Source of the DNA: Chitinophagaceae bacterium 26-R-25
GTDB taxonomy: Bacteria; Bacteroidota; Bacteroidia; Chitinophagales; Chitinophagaceae
Assembly (NCBI GenBank): GCA_029906195.1
Contig: JARWSJ010000001.1
Location: forward strand, 3,038,001 to 3,102,000
Direction: 5' to 3'
Length of the DNA: 64,000 bases
In this document: piece after piece, positions 1 to 64,000 of the stretch
How the letters are laid out: every line of letters starts with the position of its first letter
Position numbering within the stretch: the first letter of the stretch is position 1
Notes under the pieces: model-generated
Seen by the model: only the letters and a program-made list of their open reading frames with translations
What the model was told of the DNA's origin: nothing
Databases searched by the model: none
Made by a program: the position numbers and the translations under genes

Positions 1-93
1 GTTTTTGCCCGACATGTAGTAAGGAATGGCAAGACCATTTACCCTGTAAACAGTCAGTTCCTCAGGTTCTTTATCTGCAACTGTACAAAACAA
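1..93 (-). other. possible 5' part of a gene running off the left edge
   Basis: On the minus strand an open frame runs from an upstream stop near 139 to the window edge without interruption. It has no ATG near its start; a TTG at 93 is the first plausible start and the first in-frame ATG is at 15-13. The frame before the TTG looks hydrophobic (KKAFLLL), but it is too short to identify. The reverse complement of 91-98 reads TACTTTTG, a match to the Bacteroidetes -7 box, so this could equally be a promoter with the start codon further left. Confidence 0.2.
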
Positions 94-123
94 AAGTAGG
101 AAAGCCTTCTTTCTGAAATTAGG

Positions 124-148
124 AGTCGATTACTACGAATAATCGGCT
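124..148. terminator. hairpin between the left-edge frame and the toxin gene
   Basis: A 9-bp stem (124-132 with 140-148, one wobble) and a 7-nt loop are followed on the plus strand by a T-rich run. It lies 66 nt beyond the toxin stop codon. The T-run is on the wrong side for minus-strand transcription, so assignment as the terminator of the toxin-antitoxin operon is weak. Confidence 0.3.
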
Positions 149-213
149 CTTTTTATTAGTGCAAAAGTATTTATTTATTTTAATTCCCCAGCCTGGCTTT
201 GAGAATGCGCGCA

Positions 214-675
214 TTACGTCGACTTAATTCTTACATCGTAAACTAGATCCCTTACATCTACGATTTTAACTTTTCTAAAATCAGGATGTTTCGGATTAAA
301 CAAAAAATTGAATTCCTGCGACACAACCACCGAGGGAATTTTTATTACAGGAAAATTAGCGCCATCCAATAATTCGGTTCCAAAATCTTTTGTGGAAGAC
401 GGTGCGGGAAACTCCTTCCAGTCTCCGGGAAGTTGTAACATGGTCAGTTCCTGTATCGCAATATCATCCGGAATTTCAAACGTGGTGATGCTCAGGGCCC
501 TGGGAATATCTTCGATGTTTACATTAACAGTATATTCCAACAATGCCAGCGCCCTGCTTTCTGAAGTATAAATACATGCCGTCATAACATGGTTCCAACG
601 CCCACCGTGCAGCTTCGCTCCTTCCCCCGTTAGATCATTAGCATATCTTGTTTTACCAACTCTGTAAACTTTCAT
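214..675 (-). CDS. RES domain toxin (NAD+-degrading, type II toxin-antitoxin)
   Basis: A 153-residue protein with the RES-family layout: an N-terminal MKVYRV strand, a GGRWN motif (family Arg) near residue 25, a YTSESRALALLE segment with the conserved Tyr and Glu, and a C-terminal SQEFNFLFNP stretch. RES toxins of Xre-RES modules (for example MbcT) deplete NAD+ by phosphorolysis or hydrolysis. The length is typical for the family. It follows the antitoxin by 9 nt in the same operon, the usual antitoxin-first order. Family assignment is from visible motifs; enzymatic activity is inferred from the family. Confidence 0.88.
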   Translation of the reverse strand: MKVYRVGKTRYANDLTGEGAKLHGGRWNHVMTACIYTSESRALALLEYTVNVNIEDIPRALSITTFEIPDDIAIQELTMLQLPGDWKEFPAPSSTKDFGTELLDGANFPVIKIPSVVVSQEFNFLFNPKHPDFRKVKIVDVRDLVYDVRIKST

Positions 676-684
676 GCTAATTAT

Positions 685-1203
685 TTATGAGTATATACCG
701 TAGTCTATTCTTCCAATGACATGCCTAACCTCTTCTCTGCCGAACTGGTTGCTGCACATTTCATATGGCGTTTTGCCTCCCAAAGCAGTGTTTTGCCTGA
801 ACATCCATTGATTAAATTTCTCTTCATCTTCAAACACTTCGTAGCCGTATGAATAAATGTCCGCAAGGCCAATTATCCTTTCGCTTAAGGTGGGATTGAA
901 CTTTTCTGATCCCTGCTTATTGATGAGTGTCGATCTTGTTACAGAAAGCAGTACTGCAAGTTTATCATAATCCAATTCGGCCCGGTTCTTCAACTCTTCA
1001 AGATCCTTTTTACTGATACCAACAGACAATCTTTGCATCTTTTCTATTGGCGTCATATGGCTTTCAGGTTTCTTTGAGAGAATTGTAAAATCTACTTTAT
1101 AAACCTTGCCACCACCGGCAACGGCCTTCATGCCACCACCTTTAGTCCCTTTTATAACAGAGGAAGCTTTGCCCATTCTTGAAATTTTTCGTGTTTTCGC
1201 CAT
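685..1203 (-). CDS. Xre/MbcA/ParS-type antitoxin (DUF2384 toxin-binding domain)
   Basis: A 172-residue protein. The first about 35 residues are basic and glycine-rich with no obvious fold. Residues about 60-115 form the helical Xre-like DNA-binding part (LAVLLSVTRSTLINK, SERIIGLADIYSYG). The C-terminal segment (FNQWMFRQNTALGGKTPYEM) is the MbcA/ParS/Xre antitoxin C-terminal domain that plugs the RES active site. It is the first gene of the operon and very probably binds its own promoter, where an exact 11-bp direct repeat spaced 22 bp overlaps the start codon region. The basic low-complexity N-terminus is longer than in many homologues. Confidence 0.87.
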   Translation of the reverse strand: MAKTRKISRMGKASSVIKGTKGGGMKAVAGGGKVYKVDFTILSKKPESHMTPIEKMQRLSVGISKKDLEELKNRAELDYDKLAVLLSVTRSTLINKQGSEKFNPTLSERIIGLADIYSYGYEVFEDEEKFNQWMFRQNTALGGKTPYEMCSNQFGREEVRHVIGRIDYGIYS

Positions 1204-1236
1204 AGTATAAAATTTAACTATGTACAGTATAAAATT
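1201..1236 (-). promoter_or_regulatory. putative operator of the Xre-RES operon
   Basis: The 11-mer AGTATAAAATT occurs twice exactly, at 1204-1214 and 1226-1236, a 22-bp period that puts both copies on the same DNA face. A short inverted repeat (CATAGT at 1201-1206, ACTATG at 1217-1222) includes the antitoxin start codon. Autoregulation by the antitoxin is normal for this family; use of these exact sites is inference. Confidence 0.5.
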
Positions 1237-1278
1237 ACACTTTATAGCGAATACTTCAAACTTTATTTCGGTTTGCCG

Positions 1279-1312
1279 AAAAAAAACGAAAAAGCCGCTT
1301 CGTCAGCGGCTT
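1279..1312 (-). terminator. rho-independent terminator after the small unknown gene
   Basis: An 8-bp GC-rich stem (1292-1299 with 1305-1312) and 5-nt loop are followed on the minus strand by a T-rich tract (complement of 1279-1291). It begins 14 nt past the stop codon at 1326. Confidence 0.85.
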
Positions 1313-1325
1313 ACATTTTAAGACG

Positions 1326-1529
1326 TTACTCTGGTTTAGTGATCTGCCATTCTTTGAGCAATTCAAACAAATAATTGTAATCATTTCTCTTTGTCATATC
1401 TCCGCCATTGACCCAGGCTTTGCTGGAAAGAGCATCAATAAGACCTGCATAAATCATTTTGTGTGCAAAGTCTGGGGTGCTGGTTTCGAATCGTAAAACC
1501 AAAGCATTTTTTTCAAAGGAAACAGCCAT
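1326..1529 (-). CDS. small conserved-looking protein of unknown function
   Basis: A 67-residue protein from the ATG at 1529, with no signal peptide, membrane segment or recognised motif. The frame stays open to another ATG at 1649 (107 residues), but the extra 40 codons lie in a strong palindrome (1546-1625) and are rich in Cys, Pro and His, so I prefer the shorter start. A clear terminator directly after the stop supports a real transcription unit. No function can be proposed. Confidence 0.55.
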   Translation of the reverse strand: MAVSFEKNALVLRFETSTPDFAHKMIYAGLIDALSSKAWVNGGDMTKRNDYNYLFELLKEWQITKPE

Positions 1530-1545
1530 AATTGAATAGGATGCA

Positions 1546-1625
1546 CAAAGCCCGTGCGTTAGGTGTCCTAGTTCATTATTAAACTTTGGGGGCTTTCGCC
1601 ACACCACACCATAGCACGGGCTTTG
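1546..1625. repeat. REP-like palindrome
   Basis: Exact 12-bp arms, CAAAGCCCGTGC at 1546-1557 and its complement at 1614-1625, with the pairing continuing imperfectly inward (GGTGT with ACACC). The spacer is 56 nt. It lies at the 5' side of the small unknown gene and looks like a short interspersed palindrome. No second copy occurs in the window. Confidence 0.6.
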
Positions 1626-1778
1626 CCGACAATAATTCTTTTTAAACATGATTAATAATGATTAGGAACTGCAAAGCTAAGTCCCTGAAATTGAACACAC
1701 AAAGTTAAGAATTTGCTATGCGTCCTAATCAATAAAACGACATTCCTTTTTGAATAGTTTGCGAATAATTTCGGGGTC

Positions 1779-1826
1779 GCACCCAGACCTGACAGGTTTT
1801 AAAAACCTGTCAGGTCTGGCACCCAG
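1779..1826. repeat. 37-bp near-perfect palindrome between 8-bp direct repeats
   Basis: Arms of 18 bp (1783-1800 and 1802-1819) are perfectly complementary around a single central A; the core word is ACCTGACAGG. The octamer GCACCCAG is present at both edges (1779-1786 and 1819-1826), as expected from duplication of a target site. The surrounding 1650-2140 stretch holds no convincing gene, only further repeats. Confidence 0.75.
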
Positions 1827-1866
1827 CAACGTCTTGCGCATCAACGCAACACAACGACCAAAACAA

Positions 1867-1949
1867 TTAACGTGTCGCCCTCTGGGGCTGGAATTGGGTT
1901 GTGGTTTTTCATGATTTGGTGCTACTAACGTGCCGCCCATCCGGGGCTG
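1867..1949. repeat. two direct copies of a short hairpin element
   Basis: TTAACGTGTCGCCC...GGGGCTG (1867-1890) and CTAACGTGCCGCCC...GGGGCTG (1925-1949) are direct copies, each able to fold a small GC-rich hairpin. They lie in the gene-free stretch 1650-2140. Confidence 0.6.
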
Positions 1950-2014
1950 ATGTTTGGAGTGCAGACATTCATAAACGTAAATAAACAGGTCGATTAATCA
2001 TTTGAAAACCAATA

Positions 2015-2056
2015 AAAATCCGTGTAAATCCGTCCAATCCGTGTCATCTGCGTTCC
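2015..2056. repeat. iterated AATCCGTGT word
   Basis: Three or four degenerate copies of a 9-10-nt word (AATCCGTGT, AATCCGTCC, AATCCGTGT, then CATCTGCGTT) in a row. It is related in style to the 35490-35520 sequence (GCAGATGACACTGATT). It is one of the iterated intergenic words seen across this window. Confidence 0.5.
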
Positions 2057-2127
2057 TCCCAACCGCCGTTCACACCTTTAACAATCCTTTCGTGAGTTTT
2101 CTCATCTCTTAAACAATTTATTTTCTG

Positions 2128-2135
2128 TAATCTTG
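2128..2135 (+). promoter_or_regulatory. -7 promoter box close to the start codon
   Basis: TAATCTTG is a one-mismatch match to the Bacteroidetes TAnnTTTG -7 element and ends 5 nt before the ATG at 2141. A transcript from here would have almost no leader. Confidence 0.45.
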
Positions 2136-2140
2136 CACTA

Positions 2141-2545
2141 ATGAAGAAATTCGCCGCCATTATATTGTTTTGCGTCTATTCCCTCGCCTCTCTCGGCATT
2201 GGAGTGGAGCAATTCTATTGCTGCGGCAAATTGAAATCTACCGTAGCCACACTCCTGCATACGTCCAGTCAAAGCGAGAACAACTGTCCTCCTGCGATGG
2301 CAGCAAGCATGAAGAACTGTTGCAAAACGAATATCATTTCTTTGCAGGTTAAAGATTCTCACATTGCTTCAGATGTTAAGTTTTCTTTTGCCAAATTCCA
2401 GTTCGAGAGCATTCCACAGCAGTTCTTTTTAATACCAGAAGCACAACAAATTCCTTCTGCCACTTCACAGTGTTTTTATGCAAAGGCACCCCCGCCTTCG
2501 CCAGGAATACCTTTATATATCAAGCACTGCGTTTACAGAATTTAG
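2141..2545 (+). CDS. small secreted Cys-rich protein, HYC_CC_PP-like family
   Basis: A 134-residue protein with an N-terminal hydrophobic segment (residues 4-20) followed by FYCCGK, a central NCC, and APPPSPG near the end. This spacing of Cys, CC and Pro-rich motifs resembles the small HYC_CC_PP family found beside TonB receptors in Bacteroidota; here the first motif is FYC, not HYC. It lies 286 nt upstream of a TonB receptor carrying a heavy-metal-associated domain, so a role in metal (perhaps copper) handling is plausible. Family naming is by motif memory only; metal binding is inference from cysteines and context. Confidence 0.6.
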   Translation: MKKFAAIILFCVYSLASLGIGVEQFYCCGKLKSTVATLLHTSSQSENNCPPAMAASMKNCCKTNIISLQVKDSHIASDVKFSFAKFQFESIPQQFFLIPEAQQIPSATSQCFYAKAPPPSPGIPLYIKHCVYRI

Positions 2546-2831
2546 CACTTCTTCCCTCCTTCCTATACGGCTGCAACCCAGCTGTAACCGTCATTCATTC
2601 AAAGACGATTCTATCAATTTGATCATGCAGTAATTCAACATTTTTCTTTTGGCACCGAACAGCAGCGCCTTGATTGAACGGCCGTTGCGTCGCACACTTG
2701 AACGATAGAATATCAATTGAACAATGAGCATCACTGCACGACACAAATCTTTATTTATTAGCAAGTTCTAGTCGTATTAATGAATTGACGCAGTTTTCTT
2801 ACCATCATATAATTGCAGAAAAAATTATTTA

Positions 2832-5396
2832 ATGAAACGATCGATATATATAATTCTTAGTCTGTTCGTCGTGCTCATTTATTCCAACGCCGATGCACAA
2901 TCACATAAAGACACAACAGCAACGCTGACCGTTGCCGGCACTTGCGGGCAATGCAAAAGCAGAATCGAAAAAGCCGCGAAAACTAACGGCGTAAAATCAG
3001 CCAAATGGGATGTGACATCTCATCTTTTAACTGTTCAATACAACGAAGGCCAGACATCCCTTGATGTCATTGCAGGCAATATACTTGCAGCGGGCCACGA
3101 TGTAGCTGATAAAAAAGCAACAGCGACCAACTATGATAAACTTCCTGAGTGCTGCAAATACAGAGAGGAACTGCAAGCACCGGAAAATATAAGTCATGGC
3201 GATTCGCTTTCAACACCATCCGGCCCCATCGTTAAAGGCATCGTTTTACAGAGTGATAAAAAGGGCAACCTGCTTCCACTCACTGGCGCGAGCATTGTTT
3301 GGCTAAGCAATGGCAAAGGCGTTACAACTGATTCCTTCGGTGGCTTTGAAATACAAAAACCTGACAACGACAATAAGCTTATTATCAGCTTCACAGGTTA
3401 TCGTGCTGATACCATTACTGTAACTGGCCATGACGAGCTAAAAATCGTTATGGCTACGGATAAAACTTTGAAAGAAGTAGTGGTTACTTCACGTCAACGA
3501 GCAACATACTTATCCATGTTGTCGCCGATTCGTACCGAGGTAATAACGGGCAAAGAGCTTCTAAAAGCCGCGTGTTGCAACCTGAGTGAAAGTTTTGAAA
3601 CCAATCCTTCTGTAGATGTTTCTTACAACGATGCAGTAACTGGTTCGAAGCAAATTCAATTGCTGGGCCTGAGCGGAAATTACACTCAACTCACAGTAGA
3701 AAATTTGCCGGGTCCGCGTGGTATCGCAACACCACTGGGTTTGAATTCAATTGCGGGTCCCTGGGTGGAATCTATTCAACTTACGAAAGGGATTGGCTCT
3801 GTGGCAAATGGTTATGAAAGTATTGCCGGTCAAATCAATGTGGAGCTGAAAAAACCGGAAAGCGAACATTTGTATGCGAATGCTTATGTAAATGATTTCG
3901 GCAAAACGGACCTTAACCTCAATCTTGCTTCTCACATTTCGAAAAAATGGGGGACAGCACTGCTGCTGCATGATGATTTTTTAACGAATAAAAACCTTGA
4001 TCAAAACAAAGACGGCTTTCGCGATCTCCCTACAGGTAATCAATTTAGCCTTGTAAATCGCTGGGCATATAATGATGAGAAAGGGCTTTCATCACAATTC
4101 GGCATTAAGGTGCTAACAGACAAAAGAACAGGGGGCCAAACCAGCTTCGACGCATCAGACGATAAGCACACGACAAACAGTTATGGCCTGGGCATGAACA
4201 TCAACCGCTATGAGTTCTTTGCAAAAACAGGGTACGTTTTTCCTGAAAAACAATACAAGAGCATTGGCTTGCAGTTATCGGGAATAAGCCATCAGCAAGA
4301 TTCTTATTTTGGATTAACAGATTATAACGCCAAACAACAGAACGTTTACGCGAACCTGATCTATCAATCAATCATTCATTCAACAACGCATAAATTCAGA
4401 ACTGGTATTTCGTTTCTTTATGACAACTATGATGAGGTTTTCAAAAAAACAGATTACAAGAGAACGGAAGTTGTACCAGGCGCTTTTTTTGAATACACTT
4501 ATACACCAATAGAAAAACTGAATGTGGTAGCGGGATTGCGTGCTGACCACAACAGTTTGTTCGGTTTTTTTGTGACTCCGCGTATACATGTACGTTATGA
4601 GCCAATAAAGGGAACAACCATCAGGGTGAGTGCAGGAAAAGGGCAACGCACTGCGAATATTTTTGCAGAAAACATGAGTGTGTTTGTAAGCTCACGAACA
4701 GTCAACATTATCAATGCAGAAGCAGGAAAAGCGTACGGTTTAAACCCGGAAGTGGCATGGAACAAGGGCATTAGCGTAGATCAAAAGTTCAAACTGTTTC
4801 ACAATGACGCGCTGTTAAGCCTTGATTATTTCAGAAATGATTTCACCAACCAGGTGGTGGTTGATCTTGAAAATGCACGAACTGTTAACTTCTACAATCT
4901 GCAGGGAAAATCATTCTCCAATAGTTTCCAGGTACAATTGAATGTTGAGCCAATCAAAAAGCTGGAGCTTCGTCTTGCTTACAGATATTATGATGTGCGA
5001 ACAGATTACAACGGCAAGTTACTTGAACGTCCGCTAATGGCGAAAAACAGGGCATTTGCAAATATTGCTTACGCTATTTCCGGTTGGAAGTTTGATTACA
5101 CCATCAACTACGTTGGCAAAAAAAGAATTCCGGCCACCGACGGAAATCCTGTTCAATACCAGCTTTCCACTTCTTCTCCTGATTATGTGTTGATGAATGC
5201 ACAGATCAGTAAGACAGTTGGCAAAAAACAAAAAATGGATTTTTATGTAGGGTCTGAAAATATTTCCAATTACAAACAACCAAACGCGATCATTGCTGCC
5301 GATCAACCATTCAGTCCTTATTTTGACGCTTCGATGATATGGGGACCAGTGAGCGGTAGAATGATGTATGCAGGATGGAGAATGAAGATCGAATAG
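2832..5396 (+). CDS. TonB-dependent receptor with N-terminal heavy-metal-associated domain
   Basis: An 854-residue outer-membrane receptor. It has a signal peptide (1-23), an HMA-like domain (about 29-95) with the metal site GTCGQC (Cys38, Cys41), and a second Cys pair (ECCKY, about 107-108). A carboxypeptidase-regulatory-like beta sandwich follows (about 133-208), then a TonB-box-like LKEVVVTS (213-220), a plug domain (about 225-330) and a long beta-barrel ending in a typical aromatic C-terminus. Related receptors import metals or metal complexes. The HMA domain and the preceding Cys-rich secreted protein suggest copper or another soft metal, but the substrate is not proven by sequence. The stop codon is followed after 2 nt by a 23-bp inverted-repeat arm. 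Confidence 0.92.
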   Translation: MKRSIYIILSLFVVLIYSNADAQSHKDTTATLTVAGTCGQCKSRIEKAAKTNGVKSAKWDVTSHLLTVQYNEGQTSLDVIAGNILAAGHDVADKKATATNYDKLPECCKYREELQAPENISHGDSLSTPSGPIVKGIVLQSDKKGNLLPLTGASIVWLSNGKGVTTDSFGGFEIQKPDNDNKLIISFTGYRADTITVTGHDELKIVMATDKTLKEVVVTSRQRATYLSMLSPIRTEVITGKELLKAACCNLSESFETNPSVDVSYNDAVTGSKQIQLLGLSGNYTQLTVENLPGPRGIATPLGLNSIAGPWVESIQLTKGIGSVANGYESIAGQINVELKKPESEHLYANAYVNDFGKTDLNLNLASHISKKWGTALLLHDDFLTNKNLDQNKDGFRDLPTGNQFSLVNRWAYNDEKGLSSQFGIKVLTDKRTGGQTSFDASDDKHTTNSYGLGMNINRYEFFAKTGYVFPEKQYKSIGLQLSGISHQQDSYFGLTDYNAKQQNVYANLIYQSIIHSTTHKFRTGISFLYDNYDEVFKKTDYKRTEVVPGAFFEYTYTPIEKLNVVAGLRADHNSLFGFFVTPRIHVRYEPIKGTTIRVSAGKGQRTANIFAENMSVFVSSRTVNIINAEAGKAYGLNPEVAWNKGISVDQKFKLFHNDALLSLDYFRNDFTNQVVVDLENARTVNFYNLQGKSFSNSFQVQLNVEPIKKLELRLAYRYYDVRTDYNGKLLERPLMAKNRAFANIAYAISGWKFDYTINYVGKKRIPATDGNPVQYQLSTSSPDYVLMNAQISKTVGKKQKMDFYVGSENISNYKQPNAIIAADQPFSPYFDASMIWGPVSGRMMYAGWRMKIE

Positions 5397-5398
5397 AG

Positions 5399-5616
5399 AG
5401 AACGCAGATTTTCATGATTGTCATGGTTTATCAAGAATTCAGAATTTAGATTTGATGCAGCACTATAGAGCAGGCATCAAGATTTACCACTAAGGCCACT
5501 AAGCTTCACTAAGGGTCTCCAATTGTTTTGGATTTTCTTAGTGGGGCTTGGTGGCCTTAGTGTCTTGGTGGTAAATCCTGATGACCGATCATCACAATCA
5601 TGAAAATCTGCGTTCT
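5399..5616. repeat. nested inverted repeats between the TonB receptor and the M1 peptidase
   Basis: The outer arms are perfect over 23 bp (5399-5421 and 5594-5616; word CATGATTGT). An inner pair (5474-5513 and 5537-5583) is built from repeated CACTAAG words in one arm and CTTAGTG words in the other, with about 8 extra nt on the right. The outer word also occurs at 7624-7652 and 35440-35622. Confidence 0.8.
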
Positions 5617-5664
5617 GTTCCTAAAATCTTACTTTATCTTTAGAGCTTTAAACAAATAAACTAA

Positions 5665-7617
5665 ATGAGAAAAGTTTTTACGGGAGTATTCTCCGTACTT
5701 TTTTTTGCGGCGCTCACAGCACAGTCGCAAACCCCTACCAAGTTTGACCAGCACGAAGCCTTTGCGCCTTTCTTCTATCCTGCTTATGGCGATGATATCC
5801 GCACGGCTGCAGGTACTCCAGGAAAAGCATATTGGCAAAACAGCGCCGATTACAAAATCGACGTTTCGCTGGACGACAGCAACCACACCATCAGCGGTTC
5901 AGTAATTATTACGTATAAAAATAACAGTCCGGAAAAGCTGCCATTCCTTTGGCTGCAATTGGACCAGAACATTTACAGCCTTAAGTCAAGAGGTGTTGCC
6001 ACAACTGCCATCACAGGTGGACGCTGGGCCAACAGAGGCTTTGACGGCGGTTACAACATTAAAAATGTATCTTTGGTATCAGGTAAAAAAGATGACAAAG
6101 TTGACTATACAATCAGCGATACAAGAATGCAGATCAGTTTGCCAAATGCCATGAAAGCAAACGGCGATTCTGTAAGAATCAAGATTGATTATTCTTTTGC
6201 CATTCCCGAATATGGTACAGACCGCATGGGAAGACAAAAAACCAAAAACGGTTGGGTGTATGAAATTGCACAATGGTATCCGCGCATGTGTGTGTACGAC
6301 AATGTGCTTGGCTGGAACACGCTGCCTTATTTAGGTCAGGGTGAGTTTTACCTTGAGTATGGTAATTTTGATTTTACTATCAATACTTCTCCTAAACAAA
6401 TCGTTGTAGCATCAGGCGAGTTGGTAAACCCAACTGAAGTGTTGACGGCAGACCAGATCAGCCGTTTGAAACAAGCGAAAGAAAGCGACAAAACAGTTGC
6501 GATCAGAAGCGAAAAAGAGGTTACCGATAAAGCTACAAGACCTGCGAAAAACAGGCTGACATGGCATTTCAAATGCACCAATGCAAGAGACGTTGCGTGG
6601 GCTGCATCTGAGGCTTTTGTTTGGGACGCAGCAAGGATCAATTTGCCGAGCGGTAAAAAATCTTTGGCAATGTCTGTCTATCCTGTTGAAAGTGCAAAAG
6701 AAACATCATGGAAAAGATCAACTGAATTTGTGAAAGGTTGTATCGAGCATTACTCAACTCAATGGTATGAGTACACATACCCTGTGGCAACTAACGTAGC
6801 GGGCATTGTGGGCGGAATGGAATATCCGGGCATCGTATTCTGCTCCTCTTATGCAGCTGGAAATTCTTTGTGGGGTGTTACAAGCCATGAGTTTGGCCAC
6901 AACTGGTTCCCAATGATCGTGGGCAGCAATGAAAGAAAATATCCGTGGATGGATGAAGGTTTCAACACTTTCATTAATGGTGTTGCTGACAAAAGTTTTA
7001 ACAACGGCGAATTCTTTAATACAAACGCTGCGAACAGACACAAGGCCGCAAAATATATGTTTGGCGATAAGTCTGAAAGTGTTATGACCGTGCCGGACGT
7101 AACAGCTCCATTCAACCTTGGTAATGTTGCTTATGGCAAGCCGGGAATGGGTCTGGACCTTTTGCGCGATGTGATCCTCGGTCAAAAACGTTTTGATGAA
7201 TCGTTCAGATATTATATCAACAACTGGGCGTTCAAGCATCCAACTCCGTGGGATTTTTTCCACGCAATGGAAAACTATAGCGGTGAAAACCTCGACTGGT
7301 TCTGGCGCGGATGGTTCATGAACAACTGGAAACTTGACCAGGCTGTAACAAATGTTGAGTATGTGAAAGGCGACAGTTCACAAGGCATTATTATCACGAT
7401 CGAAAATCTTGAGCAACTGCCAATGCCTGTAACGCTTGAAATTAAAGAAGCAAACGGAACAGTTGGCCGTCTTCAACTACCTGTTGAAATATGGCAGCAT
7501 GGAAGTTCATGGAAAGCCAAATATGCTTCTACCGGCAAAGTAGAATCTGTAACAATCGATCCTGATAATGTGTTGCCGGATGTGAATGACTCGAACAACA
7601 CATGGAAAGCGCAGTAA
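5665..7617 (+). CDS. secreted M1-family zinc metallopeptidase
   Basis: A 650-residue protein with a signal peptide (1-21), an N-terminal beta domain, and the gluzincin catalytic core. The core shows GGMEY (383-387), the M1 exopeptidase-type motif, HEFGH (His408, Glu409, His412) and, 18 residues later, Glu431 in WMDEGFN. This is the full M1 zinc site, so the enzyme should be active and release N-terminal residues or cleave peptides in the periplasm or outside the cell. There is no recognised C-terminal sorting domain. It is a single-gene unit with its own terminator at 7671. It could feed the peptide-importer-like SusCD operon downstream, but that is only suggested by proximity. Confidence 0.92.
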
Positions 7618-7623
7618 GAGAAG

Positions 7624-7652
7624 GAACGCAGATTTTCATGATTGTCATGATT
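7624..7652. repeat. single arm of the CATGATTGT repeat
   Basis: The same word as at 5399-5421 (AACGCAGATTTTCATGATTG), starting 7 nt after the M1 peptidase stop codon. Unlike the other copies it has no inverted partner nearby; a normal terminator follows instead. Confidence 0.6.
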
Positions 7653-7670
7653 GGAAAAGATTTTTGATAG

Positions 7671-7698
7671 AGCCGCTGATTTTATTCAGCGGCTTTTT
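7671..7698 (+). terminator. rho-independent terminator of the M1 peptidase gene
   Basis: A perfect 9-bp stem AGCCGCTGA (7671-7679 with 7686-7694) and 6-nt loop are followed by a run of T residues. Confidence 0.88.
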
Positions 7699-7759
7699 AT
7701 TTGATGGCACAAGAATGACTCAAGTTTTTTTTGATGTTCGATATCAACAAATCTTATCG

Positions 7760-7870
7760 GACATTGCTTCTTTGCGACTTTACGCAAAACATCGCAACGG
7801 TCCTTTGCGTCGCTGCTTCGTTGCGTCCGCTGCGTGAAACTCACTAAGCCTTTGCGCCATTGCCTGCCCG
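7760..7870. repeat. degenerate iterated GACGCAA text, no gene
   Basis: The stretch contains several imperfect copies of CTTTGCG and TTGCGTC words on the plus strand. Short open frames cross it on both strands but none has coding character. I see no gene between 7618 and 7959. Confidence 0.4.
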
Positions 7871-7908
7871 ACAAATGTCATTCAGGCCGGCGTGAAATCA
7901 ACACAAAC

Positions 7909-7938
7909 AAAAAGCCGCTGAAACAATCAGCGGCTTTT
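7909..7938 (-). terminator. rho-independent terminator of the four-gene SusCD operon
   Basis: Perfect 12-bp arms (7910-7921 with 7927-7938) and a 5-nt loop. On the minus strand the stem is followed by a T-rich run; it can act in both directions. It lies 21 nt after the last stop codon of the operon. Confidence 0.88.
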
Positions 7939-7959
7939 GCATATCTCGAAATGTGAGAT

Positions 7960-8481
7960 TTAGAAATCGTCTTCAGGCCAGTTGGTAGTTCCTGTACCTT
8001 TCATCTCATATGTCGTAGGATCATCTGAGAATTTTATTTTGAAGTAGATGCTGTCGGTTACCACACCTGTTGTTGAGTGGGCCGCCTTATGCATTATTTT
8101 ACCCTCCGTAATAGTTGCCGCATCTGGTACATACGTATTAGGATTCGTAATCCATTTTGCTTTGCTTGTAGCATACAAATTTTCTGTGTTTGTTGGGCTT
8201 GCAAACGTCAGGTCTTGCATATTGATCCCGGCTCTCAATTGAAATCCGATATAAGGCTCAGCGAGCTGATCAATCCATATTGAATCTTTATCGGTAGATG
8301 TATTTACAGTAGAGAGCTTTAACGGCGCTGGATATTGTTCATCTCCGTTGTAATAAAGCATTACCCAGAATTCACCCGTCGCCTTTTGCATACTTATCTG
8401 TCCGGGGTCATTTGTTTTTTGGCAACCTGCAAACCCTCCTACGGCCAATAAAGCCAATATATATATTCTGATATTTTTCAT
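7960..8481 (-). CDS. outer-membrane lipoprotein, Lipid_bd-like, accessory to SusCD
   Basis: A 173-residue lipoprotein from the ATG at 8481. Its signal peptide ends in a lipobox-like GGFAGC with Cys20 as the lipidation site. The remainder is an all-beta-looking domain (GEFWVMLYYNGDEQ, DSIYFKIKFSDDP). Position and length match the last gene of BT2261-2264-type operons, where the equivalent protein is annotated as a putative lipid-binding lipoprotein. A start at 8505 would overlap the upstream gene and put a charged stretch before the signal peptide, so it is less likely. Likely a surface subunit of the neighbouring SusC/SusD complex; exact role unknown. Confidence 0.75.
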   Translation of the reverse strand: MKNIRIYILALLAVGGFAGCQKTNDPGQISMQKATGEFWVMLYYNGDEQYPAPLKLSTVNTSTDKDSIWIDQLAEPYIGFQLRAGINMQDLTFASPTNTENLYATSKAKWITNPNTYVPDAATITEGKIMHKAAHSTTGVVTDSIYFKIKFSDDPTTYEMKGTGTTNWPEDDF

Positions 8482-8491
8482 TTTTTTTGAT

Positions 8492-9163
8492 TTACTGTTT
8501 AACAAAGTTCCTTACCTGTGTACCGTAACCGCCAGCAAGAAATGACCAGGAATATTTTGGTGGTGTAGCGGTTGCATTATATGTTTCGCTAGCTCCACTT
8601 ACTATGCCGACTACTCCATCCGGGTCGGTTGCATACTGCTTGGGAATGGCAATTTTACTGCCGGTATAGTTTACTACTTTAATAACATAACCAAAACCGA
8701 CTCCCGCTCCGCCTGGATTGTCTACATTGTAAACACCTTTTGCTGTCTTAGTCCATGTGCTTAGTAAACCATTAACATCTCTCGCGTAACTGCCCGAATA
8801 ATCATTACTAGCTACATCATTACCAATTACAACAACTGTTCTCCAGTCAGTTGCAGAAAACCCGTCGTCATTAGTGGCAGTGTAAGTAAGATTATACACA
8901 GCAGGTACAGCGGTATTTACACTTCCGCTTACTACGGGTGTTATGGGCTGGCCGTTAACTGTTGCAGTTGCACCGGCATCTGTATATGCGGCGCCCTGGT
9001 CTAAAATAATCAAATATTCTCCATTGGTGCTTATAATCGGGTAATAGGTTATTTTAGAAATGCCCACGTGCGTATCACTCTCTACTGGAGAATATTTGCG
9101 GCACGCCCCCAAAGTGAGGCATGTCGCAGTTATTATGAATAATGATAAAATATTTCTAGTCAT
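8492..9163 (-). CDS. surface lipoprotein with Ig-like domain (DUF5011/5012 type), SusCD accessory
   Basis: A 223-residue lipoprotein with lipobox LTLGAC (Cys21). Residues about 35-110 look like a bacterial Ig-like module (GAAYTDAGATATVNG...YTATNDDGFSAT). The C-terminal half is a separate domain with a Gly/Tyr-rich pattern (NDYSGSYARDVNG). This arrangement corresponds to BT2262-type proteins that sit on SusCD complexes in B. thetaiotaomicron. It is 22 nt downstream of susD and 10 nt upstream of the next lipoprotein, so it is clearly in the operon. Function as a ligand-binding or lid-associated subunit is inferred from the operon. Confidence 0.75.
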   Translation of the reverse strand: MTRNILSLFIITATCLTLGACRKYSPVESDTHVGISKITYYPIISTNGEYLIILDQGAAYTDAGATATVNGQPITPVVSGSVNTAVPAVYNLTYTATNDDGFSATDWRTVVVIGNDVASNDYSGSYARDVNGLLSTWTKTAKGVYNVDNPGGAGVGFGYVIKVVNYTGSKIAIPKQYATDPDGVVGIVSGASETYNATATPPKYSWSFLAGGYGTQVRNFVKQ

Positions 9164-9184
9164 TGTTAATCTTTTAAGTTATGA

Positions 9185-10690
9185 TTATAAACTCCACCAA
9201 ACAGGCTTGGTTATAGGATTATCTGATATCGAAGGTGTGTTGTTATTTCTTTGACGCTCATTGTCCGGGAACACTAGTCGTTTAGGGAATTGACCCGGAG
9301 ATAAAGATGAAGACGCAGAAACTACAAGCTGACCAGGAATATAACTAGCATTTGTTGAATAGACAGCGCTTGTTTTAGGAAAACCGGTTCTGTTTTTTTC
9401 GAAGAATGCTTCCAATTGGTGGGCGCCATAAGCAAGGGATGCCCATTTTTGACGGATGATTTGCTCGAGTGGAGTCAATGCCACACCGCCTTCCATTTCT
9501 TTACCCCATTCGTATTTACCACCGGCGTTTATGAATGAAGACGCATCCAATCCAACTGCTGCAAAGGCTGCTGTTACGCCTGCATCGTAAAGAGATTTAG
9601 CATCGCCAAGACCATAACGTACTGCCACTTCAGCCTGCATGAAATAGGACTCCGCAGCAGAGATGAAGTAAGCCGGATCGTTGTATTTCTGAACAAACAC
9701 AGCAGCGTTATTATAAGTAGGATCAGTGCCCGCATAATCGCCCTGGTTGATACCAATCGGAGAAGCTGCACCGAAATAAGAAACTGCTCTTGGGTCAGCG
9801 TTTCCAGTTAACCATGTTGTAAAGGTTCTGCTGGCTTTTATGTTAGTGGTTGTGTTCAGACTGCGAATGTTAAAATCAAACATTGGGTTATCCAAACCCG
9901 GAGCATCTGTAAAGTTTGTAATTGAAGCGTCAGACGTTAAAAACTGAACGCCTTCATCATACATCGCTTTGATGCCCGCTTGTGCTACATCAGCGTGTTT
10001 ATTCACCATGCGCAGATATAACTTAAGCTTCATTGTATTTGCAAAAGCTGTCCATTTGTCCAGATCGCCGGCAAATACAAGATCAGAAGCACTGAAACCA
10101 GGCGTAGCTGAAGTTGAAACAGAAATCAGTGACAAATCTTTACTCAACCCCTGATTAATGCTATCGATCAATGCCTGGTAAATAGTGTAGCCATCATCAA
10201 ACTTAGGTTGAAGGTTTTTGGCACCCTGCAACGCTTCTGTGTAAGGTATTTGATCATATAGATCCACCAGGAAAGAAGTAGAATAAGCTTTCATCGTCTG
10301 AGCCATTAGGTAATATGACCAGTCTGCATTCAATGTCGCTTTGTCTACTGTAAGCTGATAACTGTTTATTGCTCTTGAAAAAGAGTTAGCGTAGCTGGTG
10401 TTAAAGTCTGATGACTGTACGTTGTAACCATCAATGTATTTATACTGGGCAGATACAGATGACTGCGTAAAATATTGGGCCCAGATTCCACCTAATATTT
10501 GATAATCGCTGGCTTGCCCGCCCAAAGTTCCCAAAAGACCTGCCGGGAAAGTTATCTGGGGAGTTGACTGGTCAACGCTTGGAAAGTTAGGATCCTGGTT
10601 TATATCTAGTTGTTTTTTGCACCCTGTACCGGCAACAACCAATGCTAGTGCAATTATTCCTGCTTTATATTTATTTATTCTTGTTTTCAT
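9185..10690 (-). CDS. SusD/RagB-family substrate-binding lipoprotein
   Basis: A 501-residue lipoprotein with Cys24 as the probable lipidation site (GTGCKKQ). The N-terminal LDINQDPN and the TPR-like helical scaffold (FNTSYANSFSRAINSYQLTVDKA, QTMKAYSTSFLVDLYDQIPY) identify the SusD-like_2 group. SusD proteins are the lid of the SusC barrel and bind substrate at the cell surface. It starts 19 nt after the susC stop. The group often serves peptides or unknown glycans; no polysaccharide-degrading enzyme is nearby. Confidence 0.93.
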   Translation of the reverse strand: MKTRINKYKAGIIALALVVAGTGCKKQLDINQDPNFPSVDQSTPQITFPAGLLGTLGGQASDYQILGGIWAQYFTQSSVSAQYKYIDGYNVQSSDFNTSYANSFSRAINSYQLTVDKATLNADWSYYLMAQTMKAYSTSFLVDLYDQIPYTEALQGAKNLQPKFDDGYTIYQALIDSINQGLSKDLSLISVSTSATPGFSASDLVFAGDLDKWTAFANTMKLKLYLRMVNKHADVAQAGIKAMYDEGVQFLTSDASITNFTDAPGLDNPMFDFNIRSLNTTTNIKASRTFTTWLTGNADPRAVSYFGAASPIGINQGDYAGTDPTYNNAAVFVQKYNDPAYFISAAESYFMQAEVAVRYGLGDAKSLYDAGVTAAFAAVGLDASSFINAGGKYEWGKEMEGGVALTPLEQIIRQKWASLAYGAHQLEAFFEKNRTGFPKTSAVYSTNASYIPGQLVVSASSSLSPGQFPKRLVFPDNERQRNNNTPSISDNPITKPVWWSL

Positions 10691-10709
10691 GCTTGCTTCA
10701 ATTTTTTAA

Positions 10710-13700
10710 TTAAAAACTAAGTTTAAGCGCTACACCATATTGTTTAGAAAGAGGCATTGCTCTAAACTCTCCCAATTCACCTTGAATATCATTACCCTGG
10801 TTTGTTCCTTCAGGGTCAACATACGCATTCGCCTTTGGAGTCCACAGCAAGAAGTTGCGACCATAAACACTAAGAGCAGCATTGGTTGCCTTAATTTTTG
10901 AAGCCCATGCTTGTGGCAATCTATATGATAAAGAAACATCTCTCAGTTTCAGGAAAGACTTATCAAAAATTCTCTGATAGTAAGCCAAACCTTTGTTGTT
11001 GGTAGGATAGAAATAATCGTAGAAATCGTTCTTAGGAATGTATGTTGTGTTTTCTACATAGTGAGTGTGACCACCTGCATCAGTCACCGCGTTAACTGAA
11101 TTTGGAATAATGAAAGGCTGTCTGTCATTATACAAAGTTGCTTTTGCATTACCTGTAAACAGTAACAAGTCAGCAGTACCGCTGTACATAACGCCGCCTT
11201 TACGATAGTCCAAAGAGAAGTTCAATGTCCAGTCTTTGTAAGTAAAGGTGTTGGTTAGGCCCATCATGTAGTCACGTTGTGCAGAACCGTAATAACCTTT
11301 ATCATCGGCAGCAACAGAGAACCCTGTTTGCGCATTTACTATCATTTTACCTGTTGCGCTATCAATAGCAGGAACAGGAGCATAGAAAGCACCCACTGGT
11401 TTACCAACAACAACATCCAACTCAGCATCATAGGCATCATTCAAAATTACTTTTGACAATGCACTGTTTAAGCTAACAACATTGTTCCAGTTTTTAGAAT
11501 AAGTATACACGAGATTCCATGTGAAATCTTTTGTATCGATTGGTTTAGCGTCGACAGTAAGCTCGATACCTTTGTTCGTAATCTCTCCAAGGTTTTGTAC
11601 AAGTCTTGTTGCACCCGTAGATGGAGAAATTGGCACTTGCAGAATTTGACCTTTGGTTGATTTATCGTAATAAGTCGCGTCTACACCCAATCTGTTTTTA
11701 AAGAACCTGATCTCAGTACCAAATTCAAACTCGGTTGTTTTCACCGGTGACAAACCTGGGTTGCCGATTGTACTCGATGTGGTGAATGCCGGCGTACCGT
11801 TGAAAGGAGCTTTCACTGTACCAAATGGCATTTGAACCGTACCAGGAGCTAATGTTGAATAAACAAAGTACGGGTCCGCATCAGAACCGGTTTGACCGTA
11901 ACCCGCTCTCACTTTCCAGAAAGAAATCGCTGTTCTGTCAAGGTTCAGTGTTTTTGAAGCTATCCATGATACGTTCGCACCTGGATAGAAGAAGCTATTG
12001 TTGCCAGTTGGCAAAGTAGACGACCAGTCGTTACGTGCGTTACCACTGATAAACACCTGATCTTTCCATCCAAAAGTTACCTGACCATAAGCACCAATTC
12101 TTTTCTTGTGGGTTTGGTAATCATTGGCAGTTGGAAGGTTCTTAGAGTTTGACAAATTAAAGAAGCCTGGAATTACAAGGTCCGTAATCTGTGTAAGCAC
12201 GTTCTTTTGATCTGCCTGGTAGTAGTTTACACCTGCAGTCGCATCAACTGTCCAGTCATTGCTGATGTTAGCATTGTATTTAAGTAAAAAGTCTCCGTTA
12301 ACCAAACCGTAGTAATCACCTTCTTGTGCTACAGAACCCACGTCTGGGTTTCTTTTTGCGCCCTCAGGGTTTGCACCGGCATTCCAGCTACCAGGTTTGG
12401 GCGCATTCACTTGCTTGTAGCTAAACTGACGAGCGTTAGTGAAATCTCCACCCAATCTGAATTCTGCAGCAAGATGGTTGTTTATTTTGTAACTCATGTC
12501 CACGTTACCAAAGAACCTGTCAGATGTTTGAGTGTTTTTATTTTCATTCAAAGCATAATAAGGGTTCTCGGCAAATGGAGTGAAGTAGTTGTCTACGTTG
12601 AAGAATTTGTTTTTATAAGCCTGGAAATCCCTGATAGGAATATCTACAGGAATTTGTAAAATTTCTTCGAAGAAAGAAGCACCGTCGCTACCACCCTGTC
12701 CTGTAAAAGGAGCATTCATTCTTCTGTTAACATAGTTAAGAGAAGTGTTGATTGTGAATTTATCGTAGGTGCTGTTTGTGCGCAATGCAAAAGAGTTACG
12801 TTGTAAGTAATCAGCATCTGTAGGAATGACACCATTACTTGTCACGTTACCGTAAGAGAAATAAAATCTGTTGTTTGTGTTACCACCAGAAAGAGCGAGC
12901 GTATTATTATACTCTGTACCTACATTGTAAACATCGCGAACGTTGTTTTCAATAAATGAGAAAGGTTTAACCAATTGCGAGTTGTCTACAACGGAGCCCC
13001 ATACTCTCATTTTGCCATCAAGTTTAGGACCCCAGCTACCATTCTCAGAAAGAATAAACTGAGCACCCCAACCCTGACCGTATTGATCCTGCATTACAGG
13101 CATTTTACCTACGTAGCTAAAATTGGCAGAACCTGAATAATCGATTTTCAGCTTGCCGCTTTTACCGCGTTTGGTAGTGATCATGATTACACCATTCTTA
13201 GCCAATGAACCATAAAGAGAAGACGCGGCAGTACCTTTTAGTACTGTAATGTTTTCAATGTCATTAGGGTTAACGCTACTCATACCATTACCAAAATCAA
13301 CATTGCCATTTAAGGACAATGGGCTGTTAGGGCTGATAGGGCTGGCATCGCTTAAAGGCACACCGTCAATTACATATAGTGGTTGGTTGTTACCACCACC
13401 GATAACTCCATAACCGCGCAATACAACTTTTGTAGAAGATCCAGGACCACCCTGGTTAGAAATGTCCGCGCCTGCAATTTTACCTGCAAGGCCATCCAGC
13501 ATACCTACCGGAGCGGTTCTTGTGATAGCAGTATTACTAAATGTCGTAGTGGAATAACCAAGCTTGGCTTTGCTTTGGGTTTGGCCGAGCGCCGTTACTA
13601 CAACTTCCTGCAAACCGCCTTGCGCGTTATTCAGAACAACAGATACCGTTGATCCGCTAACAGAAGCTTCTTTTGTATCGAAGCCACTTGCACTAAAAAT

Positions 13701-13910
13701 TAAAGCGTTTGAGGAACCTACATCGATTTTGAAGATACCATCCTGATCTGCGGAAACGGCACGTCCACTGTTTCCTTTTACTTTGACTGTGGCGAAGGGA
13801 ACGGGATTCCCCTTATCGTCTTTTACCTGGCCGGTAATTACCCGGGATTGTCCATACGCCAATACAGCGCCAAGAAGCAGCACTGTAAGTGCAGTTACAA
13901 TTTTTCTCAT
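10710..13910 (-). CDS. SusC/RagA-family TonB-linked outer-membrane transporter
   Basis: A 1066-residue transporter. It has a signal peptide (1-20), a carboxypeptidase-regulatory-like domain (about 23-95), and a TonB box LQEVVVTALGQ (100-110). A plug follows with PLYVIDGVPL and DIENITVLKGTAASSLYGS, then a 22-strand-type barrel ending in ...YGVALKLSF. First gene of a four-gene operon with susD and two lipoproteins. TonB/ExbB energy moves substrate through the barrel once SusD closes. Its first about 45 residues are very similar to those of the second SusC in this window, so the two are probably paralogues. No sigma/anti-sigma pair is adjacent. Confidence 0.95.
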   Translation of the reverse strand: MRKIVTALTVLLLGAVLAYGQSRVITGQVKDDKGNPVPFATVKVKGNSGRAVSADQDGIFKIDVGSSNALIFSASGFDTKEASVSGSTVSVVLNNAQGGLQEVVVTALGQTQSKAKLGYSTTTFSNTAITRTAPVGMLDGLAGKIAGADISNQGGPGSSTKVVLRGYGVIGGGNNQPLYVIDGVPLSDASPISPNSPLSLNGNVDFGNGMSSVNPNDIENITVLKGTAASSLYGSLAKNGVIMITTKRGKSGKLKIDYSGSANFSYVGKMPVMQDQYGQGWGAQFILSENGSWGPKLDGKMRVWGSVVDNSQLVKPFSFIENNVRDVYNVGTEYNNTLALSGGNTNNRFYFSYGNVTSNGVIPTDADYLQRNSFALRTNSTYDKFTINTSLNYVNRRMNAPFTGQGGSDGASFFEEILQIPVDIPIRDFQAYKNKFFNVDNYFTPFAENPYYALNENKNTQTSDRFFGNVDMSYKINNHLAAEFRLGGDFTNARQFSYKQVNAPKPGSWNAGANPEGAKRNPDVGSVAQEGDYYGLVNGDFLLKYNANISNDWTVDATAGVNYYQADQKNVLTQITDLVIPGFFNLSNSKNLPTANDYQTHKKRIGAYGQVTFGWKDQVFISGNARNDWSSTLPTGNNSFFYPGANVSWIASKTLNLDRTAISFWKVRAGYGQTGSDADPYFVYSTLAPGTVQMPFGTVKAPFNGTPAFTTSSTIGNPGLSPVKTTEFEFGTEIRFFKNRLGVDATYYDKSTKGQILQVPISPSTGATRLVQNLGEITNKGIELTVDAKPIDTKDFTWNLVYTYSKNWNNVVSLNSALSKVILNDAYDAELDVVVGKPVGAFYAPVPAIDSATGKMIVNAQTGFSVAADDKGYYGSAQRDYMMGLTNTFTYKDWTLNFSLDYRKGGVMYSGTADLLLFTGNAKATLYNDRQPFIIPNSVNAVTDAGGHTHYVENTTYIPKNDFYDYFYPTNNKGLAYYQRIFDKSFLKLRDVSLSYRLPQAWASKIKATNAALSVYGRNFLLWTPKANAYVDPEGTNQGNDIQGELGEFRAMPLSKQYGVALKLSF

Positions 13911-14112
13911 GTGTTTACAATAGGTTTTTTAAAAAAAAATAATTGCTAAAAAAATAAATATCAACTTATTTAGATAGTATGACAATAAAAGCATCCAAAT
14001 AGCTGAGCGATTAAAGGTAAAAAAAAATGTTAATCCAAAAAACGTAACATAGTTTTAACAGCACCATTTTTTTAAAAAATTAATATTGAACCAGTTATCA
14101 AGAAAAGTTGAA

Positions 14113-14142
14113 ATAAAAAAGCCGCTCGAAAACGAGCGGCTT
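14113..14142 (-). terminator. terminator of the second SusCD operon
   Basis: A perfect 10-bp stem (14119-14128 with 14133-14142) with an AAAA loop; on the minus strand it is followed by a T-run (complement of 14113-14120). It lies 37 nt after the SusD stop and about 200 nt upstream of the next susC start. Confidence 0.88.
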
Positions 14143-14178
14143 GATATTATAAATAAAATTATCTAGATATATTTTTTC

Positions 14179-15609
14179 TTAGAATTTATCCCAGAAAAGT
14201 TTAGTTTCTACCTTATCGCCTCCAATTGCAGTTGAAGCAGCATTATAATTATCCTTGTTCAGGTTTTGTTCCTGCACAGGATATGTGTATCGAACAGGGA
14301 AACCAGATTGTGCACCTGATGGCAACTCTAATTTTGGATAGTCCAAACGTCTGATCTCTGTCCAGCTTTCAAAGCCGCGGTTATAAAGCGCCAACCATTT
14401 TTGGAATCCGATCTTTTGTTTGTAATCACCTTTTGCTGTGGCATAAGCAACATCAGCTCTTGCGAGATATGTGGTAGCGTCAGCAGCTGTACCACCCCAG
14501 TACAGGATGGAAGCTGTTACACCATTATTGTAGTGACCAGCGGCAGTACCGCCCACATTCATTCCACGTTCAGCTGCTTCAGCAAGGTGCAATTCAACTT
14601 CGGCATAATCAATAACCAATGCTTCAAAATTTGCGGCCAGTATTTTGCTGCTCGGCGATGAGAATAAAGAGTAAGTGTTACCATCTCCTACTGAACCTCC
14701 TTCATAATTACCATCTTTATTCTTTGCGAAATATTGTGGCAATCTTGGGTCGGACATTGACTTCATTGTGTCGATCACGGTATTGGCACCTACAAAGTCA
14801 TGACGGCCACTCTGAACCAGGTCAACCCAGATAGGGTTTGTATTTGGAGGCGCTGAAAGATAACTGAATATCGCATTGTCATCATTCGATGCGAGTACAT
14901 TAGGAGCCGCAGATTCAACCACAGATTTTGCTTTTGCCGCATCGAAATCTGCAATCCCCATACCTAATCTTAGTTTCAAAGAATTCCCAAATTTCACCCA
15001 TTTGGAAACGTCGCCATTGTACAGCAAATCACTCTCGCCAAAGCCGTCAGCACTTGGGTCCAATGCTGCGATTGAGGTATCGAGCCTTGACAGCAAATCA
15101 TAGTAAATAGTCTTGGCGTCATCATATTTGGGTGTAAGTTTAGTTACATCCAAAGCCTCAGAATAAGGAACGTTGCCAAATGTGTTTACAAGAATTGAAT
15201 AAGTGTACACCTGCATGATATCGGTGATTGCCGCCTGGTTTTTCAACTGGGCAGTTGTTACTGTAGCGGGGTCCTGAGCATAGATCTTGCTCTTTGCCAG
15301 CCTCAGGTTATTAAGGATATCACGATACAATGTGTTCCAATATGATTGAGGAATATTCCTTGTTATCAGGTCATAATTGGTTTCGTCAGTATAGGTAGTT
15401 TCTGTCCAGTACTGATCAACCAGTCTGAAGATATTGAAGTTAACGCTGGAACTCGTCATAATATCTACCACGTTTTTTTGCGCGTTGGCAAAAAGTGATG
15501 GAGCAGGGACATCTGTCGGTTTTTTGTCTTCGGCGTTCAGATCCTGAATATCTTTCTTACAGGACACCATCAGCACACCTAAAGACAATATTGCTAATAT
15601 TTTTTTCAT
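14179..15609 (-). CDS. SusD/RagB-family lipoprotein (second pair)
   Basis: A 476-residue lipoprotein with lipobox LMVSC (Cys17) followed by KKDIQDLN. It is SusD-like_2: the early part shows LFANAQKNVVDIMTSSSVN and the helical repeats SILVNTFGNVPYSEALD. The C-terminal region has WLALYNRGFESWTEIRR, typical of the SusD fold. It pairs with the SusC 48 nt upstream. There is no enzyme or additional lipoprotein in this operon, so the substrate cannot be predicted. Confidence 0.93.
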   Translation of the reverse strand: MKKILAILSLGVLMVSCKKDIQDLNAEDKKPTDVPAPSLFANAQKNVVDIMTSSSVNFNIFRLVDQYWTETTYTDETNYDLITRNIPQSYWNTLYRDILNNLRLAKSKIYAQDPATVTTAQLKNQAAITDIMQVYTYSILVNTFGNVPYSEALDVTKLTPKYDDAKTIYYDLLSRLDTSIAALDPSADGFGESDLLYNGDVSKWVKFGNSLKLRLGMGIADFDAAKAKSVVESAAPNVLASNDDNAIFSYLSAPPNTNPIWVDLVQSGRHDFVGANTVIDTMKSMSDPRLPQYFAKNKDGNYEGGSVGDGNTYSLFSSPSSKILAANFEALVIDYAEVELHLAEAAERGMNVGGTAAGHYNNGVTASILYWGGTAADATTYLARADVAYATAKGDYKQKIGFQKWLALYNRGFESWTEIRRLDYPKLELPSGAQSGFPVRYTYPVQEQNLNKDNYNAASTAIGGDKVETKLFWDKF

Positions 15610-15657
15610 CTGAGTATTTTTTATTTTGTTTTGGCCTTTTAATCTTCCTTTAAAAAT

Positions 15658-18600
15658 TTAGAATCTCAGTTTTAAGTTCAGACCAACGACTCTTGTTGAA
15701 GGATAAGCACCCACCTGATAACCTTGCAGGTTTCCGGAGCTGATGCCTTCTTCAGGATCTGAGTAAGGAAGGTTCTTATGAATGATCCAAAGGTTGCGAC
15801 CAAATAATGATACATCGATTCCTTTGAACACCTTTGTTGACTGCATCATTTTGTCCGGGAAGGAGTATGTCAAAGTAAGATCTCTCAATTTAACATAGCT
15901 CGCATCGTAGATAAATGCTGCAGCTGGTTTTCTGTAATATCCATATGCTCCAAACAAAGTGCTGATATCAACTCTTTTGGTGTTTGGTTTTCCGTCAGAA
16001 ACGTTAACACCCGGGTTGATGATGCCACCACCATCTGCAAGAGAATTCCTTACCGGATTGCCCAGGTCGTTCACGCCAGCTGTTTCAGGATACAAACCAG
16101 TAGCCAAACCGTAATACATATCAAGAGAGAATATATCTCCACCCTGACGTATATCTATAAGGAAACTCAAAGCAAGATTTTTGTATTTGAAAGTGTTGTT
16201 GATACCACCGATCCAATCTGGATTCACGTTTCCGATCACATCATTAGAATTAGATGATTTCAGGTAATATCCGTTTGTTTTAACTTCTGGCAGATGGCTG
16301 TCTGGATTATACACAAAGTTTTGTCCGCGAATAGTTCCGTAAGGTTCGCCCAATGCGGCGTTCAGCGTTACACCACCCTGGAATGAACCAAGCTGGAAGT
16401 TTTGAATGCCTTCACCCAAAGAAACTACCTTGTTGCGGTTTCTTGTCCAGTTAAGCGCAATGTTCCAGGAAAAGTCTTTTGTCTTGATTGGAGTACCATT
16501 CAATGAAATCTCAACACCTTGGTTATCAATTTCACCTACGTTGATGTATTTAGCATCAAAACCTGTAGCTCTTGAAATAGGAGCAGGTACGATCTGGTTA
16601 ACTGTTTTTGTTTTATAATAAGTAACATCAAAACCTAAGCGATTTTTAAAGAATGACATTTCCACACCACCTTCGATAGACTTTGTTTTTTCAGGAACAA
16701 GATTCGGGTTGTTCTTTACTACAAGCGCAGGATTCAATGAACTGATTGAGTTGTTTGCACCAACAGATACCATTGCTGTGCTACCAAATGCAGGGTTAAT
16801 GCTGTAATAGTCGATCAATGCTTTTGGATCGGCACTGTTACCCACTTCTGCATAGTTCAGCCTGGCTTTACCATAAGATAACCATGGAGCGTTGTTGATC
16901 AGTTTAGAGAATACAAAACCCAAAGACGCAGATGGATAGTAGTAAGTGTTGTTATCAACAGGTAGTGTAGAAGACTTATCTCTTCTTCCTGTCAGATCAA
17001 GAAACAACATGTCTTTATAGCCCAAAGTTGCGCTTGCGAAAAGACCATCCACACCAATTTGATAGTCGTTTTCAACAGCAGGCAAAGATGGATTTTTTGT
17101 ATTGTTCAAAGCATAGATGCCGGGAACAGATAATCCGCCATTTGTGGAATTGAAAGTAGAGCTAACTGCGTCTCTTCTGATGTTAAGACCTACAGTTGCT
17201 TTCAAATTCAAATCCTTCGCAATATCCTTGTTGAAGTTCGCCATCAGGTCATAGTTGTACTCGTGGAAAGACCTCTGGAATTTCGAATAGTAAGGAACTT
17301 CCAGGCTTCCCACAGCAACTCTTTCTTCTTCTGTTTCGTTGTATGAGTCAAGACTTACTCTACCCAAAACATCTAGCCAGTCTGTGATTTTGTAAGTAAG
17401 GCCCATATTACCGAAGTATCTTGAACGACTGTCCGTTTCATAGTTTTTGTAACGCACCCAATAAGGGTTGTTCCAATAGATAGGCACCAAACCATTAACA
17501 GGATCAGATGGATCGGCATAGTTCCAGGTCACGTTTTTACCGGTCCTGTCATAAGCGTTTTTCAACTCCTTAACATCCACGTTGGTTTCCCACCACTGTC
17601 TGAAATTTGTCATCAGGTTGGTTGCGTGATCGCCCGAATAACCTGTGCCATAACGACCCTGGCCGGAAATTTTAGAGAAGTTGACACTCGCGAATGCAGT
17701 GAGTTTGCTGGTAAGGTTATAAGTGGCCCCAAAGTTCACCAGGTCTTTATTAACAAAGCTATTCGGTAAAACACCTTTGTCATTGTTCTTTGTATACCCC
17801 AATTTAAAAGAACCTTTATCACCACCACCATCAATGTAAATGCTGTTGTTGAAGTTCACAGGTTTTTCAAAGAAAGTGGTTGGGTCGTTTGCACCCGCAA
17901 CCCATGGTGTGGCTTTGCCAAAGTTAGCAGAAGACGCGTCAAACGCATCCCATTGGTACACCATTAACTTCGGATCGAACTTGGCGCCCCAGGAAGCATC
18001 TTCTGTAGTTGGCGTAACCAGGTCAGGTGTTCCATCTCCATTTGCATCAAAGTATAAAAAGTTCCCATCAGGAGAACCATAGCCGTTTGCAGAACCATAG
18101 TTTGCTCCATAGCTATGCTGGTACTTTGCAAAAGTGGATTTGTCAATTGAACTCATTGTAACTCCGGAGTTTATAGTCACTCCTAAACCTCTTTTGCCCT
18201 TCTTCGTCGTGATCATGACTACCCCATTTGCTGCACGGGAACCATACAGGGCAGATGCAGCGGCACCTTTTAATACGTTGATGGATTCGATGTCGTCAGG
18301 GTTAATGTCCGCAGCGGCATTACCATAGTCATACCCACCACGTCCTGTTTTTTGGTCAGAAGTATTGTTGTTGCTGTTATCGATAGGAACCCCATCTACA
18401 ACAAACAACGCCTGGTTGTTACCAACCAATGATTTAGCACCGCGGATAACAACATTGGTTGACCCGCCCAATGTGTTGTTTTGTTTAATTTCTACGCCGG
18501 ATACTTTTCCAGACATTCCTCCGATGAAGTTGGCGCTTCTTGTTTTAGAGACTTCGTCTCCATTTACCTGTTGTGCTGCGTAAGGCAAAGAGTTTTTGGT

Positions 18601-18936
18601 TCTTCGAATACCCATTGCCGTTACAACCACTTCATTCAGCTGTTCATCACCGGCTTTAAGCGCAATAACAACAGTAGATTCACTTCCGATTGCAATTTCG
18701 GATTGAGCAAATCCAGTAGCCGAAGCTACTAACGCTTTGGCGCTGCCGGCGTCAATTTTGAAATTACCATTTTGATCAGCTGATACACCGCGGGAGCTTC
18801 CCTTTAGTTTAACGGTGGCATAAGGGACAGGATTTCCCTTATCGTCTTTGATTTGTCCCGTAATTAACCGGGATTGACCATAGGTCAGGGCACTGCATAG
18901 CAATAACCCTGCAAAGGCAGTTACGATTTTTCTCAT
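15658..18936 (-). CDS. SusC/RagA-family TonB-linked outer-membrane transporter (second pair)
   Basis: A 1092-residue transporter with the same plan as its neighbour: signal peptide (1-20), regulatory-like beta domain (about 23-95), TonB box LNEVVVTAMGI (100-110), plug with ALFVVDGVPI and DIESINVLKGAAASALYGS, and a barrel ending in VVGLNLKLRF. The first 45 residues differ from the other SusC at only about a dozen positions, while the barrels diverge strongly, as expected for paralogues with different substrates. It is the first gene of a two-gene operon and is preceded by a long non-coding region (18937-19374). Confidence 0.95.
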   Translation of the reverse strand: MRKIVTAFAGLLLCSALTYGQSRLITGQIKDDKGNPVPYATVKLKGSSRGVSADQNGNFKIDAGSAKALVASATGFAQSEIAIGSESTVVIALKAGDEQLNEVVVTAMGIRRTKNSLPYAAQQVNGDEVSKTRSANFIGGMSGKVSGVEIKQNNTLGGSTNVVIRGAKSLVGNNQALFVVDGVPIDNSNNNTSDQKTGRGGYDYGNAAADINPDDIESINVLKGAAASALYGSRAANGVVMITTKKGKRGLGVTINSGVTMSSIDKSTFAKYQHSYGANYGSANGYGSPDGNFLYFDANGDGTPDLVTPTTEDASWGAKFDPKLMVYQWDAFDASSANFGKATPWVAGANDPTTFFEKPVNFNNSIYIDGGGDKGSFKLGYTKNNDKGVLPNSFVNKDLVNFGATYNLTSKLTAFASVNFSKISGQGRYGTGYSGDHATNLMTNFRQWWETNVDVKELKNAYDRTGKNVTWNYADPSDPVNGLVPIYWNNPYWVRYKNYETDSRSRYFGNMGLTYKITDWLDVLGRVSLDSYNETEEERVAVGSLEVPYYSKFQRSFHEYNYDLMANFNKDIAKDLNLKATVGLNIRRDAVSSTFNSTNGGLSVPGIYALNNTKNPSLPAVENDYQIGVDGLFASATLGYKDMLFLDLTGRRDKSSTLPVDNNTYYYPSASLGFVFSKLINNAPWLSYGKARLNYAEVGNSADPKALIDYYSINPAFGSTAMVSVGANNSISSLNPALVVKNNPNLVPEKTKSIEGGVEMSFFKNRLGFDVTYYKTKTVNQIVPAPISRATGFDAKYINVGEIDNQGVEISLNGTPIKTKDFSWNIALNWTRNRNKVVSLGEGIQNFQLGSFQGGVTLNAALGEPYGTIRGQNFVYNPDSHLPEVKTNGYYLKSSNSNDVIGNVNPDWIGGINNTFKYKNLALSFLIDIRQGGDIFSLDMYYGLATGLYPETAGVNDLGNPVRNSLADGGGIINPGVNVSDGKPNTKRVDISTLFGAYGYYRKPAAAFIYDASYVKLRDLTLTYSFPDKMMQSTKVFKGIDVSLFGRNLWIIHKNLPYSDPEEGISSGNLQGYQVGAYPSTRVVGLNLKLRF

Positions 18937-19374
18937 GTGTGTTACTAAATGTGTGTTAACTAATCTTGATTAACCCATTTACATAGGCCGCAAAAACCGA
19001 GCGACCGATGCATAATAAATTGTAAAACTTTTGTTAAAATTTTAATAATAACAAAATTTTAATATTTTTTTGAGAGCAAAAGTTTATCAATCAACTTTTT
19101 ACTTCAATACTTCCAATAATAGGTAAATAGGTAAATGCGCGGGTTATAAAGAATGCAATGAACTTGCATTACTCAGAAGATTTCGCATTTTCTCATGTGT
19201 TAATTCCAAAAATGAATGCCGATCGTTAATTCTGTCCTTTTATTTGCGCCTAATCAATTATTTGCCATTTTTTTAGATAACAGCCGACCAGTTAAATATC
19301 TGTAAATTCCAAAACCAGCATCACATTTTAACAAAACTAAAAGATATAAACTCTTGGCAAAGGTACAAAAAAAG
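18937..19374. other. gene-free leader/promoter region of the second SusCD operon
   Basis: About 440 nt of AT-rich sequence with no convincing gene. It includes long A/T runs (19020-19080) and a small hairpin around 19152-19172 (AATGCAA with TTGCATT). Promoter elements of the susC gene should be here, but I could not fix a -7 box with confidence. A 76-codon open frame overlapping the DUF3467 gene end is not credible. Confidence 0.4.
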
Positions 19375-19423
19375 AAAAGTATGGTAAAAAATACATTTTT
19401 ACTGTAATTTTTACCATACTTTT
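19375..19423 (-). terminator. terminator of the DUF3467 gene
   Basis: Perfect 16-bp arms (19375-19390 with 19408-19423) around a 17-nt loop. T-rich sequence follows on the minus strand. It lies 36 nt after the DUF3467 stop and could work in both directions. Confidence 0.8.
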
Positions 19424-19458
19424 TGGGAAATCCGAAAGAGTTTTTATTGACACCCGAA

Positions 19459-19767
19459 TCAGGCTTGAGCTGCCGGACCACCAAAGTTCATTGGCAATTG
19501 AACTTCCTCCAAATCCTTAATATCACCGTTTACGGCCTCAAATCTGTTAATGTTATCAACCAGCGCTTTCATCAATCTCTTCGCATGTTGAGGGGTTAAT
19601 ATGATACGGGATTTCACTTTACTTTTTGGTGTATTGGGCATCACGTTGACAAAATCAACTACAAATTCTGCATGTGAATGTGTAATGATCGCCAGGTTTG
19701 CGTATTGCCCCTCAGCCATTTCTTCGGATATTTCTATATTAAGTTGATTCTGCTGATTATTTTCCAT
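19459..19767 (-). CDS. DUF3467 family protein
   Basis: A 102-residue cytoplasmic protein starting at the ATG at 19767 (MENNQQNQLNIEISEE). The pattern GQYANLAIITHSHAEFVVDFVN, followed by SRIILTPQHAKRLMKALVDN, is the DUF3467 signature: a small all-in-one beta/alpha protein of unknown function, common in Bacteroidota. The open frame extends upstream to 19854, but those codons are inside an AT-rich repeat arm, so the internal ATG is preferred. Single-gene unit with its own terminator. Function unknown. Confidence 0.88.
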   Translation of the reverse strand: MENNQQNQLNIEISEEMAEGQYANLAIITHSHAEFVVDFVNVMPNTPKSKVKSRIILTPQHAKRLMKALVDNINRFEAVNGDIKDLEEVQLPMNFGGPAAQA

Positions 19768-19792
19768 GATTTTTTTTGTAAAACTAGAGCAA

Positions 19793-19930
19793 TAATTAAT
19801 AATTAATAAAGAATAATTACTAGAGGCGTTCCGTATTGAAGGTCGTGCCTGCAAATTCTTGAACAGCGTTGTAACGTCGCACTTCTCATGTATGTTACGT
19901 TATTAATTATTCTTTATTAATTATTAATTA
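19793..19930. repeat. inverted repeat with AATAATT heptad arms
   Basis: Perfect 27-bp arms at 19793-19819 and 19904-19930. The left arm reads as heptads (AATAATT, AATAATT, AATAAAG, AATAATT). The right arm begins 3 nt beyond the stop codon of the helix-hairpin-helix gene (stop at 19934-19936); the left arm is just upstream of the DUF3467 gene. Confidence 0.85.
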
Positions 19931-19933
19931 CTT

Positions 19934-21991
19934 CTAAAACTCAGTAATAATTTGCGCCTTAATTTCCGATCGTTTATTGCCGGCAATCATGTCCAACCCG
20001 GAGCCTATTGATTGTTTATTTGAATAAATGGTTTGGCTCCATTTCAGCCAGCAGTCAATACCAAATTGTTTTTTCATTTTTAGCAGAGAGGCAAGGTTTA
20101 CTCTGCAATTGATATAATAGTGAAGCCCTGTGTCGAAAAACTCCGGCACAGAATAATTGTACAGCAGATCACTCTCGTAAGCATACAATCTTGAATTGTA
20201 GCCGTTTGTTTCAAAATATTGCAACCTTAAATTTCCGGACAATACTTTAGAAGGTTTGAAATCGCCCTGGGCAAACATCAAAAATCCCTGTTCTCTAAAA
20301 CTACCATTGTTATCGTACCAAATCGCTTCCACCCTGCTGCCCAAAGCAATTTTTTCATTGAGCTGGGTTGAGCTTTGTATCCGGAGATTATTCTGTGGAA
20401 GATCCGTCAAAACCTTTGTGGCATTGCTATCGGATAGAAAACTTTTTTGTTTGGTTTTAGATTTGAATAGCAGGGAAAAGGTTGTTCTTTTATTTGGCAA
20501 ATAAGTCAATTGAATTAAATAGTCTTTCCCACGGGATGGTGCGTCGACAAGATATTTTAGCCATGGAAAACTGAACGCATCTGCATATGCATCTATCCTA
20601 ATGGCCGAAAAAGGTTTTAGCGAAATGCCGGCGTAAAACCCTCTTTCATTATTGGGTGATGTATTTTCTGTAAATGCATTTGCATATAAAGACTGATAAG
20701 CTTTGCTAATATTTCTATACAAAAACGCTGCATCGGCTTTCGCTCCAAGACTAAGCAATAATCCCTGCAGCAGCGCAAATTTCCTGTTTTTATCTGCTGC
20801 TATTTCGCCAAATAAATGCATGTTCCTGTAAGTGTAACTGTAATCCACGCTGGCATTGCCCCAATTTTTCCCACTTAATGCATAAAGGTTGTAGGGCTTG
20901 TCTTCCTTTTGAAATTCTTTGGAAAAACGATACAGCACCGCGTTTGCGGCTATGTGCCAGTTGTATTTTTTATACCTGGCGGAAGCGCCACCGGCAATTT
21001 GCCGTAGGCTGTTTTTATCGCTCAATTCAGCCGATGTTCGATGATAGCCCGATGTTTGAAAAGAAGATATACGCTCGTCATCTTCATCCTGCACTATATT
21101 GCCGCTTAGTTTTCTGAAAGAAATAAATGAGGTTAGCGACCAGTGGTTGTTTTCAACAAGGCAACCTGCACCACGATGAAAATTATAGGACCCGGAAGAA
21201 TTGTATGGACGTAACGTTTGGGCATCTCTTTTTATATTTAGAACAGAGGCACTTTTCCCAAATGCAAGACTTTGCCATTGTACCAGGCCCTGGCCAAAAT
21301 TTACCGTAAAGTCACCTAGCGCCAGTAGTTTTATTTTACCAATATTTTTTGCAAAAAAATGAAACGTGTAAAAGTCAAAACCATTCTTTTGAGAACCTTT
21401 GAAAAACTGCTCCCCCGCGTCTTTATCGCCTGCAATACCAAATTGCAAAAGGTTATTGTAATTGTACTTGTATCGCATAAAAAGCGCATCACGACTACCG
21501 AAATAATAGTTCGAATTTTCTGTAGCCGGAGGTTGATATCCCCTTGCCTGCTCCGTCACTTTTCCATACCTCATCAGCAAAGACTGGCTTCCCCCAGAAA
21601 ATCGTGACCTAAAATTTGACAGCAAATTTTTGTCGTCAGCTACCGTTACATAAGGCAGCAAGCTTTTTATCACAGCAACATCCCAACCGGGAATAGCCTG
21701 CAATTCGTAAATACTAATAAGCCTTCCCAGCAATTGCCTGTAGCGCAAAAAATTTTCTATTTGCGGGTCGGACAAAAGTTTAAGTTCCTTCAGCTCATTT
21801 TCATTTGCTTCATTAAGATTAAGCGGGTGTTTCCTGTAGAACATTTGGCTCTGCCAGTAGCTGTCATCAGTGATGGCATCTTCGCTATTTTCAACAGCTG
21901 TTTCTATTTGCTCTGCTCCAACATCATTTGGTTTGTCCTGGCAAAAAACATTCAATGAAATCAGCAAAAACAGCGTGAATATTATTTTCAT
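19934..21991 (-). CDS. helix-hairpin-helix envelope protein with predicted C-terminal beta-barrel
   Basis: A 685-residue protein with a signal peptide (1-17, ending FCQ). Residues about 53-118 form paired helix-hairpin-helix motifs of the ComEA/GspK sort (HPLNLNEANENELKELK and IYELQAIPGWDVAVIKSLL). The remaining about 550 residues have alternating beta-strand patterns rich in Tyr and Asn, ending in QIITEF, typical of an outer-membrane barrel. The start codon overlaps the stop of the upstream barrel gene by 4 nt (ATGA), so the two are translationally coupled. HhH motifs of this type often bind DNA or cap a pilus, but no function is established for this architecture as far as I know. Confidence 0.72.
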   Translation of the reverse strand: MKIIFTLFLLISLNVFCQDKPNDVGAEQIETAVENSEDAITDDSYWQSQMFYRKHPLNLNEANENELKELKLLSDPQIENFLRYRQLLGRLISIYELQAIPGWDVAVIKSLLPYVTVADDKNLLSNFRSRFSGGSQSLLMRYGKVTEQARGYQPPATENSNYYFGSRDALFMRYKYNYNNLLQFGIAGDKDAGEQFFKGSQKNGFDFYTFHFFAKNIGKIKLLALGDFTVNFGQGLVQWQSLAFGKSASVLNIKRDAQTLRPYNSSGSYNFHRGAGCLVENNHWSLTSFISFRKLSGNIVQDEDDERISSFQTSGYHRTSAELSDKNSLRQIAGGASARYKKYNWHIAANAVLYRFSKEFQKEDKPYNLYALSGKNWGNASVDYSYTYRNMHLFGEIAADKNRKFALLQGLLLSLGAKADAAFLYRNISKAYQSLYANAFTENTSPNNERGFYAGISLKPFSAIRIDAYADAFSFPWLKYLVDAPSRGKDYLIQLTYLPNKRTTFSLLFKSKTKQKSFLSDSNATKVLTDLPQNNLRIQSSTQLNEKIALGSRVEAIWYDNNGSFREQGFLMFAQGDFKPSKVLSGNLRLQYFETNGYNSRLYAYESDLLYNYSVPEFFDTGLHYYINCRVNLASLLKMKKQFGIDCWLKWSQTIYSNKQSIGSGLDMIAGNKRSEIKAQIITEF

Positions 21992-22815
21992 TTTGCTGCT
22001 GTTTCTGAAAAATTAAAAACCATCATTAACGAAGGAGAAAAACCCAGCTGTTGATGATAAGAACTAATTACATCAAGCCTCATGGCGCTCCATAAAATTC
22101 CAACACCCAGAAAATAGTTTGCTATTGCTGAGCTCACACCGCCTCTTGCCAAAAAATGATTGTTGAAATTATATTGCATGGCGGTATTTACATTCACCGG
22201 AAGATTTTCTTCCTTAGCAATCTCAGCGCTTACAAAAAAATTTTCCGAAGCGTCATACCCCACCCCGGCCTTGTAAATGGATGCAAATTTCTCAGAGCTA
22301 TTTTTTCCAAATTTGCCTCCCACAGGATTGTAAATATGCAATCCCATTGTAACCTTACTTGACAAAAAGAATAATGTTCCCAATTCAAAATTTACCGTTG
22401 ATGCGGCGCCATAACCAGTGATGCGCACCTGGTTAAAATTTACCTGCGTTCCAATGGCAATATTGCTTGCCAGCAAAAGGCCATAGGCCAACCCCGCCTG
22501 TGTTTCGTTAAAATCTCCACTCCCGGAATAATACATGTTCACACCAACTCCCGCATTTTTTAAAGGAATGCCTATCACGCCGTGGTAATTGCCCAAAGCA
22601 TTCAATCCAAATCGTTTCTCGCCGTACAGCCCGGCTGCTGAATTTTTCAGATTGCCCAAAGCAGCCTGGTTACCGGAAAAAGAAAATACGTCCGCAAATT
22701 TTTTGCTGTAGGTTACTGCGCCTGTATAATGATTACTAAGTGGGGAGCGAACAATTTGAGCAAAGGAAAAAGAAACAAAACAAGAGGTAAGTATCTGTAA
22801 GAAAATAATTTTCAT
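21988..22815 (-). CDS. PorV/PorQ-like outer-membrane barrel protein
   Basis: A 275-residue protein with a signal peptide (1-19, ending SFAQ). FSGNQAALGNL resembles the 'NPA' plug-strand motif of the FadL/PorV superfamily. The rest is regular amphipathic strands (GIPLKNAGVGVNMYYSG, TVNFELGTLFFLS), finishing with SPSLMMVFNFSETAAK. It is first in a two-gene operon and overlaps the helix-hairpin-helix gene by 4 nt. PorV proteins carry type IX cargo or act as lipid porins; a specific role for this one is not visible from sequence. Confidence 0.65.
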   Translation of the reverse strand: MKIIFLQILTSCFVSFSFAQIVRSPLSNHYTGAVTYSKKFADVFSFSGNQAALGNLKNSAAGLYGEKRFGLNALGNYHGVIGIPLKNAGVGVNMYYSGSGDFNETQAGLAYGLLLASNIAIGTQVNFNQVRITGYGAASTVNFELGTLFFLSSKVTMGLHIYNPVGGKFGKNSSEKFASIYKAGVGYDASENFFVSAEIAKEENLPVNVNTAMQYNFNNHFLARGGVSSAIANYFLGVGILWSAMRLDVISSYHQQLGFSPSLMMVFNFSETAAK

Positions 22816-22913
22816 TCAGATACGGTTATGTTGTGAGCTAAATAAGGCCTTTTTACCGAGAACGCCAAATTTTAGTCTATTGGTTACTGTTAGTAGTTCA
22901 AAATTAGCATTTA

Positions 22914-23076
22914 GTGGAGAGTGGAGAATTGAGAGTTGAGAGTGAGTTCTTTCGATGTGCCATTCATGATGTACGAAATCCATTGGCATATGACACTCTG
23001 ATGACTCCCTTCATTTTCAACTTTCAACTTTCAACTTTCAATTAAATTCCTCCCTTTCAACTTTCAATTTTCAATT
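22914..23076. repeat. heptad repeats GAGAGTT (left) and AACTTTC (right)
   Basis: The left arm (22914-22946) runs TGGAGAG, TGGAGAA, TTGAGAG, TTGAGAG. The right part (23011-23076) holds two runs of TTTCAAC heptads. The two sides pair with one G:T per heptad, so pairing is better as RNA than as DNA. Located between the divergent PorV-like gene and folD. Confidence 0.7.
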
Positions 23077-23089
23077 ACACTAAAAAATT

Positions 23090-23097
23090 TACCTTTG
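23090..23097 (+). promoter_or_regulatory. folD -7 box, leaderless candidate
   Basis: TACCTTTG is an exact match to the TAnnTTTG consensus and ends 4 nt before the folD ATG at 23102. Transcription would start at or a few bases from the start codon. Confidence 0.6.
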
Positions 23098-23101
23098 CGC
23101 C

Positions 23102-23983
23102 ATGCAAATTTTAGACGGAAACCTTGTATCAAAAGCAACCAAGGAAGCACTTACACTTAAAGTAGCACAATTAAAAACCCAGGGAAAGAAAGTACCGCAT
23201 TTAGCTGCAGTTTTAGTAGGTAACAATGGCGCCAGCGAAACATACGTAGGGGCCAAAGTAAAAGCTTGCGAAGAGATTGGCTATAAATCTACCCTTCTTC
23301 GTTATGACGATGATATCAGCGAGTTTAAATTGCTGGAAGCGATAGAGGGGCTGAACAACGATCCGGATGTGGATGGCATTTTGGTGCAACTACCTCTGCC
23401 TAAGCACATTTCTGATGAAAAAGTGATCAATACAATCGCGGCTTCAAAAGATGTTGATGGTTTCCATCCAATTAGCGTTGGTAAAATGGTACAGGGACTG
23501 TCTACATTTATTCCTGCCACTCCATACGGAATTATGTTGCTTCTGAAACATTACAACATAGATACTGCTGGTAAACAAGCGGTTGTGATCGGACGCAGCA
23601 ATATTGTGGGCCGCCCAATGAGCATTTTGTTGAGTGCCAATACCAATCCGGGTAACTGCACGGTTACAATTTGCCATTCCCACACAAAAAATCTTAAAGA
23701 ACTTTGCCTTTCGGCAGATATTATAGTGGCAGCTTTGGGTCGTCCGGAGTTTGTTAAGGCAGACATGGTAAAAGACGGTGCGATCGTGATCGACGTAGGT
23801 ATCAGCCGCGTTGCCGATGCTACCAAAAAGAAAGGTTTTGCATTAAAAGGTGATGTTAACTTTGCAGAAGTATCTCCAAAGTGTAGCTACATCACCCCCG
23901 TACCGGGCGGCGTTGGTCCTATGACCATTGCGGCGCTGATGCAGAATACGTACAAGGCATGTGAGGATAAAAACTTTGAATAA
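23102..23983 (+). CDS. folD: bifunctional methylenetetrahydrofolate dehydrogenase/cyclohydrolase
   Basis: A 293-residue cytosolic enzyme that interconverts 5,10-methylene-THF, methenyl-THF and 10-formyl-THF using NAD(P), supplying one-carbon units for purines and formylation. Visible FolD motifs are [11 protein letters not shown] (catalytic Tyr/Lys region, about 48-58), [19 protein letters not shown], the nucleotide-binding [10 protein letters not shown], and the C-terminal [15 protein letters not shown]. Full length. The stop codon is directly followed by the first heptad arm (TAA then TTGAAAATTG). It is a single-gene unit apparently read from a leaderless-type promoter. Confidence 0.97.
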
Positions 23984-24098
23984 TTGAAAATTGAAAGTTG
24001 AAAGTTGAAAATGGTAGGGGCGAATCGCATTCGCCCTGAAACATACGAAGACGCCACCAGCTTTCGCATTTTTCAATTATTCAGTTATTCAATTATTA
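23984..24098. repeat. composite: GTTGAAA heptad arm, GGGCGAAT palindrome, partial return arm
   Basis: The left heptad arm (23984-24014) abuts a small palindrome (GGGCGAAT at 24018-24025, ATTCGCCC at 24029-24036). The right part (24067-24098) is a mix of TTCAATTATT and TCAGTTATT words. The unit fills the folD-queE spacer. Confidence 0.75.
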
Positions 24099-24110
24099 GA
24101 AAAAGAAATT

Positions 24111-24731
24111 GTGAGAACGACAACAAACATACAAACCACGCTTCCGGTAATGGAAGCTTTTTATACTTTACAGGGTGAAGGTTTTCACCAGGGCAGGGCC
24201 GCATATTTTATTCGATTGGGAGGTTGCGATGTGGGCTGCGTTTGGTGCGATGTAAAAGACAGTTGGGACGCTGGAAAACATCCTTTACAAACCCTCGATA
24301 AAATTGTGGCAGATGCTGCCACATTTCCCGGCAGACTGGCGGTTGTGACCGGCGGAGAACCTTTAATGCATAACCTGGATGAACTGACCGCGAACCTGCA
24401 TGATGCCGGTTTTCAAACAAATATTGAAACGTCCGGTTCTTCTCCCTTAAGTGGTAGCTGGGACTGGATCTGCCTTTCGCCCAAAAAATTCAAATTTCCT
24501 TTGCCGGAAATTTTACCCGTTGCAAACGAATTAAAAGTTGTGATCTTCAATAAATCCGACTTCGAATGGGCGGAAAAATATGCTGCGCTTGTTTCTCCTG
24601 AATGCAAGCTTTACCTGCAACCAGAGTGGGACAAGTCCGCACAAAACACTCCTCTTATTATCGACTATATCAAAGAAAACCCTAAGTGGGAGCTGAGCTT
24701 GCAGATACATAAGTATATTAATGTGCCGTAG
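24111..24731 (+). CDS. queE: 7-carboxy-7-deazaguanine synthase (radical SAM)
   Basis: A 206-residue radical SAM enzyme. It converts 6-carboxy-tetrahydropterin (from QueD) to 7-carboxy-7-deazaguanine in preQ0/queuosine synthesis. The cluster motif is C-x3-C-x2-C (Cys39, Cys43, Cys46 in GGCDVGCVWC), preceded by FYTLQGEG, and a later VTGGEPLMH matches the GGE SAM-binding motif. The start taken is GTG at 24111; an ATG at 24150 would leave only MEAFYTLQGEG and is possible. It lies within a plus-strand run of housekeeping genes, far from folE/queD at 55-56 kb. Confidence 0.95.
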   Translation: MRTTTNIQTTLPVMEAFYTLQGEGFHQGRAAYFIRLGGCDVGCVWCDVKDSWDAGKHPLQTLDKIVADAATFPGRLAVVTGGEPLMHNLDELTANLHDAGFQTNIETSGSSPLSGSWDWICLSPKKFKFPLPEILPVANELKVVIFNKSDFEWAEKYAALVSPECKLYLQPEWDKSAQNTPLIIDYIKENPKWELSLQIHKYINVP

Positions 24732-24736
24732 GAGCA

Positions 24737-24818
24737 GAACGCAAAACGCCCAACGCCTAACGCTTTAACGCCGGGACCTCCGCGTTTTGCGTTAGGCGTT
24801 TTGCGTTGGGCGTTAAGC
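24737..24818. repeat. inverted repeat with GCCTAAC heptad arms
   Basis: The left arm (24737-24771) reads GCAAAAC, GCCCAAC, GCCTAAC, GCTTTAAC. The right arm (24782-24818) is the matching GTTAGGC/GTTTTGC series. It starts 5 nt after the queE stop. The word family recurs at 58074-58235 in a changed form. Confidence 0.8.
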
Positions 24819-24873
24819 CTTCTCCATTAAGCCTTTTTTGTCCATTTTCAAATTATCGCGTATTTTACAAATT

Positions 24874-26793
24874 ATGCAAAGACTCTGTACCACGATTGCC
24901 ATTTTCCTATTGATGATCAGCTCCGTAAATGCGCAATTCGATCCTAATAAAGTTGACAAAAAGGCGGCTCAGATGTACAGTAAGGCACTCGAGCTGGCCC
25001 AGGACGACGAGTTCGTTAAAAGTATACAGGTTCTGAAAGACGCCATTAAAATCGACCCGTCTTTTGAAGATGCATATCTGTCCATTGCCGGAATGTACGG
25101 TCAACTTAAAGTCTACGATTCTGCTATTTTTTACTACGAAAAGGCGCGCTCAATAGATGCTGCCTATTTCCAGGATTACAATCTTCCCTACTCTATCAAT
25201 CTTGCGGGAAAAGGAAGATTTGAAGATGCTTTGCAGGCTGTGGATACGTTCCTGTTGATTCCCAATCTTAACGAATCGAGTGTTAAAGCCGGCTCTTATA
25301 GAAAGAAAACCTACGAATTTGCCATTGATTACGCAAAAAACAATACTGCATCCAGCTACACTTTTGCGCCAAAAAATCTCGGAGATAGCATTAACACTGA
25401 AACTTCTGAATACTACCCCACGCTCACGATTGACGGCAAGCAACTTATTTTTACAAGAAGGGTCGACCACATGAATGAAGACTTTTTTGGAAGCGATCTT
25501 GGTAAAGATGGCAAGTGGGGCAAAGCAAAATTATTGGCTGGCAATATCAACTCCAACCTGAATGAAGGTGCCCAAAATATTTCACTCGATGGCAAATGGC
25601 TGGTCTTTACAGGTTGCAATTTCCCCGAAGGTTATGGAAGCTGTGATCTTTACATCTCTTACCTGACACCCACGGGCTGGAGCTTTCCCGAAAATCTTGG
25701 TGGCAAAGTAAACACCGAAGATTGGGAATCTGCGCCGAGCCTGTCACCTGATAAACGAGACTTATATTTTGCCAGCAGAAGACCCGATGGCTATGGAGGC
25801 AGCGATATTTATGTTTGTCATTTATTGCCCAACGGAAAATTCGGGCAGCCCGAAAATCTGGGGCCAACCATCAACACCATCGGCGATGAAAGCTGTCCCT
25901 TTATTCACGCGGATAATCAAACGCTTTATTTTACTTCCAATGGGCATCCCGGTTATGGAGATGACGATTTGTTTATGACACGCAAAGGACCGAAAGGGCA
26001 ATGGAGCGCTCCAAAAAATCTTGGCTACCCAATCAACACTATTGAAAAAGAAGGCAGCCTTGTAATCTCTGCTGATGGCAAAACGGCCTATTATGCGAGC
26101 GACAGAAGCGATGGTAAAGGAGGTCTGGATCTCTATACATTTGAAATGCGCAACGATGTTCGTCCGGTAAAAACATTGTGGGTGAAGGGAAAAGTGTTTG
26201 ATGCGAAAACAAATAATGGTTTACCGTCTGCTGTTGAGTTAACAAACCTAACAACCCGCGAAGTAGTGAGCAAAGTACAAACAGACGAAACAGGTAATTA
26301 TCTTATCACTTTGCCGATAGGTCGTGACTATGCGTTTAACGTGAACAGAAAAGGTTATTTGTTCTACTCGGAGAACTTTTCTTTTGTAGAAAAATCACCT
26401 GACTCTACGTACAATATAGACATTCCGTTGCAACCTTTAGAGGCCAATGCTTCTATCGTGCTGAAGAACATTTTCTTTGATGTAAACAAAACAGATTTGA
26501 AACCAGAATCACAAGTTGAGCTGGACAATCTTGTGCAGTTGATGAAAGACAATCCGACGTTGAAAATCCAAATCAACGGACATACAGATAATGTTGGTAA
26601 AGCAGCGGACAATCTTAAATTATCAAATGGCCGCGCAGAAAGCGTAGTGGCTTATATTACTTCAAAAGGTATTGCAGCCGACAGACTTTCTTCAAAAGGA
26701 TTCGGCGCTACACAACCGGTTGATAGCAACGACACAGAGGAAGGAAGAGCGAAGAACAGAAGAACAGAGTTGAAGGTGTTGAGCACGAAATAA
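24874..26793 (+). CDS. porE: OmpA-family TPR/beta-propeller protein, PorE-like (type IX secretion)
   Basis: A 639-residue envelope protein from the ATG at 24874 (signal peptide MQRLCTTIAIFLLM...NAQ). Domain order: TPR helices (about 25-150), WD40-like PD40 repeats (about 165-410, with repeated SPDKRDLYFAS and SADGKTAYYAS), a carboxypeptidase-regulatory-like beta domain (about 430-505), and an OmpA peptidoglycan-binding domain (about 525-639, INGHTDNVG and GRAKNRRTEL). This four-part plan is that of P. gingivalis PorE, which anchors the type IX machinery to the cell wall. Many paralogues share it, so the symbol is probable rather than certain. Stop TAA runs straight into a heptad arm; a terminator follows at 26821. 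Confidence 0.8.
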   Translation: MQRLCTTIAIFLLMISSVNAQFDPNKVDKKAAQMYSKALELAQDDEFVKSIQVLKDAIKIDPSFEDAYLSIAGMYGQLKVYDSAIFYYEKARSIDAAYFQDYNLPYSINLAGKGRFEDALQAVDTFLLIPNLNESSVKAGSYRKKTYEFAIDYAKNNTASSYTFAPKNLGDSINTETSEYYPTLTIDGKQLIFTRRVDHMNEDFFGSDLGKDGKWGKAKLLAGNINSNLNEGAQNISLDGKWLVFTGCNFPEGYGSCDLYISYLTPTGWSFPENLGGKVNTEDWESAPSLSPDKRDLYFASRRPDGYGGSDIYVCHLLPNGKFGQPENLGPTINTIGDESCPFIHADNQTLYFTSNGHPGYGDDDLFMTRKGPKGQWSAPKNLGYPINTIEKEGSLVISADGKTAYYASDRSDGKGGLDLYTFEMRNDVRPVKTLWVKGKVFDAKTNNGLPSAVELTNLTTREVVSKVQTDETGNYLITLPIGRDYAFNVNRKGYLFYSENFSFVEKSPDSTYNIDIPLQPLEANASIVLKNIFFDVNKTDLKPESQVELDNLVQLMKDNPTLKIQINGHTDNVGKAADNLKLSNGRAESVVAYITSKGIAADRLSSKGFGATQPVDSNDTEEGRAKNRRTELKVLSTK

Positions 26794-26820
26794 TTGAAAG
26801 TTGAAAATTATTGAAAGATA

Positions 26821-26854
26821 AAAGCCAGTAGCGGATCGCAACTGGCTTTTATTC
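26821..26854 (+). terminator. rho-independent terminator after the porE-like gene
   Basis: Perfect 9-bp stem AAAGCCAGT (26821-26829 with 26841-26849), 11-nt loop, then TTATT. It may also serve the converging gene at 26869. Confidence 0.75.
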
Positions 26855-26868
26855 GTTGACGGCTGGTT

Positions 26869-27201
26869 CTAATCTCTTCCAACACTATTTACGATATCAA
26901 TAAAGCTGCTATTGAACTGGTGGATTTTTGCCTTGTTCTTTGATTTAAAAAAAAGTCTTGCAACAAAATCACCAAGCGCTCCGAACACAACGCACATTAC
27001 TTTAGAGCGCGATTCTGACAAATCAAAATCGATTACAAAATCTGTGCTTCTCTTCCTGATCACATAAAGAATGTTTTCGCACTGCACTTGTATTGTTTCC
27101 AATCCAACAAATGGCCTTTTCAGGATTGCATCCGGGTAACTTTTTTGAATTTTCGGCAAAAGCTGTTGCAAACTTTCATGGTTTAGGTTGAGAACATTCA
27201 T
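26869..27201 (-). CDS. unknown protein, about 110 residues
   Basis: An unrecognised protein with start taken at the ATG at 27201 (MNVLNLNHESLQQLLPKIQ). The frame also allows an ATG at 27270 (133 residues). It contains a lone hydrophobic stretch (VMCVVFGALGDFVARLFF) near the middle of the C-terminal half that could be one membrane segment. It converges on the porE-like gene and is divergent from dprA. No function is proposed. Confidence 0.6.
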   Translation of the reverse strand: MNVLNLNHESLQQLLPKIQKSYPDAILKRPFVGLETIQVQCENILYVIRKRSTDFVIDFDLSESRSKVMCVVFGALGDFVARLFFKSKNKAKIHQFNSSFIDIVNSVGRD

Positions 27202-27449
27202 GCGTTTTCCTTTTAGAGATATAAAAATATCAAGTGTTACAAAAAGTTGTTTTCGAATACAGTCAAACATTTTATCGATTAGGTCCTAATTGAAAGAAAA
27301 ATTAGAATGGTGAAATATTTTTAAATATTCATGCATGACAACATGGGTCTCTTGATGTGAACCTTTCCAATACAGACAAGCTTTTTATCAAATCGGACTG
27401 TTGAAAAGATAATTATCGACGTGAAATATTTTCTTTGATTTCCTAAACA

Positions 27450-27457
27450 TACATTTG
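27450..27457 (+). promoter_or_regulatory. dprA -7 box
   Basis: TACATTTG matches the TAnnTTTG consensus exactly and ends 16 nt before the dprA ATG. No clear -33 TTTG at the usual 19-21 nt spacing. Confidence 0.5.
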
Positions 27458-27473
27458 CCAGCTAACCTTTTTT

Positions 27474-28571
27474 ATGAATGATCTGCTATACAAAATAGCA
27501 CTTACACAAGTCCCGTCAATCGGTCCTGTGCAGGCTAAAATTCTCCTTGAACATTTCGAGAACGTCGAAGATATTTTCAAAGCCAAAAAATCTTTGCTGG
27601 AACAAATCGAAGGCATTGGGACCATCAAAGCATCGAACATCGAAGGCTTCAGAAACTTCGCTCCCATTGAGAATGAAATTTCCTTCATTGAAAAGAACAA
27701 TATTCAACCGCTGTTTTTCACAGATAATAATTACCCTAAAAGATTACGCAATTGTTATGATCCTCCAACAATGCTTTACTATCGCGGCACGGCAGATCTG
27801 AATGCTGCTAAAATTATTTCAATTATTGGAACGCGCTCTCATACAGAATATGGCAGGCAGCTCACAGAAAAACTAGTTAGCGATCTGGCTCCGCAAAATA
27901 TTGTCATCGCAAGCGGTATGGCATTTGGCATTGATGGTGTTGCCCACAAAGCAGCCGTAAAGAACAGTCTCCCGACCATTGGCGTTCTTGCTCACGGTTT
28001 GGATGTTATGTATCCTCCAGAGCATAACGCTTTAGCGAAAGAAATGCTCAGCAACAACGGCGGTCTGCTCACTGAATTTCCGAGCTGCACGAAACCAGAC
28101 AAGCATAATTTCCCGATACGAAATCGCATCGTTGCCGGCATGAGCGACGCGACCATCGTAATAGAAACAAATGTAAAAGGCGGCAGCATGATCACCGCGA
28201 ACCTGGCCTATGGCTACAACAGGGATGTATTAGCTTTTCCGGGCAGAACAACAGACAGTCGAAGCTCCGGATGTTTAAAACTTATCAAAGAGAAAAAAGC
28301 TTCATTAATAACCGGAGCGGATGATGTTCTTGAAGCCCTCGGCTGGAAGGAAGTAACAAGAACACGAAAACCGCAACGCGCATTGTTCATCGATTTCTCG
28401 CCGGAGGAAAGGATCGTTCTTGACTTACTCGCAGAAAAAGAAACAACGCACATTGACGAATTAAATTTAAGAAGCAATCTTTCCAGCGGCGCCATTGCGG
28501 CGGCTATTTTGAATCTTGAACTGCAAAACGTTGTAAGTAGCCTGCCGGGCAAGATGTATATGGTTAATTGA
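27474..28571 (+). CDS. dprA: DNA-processing protein DprA
   Basis: A 365-residue cytosolic protein that protects incoming single-stranded DNA and loads RecA during natural transformation. It has an N-terminal HhH/SAM-like part (about 1-70), the Rossmann-like DprA core (IISIIGTRSHTEYG, ASGMAFGIDGVAHKAA, ITANLAYGYNRDVLAFPG), and a C-terminal winged-helix segment (EERIVLDLLAEKETTHIDEL). Full length. The last codons, ATG GTT AAT TGA, run into the repeat: the TGA stop is the first word of a GTTGAAA/GTTGAGA arm. Confidence 0.96.
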   Translation: MNDLLYKIALTQVPSIGPVQAKILLEHFENVEDIFKAKKSLLEQIEGIGTIKASNIEGFRNFAPIENEISFIEKNNIQPLFFTDNNYPKRLRNCYDPPTMLYYRGTADLNAAKIISIIGTRSHTEYGRQLTEKLVSDLAPQNIVIASGMAFGIDGVAHKAAVKNSLPTIGVLAHGLDVMYPPEHNALAKEMLSNNGGLLTEFPSCTKPDKHNFPIRNRIVAGMSDATIVIETNVKGGSMITANLAYGYNRDVLAFPGRTTDSRSSGCLKLIKEKKASLITGADDVLEALGWKEVTRTRKPQRALFIDFSPEERIVLDLLAEKETTHIDELNLRSNLSSGAIAAAILNLELQNVVSSLPGKMYMVN

Positions 28572-28834
28572 AAGTTGAGAGTTGAAAATTGAAAATGTGC
28601 TTTAGTTGAGAGCTGAGAATGGAGAGTTGAGAGTTGGACGATGCGAAGCTTGGTGTACTAAACGCCCTATTCTGTGACACTCTAATGACTTTCGTACTTC
28701 GCACTCCGTACATCGTACATAAATTCTCCTCTTAACATTTTCTTAAACTTAATGCATAAGCGCTTACATTACTTCCTCATTTTCAACTTTCAACTTTCAA
28801 TTTTCAATTGTGGGCAAATGCGATTCGCCCCTAC
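28566..28834. repeat. multi-word repeat block between dprA and guaB
   Basis: Left arms are a GTTGAAA run (28566-28598) and a GTTGAGA run (28604-28637). In the middle is CGTACTT CGCACTC CGTACAT CGTACAT (28692-28719), another 7-nt word. On the right is a TTTCAAC run (28778-28809) followed at once by the GGGCAAAT...ATTCGCCC palindrome (28812-28830). No gene in this 312-nt spacer. Confidence 0.75.
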
Positions 28835-28847
28835 AATGAAAAAAAGT

Positions 28848-28880
28848 TTTGGAGGTAATTTACCCCGCGCCATATCTTTG
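28848..28880 (+). promoter_or_regulatory. guaB promoter, leaderless candidate
   Basis: TTTG at 28848-28851 and TATCTTTG at 28873-28880 fit the Bacteroidetes -33/-7 pattern with a 21-nt spacer. The -7 box ends 3 nt before the ATG at 28884. Confidence 0.6.
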
Positions 28881-28883
28881 CAC

Positions 28884-30383
28884 ATGGCAACAAGAAATAC
28901 TTCCCCCCGCGACAATTCATTTCAATCAAGGTTTTTTGGCGAAGGACTTACGTTTGATGACGTGTTATTAATGCCTGCTTACAGCGAGGTATTACCTAAA
29001 GATGTTGACATACGTACCCAACTAACAAAGAACATTACGCTTAACATTCCAATGCTCTCCGCTGCAATGGATACCGTTACAGAAGCCAATCTGGCAATAG
29101 CGCTAGCACGTGAAGGTGGTCTTGGTATTTTACACAAAAACATGAGCATCGAAAAGCAGGCCGAACAGGTTCGCAAAGTTAAAAGAAGCGAAAGCGGCCT
29201 TATCATCGATCCTATTACACTTCATGATGATGCAACAATTGGCGACGCACTTAAATTAATGCGTGAAAACAAAATTGGTGGTATTCCAATTGTTGATGGT
29301 AATAAAAGACTGGTTGGTATCCTCACCAACAGAGATCTACGTTTTGAAACCAACAAAAAAATTCCAGTGAAAGATGTGATGACAAAAGAAAACCTCATCA
29401 CTGCACCGGAAGGAACAGATCTTAAAAAAGCAGAAAAAATACTCCGTCAATATAAAATCGAAAAGCTTCCTGTTATCAATAAACAGAAAGCACTTATCGG
29501 CCTCATCACTTACAGGGACATTTTGCAATTGCGCAATTTCCCTAATGCGGTGAAAGACAACTACGGGCGTTTGCTGGTTGGTGGCGCCCTTGGCATTACA
29601 AAGGATCTGCAAGACAGAGCTTATGCATTGCAACAAGTTGGCGTTGACATTGTGGCGTTGGATAGTTCACATGGCCATAGCAAAGGGGTAATTGATTCAT
29701 TGAAGGCCCTTAAAAAGAATTTCAAAAATTTACAGGTAATAGCAGGTAATGTTGGTACAGGTGCCGGTGCAAAAGCCCTTGCAGATGCAGGTGCAGATGC
29801 GGTGAAAATTGGTATCGGACCGGGATCTATTTGTACCACACGTATCGTTGCCGGAGCCGGTGTTCCGCAATTGACAGCCATCGTTGAAGCTGCAGCAGCA
29901 GTTAAAGGAAAGAACGTTCCATTGATCGCTGATGGTGGTATCCGCTATACTGGTGACATGGTGAAAGCATTGGCAGCAGGAGCAAGCGTGACCATGATGG
30001 GTAGCGTGTTTGCCGGTGTTGAAGAAAGCCCGGGCGAAACCATCATATACGAAGGCCGTAAATTCAAAGAATACCGCGGCATGGGTTCTATCGGTGCTAT
30101 GCAACAAGGTAGCGGCGATCGTTATTTCCAGGAAGGCGAAGAAGATGCAAAGAAAATGGTTCCGGAAGGGATTGAGGGCCGTGTGGCTTATAAAGGAAAC
30201 CTGAACGAGGTTATATCGCAATATGTTGGCGGTCTTCGCGCAGGTATGGGTCTTTGCGGTGCAGCGAATTTAAAAGCATTGCAACAGGCAACTTTTGTTC
30301 AAATCACCAACGCAGGTATGCGCGAAAGCCACGCTCACGATGTGGACATTACAAAAGAGGCGCCGAACTATAGCAGAAAATAG
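28884..30383 (+). CDS. guaB: inosine-5'-monophosphate dehydrogenase
   Basis: A 499-residue enzyme oxidising IMP to XMP with NAD+, the committed step to GMP. The (beta/alpha)8 barrel contains a CBS pair (about 100-215, [12 protein letters not shown]-like and the second KDVMTKENL module). The active-site loop is [10 protein letters not shown] with the catalytic Cys, followed by [10 protein letters not shown] and the flap GYMGS...[10 protein letters not shown]. The ATG at 28884 is chosen because the upstream in-frame codons are in a repeat and the promoter box directly precedes this ATG. Length is normal for the family. Followed 8 nt after the stop by the nested repeat. Confidence 0.97.
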
Positions 30384-30390
30384 TACTTTA

Positions 30391-30557
30391 GTTGAGAGTG
30401 GAAAATGGAGAGTTGAGAGTTGTAATTGAAAATTGAAAGTTGAAAATTGAAAATGGGGTTTTAAGGGCTGTGCTTCATTTTCAACTTTTCAACTTTCAAT
30501 TTTAACTAATTAGCATATTCCGTTTAACTCTCAACTCTCCATTCTCAACTCTCAACT
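30391..30557. repeat. nested inverted repeat: GAGAGTT family outside, GTTGAAA family inside
   Basis: The outer arms (30391-30422 and 30525-30557) pair over about 31 nt with 3 mismatches. The inner arms (30424-30455 and 30476-30505) pair over about 28 nt. Two different heptad families are stacked concentrically between guaB and the lnb-type gene. Confidence 0.85.
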
Positions 30558-30563
30558 AACAAA

Positions 30564-31736
30564 ATGAAATTTCTTCCCCGCGTTTTTGCACTCCTTATCG
30601 CTTTGCACTTTTCCTTTTTTTCAAAGGCCCAAAGCGATTCATGCAATATTACTGTTAGCTTATTAACTGCCGGCCCCGGAGATGAACTGTACTCCATCTT
30701 TGGCCACAGCGCCCTTCGTGTGGTGGATAAATCAAGAAATACCGACCTGGTGTTTAACTATGGCACCTTTGAATTTGGGGATGATTTCTATTCAAAATTT
30801 GTCAAGGGCGATCTTTTATACTTCTCATCTATTGAGCAATTTAATAATCACGATGGTTATCTCGGTTTTTTAAATGAATACAAAGAAGAAGGGAGAAGCA
30901 TACAGGAACAAATCCTCAATCTTTCGTGCGAGCAAAAACTAAAATTATACGACGCTTTAAAAACAAATGCACAACCACAAAACAGGTATTATCTGTATGA
31001 ATTTTTGTTCGACAATTGCTCTACACGTCTAAGGGATATTGTTGAGAAAAACAGTGCACCTTTTGCGACCAAAGACATTTTAGAAAGCAAATCATTTACC
31101 TTCCGCGATCTCATTTACACTTACCTTAACAGGGCCAAACAATACTGGAGCAAATTGGGCATCGATATTTTGCTGGGTGCCAACATGGATCGTAAAGCGA
31201 CTAACCGCGAGGCCATGTTTTTGCCGGAATATTTATTAAAAGGTTTTGACAGCACCACCATAAATGGTAAACCTTTAGTGAGTGAAAAAACTACACTTTT
31301 TGATGCACCCAATAGTGCACCATCCGCGGCTCCGGTTACACCAATGCTCGCTTTTGTATTGCTTTTTGTATTGGTAGGCATTTGCAGTTTGGTAAAACAC
31401 CCCGCGGCAAAAACCTTCCTGAATATATTTGACCGTCTCCTGTTCTTTCTTACCGGAGCGCTCGGCATTTTGCTATTGTTTATGTGGGTTGGGACTACTC
31501 ACATGGAATGCAGAAACAACCTCAACTTACTATGGGCAATCCCGACCCATTTTGTGGCTGCATTCTTCCTGGGAAGCGATAAAAAATGGGTGAAGACTTA
31601 TTTTAAATTAACCGCCTGGTTAAGCTTGCTTTTGCTGATTTGTTGGATTATTTTACCACAAGCATTGAATGTTGCCTTGATACCCCTGGTAGGCGTTTTA
31701 TTTTTGAGAAGCCAGAAGCGCAGCCGCCAATCGTGA
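30564..31736 (+). CDS. lipoprotein N-acyltransferase Lnb-type protein (DUF4105)
   Basis: A 390-residue membrane protein with a signal peptide (1-22). The periplasmic domain (about 28-240) carries FGHSALRV with His48 and DNCSTRLRD with Cys152, the His/Cys pair of the Lnb (former DUF4105) family. About five membrane segments follow near the C-terminus. Lnb in Bacteroides adds the third acyl chain to lipoproteins, replacing Lnt; the window contains many lipoproteins. Assignment is from motifs and layout, and activity is inferred. It directly follows a nested repeat with no clear -7 box, and the next gene is 110 nt away. Confidence 0.78.
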   Translation: MKFLPRVFALLIALHFSFFSKAQSDSCNITVSLLTAGPGDELYSIFGHSALRVVDKSRNTDLVFNYGTFEFGDDFYSKFVKGDLLYFSSIEQFNNHDGYLGFLNEYKEEGRSIQEQILNLSCEQKLKLYDALKTNAQPQNRYYLYEFLFDNCSTRLRDIVEKNSAPFATKDILESKSFTFRDLIYTYLNRAKQYWSKLGIDILLGANMDRKATNREAMFLPEYLLKGFDSTTINGKPLVSEKTTLFDAPNSAPSAAPVTPMLAFVLLFVLVGICSLVKHPAAKTFLNIFDRLLFFLTGALGILLLFMWVGTTHMECRNNLNLLWAIPTHFVAAFFLGSDKKWVKTYFKLTAWLSLLLLICWIILPQALNVALIPLVGVLFLRSQKRSRQS

Positions 31737-31846
31737 GGAGTCAACCGTGGCTTAAAAGACACACGAAAAGTGGAACCGACCATACATTATTAGCGTGGCG
31801 AAACAGCAACCTTTTTACTTTTTAATTTTCACTTTTTACTTAACAA

Positions 31847-32641
31847 ATGAAAACACCTGTCGTCAACAATAAGAAACTTGCTTACGCTGTGCATGGATCT
31901 GGTGCGCCGGTAATGTTATTGCATGGCTTTGCCGAAGATCATAAGGTTTGGGAAGATCAGGTAGCTGCATTGCAAAAAAACTACACTGTGATTGTTCCTG
32001 ACCTTCCGGGAAGCGGGGCTTCAGACAAGTTGGATGAAACAAGTATGGAAAGTATGGCGGATGCAGTGAAGGCAATTTTTGAAAATGAAAAAATTGATCA
32101 GGCAGTTGTCATCGGGCACTCGATGGGCGGGTATGTGGCACTGGCATTTGCAGAAAAATACCCGCAGTTTCTAAAGGGACTTGGGTTGTTTCACTCTACT
32201 GCTTTTGCCGATACAGAAGAAAAAAAAGAGACACGCCGCAAAGGCATTGAGTTTATAAAGAAAAATGGTGCATACCTGTTTATTAAACAAACCACACCCA
32301 ACCTTTTTACTGAAAATTATAAGTTAAAAAATTCTGATAAAGTTGTTACATTTATAGAACACCTTAAAGACTTTGATCCCGAGTCATTGATCGCGTATTA
32401 TCACGCGATGATTGCCAGGCCAGACAGAACGCTCGTTTTGAAGAACTTTTCCAAGCCTGTTTTGTTGATAATAGGCAAGAATGACGTCGCGGTCCCTTAC
32501 AAGGACAGCCTGGCCCTGAGCCATTTATCTTCCACTACCTATGTAACCATTCTCGAACATTCTGCCCATATGGGTATGATGGAAGAAACCGACAAAAGTA
32601 ACGAGGCTTTGGAAAGCTATTTACAAGAGGTTTTAAAGTAA
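31847..32641 (+). CDS. alpha/beta-hydrolase fold protein
   Basis: A 264-residue cytosolic protein with the full catalytic set: LLHGFAEDHKVW (oxyanion region), GHSMGGYVAL with nucleophile Ser92, an acid in IGKNDVAVPY, and His in LEHSAHMG. It resembles the broad esterase/epoxide-hydrolase/carboxylesterase group; the substrate cannot be told. There is no signal peptide. The stop is followed by a heptad arm (word TCAAAA). Confidence 0.9.
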   Translation: MKTPVVNNKKLAYAVHGSGAPVMLLHGFAEDHKVWEDQVAALQKNYTVIVPDLPGSGASDKLDETSMESMADAVKAIFENEKIDQAVVIGHSMGGYVALAFAEKYPQFLKGLGLFHSTAFADTEEKKETRRKGIEFIKKNGAYLFIKQTTPNLFTENYKLKNSDKVVTFIEHLKDFDPESLIAYYHAMIARPDRTLVLKNFSKPVLLIIGKNDVAVPYKDSLALSHLSSTTYVTILEHSAHMGMMEETDKSNEALESYLQEVLK

Positions 32642-32647
32642 AAGATC

Positions 32648-32706
32648 AAAATTAAAAAGTCAAAAAGGCTCTCCGGATTTTGAATTTTGATTTTTGACTT
32701 TTGACT
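32648..32706. repeat. inverted repeat with TCAAAAA/TTTTTGA arms
   Basis: The left arm (32648-32668) ends GTCAAAAAGG; the right arm (32678-32706) runs TTTTGAATTTTGATTTTTGA. The short loop and adjacent position after the hydrolase stop suit a terminator-like hairpin. Related words occur at 54931-55092 and 62139-62201. Confidence 0.7.
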
Positions 32707-32787
32707 CATCAAGTAGTAGGCTTTCTCGATTTCTGAGAATAGAATCGTAATTGAGACGTTATAACCGAAAGGCCAAAATGCTTCTTG

Positions 32788-35430
32788 ATGAAGAAATGTG
32801 CTTCCATACTCTTCCTGATGCTGTATTATGCCGCCCAACTGCATGCTAACCACATTCGAGGAGGGGAACTGTATTATAAATATCTCGGCGTAGGAAACTC
32901 TCCCAATTCTTCAAGATACCAGGTTACACTAAAATTATACATCGACTGTTTTCAAAACAATCCCGGGCAAAATGATGAAGATGAAAACTTCACTGTGTAT
33001 GAGAAAGGACAAACAACCCCACTGTTTACAGTAAATGCCCCGAAAATAAAAGAAGAGCAAATAAGATACGATCCTAATTCAAATCCCTGCATCACCAATC
33101 CACCTACAGATGTTTGCTATAATTTACGCTACTACCAAACCTCAATTGAAATAGCTGACAGCAGGGTTGGTTATACCATTGCGTTTCAGCGCTGTTGTCG
33201 TTTGGATGGCATTCAAAACGTAAGCAACAGCGGCCGGACCGGTGTTACCTACTTGTGTGAAATACCTGGCACTGATGTGTTGCCGGGCGCTCAAAAAAAT
33301 TCCAGTCCAACTTTCGTGGCCGGAGATGCAGTGGCCATTTGTATGTCGTCTGCATTTAAATTTAATTTCGGTGCAACTGACCCTGACGGCACTGATTCTT
33401 TAACCTATGCTTTGTGTGACGCTTACGATGGTGCCGGTGAAAGACAGGGAAGCTGCTTTACTTGCGTTACCCCAAATCCCGCGCCACCACCACCTTACAG
33501 CCCGTTACCTTACAGACCGGGCTATTCAGGCACTGTGCCGATGGACCCTTCCGCTTCTATTGATGCTAAAACAGGAATATTTTCAGGCATTGCGCCTTCT
33601 GCTATTGGCCAGTATGTGGTTACTGTTTGCGTATCGGAATATAGACAGGGAGTACTGATAAATGTGCATCGTAAAGACATTCACATAAAGGTTTCCGATT
33701 GTGTGCCGCTGAATGCATTGCTCTCGCCCGAATATCATTTTTGCGACGATTTCAATGTGGCGATCAAAAACAATCAGAACAATCCGCCCGGCACCATGTA
33801 TATATGGAACTATGGCGACAAATCAAAACCAGACACTTCTTATGACCCTTCGGGAAATGTTACACATACTTATGCAGATACGGGTGTTTATCAATTAAAA
33901 TTAACGGCCTTGCTTTCTGCGGGACAATGTATTGATTCAACCACAGCCATTGCAAAAGTATTTCCCGGATTTTTTGGAGGATTTATCACAGCCGGAACAT
34001 GCATTCTCAATCCCATACGTTTTGTTGATACCACTAAAGCAAAATATGGTGTAGTGAGCAAATGGAGCTGGGCCTTCGGTGATGAAATGGCCACCAACGA
34101 CAGTTCCAATATTCAAAATCCTGCATGGAAGTATAGTACATCGGGGTCAAAATCAGTGCAGCTGATTGTAGAAAGCAGTAAAGGCTGCATCGACACTGTG
34201 ATCAACCCAGTTGATGTGAAAGAAAAACCGACCATTGAACTCCCGTTCAGAGATACGCTTATTTGTAACATTGATACTTTGCAACTTGCAGCCATAGGTT
34301 TGGGTATTTTTAACTGGACACCGAATATTATCAATCTTATGCGAGATGGCAATACCGCCAACCCGCTTGTTTTTCCGAAAACCACTACTACGTTTTACGT
34401 ACAACTTAACCAGGACGGATGTCTCAACAAAGACAGCATCAAGGTAAGGGTTACAGACAGAGTTCGGTTAAATGCGGGAAATGATACGACCATTTGTTTA
34501 ACCGATGCGATCGTATTGCATCCCCAAACAGACGGCCTGCGCTATGAATGGACGCCGGCCGCAACACTCAGCGACAGCTCGAAGTTGAGCCCAACGGCCA
34601 CGCCAACGGGAACAACTGTCTACGAGATCACTGCGAGGATAGGAAAATGTTCAGCGACAGATGGTGTCGTAGTAACCACCGTTCCGTATCCACTGGCAAA
34701 CCCGGGCCCTGACACCGTAATTTGCTACCGCGACACTGCCTATCTTCATGCAACGGTCGATGGGATATCTTACGCATGGTCGCCGGTAACCACGCTTCTC
34801 AATCCGCAATCGCTGAATCCCCTTGCCTATCCCATAAGAACCACTGTTTATACACTTACCGTTCACGACAACAAAGGTTGTCCTAAACCAGGCATAGGCT
34901 CAATAACGATTACAGTTCGTCCGCCGGTGATTGCCTCTGCCGGAAACGATACTTCAATTGTGTTAAACCAACCGTTGCAATTGAATGCAACGGGTGCGGA
35001 TTTTTACCAATGGACACCACCAACCGGATTGAACAACCCTGACATTCAAAATCCGATTGCCAATATCAGTCAGAATATGACCTACGTGGTTAAAGCATAC
35101 ACTGCAGACAAATGCTATGATTACGATACCATCAACATAAAAGTATTTACAACACTCCCCGATATTTTTGTTCCCAATGCCTTTACCCCTGAAAGGGCCG
35201 CCAACAATGTGTTCAGGCCCATTCCTGTCGGCATTCGCAAACTGGATTACTTCAGGGTGTACAACCGCTGGGGACAGTTGGTATACAACAACGCCGATCC
35301 CGGCAAGGGTTGGGACGGCACCATCAACGGCAACGCCCAGGGACCAGATACTTTCGTTTGGATGGTGCAGGGCACTTCTTACACCGGCCAGGTGATATTT
35401 AAGAAAGGAACAGTGGTGCTGATGCGATGA
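32788..35430 (+). CDS. large secreted protein with PKD-like repeats and T9SS type B sorting domain (CHU_C)
   Basis: An 880-residue protein from the ATG at 32788 with a signal peptide (1-20). The N-terminal 300 residues are Cys-rich and specific to this group. Then come PKD-like modules (for example YIWNYGDKSKPD and WAFGDEMATND with following TY and VQL strands) and three or four similar domains with NAGNDTTIC, PGPDTVIC and AGNDTSIV. The last about 90 residues (IFVPNAFTPE, YFRVYNRWGQLVY, GWDGT) are the gliding-associated CHU_C domain recognised by the type IX system. It should be exported through SprA and attached or released at the surface, possibly an adhesin. It is not linked to a known enzyme. 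Confidence 0.9.
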   Translation: MKKCASILFLMLYYAAQLHANHIRGGELYYKYLGVGNSPNSSRYQVTLKLYIDCFQNNPGQNDEDENFTVYEKGQTTPLFTVNAPKIKEEQIRYDPNSNPCITNPPTDVCYNLRYYQTSIEIADSRVGYTIAFQRCCRLDGIQNVSNSGRTGVTYLCEIPGTDVLPGAQKNSSPTFVAGDAVAICMSSAFKFNFGATDPDGTDSLTYALCDAYDGAGERQGSCFTCVTPNPAPPPPYSPLPYRPGYSGTVPMDPSASIDAKTGIFSGIAPSAIGQYVVTVCVSEYRQGVLINVHRKDIHIKVSDCVPLNALLSPEYHFCDDFNVAIKNNQNNPPGTMYIWNYGDKSKPDTSYDPSGNVTHTYADTGVYQLKLTALLSAGQCIDSTTAIAKVFPGFFGGFITAGTCILNPIRFVDTTKAKYGVVSKWSWAFGDEMATNDSSNIQNPAWKYSTSGSKSVQLIVESSKGCIDTVINPVDVKEKPTIELPFRDTLICNIDTLQLAAIGLGIFNWTPNIINLMRDGNTANPLVFPKTTTTFYVQLNQDGCLNKDSIKVRVTDRVRLNAGNDTTICLTDAIVLHPQTDGLRYEWTPAATLSDSSKLSPTATPTGTTVYEITARIGKCSATDGVVVTTVPYPLANPGPDTVICYRDTAYLHATVDGISYAWSPVTTLLNPQSLNPLAYPIRTTVYTLTVHDNKGCPKPGIGSITITVRPPVIASAGNDTSIVLNQPLQLNATGADFYQWTPPTGLNNPDIQNPIANISQNMTYVVKAYTADKCYDYDTINIKVFTTLPDIFVPNAFTPERAANNVFRPIPVGIRKLDYFRVYNRWGQLVYNNADPGKGWDGTINGNAQGPDTFVWMVQGTSYTGQVIFKKGTVVLMR

Positions 35431-35439
35431 GCGACGGAG

Positions 35440-35622
35440 CACAGATTTTCATGATTGTCATGATTTAAGTAATTTTTTTATGGCACGCAGATGACACTGA
35501 TTAAACTGATTTACGCAGATATTTTTGCAAAAAATAATTCGCTTCCCAACAAAGCAATCAATTTAAATTTCTGATTTCAAGGCTCAAATCATAACAAATC
35601 ATGACAATCATGAAAATCTGCG
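35440..35622. repeat. inverted repeat with CATGATTGT arms
   Basis: The left arm (35440-35466) and right arm (35596-35622) are nearly complementary over about 25 nt, the same word as at 5399-5616. The right side has an extra AAATCATAAC extension (35586-35595). GCAGATGACACTGATT-type text lies between (35484-35520). Begins 9 nt after the stop of the CHU_C gene. Confidence 0.75.
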
Positions 35623-35680
35623 TTCCCATTCAAAACTCAAAACTTATTACCTTAGGCAAAACTTTATAAACTTCGGCAAC

Positions 35681-36436
35681 ATGAGTAAAATAGTTTTGGT
35701 GACAGGTGCCACTTCGGGCTTTGGAAAAGCAACAGCGGAAATTTTTGCTTCAAACAAATACAATGTGATTATTACGGGACGTAGAAAAGAAAGACTGGAT
35801 GAGCTGAAAAAAGAATTGGAGGAAAACTACGGCGTAAAAATACACTCGCTTTGTTTCGACGTCCGCAACAGGGAAGACGCATTTTCTTCTGTCAACAGTT
35901 TGCCCGAAGAGTGGAAAGCCATCGATGTACTGGTAAACAATGCCGGCCTTGCGGCAGGACGGGATCATTTTGACGAAGCTTCCATGGAAGATTGGGAGAA
36001 CATGCTGGATACCAATGTAAAGGGATTGCTGTATGTGTCGAAAGCGGTGCTTCCGTTTATGACGGAAAGAAAAAAGGGCCACATTATCAACCTTGGTTCT
36101 ACCGCAGCTAAAGAGGTGTACGAGAAGGGAAATGTTTACTGTGCCACTAAACATGCGGTAGATGCCATCAGCCAGTCTATGAGGATCGACCTGCTGAAAC
36201 ACAAAATAAAAGTAACAGCGATTCACCCGGGGGCCGCGGAAACGGAATTTTCAATGGTTCGGTTCAAAGGAGACAAATCGCAGGCAGACAAAATATACGA
36301 AGGTTATCAACCACTTAGCGCGGAAGACGTGGCAAATGTTATTTATTATACCACTACCCTGCCTGAACATGTTTGCATTAACGACCTTGTATTAACATGT
36401 CTGGCTCAGGCCAATTCTTTCTATACTTACAAATAA
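35681..36436 (+). CDS. short-chain dehydrogenase/reductase
   Basis: A 251-residue classical SDR: TGATSGFGKA (nucleotide-binding glycine motif, 7-16), NNAG (about 86-89), and YCATK with the catalytic Tyr and Lys. The sequence is closest in style to YdfG-type 3-hydroxy acid (serine) dehydrogenases, NADP-dependent, but substrate is not certain. Cytosolic, full length, no partner gene. Confidence 0.9.
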   Translation: MSKIVLVTGATSGFGKATAEIFASNKYNVIITGRRKERLDELKKELEENYGVKIHSLCFDVRNREDAFSSVNSLPEEWKAIDVLVNNAGLAAGRDHFDEASMEDWENMLDTNVKGLLYVSKAVLPFMTERKKGHIINLGSTAAKEVYEKGNVYCATKHAVDAISQSMRIDLLKHKIKVTAIHPGAAETEFSMVRFKGDKSQADKIYEGYQPLSAEDVANVIYYTTTLPEHVCINDLVLTCLAQANSFYTYK

Positions 36437-36594
36437 TTTTTGCACTTACGCAATACTCTGAAAAAACCTGCGTTTCTTTTAGAGAGATTACGTAAATTAC
36501 ATTAGTAGTTGTACTGTACTCACGAACCTTTTCCATTGAAAAAAGATTAACTAGTTTGGTTAATATTTTTAATCCAAGTCCATTGACCATTACC

Positions 36595-37083
36595 ATGAAA
36601 AAAGTTAAATTTTTCAGGTTCTTAACCTTATTACTATGTTGTTGCATGTCTTTTGCAGTAATACACGCGCAAGAAGACGTAGTCAAGCAGCGCAGTTTTT
36701 TGAATGAATCTTTTAAACCACAAATAGATAGCTTAAAAAAGTTATACACTTCGCAAGGTTTTACGCTCTTACGCGAAGCTTCGATGGCTATGGAAAGTGA
36801 ATATGAGATGCCGGTGATTATGCCATTAACGCAAGGAGGAAATTATCAGTTTGTTTTTATTGGCGAGCCCGACTCCAAACTTTATGAAGTAAGGATGTTT
36901 GATTGGAACGAAAAACAGGTCATTTACAAAAAGAATATGTGGGGAGATGTTGACGGTAATATAATCACGTTTAATTACACATCCCAGTTCTCGGAATATC
37001 ACATGCTCAAACCGGTACAGGTTAACAAGAACAAGAAGAAAACTTTGAGCGGTTATGTGATGATGTTCAGGAGAACCAGTTAA
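36595..37083 (+). CDS. secreted protein of unknown function, 162 residues
   Basis: Start taken at the ATG at 36595, which gives a good signal peptide (MKKVKFFRFL...IHAQE). The mature part is about 137 residues with charged helices first (EDVVKQRSFLNESF) and then beta-like strands (YQFVFIGEPDSKLYEVRMFDW). It has no Cys in the mature part and no recognised motif, and looks periplasmic. A clear terminator follows at 37122. I do not recognise the family. Confidence 0.7.
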   Translation: MKKVKFFRFLTLLLCCCMSFAVIHAQEDVVKQRSFLNESFKPQIDSLKKLYTSQGFTLLREASMAMESEYEMPVIMPLTQGGNYQFVFIGEPDSKLYEVRMFDWNEKQVIYKKNMWGDVDGNIITFNYTSQFSEYHMLKPVQVNKNKKKTLSGYVMMFRRTS

Positions 37084-37121
37084 ATTGTCTCTGGTAAATT
37101 TTAAGATAAAAAAGAACAACG

Positions 37122-37150
37122 AGGTGATAGTTCTCTATCGCCTTTTTTTT
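37122..37150 (+). terminator. rho-independent terminator of the 162-residue protein gene
   Basis: A 9-bp stem (37122-37130 with 37135-37143, one G:T) with a TTCT loop and an eight-T tail. Confidence 0.82.
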
Positions 37151-37160
37151 ATGCCTGTAA

Positions 37161-37290
37161 GTGAGTAACTGAATGACTGAATAATTGAATGTCACATTCG
37201 ATCCGCCATTGCGAATTTCAACCACTCAGTTATTCAGTCATTCAGTTATTCGGTTATTCAGTTATGCAGTTATTCAGTTATTCGATTATT
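37161..37290. repeat. inverted repeat with ATAACTGA octad arms
   Basis: Left arm 37161-37192; right part 37224-37290 repeats TTCAGTTA eight or more times. The stop codon of the converging AI-2E permease gene (37270-37272) is inside the right part, so its last about six residues come from the repeat. Confidence 0.8.
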
Positions 37291-38364
37291 CTCTCCCTCC
37301 AGCCATAACGTAAACAACTTATACCCCAGCGACATTACCACTGCTCCGGTAAATAGTCCCATAAAACCTGAAAGCACAAAACCACCGACCGCTCCAAGGA
37401 ACACAACCAACATTGGCACCGGCGCGCCTTTGCCGAGCAACAAGGGTTTTAAAACGTTGTCAGACAAACCCACCAACAACAACCATATCGTTAGCAATGT
37501 AGCAGTCATTGTAGTTCCGGTGCTCCAGATGTATACGATGATGCATATGGAAATGGGCAAAATGCCTATTTGAATAATGGCAAGGATCAAACACAACAAT
37601 GTCCACAAACCGGCTGCGGGGATGCCTGCCAAAACAAAGCCGATCGCTGCTAATATGGTTTGAATAAAAGCCACGCCCAATATACCTTTCACCACATTGC
37701 GAATCGTAACCACTACAATAGAAGTAACGTCGATGGTGGAATTACTTCCCATTAACCGGTTAAAAAGATTTTTTGCAAATCTGCCTGTGGCGTCTGCGTA
37801 GGACAGAAATACGCCGCTGATAATAATGGAAAACGTAAACAAGAGTAACCCCTTTGCTGTGCTCGCCAGCAGACCGATAATAGATGTAAGGGCAGACCGC
37901 GTTTGTTTCGGATATTTTTTGGCAACCGTATCAAGTCCCTGCGATGCCTGTACCCATAGCTCGTGTGCCTTGTCGCCGATAAAGGGCCAGCCTTTCACAT
38001 TTTCACGTGGAGGTGGAAGTTGTACATTGCCTGCTTTATAGTCTGCAACAAACTCTTTTATTTCATCAGCGGTGGTAAAGCTTAACCATACAGCCGGCAC
38101 AATAAGAATACACAACAACAGCACCGTGATGATTACAGCCGCTCTTGTAGATTTCCCCTTTAGCGTTTTGGTAAGTTTTTGATGGGCAGGATACAGAACA
38201 ACAGCCAGTATGGCGGCCCATGCAATAGGATTTATAAACGGACTCAATATGCGAAAACACCAACTTATTAAAAGCGCAACAAGCAATAACTGGATGATTG
38301 TGTTGAACAACTGTGAAGTTGAAACAGACTTAACAGGCCTGGAAGTGTCGTTACTCATGTCCAT
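37270..38364 (-). CDS. AI-2E family transporter (membrane permease)
   Basis: A 364-residue integral membrane protein from the ATG at 38364. Several hydrophobic segments sit at both ends (LFNTIIQLLLVALLISWC, AAVIITVLLLCILIVPAVW and VPMLVVFLGAVGGFVLSG), with a periplasmic or cytoplasmic central domain (about 95-160), the plan of the AI-2E/YdiK family. These proteins export or import small molecules, some being Na+/H+ antiporters; the name does not prove autoinducer transport. The last residues (NNRITE) and the stop come from the octad repeat. Starts upstream of 38364 would use TTG. Confidence 0.88.
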   Translation of the reverse strand: MDMSNDTSRPVKSVSTSQLFNTIIQLLLVALLISWCFRILSPFINPIAWAAILAVVLYPAHQKLTKTLKGKSTRAAVIITVLLLCILIVPAVWLSFTTADEIKEFVADYKAGNVQLPPPRENVKGWPFIGDKAHELWVQASQGLDTVAKKYPKQTRSALTSIIGLLASTAKGLLLFTFSIIISGVFLSYADATGRFAKNLFNRLMGSNSTIDVTSIVVVTIRNVVKGILGVAFIQTILAAIGFVLAGIPAAGLWTLLCLILAIIQIGILPISICIIVYIWSTGTTMTATLLTIWLLLVGLSDNVLKPLLLGKGAPVPMLVVFLGAVGGFVLSGFMGLFTGAVVMSLGYKLFTLWLEGENNRITE

Positions 38365-38488
38365 TGTGCAGGTTTTATGACTCAATTCAGTTGAAGACAA
38401 AGCCTACAATTTAAAACTACAAAACGCTTTGGAAAGCGCATTGGTTGTTGCACATGTAACAGTAAAACGAAAGGTTAAACGCCGTGGG

Positions 38489-38595
38489 CAATAACTGAAT
38501 AACTGAGTAACTGAATAACTGAGTGTCCAACAGTCGTAACTCAAAATGGAAAATCAACCATTCAATTATTCAGTTACTCAGTTATTCAGTTATTG
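38489..38595. repeat. inverted repeat with ATAACTGA octad arms
   Basis: The arms 38489-38523 and 38561-38595 match at 33 of 35 positions (first 30 exact). The left arm reads ATAACTGA, ATAACTGA, GTAACTGA, ATAACTGA. Located in the divergent spacer between the AI-2E permease and the M14 peptidase. Confidence 0.85.
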
Positions 38596-38623
38596 TTTAT
38601 TTTGCGAGATCACAAACCAGCAC

Positions 38624-40354
38624 ATGAAGAAAGCTTTTATTCTACTCACTCTATGCATAACCGCCGTGGCAATGCAGGCGCAAAAATTCCCAACCGTATT
38701 TGAAAACAGCAACGGCAAACAAACCGCTACCTACTTTGAAACGATCGAATATTACAAAAAGCTAAAAGCTGCGTTTCCCACGCTCTCCATCAAAACCTTT
38801 GATACCACGGATGCCGGCTATCCGCTGCATCTTGTCCTTTTCAGCAAAGACAAAAAATTTGATCCCAGGCAATGGCACAATCAACACAAGGTGGTGGTGC
38901 TGGTAAACAATGGCATACACCCGGGTGAGCCGGATGGAATTGATGCCAGCATGATGTTGATCAGGGACCTGGCAACCAATAAAATTGCAGCTGCAGACAA
39001 TGTCGTATTTGCTATTATTCCGGTGTACAATATTGGAGGCTGCCTTAACCGTGGCAGTTCTTCAAGGGTGAATCAGAATGGACCTGAAGAATATGGATTC
39101 AGAGGCAATTCAGAGAATCTTGACCTGAACCGTGACTTTATAAAAAACGATTCGCGTGATGCGATTTCATTTACCCATATTTTTCAATGGTTGCAGCCGG
39201 ATATTTTCCTTGACAATCATGTGAGCGACGGCGCAGACTATCAGCACACGATGACCTTGCTGACTACACAACACAATAAGCTTGGCGGTGAAACCGGCGC
39301 TTTTGTCCACAACACATTCGAGCCTGTTTTGTATAAGAGCATGTCGGCTAAAAAATGGGACATGATCCCTTATGTTAATTTCGAAGATGGTGATCCCGAC
39401 AAGGGCTGGGATGCTTACTACGACCCTCCCCGCTACAGCAGTGGTTATGCGGCACTTTTTCAAACCATTGCTTTTGTGCCGGAAACACACATGCTAAAGC
39501 CTTATGCAGACAGAGTGAAGAGCACTTATGCATTTATGCAAACCATCATGGAGCAATCATCTTTGTTTGCCAACGATATTATTTCAAAAAGAAAAGCGGA
39601 CATAGAAAACGACAAGAAGAAAAAAGACTTTGTAGTTAGCTGGGCCGTTGATACAACAAGGTTTGAGCAAGTACTTTTCAAAGGCTACCAAACAAATACC
39701 AAAACAAGCGACATCACCGGTTTGCCACGCATGTTCTATGATCATACAAAACCTTTTGAAAAGCAGGTGAAATTCTACAATACGTTCAACCCTATTGTCA
39801 CCATTCAAAAGCCGTCTGCATATATCATTCCGCAAGGTTGGCATGAAGCAATAGACCGTTTGAAAAACAACGGCGTGGAATTAAAACGCTTAACAAAAGA
39901 TACAACACTCACTGTGGAGTTTTATCACGTTGATGATTATAAAAGCATGCCCAAGGCTTACGAAAAGCATCACCGGAATTTTGATCTTGTCATCAGCAAA
40001 CGCACGCAGCAGGTACATTTCGTGAAGGGTGACTATATTATTTACACCGGCCAACGCAGCGACAGGTACATCGTTGAAACGCTTGAACCGCAAGGCGACG
40101 ACAGCTTCTTCAGCTGGAATTTCTTTGATGCAATTTTACAACAGAAAGAATGGTACAGTGATTATCGTTTGGAAGATGTTGCGGCTACACTTTTGCAACA
40201 ACATCCTGAAATAAAACAGGCCTTGGAAGAAAAGAAAAAATCAGATCCGCAGCTTGCTGCAAATGCAAAAGCACAGTTGCAGTTTGTGTACATGCACTCG
40301 CCTTATTACGAGTCGGCACACTTGAGAATTCCGGTATTCCGAGTAACTGAATAA
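38624..40354 (+). CDS. secreted M14-family zinc carboxypeptidase
   Basis: A 576-residue protein from the ATG at 38624 (signal peptide MKKAFILLTLCI...MQAQ). The zinc site is present: HPGE with His99 and Glu102, a later His199 (LDNHVSDG), an Arg in LNRDF, and catalytic Glu287 (VPETHM). It should be an active carboxypeptidase-like enzyme in the periplasm or outside. The C-terminal about 250 residues form a beta-rich extension of unclear role. The final codons (GTA ACT GAA TAA) are the start of an octad repeat arm. A start upstream at 38546 lies in the repeat and is rejected. Confidence 0.9.
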   Translation: MKKAFILLTLCITAVAMQAQKFPTVFENSNGKQTATYFETIEYYKKLKAAFPTLSIKTFDTTDAGYPLHLVLFSKDKKFDPRQWHNQHKVVVLVNNGIHPGEPDGIDASMMLIRDLATNKIAAADNVVFAIIPVYNIGGCLNRGSSSRVNQNGPEEYGFRGNSENLDLNRDFIKNDSRDAISFTHIFQWLQPDIFLDNHVSDGADYQHTMTLLTTQHNKLGGETGAFVHNTFEPVLYKSMSAKKWDMIPYVNFEDGDPDKGWDAYYDPPRYSSGYAALFQTIAFVPETHMLKPYADRVKSTYAFMQTIMEQSSLFANDIISKRKADIENDKKKKDFVVSWAVDTTRFEQVLFKGYQTNTKTSDITGLPRMFYDHTKPFEKQVKFYNTFNPIVTIQKPSAYIIPQGWHEAIDRLKNNGVELKRLTKDTTLTVEFYHVDDYKSMPKAYEKHHRNFDLVISKRTQQVHFVKGDYIIYTGQRSDRYIVETLEPQGDDSFFSWNFFDAILQQKEWYSDYRLEDVAATLLQQHPEIKQALEEKKKSDPQLAANAKAQLQFVYMHSPYYESAHLRIPVFRVTE

Positions 40355-40440
40355 CTGAATGACTGAATAACTGAGTCGTCGAAATTTGTAATGTAAAATC
40401 TAAAATAGACATTCAGTTATTCAGTTATTATTCTATTGAG
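40341..40440. repeat. palindrome shared by the 3' ends of converging genes
   Basis: The left arm 40341-40376 (GTAACTGA words) contains the M14 peptidase stop; the right arm 40411-40440 contains the sprA stop on the other strand. One hairpin thus closes both genes. Confidence 0.85.
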
Positions 40441-43400
40441 CCAGCGAGATCCTTATCTGCAGCCCGCCTCGTGTTGTTGTTATCGGAACAGATTGTGAAA
40501 CCTTTGGCTCTGTTCGTCTTTGGTCGAAATACAATTTCACATTGATGCGGTTGTTCAATACGTAATCTATAGACGGTGAAATAGTGATCACTTTTTGTCC
40601 GGATGTTGGCAACGCCGTATTCTGATCCAGGCGGCTGTTTGCGGTGGCATCATCACGGATACTGAAATCAATCCGGAGGTTAAGGTCATTCTGCAATTTC
40701 TTCGATGACTCTTTCTGTCCCGGCAGTTTCAATTTAAACGGCATTGGCAAACCTCTTTTTCTCCAACCAAATCCGAATGTAAATTCAGTTGAACGTGCTT
40801 CCGCCAACTGGTAATCGACGAGGCTCAAGCTGAGGCTACGACTCTTCTTATAACCAAAGCTGGTTGACACCTGGTTTATCATTTGTACATCAACATTAAA
40901 CAGTGGCGCAAACGCTTCCGAGATAGTAATATTTGGTACGAGAAAATAAGGAATAAAGTTGCCACTCAAAGTATCAATAAATCCAGGATAATTGAAATTC
41001 CGCGGATCCTCGTATAGCAAGTTGCTGTTAAAGCTGTTCATGCTTAGCGTACCGTTATAAGCATGGTTGATCGTAACATTTGAGAATATTTTTTCCAGTC
41101 CCGGAATACGCGTTAATCCGTTGTAAGTAAGCGACCAATTTGGTTTTGGTATATAACCGCCAAAAGGATTCGATCGTATGTTCGGGTTGTCAGTTTTTAC
41201 CAACGCGATACTCATAGGATCCTTTTTGGTGTATGCTGCCACAAACGCAGGGATCAATACATCCTGCGAATACTTTCCATAACCCTTGTAGTAACCATCT
41301 GGTTGTTGTGAGCCAGAGTAAGGATTTTCTGTTCCCAAACGTTTCGAAATGACGATACGATTATTCTCAAATGTTTGGAAAGCCTCGGTGATTTCGTTCG
41401 GTTTAAAAGGTTCGAACAAAGTTTGGAATGATATAAACGAGACACTGAAACTACCGGAGTTATAAGGACTCAATCGCACAAAATTTCCGGTACCTACTGT
41501 ATCCTTATAAAGCTCGCTGTATGTTTTACCAAATGTTTTATTCAGGCTCACATCAATAACAAGATCACGAACCGGAATCAATTGTGCAGTGATATTCAAT
41601 CGCTGGTTATAATCCTGTCGGTTCAGGTTGTTGAACAATGGATCTTTTGTAAACAGCCCCCGCTTCGCAAAATCATTGACAAAGGCCGTATCCGGCTGTT
41701 GGCCAAATACATATCCCCAACCCGGTGCAAAATTATTTTTCCAGTTCATACCCAAAAACTGCGTACTGTCGGTATAACCTGCCAATGTCGTATTGCCAAT
41801 CTCAGAGTATTGAACCGATACCTTCTTAACAGATGTAAGGATCCTTCCGATCACTTTCACAAACGTATTCAGTTGTGGCAAGTCATTTTGATTAGGTTTA
41901 TTGATCGTTCTTCTTCTCGTTGTATCATTTGGATTTCTTGGTACCGGTGGCTTGTTATTGCCCGGTTTTGGCGCGTTCCAATCCAACGCCCGCAAATACC
42001 TCGACTTATTATAAAGCTTGGTAAAATCCAGGTCACCGGTAAAGTTGATGTCCCTTGAGTTGGATATCATGTTGCCCATGTTCTTTGCAAACGCGTCAAG
42101 TGAAGCAGCCAGCCAGTTGTATTTTGCGCTGTAGCTTGCTCGAACAGTTGTCCAATCCAATGCCGGTATTTTGGCCATCGGCAATGTATAAGTTAGCGTT
42201 GCGGTTTGGTTGTAATTGGTGTTTCTTCCGCCTTTCCAGAAGTTGTTCCACATACGCTCTCTTTCATATTTAGTCAAGCGACCACTGTCTTCATCTACCC
42301 TCGCATTATTTACCGCAGAGAAATCCAGGTTCAATGACCTTGAAAAATCCCAACGCAGATTATAGTATCTGTCAAACGTAAAATATTTGTTGAACGTTTC
42401 CGGAATCACATTCTTGGGACCTCCTACGTTTCTTGGCCGGAACGCAGCAAACTGCCTGTTCACATCTGCCCTGAAGCTTAATAAAGATGGTGTTGGATTT
42501 AAATTGAAATCCCTGATCAAACCATACCAGTTACTTTTGGTGCGGAATTCTTTTTTGAACGGCTCCCAGAATTTCGGCTGTCCGGCATAGTTATATCCAA
42601 GTCCAGCCCTGTGTTTTATAGTTTCATCACTTTCTACAAGCGGACTATGGTGTTCTTCTTGTGTATAGGAATAACTTACGTCAAAGTTTTCAGGGCTCCA
42701 GATACGTTGCTTCCTACCGGTTGTGTTCATATACTTTACGTTGGTAAAGCTGATCGTTTTTAAAGTACGAACCTCTACCGCATCTTCCCGGATGGAATCT
42801 TTGATTTGTGATGGAGCCGCGGCCAATTTATCTTTCAATTTTATATCAAGGTCATATGGATCGTATTCCGGCATGCTCACTGTTTGCGAATAACCGGCAT
42901 ACACAGGAATTGACATAGACGCTTTCTTTGGAAGCAGTTTACCCAATTCGAGATTGGTGGCCGCATCAAACTGTGTTGTCTGGTTCATCGACCGTTCGTT
43001 TACACGCTGCTCCAAGGTTCCAAAGCCAATGCTCTTAACACCGCCCGAAAAAGATAGTGAACCCAGGTCCGCCAGTTTTATATCAACCCTGCCAAGGGCC
43101 GCATAACCGCCTTTCTCATTTAATTTGGAAAGCCTTAATTCATTCACCCAAATTTCCGTACTGGCGGTTGCAAGTTTTACGTTATTTACCCCAACAAAGA
43201 AGCCTCTCACTTCACCCAGGTTCGGGTTACCAATAATTCCGTATACCTGGCCATTTGGCTGCACTTCCTTATAGTAAATATCAACGTTCGAATTATTGTT
43301 TCTATTGATCTTCAATTTTGTCAATGCATTAAGATCAATATCCAGATTATTTAACGTCGGCCATATGAGTGTGTCAACCTTTACTCCGGGTTGTGTAATT

Positions 43401-46400
43401 TTCAACGGAATTCTTACTTCATAATAGTTGCTTACAAAATCGGCGCCCAGCCTGATCACAGCGTACAAGTCGTTATCTGCAACCGGTACATTTTGGGCGG
43501 CTTCTGCGTGTACAAACATTTCCAGGCGACCATACTGGCGCAAATCCATGTTCATTGTTTTGAACACACCTCTGGATTCTCCTCTGGGCAGATTATACAC
43601 CTGCATGCTCAGTGCCTGCTCGTTCTGTAACAAGGCAACGTTATTGTTACTCAAAGTTTGCTGGCGTTCAACACCGGGAGGCGTTACATATGGTATTGGT
43701 AACCTGTTGCTGTTTTCTTCTACGTTCACCGCAAGCACGTTGAATGTAGTTGTTGAGTTTGAAGGCAACGGTGTATAAGTTCCAGTTGTATCAATTACGT
43801 AAGTAAATCCGCGCCACTGGTTACGTACCAATTCAAGTTTTGCGAAACGGCAAACCAATGAATCTTCAAAACCAGTCATGAACATACGGATGAAACGTAT
43901 GGATTTGAAGTCTGGGATATTTCCTATTTTTTGCTGATACTGGTCAATCGGAATGCGGAACAAATACCAGGTTTCTTCCATGGCACCGGGATTGCTCGGC
44001 ATGAAAGTCCTTTTGTCTGTGATGAAGTTCTGACCAACAACGAAAGAGTTTTCACTCAGGTCAACGCGGTATTGGAAATATTCTTCGAGCTCGTTCAACG
44101 TATTATCCTTGTTCAGATCTTCCTGATCCGGTGTAAGTGTATAGGCCGTTGTAGTTGAACCGGTTGCAATTGGCGAGTTGCCCTGCGGGCTGTTGATGTT
44201 TTTATAACGTGCAAGGATATCTGATTTCGCCTGGTCGTAAGCGGCATCGCGGTAACCTCTAAAGTTATCGCCTGCAGGATCATTGAATGCCATTTGGAAT
44301 ATCGGAGAACCCGCACCATACAAAGCAGCCAGCTGGTTAAGGTATGGCTGGAACTTTGTTCGCTCCTGTTCGTCTGTCAAACCATCAAGACCAACGTCCT
44401 GGAATTCACGGTCATTCGGGTCATTACTGAATGCATTGGTTACCTGGATCGGGTTGCCGGGAACATGTCCCCAATTGCTCGAATCCAGTTCTGCCGGTAT
44501 GTTTGGCGTAGGCAATCCATTTTCGAAAAAACGCTTACCATCTTTCAAAATGTCTTCTGAAATATTACCAAGGTTGAAATACAATTGTCCGCCGCTACTG
44601 TTCCTGTTTTTCAGGAATGGGTCCTGCATCCAGAATTCAATGTATTCTACGTTACCTGTTTCAAAATCAGTTTGATCAATGTTCCGCATGATACCGCCCC
44701 AGCGTTGCTTTGGATTTGGCAATTTACCGTTGGCCGTCATGTTAGGATCAAAGTTGTATGGTCCTTTATCTGTTGGGTAATATGAAACGTCGAAGGTTAT
44801 AAGTTGTGATTGGCCGAAATCAACTGTTTTTGCGGGATAGATATCTCCCTGCAAAACCGCACGCACCGTCGGATCACCAAGATTGGTTCCTTTCACCGGA
44901 TTGTTTGGAGATTTTGGGTCCTGCAAATTCGGCTCAATATTATACCATGCGATTTTTGAACGATTGTATCCGTATCGGAGATCGTTTGTTAGGCCTGATT
45001 CCGGGAACAGGTTATTGCCCTGCGGTGTAGATGCCAATGCCCAGTTGGTTAGTGGGAAACGCAAGTCGATGCTGTTACGCGTTCCTTCAAAGTCATCTAT
45101 ATAAATAAGACCATTGTTGCCTTTACCGATTTGTGGCGGGTGACCGGGTTTTAGCAAAGCGCCTTCTCCGTAAGCAGTAATGGTACTCATTTCATTGCTG
45201 TTGTAAAAAGGCAGTTTATTCAACCACTTGGTGATTTTCGGCACTTCGGATCTGTAATTGAAGTCGAGGCCGTACATGGTATTCCGTATCGGGTCCTCGC
45301 TATAGTTCATTTTGTTAAAGTATGGACGCTCGCCAAGCCTCACCAATGAACCTCCAATATTGAAGGATTCCTTCGCCGTATTTTTTACCTGGTAGTCCAG
45401 GCGCAATCCAAGATAATTCCGTTGTTGCAAACCAAAATTGGCGTTGTTCTCAAACTGCACATTTACCGGGATACCTGAATTCGTGATGGCATTATTAATG
45501 ACTTTAACCGTTCCAAGGTTATAGTCCACTACGTAATCCACGTTTTCCACCAAGGTTCGTCCGCCGGCTGTTACTGTAACGGAACCTTGCGGCACATTGA
45601 ATGCGCCCAGCGAAATATCTGAAGAAGCCGAGCCTTTTGCGGTACCACTGATGAGGAACCGGTCGAGGTTCGCATAGGTTTTTGCGATCTCTTTGATCGT
45701 ATCGTACAGCGGTTTAAAAATGTATTTATCCTTCATCTCCTGTGGAGCGCCCTGGAATGCTATGCTGTCAAGGTCGCGGCCAAAAGGCTGGAGCAAAGGA
45801 AAAATGACTCTGGCCTGGCTTGAAATAATGGTGAATCCTTCGATATAGTCAAACCTGCCATCCGGCTGCGGGTCACGGTTATTGTTTAATCGATCGAGGT
45901 TCAATAAAGTAATAAGCGGCAACCCGGATTTTGGACCTTCCGGCAAATATCGTTTCTTACCCAAACTTGGCTGTTCATACAAAACATTCAGGTCGAAATC
46001 GGTTGGCTGCACACTTGACAAATAACTTCCGTCTTTTGTACGCAGTGCATAAACGTTTTTCATCATCAGCTGCCACAGCGGGATATTCGTTCTTTGGGAA
46101 GTTGCCTTCAACAATTTCAGGAACAATACTTTTTGGTTGGCTTTTCCGGCTGTAGTGTCTGGTGGAACGTCCGTTGAAAACTCACCCACCTGGTAGGTCT
46201 TTCCATTATAGCTATATTGAAAAGCTATTCCCAAAACTTCATCTGCCTGCAAGGGTTGGTTCAATGATAAAAACCCGACTTGCGGGTTAAAGAAATATTC
46301 GCTTGCGTTCAGCTTACGGGCAAATGTTTTTTCAAAATCCTGTACCGGCTGCAATCCCATTCCAGACAGAACGGTCGTTACGGTTGATGAATTACGGCTG

Positions 46401-47665
46401 CTCGGGTTACTGATAATAGTTTTGTATAAACCATTGGCATCATTGTAAGGCAAACTGTCGGTCGCACTTGGAATAGCTGGATAATGATAAGGATGCCTTT
46501 CTGCAAGGTCGGCCAGGCCAACAATGTCACGGGTATCTGTAGTGGACCCGTTTTTATTGGTTACCCAAACTTCTATTCTCAAAATCTGCACGAGTGAATT
46601 TACCGCAGGCAAACTTGCCATCGCCACATTGTAGCGGCTACGGAAATATTGCGCCATGAGGAAGTGCCTGTTCTCCTCGTAATCATCTGCGCGAAACTCA
46701 TAAGTGGTTGTCGCGGCACCGCCCTGCAAACCCAATGACTGACGTTGGGATCTTTCGTTTGCCAACACACCTGTCACAAAGAGTTTACCAAATTGCAATT
46801 GCGTTTTAATACCAAATAGTGATTGCGCTCCGGGAATCAGCGTTCCTTTCGAAGAAAAGGATACGTTACCAGCTTCGATCTTTTTAATGATTTCATCCGG
46901 ACCACCGGTATAGTCAAGTTTTAATTGGTTTTCAAAATCGAAGTTGGCTAGTGTGTTATAGTTGATGGGCAATTTCAACTTGTCGCCAATATTTGCAATA
47001 ACGCTCAGGTTGGCGTTCATGTCAAAATCGAAACCGCCATTCTTTCTTGCATTTTCCGGTAGCGTGGGGTTTTTTATGTTTTGTCCCTGGTATCCGGCGA
47101 GGATGTCCACATTACCCTGCGGACGAATATCTATTTTACCATTACCAAAAATGCGGTTGAAGAGATTATCGCTTACATTGAGCTTGGGTTTTTCCAATTT
47201 TTTATTGAGCCCCATGAGCACGTCTGCTCTTTTTTTGAAATACTCCCTTTCCTGTTCCTGTGCTTTTATTTTCAGGTATTCTTCAAAGGTGAGTTCTGTA
47301 GGAGTACGGTAATAGTTCTCACCTATCTTTTCTATGATATAGTATTTCCTTGTAATAGGATCGTACTCAACCGTTCTTTGAAGATTGGCCGGGTCTTTAA
47401 GATTGAAAGTATTTTTTTCCGGATTGGTGATCTTGTCTCCACGCCTGTCCTTAATTGGGAACGGCAAGGTATCAGGAGTTTTGGGCACCTGTGTTTGAGG
47501 CGCCGGAGGCTGCGGAACTTGTTGCGGTTGCTTTGGCACAGGTTGCGTAGGCACCTGATGAGCAAATGTATTGACCGTACCTAATGCAAAGAGCACGGCA
47601 ACGCCAACAATGATCCGAAGTCTTCTTATGATATTAGAAAGAGGAGTGCGCAAGGCTTTTCTCAC
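40433..47665 (-). CDS. sprA: type IX secretion outer-membrane translocon SprA (Sov)
   Basis: A 2410-residue giant outer-membrane protein. It starts with a basic then hydrophobic leader (about 15-33), then a Pro/Gln-rich linker (VPTQPVPKQPQQVPQPP). Repeated SprA N-terminal modules follow, with motifs such as YIDDFEGTRNSIDLRFP. The C-terminal half is the 36-strand-type barrel region, ending GGLQIRISLAQ. SprA forms the pore through which CHU_C or type A sorting-domain proteins leave the cell. It is 31 nt downstream of ruvA on the same strand, an arrangement often seen in this phylum. Length is close to that of known SprA proteins (about 2400). No frameshift is visible. Confidence 0.97.
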   Translation of the reverse strand: MRKALRTPLSNIIRRLRIIVGVAVLFALGTVNTFAHQVPTQPVPKQPQQVPQPPAPQTQVPKTPDTLPFPIKDRRGDKITNPEKNTFNLKDPANLQRTVEYDPITRKYYIIEKIGENYYRTPTELTFEEYLKIKAQEQEREYFKKRADVLMGLNKKLEKPKLNVSDNLFNRIFGNGKIDIRPQGNVDILAGYQGQNIKNPTLPENARKNGGFDFDMNANLSVIANIGDKLKLPINYNTLANFDFENQLKLDYTGGPDEIIKKIEAGNVSFSSKGTLIPGAQSLFGIKTQLQFGKLFVTGVLANERSQRQSLGLQGGAATTTYEFRADDYEENRHFLMAQYFRSRYNVAMASLPAVNSLVQILRIEVWVTNKNGSTTDTRDIVGLADLAERHPYHYPAIPSATDSLPYNDANGLYKTIISNPSSRNSSTVTTVLSGMGLQPVQDFEKTFARKLNASEYFFNPQVGFLSLNQPLQADEVLGIAFQYSYNGKTYQVGEFSTDVPPDTTAGKANQKVLFLKLLKATSQRTNIPLWQLMMKNVYALRTKDGSYLSSVQPTDFDLNVLYEQPSLGKKRYLPEGPKSGLPLITLLNLDRLNNNRDPQPDGRFDYIEGFTIISSQARVIFPLLQPFGRDLDSIAFQGAPQEMKDKYIFKPLYDTIKEIAKTYANLDRFLISGTAKGSASSDISLGAFNVPQGSVTVTAGGRTLVENVDYVVDYNLGTVKVINNAITNSGIPVNVQFENNANFGLQQRNYLGLRLDYQVKNTAKESFNIGGSLVRLGERPYFNKMNYSEDPIRNTMYGLDFNYRSEVPKITKWLNKLPFYNSNEMSTITAYGEGALLKPGHPPQIGKGNNGLIYIDDFEGTRNSIDLRFPLTNWALASTPQGNNLFPESGLTNDLRYGYNRSKIAWYNIEPNLQDPKSPNNPVKGTNLGDPTVRAVLQGDIYPAKTVDFGQSQLITFDVSYYPTDKGPYNFDPNMTANGKLPNPKQRWGGIMRNIDQTDFETGNVEYIEFWMQDPFLKNRNSSGGQLYFNLGNISEDILKDGKRFFENGLPTPNIPAELDSSNWGHVPGNPIQVTNAFSNDPNDREFQDVGLDGLTDEQERTKFQPYLNQLAALYGAGSPIFQMAFNDPAGDNFRGYRDAAYDQAKSDILARYKNINSPQGNSPIATGSTTTAYTLTPDQEDLNKDNTLNELEEYFQYRVDLSENSFVVGQNFITDKRTFMPSNPGAMEETWYLFRIPIDQYQQKIGNIPDFKSIRFIRMFMTGFEDSLVCRFAKLELVRNQWRGFTYVIDTTGTYTPLPSNSTTTFNVLAVNVEENSNRLPIPYVTPPGVERQQTLSNNNVALLQNEQALSMQVYNLPRGESRGVFKTMNMDLRQYGRLEMFVHAEAAQNVPVADNDLYAVIRLGADFVSNYYEVRIPLKITQPGVKVDTLIWPTLNNLDIDLNALTKLKINRNNNSNVDIYYKEVQPNGQVYGIIGNPNLGEVRGFFVGVNNVKLATASTEIWVNELRLSKLNEKGGYAALGRVDIKLADLGSLSFSGGVKSIGFGTLEQRVNERSMNQTTQFDAATNLELGKLLPKKASMSIPVYAGYSQTVSMPEYDPYDLDIKLKDKLAAAPSQIKDSIREDAVEVRTLKTISFTNVKYMNTTGRKQRIWSPENFDVSYSYTQEEHHSPLVESDETIKHRAGLGYNYAGQPKFWEPFKKEFRTKSNWYGLIRDFNLNPTPSLLSFRADVNRQFAAFRPRNVGGPKNVIPETFNKYFTFDRYYNLRWDFSRSLNLDFSAVNNARVDEDSGRLTKYERERMWNNFWKGGRNTNYNQTATLTYTLPMAKIPALDWTTVRASYSAKYNWLAASLDAFAKNMGNMISNSRDINFTGDLDFTKLYNKSRYLRALDWNAPKPGNNKPPVPRNPNDTTRRRTINKPNQNDLPQLNTFVKVIGRILTSVKKVSVQYSEIGNTTLAGYTDSTQFLGMNWKNNFAPGWGYVFGQQPDTAFVNDFAKRGLFTKDPLFNNLNRQDYNQRLNITAQLIPVRDLVIDVSLNKTFGKTYSELYKDTVGTGNFVRLSPYNSGSFSVSFISFQTLFEPFKPNEITEAFQTFENNRIVISKRLGTENPYSGSQQPDGYYKGYGKYSQDVLIPAFVAAYTKKDPMSIALVKTDNPNIRSNPFGGYIPKPNWSLTYNGLTRIPGLEKIFSNVTINHAYNGTLSMNSFNSNLLYEDPRNFNYPGFIDTLSGNFIPYFLVPNITISEAFAPLFNVDVQMINQVSTSFGYKKSRSLSLSLVDYQLAEARSTEFTFGFGWRKRGLPMPFKLKLPGQKESSKKLQNDLNLRIDFSIRDDATANSRLDQNTALPTSGQKVITISPSIDYVLNNRINVKLYFDQRRTEPKVSQSVPITTTRGGLQIRISLAQ

Positions 47666-47696
47666 AAAATTAGTTAGGTAGATAAGGCTCTATAGG

Positions 47697-48287
47697 CTAT
47701 AAAGTTTTAAGGGCTTTTTTAATTATTTCTTCGATTTTTTCTGAGCCGGGTTCTGCAGCAAGTACTTTCTTCACGGCAAGCTCAGCGTTAGGGCGGGATA
47801 TGCCAAGGGCAACTAGTGCATTTAACGCGTCTGTTTCCAAACTATTGTTTGCAGCGGACAAATTATTAACAGATGTTGACAGTGATTGTTTATTCAGTTT
47901 ATCTCTTAATTCGAGAATAATTCTTTCTGCAGATTTCTTGCCAATTCCCTTGATGCCTTCCAGCTGTTTTGCATTTCCATTTACAATGGCGCGTACAATT
48001 TCTTCAGGCCTCATGGACGACAGCATCATTCGCGCTGTGCTTGCGCCTACACCGCTAACGCTGATCAATTGTATAAACAGCTCTTTTTCTGCCACCTCAT
48101 AAAATCCATACAGCACATGAGCATCTTCCCTGATGTGTAAAAAAGTATGTAAAAGCCCTTTATCAAGCGGTTCTATACTGGAAAATGTATTCAGGCTTAT
48201 CAAAACTTCGTAGCCTACGCCATGTACATCCACATGAACCATCGCAGGAGTTTTGTTAACGAAGTCGCCTTTTACATATGCTATCAT
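47697..48287 (-). CDS. ruvA: Holliday junction branch migration protein RuvA
   Basis: A 196-residue protein from the ATG at 48287 (MIAYVKGDFV). Domain I is an OB fold. Domain II has two HhH motifs (LISVSGVGASTARMML and LEGIKGIGKKSAERII). The C-terminal domain III (ETDALNALVALGISRPNAELAVKKV) contacts RuvB. It holds four-way junctions for RuvB-driven migration. A longer frame starts at 48347 but lacks homologous-looking sequence before MIAYVKG. Upstream gene of the ruvA-sprA pair. Confidence 0.96.
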   Translation of the reverse strand: MIAYVKGDFVNKTPAMVHVDVHGVGYEVLISLNTFSSIEPLDKGLLHTFLHIREDAHVLYGFYEVAEKELFIQLISVSGVGASTARMMLSSMRPEEIVRAIVNGNAKQLEGIKGIGKKSAERIILELRDKLNKQSLSTSVNNLSAANNSLETDALNALVALGISRPNAELAVKKVLAAEPGSEKIEEIIKKALKTL

Positions 48288-48446
48288 AGAGTGCGAAAAT
48301 AAGGGAATAAATGTATGAATCCGAGAACGTTCTTTAGAATACAGCAAAAAAAATCAGTTATAGTAACCAAATCATTGTCAACTGCTTAGTAAACGAAATT
48401 AGCAAATAAAATAGGCTATTTTTTTTGCACAAAAGGCTATTTTTTT

Positions 48447-48586
48447 GATCGTGAAAGGTGAATCGTGAAACGTGAATAGGTCGCCTATTATTTGAGACTT
48501 ACTCAATAGGCACCTCAATTCACGATTGCCCTTTCACGATTCCCGATTGACGTTTCACGATTGATCATTCACTATTCACCAGTCAC
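48447..48586. repeat. inverted repeat with GTGAAAC/GTGAATC heptad arms
   Basis: The left arm is GTGAAAG, GTGAATC, GTGAAAC, GTGAATA (48451-48478). The right part (48518-48586) has several TTCACGATT copies. It fills most of the 361-nt divergent ruvA-fabH spacer, where I see no gene. TACTTTTA at 48616-48623 is a possible weak fabH -7 box. Confidence 0.75.
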
Positions 48587-48648
48587 TAACTGTCAATCTG
48601 ATAACATTTTTCCCTTACTTTTACGGCCCAATTAGAATAAGAAAGATC

Positions 48649-49641
48649 ATGATTTCAAAAACAATAGCCGCTGTTACAGCAGTAGCGGGTCACACCCCTG
48701 AAACGGTACTCACGAATTTTGACCTGGAGAAAATGGTGGAAACGAACGATGAATGGATAAGAACCAGAACAGGTATTTCCGAAAGAAGAATTTTAAGAGG
48801 TGAAGGAAAAGGAACTTCTGACATGGTGGTTCCCGTTATTCATCAAATCTGTGAAAAAAGAGGTATAAAACCTACTGATCTTGAGTGTGTAATTGTTGCA
48901 ACAGTTACGCCCGACATGGTTTTCCCTTCTACAGCTAATATTGCCTGCGCTAAAGCCGGAGCAACAAATGCGTGGAGCTTTGACATCAGCGCAGCATGTT
49001 CAGGTTTTCTTTATGCTTTGGCAACCGGTGCCTCTTTTATCGAAAGTGGCCGTTACTCAAAAGTATTAGTTGTTGGCGCGGACAAAATGAGTGCCATTAT
49101 CGACTATACTGACCGTAACACTTGTGTTCTTTTCGGCGATGGCGCTGCGGGCGTTTTGCTTGAACCAAACAACGAAGGTTTTGGCGTAATAGACAGCATT
49201 TTGAAAAGTGACGGTAATGGAGCTCCTTACCTGCACATGAAAGCGGGCGGTTCGGTGAAACCTGCTACCGTAGAAACTGTTACAAAAAGAGAGCACTTTG
49301 CATACCAGGAAGGTCAAACCGTTTTCAAATTTGCAGTTACAAGAATGGCCGACGTGTGTGAAGAACTGATGAACAAACACAATCTTACTTCAGATAACAT
49401 TTCATGGCTGGTGCCTCACCAGGCTAACCTGCGCATCATCGACGCCACAGCAAACCGTATGGGATTGCCTAAGGAAAAAGTAATGATCAACATTCAACGT
49501 TACGGCAATACCACTGCCGCAACCATTCCTTTATGTATTGCAGATTGGGAAAGCCAATTGAAAAAAGGTGACAACCTCGTGTTGGCTGCCTTCGGCGGTG
49601 GCTTTACCTGGGGCTCTACATGGTTGAAATGGGCATACTAA
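48649..49641 (+). CDS. fabH: 3-oxoacyl-ACP synthase III (KAS III)
   Basis: A 330-residue enzyme that condenses acetyl- (or branched acyl-) CoA with malonyl-ACP to start fatty-acid chains. The catalytic triad is in place: Cys117 ([11 protein letters not shown]), His257 (VPHQANLRI) and Asn287 ([10 protein letters not shown]). The N-terminal [17 protein letters not shown] is characteristic. Full length. Branched-chain primers are usual in this phylum, but specificity is not readable here. The stop is followed by the AATTAAG heptad arm. Confidence 0.97.
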
Positions 49642-49647
49642 TTCAAC

Positions 49648-49774
49648 AATTAAGAATTAGGAATTAAGAATTGGTCCCCGATTGTTTGTAAGTCAAAACA
49701 ATCGGGGACTTTTTAATTGAACGAGAATTTCTGACTTTCAAGAATTCTTAATTCTTAATTCCTAATTCTTAATT
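49648..49774. repeat. inverted repeat with AATTAAG heptad arms around a terminator
   Basis: Perfect 25-bp arms at 49648-49672 and 49750-49774 (heptads AATTAAG, AATTAGG, AATTAAG, AATT). Inside is a separate GC-rich terminator hairpin. Starts 6 nt after the fabH stop. Confidence 0.87.
49674..49714 (+). terminator. rho-independent terminator of fabH
   Basis: A perfect 12-bp stem (49674-49685 with 49698-49709), 12-nt loop, then five T residues. Confidence 0.88.
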
Positions 49775-49810
49775 TGAACTTTATTCTCGGGCACATTGTT
49801 GTAAAAACCA

Positions 49811-50575
49811 ATGAAAAAACGGTTCTCGACAATCTGCTTTATCCTTTTGCTCCTTACCTCCGGTAAATTATTTGCACAAGCAACGAAACAAGTTACACAT
49901 CAGTACCAAACATGGCTGGGGTATATGACGTCTGCGCAGATAAGTGAAAAATGGTCGTTGTGGAACGATGCGCACTGGGTGTTTAATCACGGCTTTTTTA
50001 TTTTACGGACAGGGCTCACCTACAATTTTCCCAAGACTGCCATCACTGCCGGATATGCATATGCGAGATTGCCCATTAGCGGTCAGGACGGGTTGCCCCG
50101 GCAGGAACACCGGCCATGGGCACAGATCGTTTTTACCGTTCCGTTGTCACACAATTTCTCCCTTACAGAACGTGTTCGCTACGATGCCCGCTTCCGGCAG
50201 GATGTGGTGAATGGAAAAACAACAGATACTTATTCTTTCGTGAACCGCATAAGGTTTCAAATCAATCTTCGCAAATCCATTCCGCAATGGAAATTTAATG
50301 GTAATGAACCTTTTGTTGCATTAGCGGATGAAGTATTGATCAACTTCGGAAAAGAAATCGTGTACAACACTTTCGACCAAAACCGCATTTCATTGATGGT
50401 GGGCCTTAAAAGAAAAAACATTCAGTACATGACGGGATACATGAGCAGGTTCGTGCAAAATTCAAACGGCAATTCCTACACACAAAACAATACCTGGGTG
50501 GTGTGGGTGGTGCAAAAATTCTCCTTCCGCAAAAAGAAACCGAATACGCAGATGGATATGCCGGGAGCAGATTAG
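49811..50575 (+). CDS. DUF2490 outer-membrane protein
   Basis: A 254-residue protein with a signal peptide (1-22, ending FAQA). The mature part has Trp/Tyr-rich alternating strands (HQYQTWLGYMTS, WSLWNDAHWVFNHG, LTERVRYDARFRQ) typical of DUF2490, predicted to be a small outer-membrane barrel of unknown function. It converges with the nucleoid-associated protein gene, and the two share the 50584-50677 palindrome. No partner gene suggests a function. Confidence 0.85.
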   Translation: MKKRFSTICFILLLLTSGKLFAQATKQVTHQYQTWLGYMTSAQISEKWSLWNDAHWVFNHGFFILRTGLTYNFPKTAITAGYAYARLPISGQDGLPRQEHRPWAQIVFTVPLSHNFSLTERVRYDARFRQDVVNGKTTDTYSFVNRIRFQINLRKSIPQWKFNGNEPFVALADEVLINFGKEIVYNTFDQNRISLMVGLKRKNIQYMTGYMSRFVQNSNGNSYTQNNTWVVWVVQKFSFRKKKPNTQMDMPGAD

Positions 50576-50583
50576 GTCTATAA

Positions 50584-50677
50584 TTGAAAATTGAAAGTTG
50601 AAAGTTGAAAATGGTTGTTTTCAATGATGCACTCAAACCTAAAGCATCATTTTCAACTTTCAACTTTCAATTTTCAA
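50584..50677. repeat. inverted repeat with GTTGAAA heptad arms
   Basis: Perfect 30-bp arms at 50584-50613 and 50648-50677, with a further inner TGATGC/GCATCA pair. It sits between two converging genes, 9 nt from one stop and 7 nt from the other. Confidence 0.9.
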
Positions 50678-50683
50678 CTAAAT

Positions 50684-51730
50684 CTAACTTTCCTCCTCAT
50701 AGTACAACTTATAAAACTTCTTGCCCACCATTTCATCATAGCCTTTTTCCATCAGGTCCTTCCGGCCGTGGATGTAGAGATGGAAGTTTTTATCAAGCTT
50801 GATAACGCTTTTAAAATTTTTGTCTTGTTTTTTTACAGCAGATAAGCTGATGTCGAACTCGTCCTCTATTTCGAAGTTTCTTGACTTTTGATATTGCTGT
50901 TTGTATTCCATGAAAGTATCAACCACTTCGGGGTGGTGGATCACTTCTTCAGCAAACTCCTGCATGTTGAACTGATCCTTGGTTTTAAAATACTCCATCG
51001 AACGGTTCATCAGGTCAACCTGGTCGCTTTTGCTTACATCAAATTTTTCTGCATACTCGTTATCAATGAAAAGTTTACACAACCCGAGGTATTGATCAGT
51101 ATTATGATAGTCGTTAGCAGTTGGTTCTACCTGCAGGAAATCTGTTATCCAGTAGCGTGTATCGTTCTGTTTGTTTGTTTTATCCACCACACAAACCGTG
51201 TAGCCTTCATTTTGATTGGTATTGAAAATAAGGCAGCCTTTATCCAGTTTGTTGATGTCAATGCCTTCATCCTGTATCACTTCCCAGCTTTGGCCGTGCG
51301 GAAACACTTTCAGGAAGGTTTCTTTTGTTTCCGATTTAAATAAACCAATCGCTTTGTGGGTTTCATTGCCCAACATCACATTATCAAAAACAGCTACATA
51401 CAACTCCCCTTCTTTCACTTTTACATGCGTTGATTTGCTGTATAAAAAGCTGGCTATTTTTATCGATTCTTCGTTAAAACTTTTAGAGTCTTCGAAAATA
51501 TTGGTGACATAATTGTACACTTCATTCATGCTCAGATCGCTCAGGTGAGTGAAATGATAATGCTCATTTTCATTAAAAGGCGATAGAAAATATTTTGTCA
51601 GCATGGCACTCACCACATCGTCATTCAGCGTCAATACGTTGGCAGAAAATTTCAACTCTTCATTGCGGCTGGGGTTGCCCACTTTGTGCACGATAACTTG
51701 CTGTAACGTTACGTTTTCAATTCCGGTCAT
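50684..51730 (-). CDS. 37-kDa nucleoid-associated protein family (NA37/YejK-like)
   Basis: A 348-residue protein from the ATG at 51730. N-terminal TGIENVTLQQVIVHKVGNP and the following LTKYFLSPF and YHFTHLSDLSMNEVY fit the NA37 (YejK) family. It is a cytosolic nucleoid-associated protein in E. coli; in Bacteroidota its role is not worked out. The C-terminus KKFYKLYYEEES is acidic. A TTG two codons upstream (51736) is less likely than the ATG. Confidence 0.85.
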   Translation of the reverse strand: MTGIENVTLQQVIVHKVGNPSRNEELKFSANVLTLNDDVVSAMLTKYFLSPFNENEHYHFTHLSDLSMNEVYNYVTNIFEDSKSFNEESIKIASFLYSKSTHVKVKEGELYVAVFDNVMLGNETHKAIGLFKSETKETFLKVFPHGQSWEVIQDEGIDINKLDKGCLIFNTNQNEGYTVCVVDKTNKQNDTRYWITDFLQVEPTANDYHNTDQYLGLCKLFIDNEYAEKFDVSKSDQVDLMNRSMEYFKTKDQFNMQEFAEEVIHHPEVVDTFMEYKQQYQKSRNFEIEDEFDISLSAVKKQDKNFKSVIKLDKNFHLYIHGRKDLMEKGYDEMVGKKFYKLYYEEES

Positions 51731-51740
51731 GCGCAAAAGT

Positions 51741-51928
51741 AATTGAAAATGGAAAATTGAAAATTGAAAGTTGAAAATGATGGCGTTCAGGCTAGTTGTT
51801 TATTGATATTTGTTAGGCTTCCTGTGCAACTTTCATTTTCAACTTTCAATTTTCAACTCTCGACTACAACAGGGCGAATGCAATTCGCCCCTACCATTTT
51901 CAACTTTCAACTTTCAATTTTCAATTTT
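51741..51928. repeat. GTTGAAA heptad arms with an embedded GGGCGAAT palindrome
   Basis: Left run 51741-51779; first return run 51834-51858; GGGCGAAT...ATTCGCCC palindrome (51872-51890); second return run 51895-51928. The last run contains the stop codon of the alginate-lyase-like gene (51921-51923). Confidence 0.8.
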
Positions 51929-53012
51929 TCATCATCTCATTGCTTACACTCTGCCAGGAAGGATAGGCTTCATCAGTTCCCAATACTCTTCTTGCTGTAT
52001 CAAGGAACGGCGGACGGAAATACGCTGCCAGCAGCAATACATTTGCGCCATGTTTAGGATCAAATAAAGCCCCTATTTTAAATCCACCCTCATTGTTGGC
52101 CGCACGTTTTCTGTCAAACTCTACTTTGCTATTGGTGTATTCGCCGTGTGTTCTCTCGCCGTTTACGTATGGCAATAACCATGTAACAGACTTTTCAACA
52201 GATGTTGCTGTCGGAGATGTGAATGAATAGTAATCTGTATTAGTGGCACGTTTCAACACAATGCAAAGTTTCAGCAACGGTTCCAGATCATACACATGAT
52301 AATGCAACGCATCACGTTCTTCAAAGTCTATGCTTGAGCCGTCTGGTTTAAGATTTACTTCAAGGTGTCTCTTAAAACCTTCGATGGTATATTGCTGCAA
52401 ATGCTCATCATTGATTGACCACGCTATTTCACCAATAATTTTAAGGCGATGAGCATTCCAGTTGTTTTTAGAGGTCATTCTTTCCGGATTGTTGTACTTA
52501 GCCGTTATCTCTAATTCACCGGTTTTTCTCCACCACTCTTTTATAACAGCCGCGTCGCTGCCCTTTATATCTTCTTTTATCAAATCATATCCTTCTATTG
52601 CCCTGTCCAGGTTAGTATCATCAATCGGATCGCCGCTGGGTGTAGTTTTGGTGGCCCAGGCCATCAAATATTCTTTTGCTTTTACCAGGTATTTTTTATC
52701 GCCGCCAATTCTATAGACAAGGCTAAGCGCATATATTTTCGGCATATCCTCCAATGCCTTTTGCGTAGCCTTTTTCTTAGGATCTCCCTGGAGCAGTCCT
52801 TCCGTGCGGATGGTATCAATAGGGTTGGGAGATTCACTCATCGCAGCATCTGCCGCCTTTTGAAAAGACACATAATACTTTTTAATTTCTGCATTGGTGT
52901 TAATAGCAGATTTCAGCTTGGTTATTTCCTGTTTGTTAAAAGAAGTGTATTGTGCTTTGGAAGAAATTCCGGCAAACAATACAAAAGCAGATAGGAGCAG
53001 TTTTGTATTCAT
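51921..53012 (-). CDS. alginate lyase family protein (PL5-like alpha/alpha toroid)
   Basis: A 363-residue secreted protein from the ATG at 53012 (signal peptide MNTKLLLSAFVLFAGISSKAQ). The catalytic face motifs NNWNAHRLKI (Asn/His) and RDALHYHVYDLEPLL (His, Tyr) match the PF05426 alginate-lyase family. Members cut uronate polymers by beta-elimination, but many in Bacteroidota have unknown substrates and no other polysaccharide-degrading gene is close. Last codons AAA AAT TGA are part of a heptad arm. Confidence 0.82.
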   Translation of the reverse strand: MNTKLLLSAFVLFAGISSKAQYTSFNKQEITKLKSAINTNAEIKKYYVSFQKAADAAMSESPNPIDTIRTEGLLQGDPKKKATQKALEDMPKIYALSLVYRIGGDKKYLVKAKEYLMAWATKTTPSGDPIDDTNLDRAIEGYDLIKEDIKGSDAAVIKEWWRKTGELEITAKYNNPERMTSKNNWNAHRLKIIGEIAWSINDEHLQQYTIEGFKRHLEVNLKPDGSSIDFEERDALHYHVYDLEPLLKLCIVLKRATNTDYYSFTSPTATSVEKSVTWLLPYVNGERTHGEYTNSKVEFDRKRAANNEGGFKIGALFDPKHGANVLLLAAYFRPPFLDTARRVLGTDEAYPSWQSVSNEMMKN

Positions 53013-53034
53013 AGTATCCAAATGTAAGGAAATA

Positions 53035-53164
53035 GTTGCCAGTAGCCAGTTACCGGTAGCCGGTGTTTAAGGTCTAAGAGACTTTCCATTATTCAAAGTG
53101 AGCGTTTATAAAAAGAGAAAACTGCATTACAACTACTGGCCACAGGAACCCGGCTACCGGCAAC
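53035..53164. repeat. inverted repeat with GCCAGTA/GCCGGTA heptad words
   Basis: Left (53035-53062) reads GCCAGTA, GCCAGTT, ACCGGTA, GCCGG. Right (53132-53164) has ACTACTGGCCA and CCGGCTACCGG; the closest match is the 11-nt CCGGCTACCGG side. It lies in the divergent spacer upstream of the GNAT gene, with no gene inside. Confidence 0.65.
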
Positions 53165-53197
53165 AAATACCTAAAAACTTTTTAATAATTTGCACTC

Positions 53198-53653
53198 ATG
53201 AGCATAACAATAAGAAGGGCTGTAAAGCAAGACTGCCCCCGGCTAATGGAACTCATCCGCGAATTGGCGGTGTTTGAAAAAGCGCCGGATGAAGTGACTG
53301 TGACATTGGAGCATTTTGAGGAAAGTGGCTTTGGCGCAAACCCAGTATGGTGGGGATTTGTGGCGGAGGAAAATGGTGTTATACAGGGATTTGCGATGTA
53401 TTATATCCGTTACTCAACATGGAAGGGTCAACGCATGTACCTGGAAGATTTGATCGTGACGGAAGAAATGCGCGGTAAAGGCGTTGGCAGCTTATTATTC
53501 GAAGCACTAATTGCAGAAGCGAAAGAAAAAAAATTCAACGGTATCGTGTGGCAAGTGCTGGAATGGAACGAACCCGCAATTAAATTCTATAAAAAGCTGA
53601 ATGCAACTTTTGATGCCGAGTGGGTGAATTGCGCGTTATCAATTGAAAGTTGA
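53198..53653 (+). CDS. GNAT-family N-acetyltransferase
   Basis: A 151-residue acetyltransferase. LEDLIVTEEMRGKGVGSLLFEAL holds the acetyl-CoA pyrophosphate loop (RGKGVG), followed by AKEKKFNGIVWQVLEWNEPAIKFYKKLNA, the usual C-terminal part. It acetylates an amine, possibly a diamine or thialysine-type substrate as in SSAT-like proteins, but this is not certain. Final codons TCA ATT GAA AGT TGA are the start of a heptad arm, so the C-terminal SIES is repeat-derived. Confidence 0.92.
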   Translation: MSITIRRAVKQDCPRLMELIRELAVFEKAPDEVTVTLEHFEESGFGANPVWWGFVAEENGVIQGFAMYYIRYSTWKGQRMYLEDLIVTEEMRGKGVGSLLFEALIAEAKEKKFNGIVWQVLEWNEPAIKFYKKLNATFDAEWVNCALSIES

Positions 53654-53785
53654 AAATTGAAAATTATTTTCAACGTACATAGACAAAAAGGAAGTCGCAT
53701 TACTTGAATGCGACTTCCTTTTTTATTTAGGGCGAATGCGATTCGCCCCTACCATTTTCAATTTTCAACTTTCGACTTTCAATTA
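53639..53785. repeat. GTTGAAA heptad arms closing a strong terminator
   Basis: Outer heptad arms 53639-53664 and 53752-53785 enclose a terminator hairpin and a GGGCGAAT...ATTCGCCC palindrome (53730-53737 with 53741-53748). The GNAT stop is inside the left arm and the fabD stop abuts the right arm. Confidence 0.82.
53685..53723. terminator. bidirectional terminator between GNAT and fabD
   Basis: A perfect 16-bp stem (53685-53700 with 53708-53723) with a 7-nt loop, A-run on one side and T-run on the other, so it can stop transcription from both converging genes. Confidence 0.92.
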
Positions 53786-54673
53786 ACTCACCCCTTCTGT
53801 AACCGCTTTCTTGTCAATCTTCACGATCAATCCCTGCAACACTTTACCTGGGCCAACTTCGGTGAATTTAGAAGCCCCATTGGCAATCATTGCCTGTATG
53901 CTTTGTGTCCATCTTACTGCACCGGTTAACTGATCGATTAGGTTGTGTTTGATTTCTTCTTTATCAATTACCGCTTTGGCTACAACGTTTTGATATACAG
54001 CGCAAGTAGGTTGATGGAAAGAAATGCTGTTTATCGCAGCTTCCAACTCTGCTTTTGCAGGCAACATCAATGGCGAGTGAAATGCTCCGCCCACCGGCAA
54101 AATCAATGCGCGTTTTGCACCGGCCTCTTTCATTTTTTCGCAAGCGATTTCTACTCCCTTAACCGATCCGCTTATCACCAATTGTCCCGGACAGTTATAG
54201 TTTGCCGGTACCACTACTTCACCGGTTTCGGCTTGCACCTGTTTGCAGATCTCTTCTACTTTTTCATCATCCAGTGCCAATACCGCGGCCATAGTGGAAG
54301 GCTGTAATTCGCAGGCTTTTTGCATGGCTTTTGCACGAACGGCTACCAGCTTCAGTGCATCATCAAAACTCAATGTGCCATTTGCTACCAATGCAGAAAA
54401 TTCACCCAGAGAATGTCCCGCAACCATATCTGGACGGGCATTGTCTATACTTTTGAATGCAATAATAGAGTGTAAAAAAACTGCGGGTTGTGTAACGTTT
54501 GTTTGTTTAAGATCTTCTTCAGTTCCATTAAACATTACATCGGAAATGCGAAATCCAAGCACTTCGTTTGCTTGTTCAAATAACTTTTTTGCGAATGCAC
54601 TTTTTTCATAGTGGTCCTTACCCATACCCGGGAATTGAGAACCCTGACCCGGAAATACAAAAGCATGCTTCAT
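53783..54673 (-). CDS. fabD: malonyl-CoA:ACP transacylase
   Basis: A 296-residue enzyme transferring malonyl groups from CoA to ACP for fatty-acid synthesis. FPGQGSQFPGMG (7-18), the nucleophile motif GHSLGE with Ser88, and the downstream GGAFHSPLM His motif are all present. Full length. Single gene with its own upstream palindrome (54716-54738). The stop TAA is followed directly by TTGAAAG heptads. Confidence 0.97.
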   Translation of the reverse strand: MKHAFVFPGQGSQFPGMGKDHYEKSAFAKKLFEQANEVLGFRISDVMFNGTEEDLKQTNVTQPAVFLHSIIAFKSIDNARPDMVAGHSLGEFSALVANGTLSFDDALKLVAVRAKAMQKACELQPSTMAAVLALDDEKVEEICKQVQAETGEVVVPANYNCPGQLVISGSVKGVEIACEKMKEAGAKRALILPVGGAFHSPLMLPAKAELEAAINSISFHQPTCAVYQNVVAKAVIDKEEIKHNLIDQLTGAVRWTQSIQAMIANGASKFTEVGPGKVLQGLIVKIDKKAVTEGVS

Positions 54674-54715
54674 GTTATGTGTAGTTCAGTTTTTAAAAGC
54701 GTTAGTAATGGTCGC

Positions 54716-54738
54716 AATTGTTTAATTATCAAACAATT
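54716..54738. promoter_or_regulatory. palindrome upstream of fabD
   Basis: AATTGTTT (54716-54723) and AAACAATT (54731-54738) are exact 8-bp arms with a 7-nt spacer, 43 nt upstream of the fabD start. It could be an operator; no regulator is known to me for this sequence. Confidence 0.35.
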
Positions 54739-54898
54739 AATATAAATCCCAGCTCCACTTTTTCTTCTCAAGTGGGCAAAAATATAAAAGTTAATGGCTG
54801 GAAAATCACACGTACTAAAATAGTTGAAATGCCGTTGCGCATGTTTACAAGGGACGGGGAACCTGGGCCAAAGTAATATATCTTTTGGTAAAAAAGAA

Positions 54899-54924
54899 AG
54901 AGATTTATCACTTGATAAATCTCT
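54899..54924 (-). terminator. terminator of the queD-folE operon
   Basis: A perfect 12-bp stem (54899-54910 with 54913-54924) and 2-nt loop, T-rich on the minus strand afterwards. It lies about 180 nt beyond the folE stop. Confidence 0.7.
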
Positions 54925-54930
54925 ACCTAA

Positions 54931-55092
54931 GTCAAAAATATAAAATCAAAAGTCAAAAGTCAAAAAGGTGTAAACGCAGATTTCCAATATTTTATGGCTG
55001 CAAAGCGAATTAAACAATTGACCGGAAACTGGTTTTTCCAAATTCTTAAGCCAACCTGCAATCGAGTTTTTGACTTTTGATTTTCTATTTTG
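54931..55092. repeat. TCAAAAG heptad arms downstream of folE
   Basis: Left 54931-54968 (TCAAAAG, TCAAAAG, TCAAAAAGG) and right 55067-55092 (complement). The right arm begins about 10 nt after the folE stop. The 54674-55101 interval holds no gene. Confidence 0.75.
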
Positions 55093-55101
55093 TCCTTAAT
55101 A

Positions 55102-55821
55102 TTATAGCTCAGTTTTCAACTGAATGTACTGCAGAAACTCTTCTTTCACATTCGCATTCTGAAATTTTCCACCATAAAAAGATGTAACAGTAGAAGCGTT
55201 TGTGTCCTGGATGCCACGGCTGGAAACGCACAAATGTTTTGCATCAATCACCACCGCAACATCTTCGGTATTCAACACTTTTTTAAGCTCGGTCGCAATT
55301 TGAACCGTTAAGCGTTCCTGCACCTGTGGTCTTTTTGCAAAATATTGAACAATCCTGTTCAGCTTGCTAAGTCCAATTACTTTGCCAGACGAAATATAAG
55401 CCAGGTGGGCCTTTCCAAAAATAGGCACAAAGTGGTGCTCACAGTTGGAATAAAAGGTAATGTCCTTTTCCACCAGCATTTGATTGTACTTATACTTGTT
55501 GTCAAACAAGGCGATCTTCGGTTTGTTGGCAGGATTTAAACCGCTGAAAATTTCCTTAATGTACATTTTCGCAACGCGATGCGGCGTTCCCTTCAGGCTA
55601 TCATCGGTAAGATCCAGGCCCATTATTTCCATGATAGATTGAAAGTGTTGTTCGATCTTTTGGATCTTGGTTTCATCATCCATTTCAAATGCGTCTGCAC
55701 GCAAAGGAGTGTTCATGGATGTTGCCAAATGATCGTTTCCTACTTCTTCTGAATTAAGCATGTTTAGATCGATTGTGTCCTCATTCAGCAGGGAATTCAA
55801 CGTAATTTCTTTCTGTTTCAT
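55102..55821 (-). CDS. folE: GTP cyclohydrolase I
   Basis: A 239-residue enzyme making 7,8-dihydroneopterin triphosphate from GTP, the first step for both folate and queuosine. The zinc site shows in NCEHHFVPIFGKAH (Cys and His) and KHLCVSSRGIQD (second Cys). The N-terminal about 55 residues are an extra low-complexity region. The ATG at 55821 lies inside the end of queD (41-nt overlap), so the two are cotranscribed. Confidence 0.96.
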   Translation of the reverse strand: MKQKEITLNSLLNEDTIDLNMLNSEEVGNDHLATSMNTPLRADAFEMDDETKIQKIEQHFQSIMEIMGLDLTDDSLKGTPHRVAKMYIKEIFSGLNPANKPKIALFDNKYKYNQMLVEKDITFYSNCEHHFVPIFGKAHLAYISSGKVIGLSKLNRIVQYFAKRPQVQERLTVQIATELKKVLNTEDVAVVIDAKHLCVSSRGIQDTNASTVTSFYGGKFQNANVKEEFLQYIQLKTEL

Positions 55822-56197
55822 ATAAAATAACTTTTACGTCCAAAGATTCATCTATTTCGCGGCGCAATATTTCCCATATAACAATGGCAATATTTTCAGC
55901 CGTTGGATTAAGACTTTTAAATTCTGCAACGTCAAGGTTCAGGTTTTTGTGATCAAACTTGTCCATGATGTTCTTTTCAACAATGTGGCCAAGTTTTTTC
56001 ATATCCATCACATATCCCGTCGTTTTATCAACCTCCCCAGTCACCTTAACGATGAGTTCATAGTTGTGGCCGTGATAATTTTCATTATTGCACTTGCCAA
56101 AAATCTTTTTGTTTTCTTCGGCAGACAAAGAAGGATTATGCAACCTATGGGCGGCATTAAAATGCTCTTTCCTGTAAACTGACACCTTTTTCGCCAT
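55781..56197 (-). CDS. queD: 6-carboxy-5,6,7,8-tetrahydropterin synthase
   Basis: A 138-residue member of the 6-pyruvoyl-tetrahydropterin synthase family. It turns dihydroneopterin triphosphate into 6-carboxy-tetrahydropterin on the way to preQ0. Zinc ligands: His in FNAAHRLH and HGHNY. The Cys in GKCNNEN is the likely catalytic residue. Overlaps the folE start by 41 nt; with QueE elsewhere in the window this makes the first three steps of preQ0 synthesis. A pterin role instead cannot be excluded. Confidence 0.93.
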   Translation of the reverse strand: MAKKVSVYRKEHFNAAHRLHNPSLSAEENKKIFGKCNNENYHGHNYELIVKVTGEVDKTTGYVMDMKKLGHIVEKNIMDKFDHKNLNLDVAEFKSLNPTAENIAIVIWEILRREIDESLDVKVILYETERNYVEFPAE

Positions 56198-56432
56198 GCT
56201 GATTTACTTAAACGACTTTCTTTAAGTGCAATTTTAAATTAAAAATGTTTTTAAGATTAACCGCCCTAAAACTGAAACAGAAGTCTGCTGTTCAAGTAAT
56301 TAAGACTCACGTGTGGCTCATAAGTTAATCCTACGTTTTGCATGGTTTTATTGCCGTGCAAGAGAACAAAAATATACTAAAAAGTGGATTTCCTAGGTAT
56401 TTCTTTTGTCATTTTTCATGAGGAGAATCATA

Positions 56433-56526
56433 CGTGAATGGTGAAACGTGAATCGTGAATCGTCCCCGATAATCGCAAATTCTTTATTGAAGAAATCCAT
56501 TCACGATTCACTTTTCACCATTCACG
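56433..56526. repeat. inverted repeat with GTGAATC heptad arms
   Basis: Arms 56433-56460 and 56499-56526 match at 27 of 28 positions. It lies in the 365-nt divergent spacer between queD and mqnB, which holds no other feature that I see. Confidence 0.85.
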
Positions 56527-56562
56527 CTAAAAGCCGACATTTGCTCCGTTAAACAAATAATA

Positions 56563-57195
56563 ATGAACTACTTACTGGTAGCTGCTACTCCCTTTGAAAT
56601 TGCCCCAACCGTAGAATTGATCAAGCAAAAAAAAATAAAGGCCGATGTCCTCATCGCAGGAATTGGTATGCTCGCAACAGCTTATCATTTGACAAGGAAA
56701 CTTGCAGAAAAAAAATATGATCTCGTTATCCAGGCAGGCATCGCAGGATGTTTTGATAAAGATTTTCAACTGGGCGATGTGGTAATTGTGAAAGACGAAA
56801 TAGTAGGAGATTTGGGTGTAAAAGAGAATAAAGAATACAAGGATCTGTTTGATATGAATTTTCTTAAACCAAATGAGTTTCCTTATTCATCCAAAGTTTT
56901 AAAAAATAAAAACAAGGAAGCATTGAAACTTTTGAAACTGCCAAAGGTCTCGGGCGTAACGGTAAACCAGATAACAACTGCTAAACCTGTAATTGATTTA
57001 TACGTTAGAAAATATAACGCAGTTGTTGAATCAATGGAAGGCGCTGCATTGCACTATATTTGCAGCCAGGAAAAAACACCATTTCTTCAGCTTCGCAGCA
57101 TTTCAAATTATGTAGGTGAAAGAAATAAAAGCAAGTGGAAGATAAAGGACGCGATTGTGAATTTGAATGTGGAAGTGATGAAGGTTTTGAGTTGA
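56563..57195 (+). CDS. mqnB: futalosine hydrolase
   Basis: A 210-residue nucleosidase-fold enzyme that splits futalosine to dehypoxanthine futalosine in menaquinone synthesis. LLVAATPFEIAPT at the N-terminus, the GIAGCF loop, and VVESMEGAALHYI (purine-nucleosidase Met-Glu motif) support it. It is followed 78 nt later by mqnD of the same pathway. Last codons TTG AGT TGA lie in a heptad arm. Confidence 0.9.
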   Translation: MNYLLVAATPFEIAPTVELIKQKKIKADVLIAGIGMLATAYHLTRKLAEKKYDLVIQAGIAGCFDKDFQLGDVVIVKDEIVGDLGVKENKEYKDLFDMNFLKPNEFPYSSKVLKNKNKEALKLLKLPKVSGVTVNQITTAKPVIDLYVRKYNAVVESMEGAALHYICSQEKTPFLQLRSISNYVGERNKSKWKIKDAIVNLNVEVMKVLS

Positions 57196-57247
57196 GAGTT
57201 GTAAGTAAATCACCACATTTTCAACTTTCAATTTTCAATTTTCAACT
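57187..57247. repeat. short heptad hairpin between mqnB and mqnD
   Basis: Left GAGTTGAGAGTTG (57189-57201, including the mqnB stop) and right TTTCAAC words (57216-57247). Pairing needs one G:T per heptad. Confidence 0.65.
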
Positions 57248-57273
57248 TCTCTAACAACTATCAACAAACAACT

Positions 57274-58086
57274 ATGAAACTAACACTCGGAATATCTCCC
57301 TGCCCCAACGATACTTTCATTTTTGAAGCGATGATCAATCATAAAATTGATACGGAAGGTATTGAATTGGATATACATCTGGAAGATGTGCAAACACTTA
57401 ACCAGTGGGCATTACAAGGCAAGCTTGATGTTACCAAAATAAGCTACGGCGTATTGCCCTTACTACAAAAAAACTACACACTGCTTGACAGCGGCGGTGC
57501 ATTGGGCAAGGGTGTTGGTCCTTTGCTGATCGCGAAAAAACAAATCGACCATTCAGCAATTTCATCCTGTACCATCGCAATACCCGGAGAAAATACTACG
57601 GCTAATCTTTTGTTTTCATTGGCTTTTCCAGGGGCTAAGAACAAGAAGTACACATTGTTTTCAGAAATAGAAAATGCAGTATTGAATGGTGATGTTGATT
57701 GCGGCGTGATCATTCACGAAAACCGTTTCACCTATCAGCAAAAAGGCCTGGTAAAACTCATGGATCTTGGCACCAATTGGGAAGAAAAAATGAACTGCCC
57801 CATTCCGCTTGGTGGCATTGTGATGAAAAGATCTTTCGACAAGGAAACATGCGAAAAAGTAAACCGCGTGATCAAACGCAGTCTTGAATATGCATTTGCC
57901 CACTACCCTGCTCTTCCTGATTATGTAAAACAACACTCACAGGAAATGGAAGAGAACGTAATGCGCCAGCACATTGAGTTGTATGTAAACGACTATTCTC
58001 TTTCACTTGGAGAAAATGGCAGGAAAGCAGTGAGCACGTTGATGGAAGTTTATGAAAGGAATAATGCTCAAAGCATAACGCGTTAG
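57274..58086 (+). CDS. mqnD: 1,4-dihydroxy-6-naphthoate synthase
   Basis: A 270-residue enzyme of the futalosine menaquinone pathway, converting cyclic dehypoxanthine futalosine to 1,4-dihydroxy-6-naphthoate. N-terminal LTLGISPCPNDTFIFEAM is the MqnD signature; the rest has a periplasmic-binding-protein-like fold (KISYGVLPLL, VDCGVIIHENRFTY) without a signal peptide. The stop TAG is inside the CGTTAGG heptad; final residues SITR are repeat-encoded. Confidence 0.93.
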   Translation: MKLTLGISPCPNDTFIFEAMINHKIDTEGIELDIHLEDVQTLNQWALQGKLDVTKISYGVLPLLQKNYTLLDSGGALGKGVGPLLIAKKQIDHSAISSCTIAIPGENTTANLLFSLAFPGAKNKKYTLFSEIENAVLNGDVDCGVIIHENRFTYQQKGLVKLMDLGTNWEEKMNCPIPLGGIVMKRSFDKETCEKVNRVIKRSLEYAFAHYPALPDYVKQHSQEMEENVMRQHIELYVNDYSLSLGENGRKAVSTLMEVYERNNAQSITR

Positions 58087-58235
58087 GCATAACGCTTAAT
58101 GCTTAACGCAAAACGTCAGGCTCTGCAAGGCTTGTAGCCTTGCAGTTTTATTTTATTGCCTCCGGCAATTTGTTTGTTGTCGAAGACAACAGAATAATGC
58201 TGCTAAGCTACAAGCTTTGCAGAGCGTTAAGCATT
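58074..58235. repeat. multi-hairpin block shared by mqnD and photolyase 3' ends
   Basis: Heptads CATAACG, CGTTAGG, CATAACG, CTTAATG, CTTAACG (58074-58108). The outer stem is AATGCTTAACGC (58098-58109) with 58224-58235. The second stem, 58121-58138 with 58207-58224, pairs at 17 of 18. Inside are at least three further small hairpins: GCAAGGC/GCCTTGC (58125-58143), ATTGCC/GGCAAT (58155-58169) and GTTGTC/GACAAC (58176-58190). Both converging stop codons lie in the outer arms. Confidence 0.8.
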
Positions 58236-59537
58236 GCTCGCCTTCACTGCTTTCGCATACTCTTCCAAACACCTCTTTCTCGCAAACTCATGTTCTACGA
58301 TCGGCTCGGGATAACTGAACTCATCTAATTCAGGAATCCACTTGCGAATGTATTCCAGGTTGGGATCAAATCTTTTTGTTTGTAATGAAGGATTGAAAAT
58401 GCGAAAATATGGGGCTGCATCGCAACCGCTTCCTGCCGCCCATTGCCAGCCACCGTTGTTAGCCGCCAGATCGAAATCAAGCAATTTTTTTGCAAAGTAG
58501 GCCTCACCCCAGCGCCAGTCGATCAGTAAATGTTTTGTCAGAAAAGAAGCCGTTATCATTCGCACACGGTTGTGCATGAAGCCTGTTTCATTTAGCTCGC
58601 GCATGCCTGCATCCACAATGGGATAGCCGGTCTTGCCCTCACACCAGCTTTTAAAATCCTTTTCACTGTACCGCCATTTGATAAAATCATATGCAGGCTT
58701 GAAAGCCTTGCTGTGTCCGACGTGTGGAAAATTGAAGAGTATCATTTGAAAAAAATCGCGCCATATCAGTTCATTTAAAAAGGTGCCATTTAATTCGATT
58801 GCATTTTTTACCAACTTGCGAATGCTCACGGTGCCAAACCTCAAATGCACGCCCATTCTTGTTGTTCCATGCAAGGCCGGAAAATCACGATCGCTGGAAT
58901 AATTCTTCACAACATCATGATCCAGGGATTTTGATGGCATGTGTTGACCTGACTCTCTAAAACCAATCGTTTTGTACGATGGAATTTTGACTTCTTTCTG
59001 TTTGTGAAAATTGTCGAAATACTTTTTCGTGGGGTAGGCTTTATAGAGATATTCTGTTAATGCAATTTTCCATTTTTTACTATAAGGAGTAAACACGGTG
59101 TATGGCTCATCATTATCTTTCACAATTTCCTTCTTCTCAAAAATCACCTGGTCTTTATAGCTATGAAAACCGATGTCGTTTTCCTTTAACAATTGCTGAA
59201 TTTCCTTATCACGTTTGATCGCGTAGGGCTCGTAGTCTGTATTGGTAAAGACTTTCTCAATTGTATGTTTTTTAAGCAGGGATTTAAAAGCTTCTTCAGG
59301 TGTGCCGTAATATACTTCCAGCGAAGATTTGATGTTCACCAACTGTTCCTGCATTTCTTCCAATGCGCGATAAATAAAAGTGACCCTGCTGTCATCTTTT
59401 TCTTCGATATCGTCGAGTATATTTTTATCGAAAATAAAAACCGGCACTACTGCATTGTTGCTTTTTAATGCATGATACAAAGCTGCATTATCTGTTAATC
59501 GCAAATCTCTCCTAAACCACATTATATTGACCGGCAT
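58227..59537 (-). CDS. phrB: deoxyribodipyrimidine photolyase
   Basis: A 436-residue flavoprotein from the ATG at 59537 (MPVNIMWFRRDLRL), with the antenna domain first (about 1-130) and the FAD-binding domain with FMHNRVRMITASFLTKHLL, DWRWGEAYF, NGGWQWAAGSGCDAAPYFRIFNP. It repairs UV pyrimidine dimers with light. A class I CPD type is likely; a cryptochrome-like role is possible but the Trp-rich motifs favour a photolyase. A longer frame (start 59585) is in a short spacer and less likely. The C-terminal SNA and the TAA are in the repeat arm. Confidence 0.93.
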   Translation of the reverse strand: MPVNIMWFRRDLRLTDNAALYHALKSNNAVVPVFIFDKNILDDIEEKDDSRVTFIYRALEEMQEQLVNIKSSLEVYYGTPEEAFKSLLKKHTIEKVFTNTDYEPYAIKRDKEIQQLLKENDIGFHSYKDQVIFEKKEIVKDNDEPYTVFTPYSKKWKIALTEYLYKAYPTKKYFDNFHKQKEVKIPSYKTIGFRESGQHMPSKSLDHDVVKNYSSDRDFPALHGTTRMGVHLRFGTVSIRKLVKNAIELNGTFLNELIWRDFFQMILFNFPHVGHSKAFKPAYDFIKWRYSEKDFKSWCEGKTGYPIVDAGMRELNETGFMHNRVRMITASFLTKHLLIDWRWGEAYFAKKLLDFDLAANNGGWQWAAGSGCDAAPYFRIFNPSLQTKRFDPNLEYIRKWIPELDEFSYPEPIVEHEFARKRCLEEYAKAVKASNA

Positions 59538-59628
59538 AGACCTCACATTATGACTGAAGCCGGCAACATTACCGGCTTCAAACAAATTTACACTTTATGC
59601 AAACAAATTGCCTTCTTAAATATGAAGA

Positions 59629-60492
59629 CTAAGCTGTTATCTCTTCATTCACATTCAGCGGCTGGATGCAGCTTTCAAATATTTTTTTCGCGATATTATT
59701 GGTATAAATTTTTCCTGCGCATTTTCCTACCCACTGCAATCCATAAATAGAGTTGGTGAGGAAGATTTCATCTGCAGTCAAAACATCATTGGCTTCCACT
59801 TCAGCTTCTTTTACTTCAATACCCATTGACGGAAGACATTTAAGCAGCCATCTTCTCATCACGCCATCTACGCAGCCCTCCTGCAGCGACGGCGTTATTA
59901 CTGTTCCGCCTTTGACAAGAAATACATTCGCGATAGTTGTGTCGCAAACACGATCTTTTGTGTTAAGAATAATTGCGTCGTTTAACTGCTGCTTTTTTGC
60001 ATACAGCGCACCCATTATATAAGGCAGATAGTTATTGCTTTTGCAGTTGGCAAATGAATCGATCGCTTTCCTCGCATTTTGATAAATATCAATCGACAAA
60101 CCCTCGTTGTTGAGCTCGTTGAAATTATCAGCCAGTTTCCAGGTTTGGATAATGTAGTTTGGAAAGTTATTTTCCATTTCATACACCGTTCCATTTCCCC
60201 TGAAAACCATAAGTCTCACACGGGCAGATTTGTGCTGTTGGTTCTGCTGGCACAACTCTATTACCTGCTTCGAAAAATATTCCTGTGAGAAATAAGCAGG
60301 CTTGTCAAACTGCAAAAGTTCTACGCCTTTAAGGAGTCTGTCAAAATGATACTCCTCCAGCTGTATTTTTCCGTCAATCACTTTCATGGTTTCGAACAAA
60401 CCATCGCCGTACCTGAAACTTCTGTTATCAGCTGTAATGATTGCTTTATCGTCCTTTAATATTTTTCCATTGTGGCTTATGAAGTGTAGCAT
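59629..60492 (-). CDS. class IV PLP aminotransferase (aminodeoxychorismate lyase-like)
   Basis: A 287-residue PLP enzyme. FRYGDGLFETMK (26-37) is the family N-terminal motif, Lys151 (NCKSNNYLPY) the probable Schiff-base lysine, and DRVCDTTIANVFLVKGG the cofactor region. Candidates are 4-amino-4-deoxychorismate lyase (PabC, folate), branched-chain or D-amino acid aminotransferase; PabC is favoured by length and DGLFET but this is not settled. A terminator ends 13 nt before its ATG, which may mean attenuation or simply the end of the upstream unit. Confidence 0.85.
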   Translation of the reverse strand: MLHFISHNGKILKDDKAIITADNRSFRYGDGLFETMKVIDGKIQLEEYHFDRLLKGVELLQFDKPAYFSQEYFSKQVIELCQQNQQHKSARVRLMVFRGNGTVYEMENNFPNYIIQTWKLADNFNELNNEGLSIDIYQNARKAIDSFANCKSNNYLPYIMGALYAKKQQLNDAIILNTKDRVCDTTIANVFLVKGGTVITPSLQEGCVDGVMRRWLLKCLPSMGIEVKEAEVEANDVLTADEIFLTNSIYGLQWVGKCAGKIYTNNIAKKIFESCIQPLNVNEEITA

Positions 60493-60504
60493 AGTATCAA
60501 AATT

Positions 60505-60527
60505 AAAAAAGCCTTGTTAAACAAGGC
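60505..60527 (-). terminator. intrinsic terminator just upstream of the aminotransferase
   Basis: A 7-bp stem GCCTTGT (60511-60517 with 60521-60527) and TAA loop, followed on the minus strand by six T residues. It sits 17 nt after the stop of a 39-codon fragment and 13 nt before the aminotransferase start. Confidence 0.78.
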
Positions 60528-60543
60528 TGTATTATACGTTAAT

Positions 60544-60663
60544 TTATTGTTCGGCAAGTCGCACTCTTCTCCTTTCAGTTCGGTATAAAAACGCAGCCTG
60601 ATTATTTCTGTTGGTTGTAGTAGAAGGCGTGATCTCCCAATATTGGGTTGCAGGGTCTGGGTG
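60544..60663 (-). pseudogene. 39-codon coding-like fragment, no start codon
   Basis: On the minus strand the frame between stops reads HPDPATQYWEITPS..., then NNQAAFLYRTERRRVRLAEQ and TAA. It has a balanced, protein-like composition, is followed directly by a terminator, and has no ATG, GTG or TTG. Upstream it ends at a repeat that also carries the response-regulator stop. It looks like the 3' remnant of a gene cut by repeat insertion. It could instead be a leader RNA of the aminotransferase. I do not recognise the peptide. Confidence 0.4.
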
Positions 60664-60667
60664 TTAA

Positions 60668-60713
60668 GGGCGAATGCTGTTTCATTTCCGGAGACGCATT
60701 CAATGCGTCTCTA
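60668..60713. repeat. half GGGCGAAT module joined to a GAGACGCATT palindrome
   Basis: GGGCGAAT (60668-60675) has no partner here; GAGACGCATT (60691-60700) and AATGCGTCTC (60702-60711) form a perfect 10-bp stem. The response-regulator stop codon TAG (60711-60713) is partly built from the right arm. Confidence 0.65.
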
Positions 60714-61382
60714 CCCTTCCACAACAATGCCGTTCTTAATGGCATACATTACCAATCCTGCCATCGACTTGGCACCTGTTTTTACTTTCAATTTATCACG
60801 TATTGCTTCAACTGTTCTTGGGCTTATTTCTACTATATCTGCGATCTCTTTGGTTGTTCTTTCCTCGCACATAAGCTTCAGAATTCTTACTTCTTTATCA
60901 CTCAGCTGAGTTTCCTCATTTTGTTGAATTTCCGTTTTACGGGTTCTGAGGCCGGTCAACAATGCTTTATTAGTTAACTCATTAAAGAAGAATTCCTGTT
61001 CGTAGCAGGTTCTGATCGCTTCATATATAGTTTCTGAATCCGAGTTCTTTGTCAGATAAGAATTGGCACCAATTTCCATTAAGCGGGAAATAATGGAATG
61101 ATCGTTGTGCATTGACAACATGATCACTTTAATGCCCGGATATAGCTTTCGTATTTCAGGCAGCGTAGCAAGCCCGTCCATAATAGGCATCTGAATGTCC
61201 AATAAAATAACATCAGGTTGAATGTGCTTAAGCAGGTTCAAAAGCTGCATGCCATTATCGGCTTCTGCGATAAGTTCTACATCACTTTTCACAGAAAGTG
61301 CAGTTTTTACGCCGGCCCTGAAAAGGGTATGGTCATCGGCTATAACCACTTGAATCACTTTTTCTTTTCCTAGATTTTTCAT
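60711..61382 (-). CDS. NarL/FixJ-type response regulator
   Basis: A 223-residue two-component regulator. The receiver domain (about 9-130) has IADDHTLFRAG and the phospho-acceptor Asp62 (ILLDIQMP). The C-terminal LuxR helix-turn-helix is LSDKEVRILKLMCEERTTKEIADIVEIS and following (about 155-215). No histidine kinase gene is adjacent, so its sensor must be elsewhere. It has a long empty upstream region (61383-62138). Targets unknown. Confidence 0.94.
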   Translation of the reverse strand: MKNLGKEKVIQVVIADDHTLFRAGVKTALSVKSDVELIAEADNGMQLLNLLKHIQPDVILLDIQMPIMDGLATLPEIRKLYPGIKVIMLSMHNDHSIISRLMEIGANSYLTKNSDSETIYEAIRTCYEQEFFFNELTNKALLTGLRTRKTEIQQNEETQLSDKEVRILKLMCEERTTKEIADIVEISPRTVEAIRDKLKVKTGAKSMAGLVMYAIKNGIVVEG

Positions 61383-62138
61383 AAAGGTAATTTGGAATTT
61401 TCTGAGGTCACTAAAACCCAGCCTGCAAATTGAACGATTTTTTTGGAATTATACTATTGTATTTTTACTAAATTAATACATTTCGGAATTCTACGAAGCA
61501 CTTTCTAAACTTCGTAAATCTACGACAAGAAATGCCGTAATCACACTAACTATAGTATAGAATTTATCCTAATACAGGTGTAAAATCCGTAGGTTTTAAA
61601 TAGGGCAGTTTCGCTCTTGTCCACATACTTATTCACATGTACTTTTGTTTCAAGTTGATTGACGAGGGATTGAGACCTCTTTCCAATATCCTTGATACCG
61701 TCCAGTAAGTTTTTTCAATATCTATGAAACCAAATGAAGTCCAATGTCAATCAACTTCTTTTCATCCAATACCCACCGCAGATTTATCCAAAACTATGAA
61801 AACGCCCCTGACTGTTCTTTATAGACCGTTAATGTAGTTTTTTTGAGTTTTAGAACAAGATCCATATCCCATTGAAGCTTACAATCCAGAATCCTAAGCC
61901 GGCGTCTGACCGGAGGTAAAATCCAATTCTAGAGAAAACCTTATCCTAAACTTGACAAGATCTTTTTACTTTATAATTGCCTGCATTTTATGCAACTGGA
62001 AACAAAGTAGCGGGGACAGCAAGAAAATCGTCATTAATAATTAAAGAAACCTGGCAAAAGGATTTAATTAATAACCGAGTGCTGTCTTTAAGGTTTACTA
62101 AACAATGTTGCTATTAAAAGCAGGCATTTTTTTATTTC
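61383..62138. other. 756-nt region without genes; possible structured RNA
   Basis: No coding frame of credible length on either strand. The clearest structure is a long-distance 12-bp pairing, AAGTTGATTGAC (61652-61663) with its complement (61746-61757), enclosing about 80 nt with a small GAGG/CCTC hairpin. A second hairpin, TACGAAG/CTTCGTA, is at 61492-61516. Could be a regulatory RNA or a leader of the response regulator. Not matched to a known family by eye. Confidence 0.35.
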
Positions 62139-62201
62139 AAAAATCAAAAGTAAAAAGTCAAAACAGTAGCTAACGGTTTTGACTTTTTACTTTTGATTTT
62201 T
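62139..62201. repeat. inverted repeat with AAAAGTC heptad arms
   Basis: Perfect 26-bp arms (62139-62164 and 62176-62201) with an 11-nt loop. Words: AAAAATC, AAAAGTA, AAAAGTC. It begins 15 nt after the scoB stop codon (minus strand). Confidence 0.9.
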
Positions 62202-62216
62202 ACTTTTTGCTTCCAA

Positions 62217-62867
62217 TTACATTTCAGGGATCTCTCCTTCTATAATCAAACGCCCCGCAGTTTTTGCCTGTATTTCTTCCACGCTTACGCCCGGTGCCCT
62301 TTCAAGCAGTTTAAAGCCATTGGGAGTAATGTCCATTACCGCAAGTTCAGTTACCACCTTGTGCACACATTTTACGCCTGTAAGGGGCAAAGAACATTGA
62401 GGTAAAAGTTTTGACTGCCCTGCAGTATTAGTGTGCATCATCGCCACTATAATTCTTTTTGCGCCAGCTACCAGGTCCATAGCACCGCCCATTCCCTTAA
62501 CCATTTTACCCGGAATCTTCCAGTTGGCAATATCGCCGGTATCGCTCACTTCCATTGCACCCAACACCGTCAAATCTATTTTTCCGGCGCGTATCATTCC
62601 GAAGCTTTCAGCGCTGTCAAAAAAAGAGCCTCCCGGCAATATGGTTACGGTTTCTTTTCCGGCGTTAATAAGATCAGCGTCTATATTTTTTTCTTCAGGA
62701 TATGGTCCCATACCCATCATCCCGTTTTCACTTTGAAGCATTATTGTCATGCCGGCGGGAACATAATTCGCCACCAGCGTCGGTATACCAATACCAAGAT
62801 TTACATACATCCCATCTTTCAGCTCTTTTGCAATGCGACGTGCTATACCAAATTTATCCAGTGCCAT
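62217..62867 (-). CDS. scoB: 3-oxoacid CoA-transferase subunit B
   Basis: A 216-residue B subunit of a succinyl-CoA:3-ketoacid (or butyrate/acetoacetate) CoA-transferase. [14 protein letters not shown] and the active-site [14 protein letters not shown] (Glu47 forms the CoA thioester) are typical. It transfers CoA between succinyl-CoA and acetoacetate for ketone use. The A subunit gene is 790 nt upstream, separated by an unrecognised gene. The N-terminal heptad block lies in the spacer. Confidence 0.95.
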
Positions 62868-62873
62868 AAAACT

Positions 62874-62904
62874 AGAAATTAGAAGTTAGGAATTAGAAAT
62901 CAGG
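62874..62904. repeat. single-sided AGAAATT heptad run between scoB and the upstream gene
   Basis: Heptads AGAAATT, AGAAGTT, AGGAATT, AGAAATC then AGG (62874-62904). It has no clear partner arm. It contains the stop codon of the 249-residue gene (62886-62888). Confidence 0.7.
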
Positions 62905-63635
62905 GAAAGGAAGTAAGGAGTTTCCTTTTTTGCCACTAATGATTTAGTAAAAGTGTTCCCTAATTTAAGATTGTATTGCTTTAAGAATTCAAAATTACCA
63001 GCGAGATAGTCCACAGCCTTTTTCACACCCTCGCTACCCTCTCCAAAATCTGCAATAGAGTTTTCTTCGCCATTTTTTTTGTCCTCTTCCAGATCCATTA
63101 CATCATCCATTAATAAGAAAGACGGAACAAGCGCCTGCCATCCTCTCACAAGCTTGTCGAGCGTTTGCTTGTCGGTATCCAACAAACAAAGCGTAAACAG
63201 CAAGCTATCTCCCCTGTTCAAAGCCGGGCTTACCGTGCCGATATTCTTGTATGGTTTCAACAGCGGATCGCTGAAAAAAACAAGCAGATCGTCGTACAAT
63301 GTTGTTTGATTAACGCTTCCGTTTACCAAAGCTTTGCAATTTTCGATATGCTCCTGCAATGAAATTTTTTTCATTTCATGTTTTGCTGCACTATCTAAAA
63401 TTCCTTCAGACAAACGCACATAGTCTTCACTCAATAAAACATCTTTTGCAACGCCAAGTTTAAACTGAAGGTCAAACCAGAGCGGTATAAAAAGATAGCC
63501 CGTTCCACTTGAAACATACAGCAGTCTTCCTTTCCAGTAATCATTTTGGTCAGGTATCTTGCGATCAACAAAAAAAGCAGCGATTTCACTATCCACGCCA
63601 AAGTTTTCTACAAGTGTGTGCTTGCTCGTGAACAT
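62886..63635 (-). CDS. unknown helical protein between CoA-transferase subunits, isoprenoid-synthase-like motif
   Basis: A 249-residue soluble-looking all-helical protein. Its clearest feature is an acidic stretch, LMDDVMDLEEDKKNGEENS (about 175-193), resembling the DDxxD metal-binding motif of class I isoprenoid synthases. A second Asp-rich motif is not obvious: only one, weaker, DDLLVFFSD is seen near residue 115. It may be an unusual prenyl transferase or a different family. It lies 21 nt from scoA and 18 nt from scoB on the same strand, so it is part of the operon. The C-terminal LISNS and stop are from the heptad repeat. No confident family. Confidence 0.7.
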   Translation of the reverse strand: MFTSKHTLVENFGVDSEIAAFFVDRKIPDQNDYWKGRLLYVSSGTGYLFIPLWFDLQFKLGVAKDVLLSEDYVRLSEGILDSAAKHEMKKISLQEHIENCKALVNGSVNQTTLYDDLLVFFSDPLLKPYKNIGTVSPALNRGDSLLFTLCLLDTDKQTLDKLVRGWQALVPSFLLMDDVMDLEEDKKNGEENSIADFGEGSEGVKKAVDYLAGNFEFLKQYNLKLGNTFTKSLVAKKETPYFLSLISNS

Positions 63636-63656
63636 ACTAACGGTAATATTTTGTGA

Positions 63657-64000
63657 TTATAATTGCGTGGTTCTTTTCTCAATGCGCTTCTCGTAATCAA
63701 CGCCTTGAAATATCCGGTGTACATAAACACCTGAAACATGGATCTGGTCAGGATCAAGCATACCAGGCTCCACCAGCTCCTCCACTTCGGCGATCGTTAT
63801 GTCCCCTGCCTTAGCCATTGAAGCGGAAAAATTCCGGGTTGTTTTTCTAAAAATGAGATTACCTGCCTTGTCACCCTTCCATGCTTTTACAATGCTGAAC
63901 TGAGCATGCAAAGCTCTTTCCATCAGGTAATGTTTGCCATCAAATTCGCGAACTTCTTTTCCTTCGGCTACTTCGGTTCCGTAGCCCGCTGGTGTAAAAA
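63657..64000 (-). CDS. scoA: 3-oxoacid CoA-transferase subunit A, partial (5' end beyond the window)
   Basis: The C-terminal part (114 complete codons) of the A subunit; the frame is open to the window edge. GYGTEVAEGKEVREFDGKHY, YLMERALHAQFSIVKAW and NFSASMAKAGDITIAEVEELV are typical SCOT A-subunit segments, as is PDQIHVSGVYVHRIFQG. Pairs with scoB to form the active transferase. The first residues are missing because the gene crosses the right edge. Confidence 0.92.
   Translation of the reverse strand, partial: FTPAGYGTEVAEGKEVREFDGKHYLMERALHAQFSIVKAWKGDKAGNLIFRKTTRNFSASMAKAGDITIAEVEELVEPGMLDPDQIHVSGVYVHRIFQGVDYEKRIEKRTTQL

Follow-up and report, generated by a model that had tools for sequence, protein, structure and literature searches.

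A conserved gene pair of Bacteroidota encoding a ComEA-fold domain fused to a large outer-membrane barrel, a candidate DNA-uptake channel

The window (the whole 64,000-nucleotide stretch that was analysed, from a Chitinophagaceae genome) encodes a protein, here called HH, in which a ComEA-fold helix-hairpin-helix (HhH) domain is fused to a large predicted outer-membrane barrel; the fusion is conserved and undescribed. Literature searches returned no description of an HhH and outer-membrane barrel fusion of this kind. Together with the gene for a second outer-membrane protein, PV, HH makes up a gene pair that is widespread in Bacteroidota and has no name. No single explanation of HH fits better than DNA uptake, and HH is a leading but unproven candidate for outer-membrane DNA passage during transformation in Bacteroidota and Chlorobiota without a type IV pilus or secretin route (probability roughly 0.5). 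At issue is the passage of DNA through the outer membrane of bacteria that lack type IV pili. Genetic work in Riemerella has indicated that Bacteroidota use unfamiliar transformation parts, and HH is one conserved gene that most of the phylum carries, as does a family with a model member that undergoes routine transformation in the laboratory. If the proposal is correct, HH would account for the exchange of genes throughout a major phylum of environmental and host-associated bacteria, and would represent a second kind of outer-membrane channel for DNA.

The gene pair and its predicted products

The two genes were located as open reading frames on the minus strand of the window and, as the initial annotation had stated, overlap by 4 nt. 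The following features were assigned.

21988–22815, minus strand: PV, a 275-residue PorV/PorQ-like outer-membrane protein, first gene of the pair (open reading frame)
19934–21991, minus strand: HH, second gene of the pair, whose 685-residue product joins a ComEA-fold HhH domain to a large outer-membrane barrel (open reading frame)
21988–21991, minus strand: ATGA start/stop overlap of PV and HH, 4 nt
21941–21991, minus strand: putative signal peptide of HH, residues about 1–17, MKIIFTLFLLISLNVFCQ, assigned from the sequence
21638–21835, minus strand: (HhH)2 domain of HH with degenerate hairpins, residues 53–118 (PF12836, TIGR01259, AlphaFold2 helices)
19937–21589, minus strand: predicted outer-membrane barrel of HH, residues 135–685, about 24–26 strands (AlphaFold2, Foldseek)

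A gene matching the PV profile was found directly upstream of HH at 53 of 69 loci outside the Chlorobiaceae and at 0 of 73 Chlorobiaceae loci, and the spacing was exactly −4 at 14 of the 22 junctions measured. The pairing is far above chance and constitutes a real conserved unit, within which HH is both more widespread and better conserved than PV. The window genome (G000, 6.5 Mb) contains one full-length HH. A small protein, which we take to be DUF3467-like, is encoded closely after HH (window 19459–19767, minus strand) and is kept downstream in several Chitinophagaceae loci.

Separate structure predictions returned the HhH domain and both barrels. The AlphaFold2 model of HH, calculated with 49 homologs (mean pLDDT 89.7), consists of a signal helix, a helical linker, HhH helices at residues 64–69, 75–88, 94–99 and 105–114 and, from residue 135, a barrel of about 24–26 predicted strands and ~550 residues. 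The ~550 residues of barrel-like sequence noted initially were recovered at residues 135–684; the HhH motifs, placed straight after the signal peptide in the same annotation, are indeed N-terminal but are separated from it by a helical linker of ~35 residues. The structures listed as Foldseek matches are outer-membrane barrels, with 6r2q_B of the Mtr complex as the best of them. HH shares with this MtrB-type barrel a large single-chain architecture, but the identity is ~9%, no cytochrome partner was seen beside HH and HH carries an HhH domain. Invariant or nearly invariant barrel residues were found in the motifs KDAGE, GD, GQGL, RG and NE. Comparison of the window HH sequence with the PDB gave chance matches only, and a BFVD fold search gave generic viral porins only.

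Residues 53–117 of the window HH matched PF12836 (E = 6.5e-4) and TIGR01259 comEA (E = 2.3e-4), both under the curated cut-offs; for TIGR01259 the score was 21.2 bits and the cut-off of 152 bits was not reached. The HhH fold is nevertheless real, though weak in the window protein: 45 of 49 family members matched PF12836 (best 8e-19), 34 of 49 matched TIGR01259 (best 1.9e-13) and the corresponding helices are present in the model. Solved ComEA structures were found with the family profile (8dss, E = 1.8e-10; 8dfk, E = 8.7e-9), and the GspK domain matched weakly. By sequence comparison the soluble domain is matched best by the ComEA family, which was counted as indirect support for DNA uptake.

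PV was modelled as a 14-strand barrel with N-terminal helices (pLDDT 89.1), with FadL and TodX as the top Foldseek matches, and is predicted to be a FadL/PorV-type outer-membrane barrel. NCBIfam NF033709 (PorV_fam) was matched by 32 of 37 family members and the family profile matched PorV (6h3i_F, E = 5e-6), which agrees with the earlier label 'PorV-like', although the window PV itself matches no PorV model. PV resembles PorV and PorQ of the type IX secretion system (T9SS) in its FadL-like 14-strand fold and in its family match to the PorV/PorQ profile, but it is shorter (275 residues) and is paired with HH, a protein that does not track SprA.

Distribution and links to competence genes

Homologs of HH were found in 36 of 61 near relatives of the window genome and, by profile search (E < 1e-25), in 169 of 228 genomes across the phylum. 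They were present in all 50 Chlorobiaceae (f36) sampled and in named Chlorobaculum and Chlorobium records. Family f36 was assigned to the Chlorobiaceae by the FMO marker (four members tested) together with the named records of its HH homologs; the names Flavobacteriaceae (f25), Weeksellaceae (f24), Chitinophagaceae (f1) and Saprospiraceae (f19) are putative and were drawn partly from genus structure and gene content.

In family f23 (G176, G135, G192 and G062; three genera) HH is followed by an adjacent and co-directional comEC gene, identified by Pfam (E 2e-59 to 2e-52), with junctions of 1–10 nt overlap or a 2–3 nt gap. The order is PV–HH–comEC in genera g75 and g80, and G062 (g65) has no PV. 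This gene order was counted as indirect support for DNA uptake, and its confinement to a single family, probably through one event, was counted against. A comEC gene was found in 225 of the 228 genomes; the three without it, all of family f56, are also without HH, again indirect support. Linkage to a competence gene was thus seen in f23 only, and the comEC-less genomes represent only one family. Most HH neighbourhoods hold no competence gene. The dprA gene of the window, offered as a hint in the initial annotation, lies ~4.7 kb from the pair on the opposite strand; none was seen in other HH loci, most of which comprised only 1.5 kb flanks, and its proximity carries no weight as evidence.

A transposon screen in R. 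anatipestifer showed ComEC, DprA, ComF and RecA to be essential for transformation, as were RA0C_RS04915 (a barrel with CarboxypepD_reg), RS04920 (DUF5689), RS02645 (HhH, periplasmic) and RS09020 (DUF1343) (PMC8459023). In genus g62 of the Saprospiraceae (f19) HH stands tail to tail with a NamZ/DUF1343 gene, which was counted as indirect support for DNA uptake because DUF1343 is also essential in Riemerella. The Riemerella components RS04915, RS04920 and RS02645 resemble HH in combining an outer-membrane barrel with an HhH component in comEC-dependent uptake, and their distribution is complementary to that of HH. However, the homologs of RS04915 resemble TonB receptors, carry a CarboxypepD_reg domain and are non-homologous to HH (hhalign probability 2.6%), and the HhH protein of Riemerella is separate.

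Neighbouring genes resembling RS04915 and RS04920 were located in f24 and f25 via DUF5689, and a profile (A5) was built from them. Orthologs of the RS04915-type barrel were found in 23 of 24 f25 genomes, 3 of 3 f24 genomes and 94 of 199 Chitinophagaceae; at ortholog level the barrel was also missing from the three comEC-less f56 genomes, which form one family. Across the 228 genomes of the phylum, four carried both HH and the RS04915-type barrel, 165 HH only, 30 the RS04915-type barrel only and 29 neither. The last group, 26 of which carry comEC, was counted against DNA uptake by HH. The corresponding numbers for the 199 Chitinophagaceae were 8, 81, 86 and 24 by genome (Fisher p = 3e-24, uncorrected) and 5, 32, 41 and 12 by genus (p = 2e-9). 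On an rpoB tree of 123 of these Chitinophagaceae genomes the HH state changes ~7 times and the exclusion rests on about 5–7 changes. Independent-pair tests gave 0.1 same versus 2.1 opposite, with nearly every informative pair in the expected direction, and cannot reach significance because the independent changes are too few. The rarity of coexistence was counted as indirect support for DNA uptake and its non-significance after phylogenetic control against; the pattern is suggestive of the two proteins replacing one another as the outer-membrane barrel.

Several further observations were made on these genes. A remnant resembling HH residues 453–599 is present in a genome with an A5 gene (G169:C3:44473-44904) and fits a recent replacement. 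In G430 (C1:427302-429226) HH is broken into two frames, and no RS04915-type barrel was found in that genome. The RS04915/RS04920-type genes are adjacent across f24 and f25 genomes (L067-L072), often with a nearby divergent gene that resembles the endonuclease/exonuclease/phosphatase family and is a possible uptake nuclease. A separate small HhH protein (a frame of about 310–360 residues) is encoded near rpoB in several Chitinophagaceae (G360:C22:59732-64778, G024:C1:1318557-1323103 and G286:C169:36045-41079) and is probably the counterpart of RS02645; a second HhH match was found in most of the 199 Chitinophagaceae genomes.

The PilQ secretin is the usual outer-membrane DNA-uptake channel. 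HH resembles it in its proposed role but differs in fold and assembly, and secretins are absent from all HH-bearing Bacteroidia sampled: a secretin was found in 0 of 24 such genomes, so that the PilQ route is unavailable there. This absence was counted as indirect support for DNA uptake by HH. Among the Chlorobiaceae a secretin was found in 20 of 50 genomes, including G160, in which HH is present; these could therefore use the pilus route, which was counted against. The presence of HH in all 50 members was counted in favour, again indirectly, since natural transformation serves as a working method for C. tepidum, a member of this family (PMC3842273).

DNA uptake and the alternatives

In HhH domains the Gly-x-Gly of the hairpin contacts the DNA phosphate. 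Hairpin 1 of the window HH reads LLS and has no Gly-x-Gly; outside the Chlorobiaceae only 7 of 54 members have glycine at hairpin-1 position 72, and the Chlorobiaceae consensus lacks it. The net charge of the domain is −3 in the window HH and about −0.8 as a family mean, that is, neutral to acidic rather than basic. HH is ComEA-like in its tandem (HhH)2 fold, in its putative periplasmic placement and in standing beside comEC in f23; it differs from ComEA in adding the ~550-residue barrel, in the loss of the hairpin Gly-x-Gly, in not being basic and in scoring below the curated ComEA cut-off. The fold is ComEA-like; DNA binding is unsupported by the sequence because of the missing Gly-x-Gly and the charge, and the 'periplasmic DNA-binding-type domain' of the initial annotation finds no support at this level. 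The broader idea that the pair handles DNA retains the HH–comEC order, the joint absence with comEC and the near-exclusion with the Riemerella barrel. The loss of the glycines of hairpin 1, seen in nearly all members, and the charge of the domain were counted against DNA uptake.

The same two properties favour the main rival reading, in which the outer-membrane channel formed by HH carries something other than DNA (a protein, a polysaccharide or a large solute) and the HhH domain is a periplasmic plug or protein-docking module that makes no DNA contact. The closest barrel folds among the matches listed, MtrB, AlgE and the TonB-dependent transporters, serve very different cargoes, near-universal conservation would suit a housekeeping transporter and most neighbourhoods are devoid of competence genes. 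This reading is nevertheless considered rather unlikely, as no family matches the soluble domain better than ComEA, comEC follows HH in f23 and HH nearly excludes a barrel of known function in competence.

An accessory role in the T9SS, in which PV would work like PorV as a shuttle or plug and HH would form an alternative translocon, is improbable. SprA (TIGR04189) was found in 177 of the 228 genomes, and the 51 without it (the 50 Chlorobiaceae and G062, in which HH abuts comEC) all carry HH. Both genes were present in 118 genomes, HH alone in 51 and SprA alone in 59, the last including 24 of 24 Flavobacteriaceae-type (f25) and 3 of 3 Weeksellaceae-type (f24) genomes sampled. From these two discordant groups HH is independent of the T9SS; the anticipated co-occurrence with T9SS genes did not hold, and for HH the accessory role is largely refuted by distribution. 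What speaks for it concerns PV, which is a member of the PorV/PorQ family and may be tied to SprA-bearing lineages, the only ones in which it was found beside HH (0 of 73 Chlorobiaceae loci). In several classes outside Bacteroidia PV also has DUF4835 as a divergent neighbour (L051-L054, L057-L059, L081, L082, L084, L085 and L087), a point counted against DNA uptake. DUF4835 is listed as a T9SS component (PMC9722745) and is probably the PorD of PMC8754138 and PMC10994853.

Export of DNA (as extracellular DNA for biofilm) or of a surface filament would suit the same anatomy, and GspK, the weak domain match, belongs to an export system, but this is very unlikely given that comEC, the f23 neighbour of HH, is an importer and that the neighbouring genes examined included no recognisable relaxase, pilin or secretion ATPase.

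For DNA uptake the following route is proposed, in which we infer both the substrate and the inward direction of transport. The large barrel of HH, presumed to be wide enough for double-stranded DNA, would admit DNA from outside; the ComEA-fold domain, at the inner mouth of the barrel on the periplasmic side, would act as a docking, gating or ratchet element and would pass the DNA on, first to HhH proteins of the periplasm that are separate from HH (RA0C_RS02645-like) and then to the inner-membrane protein ComEC. As an accessory, PV would dock to HH or cap it in lineages with a T9SS, and other lineages would do without it. A more specific form is put forward tentatively, as possible but a little short of an even chance: HH would be the outer-membrane DNA importer of most Bacteroidota and Chlorobiota, replaced by the Riemerella-type barrel in Flavobacteriia and some Chitinophagaceae, and would provide a pilus- and secretin-independent route built from a ComEA-fold domain on a ~26-strand barrel.

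Codon usage in one PV–HH locus

At one Chitinophagaceae locus (L083, G284:C1:824000-843000) the pair, at 8185–8967 and 8910–10907 on the plus strand, has open reading frames only when TGA is taken to encode Trp. Its HH contains 14 TGA and 8 TGG codons and its PV 8 TGA and 4 TGG, with no internal TAA or TAG. The SusC/SusD and rpoB genes of G284 have no in-frame TGA; one or two are present in each of a few others, among them an ispD-like gene, and nearly all stops are TAA or TAG. A reassignment of TGA to Trp in progress in this genome is possible.
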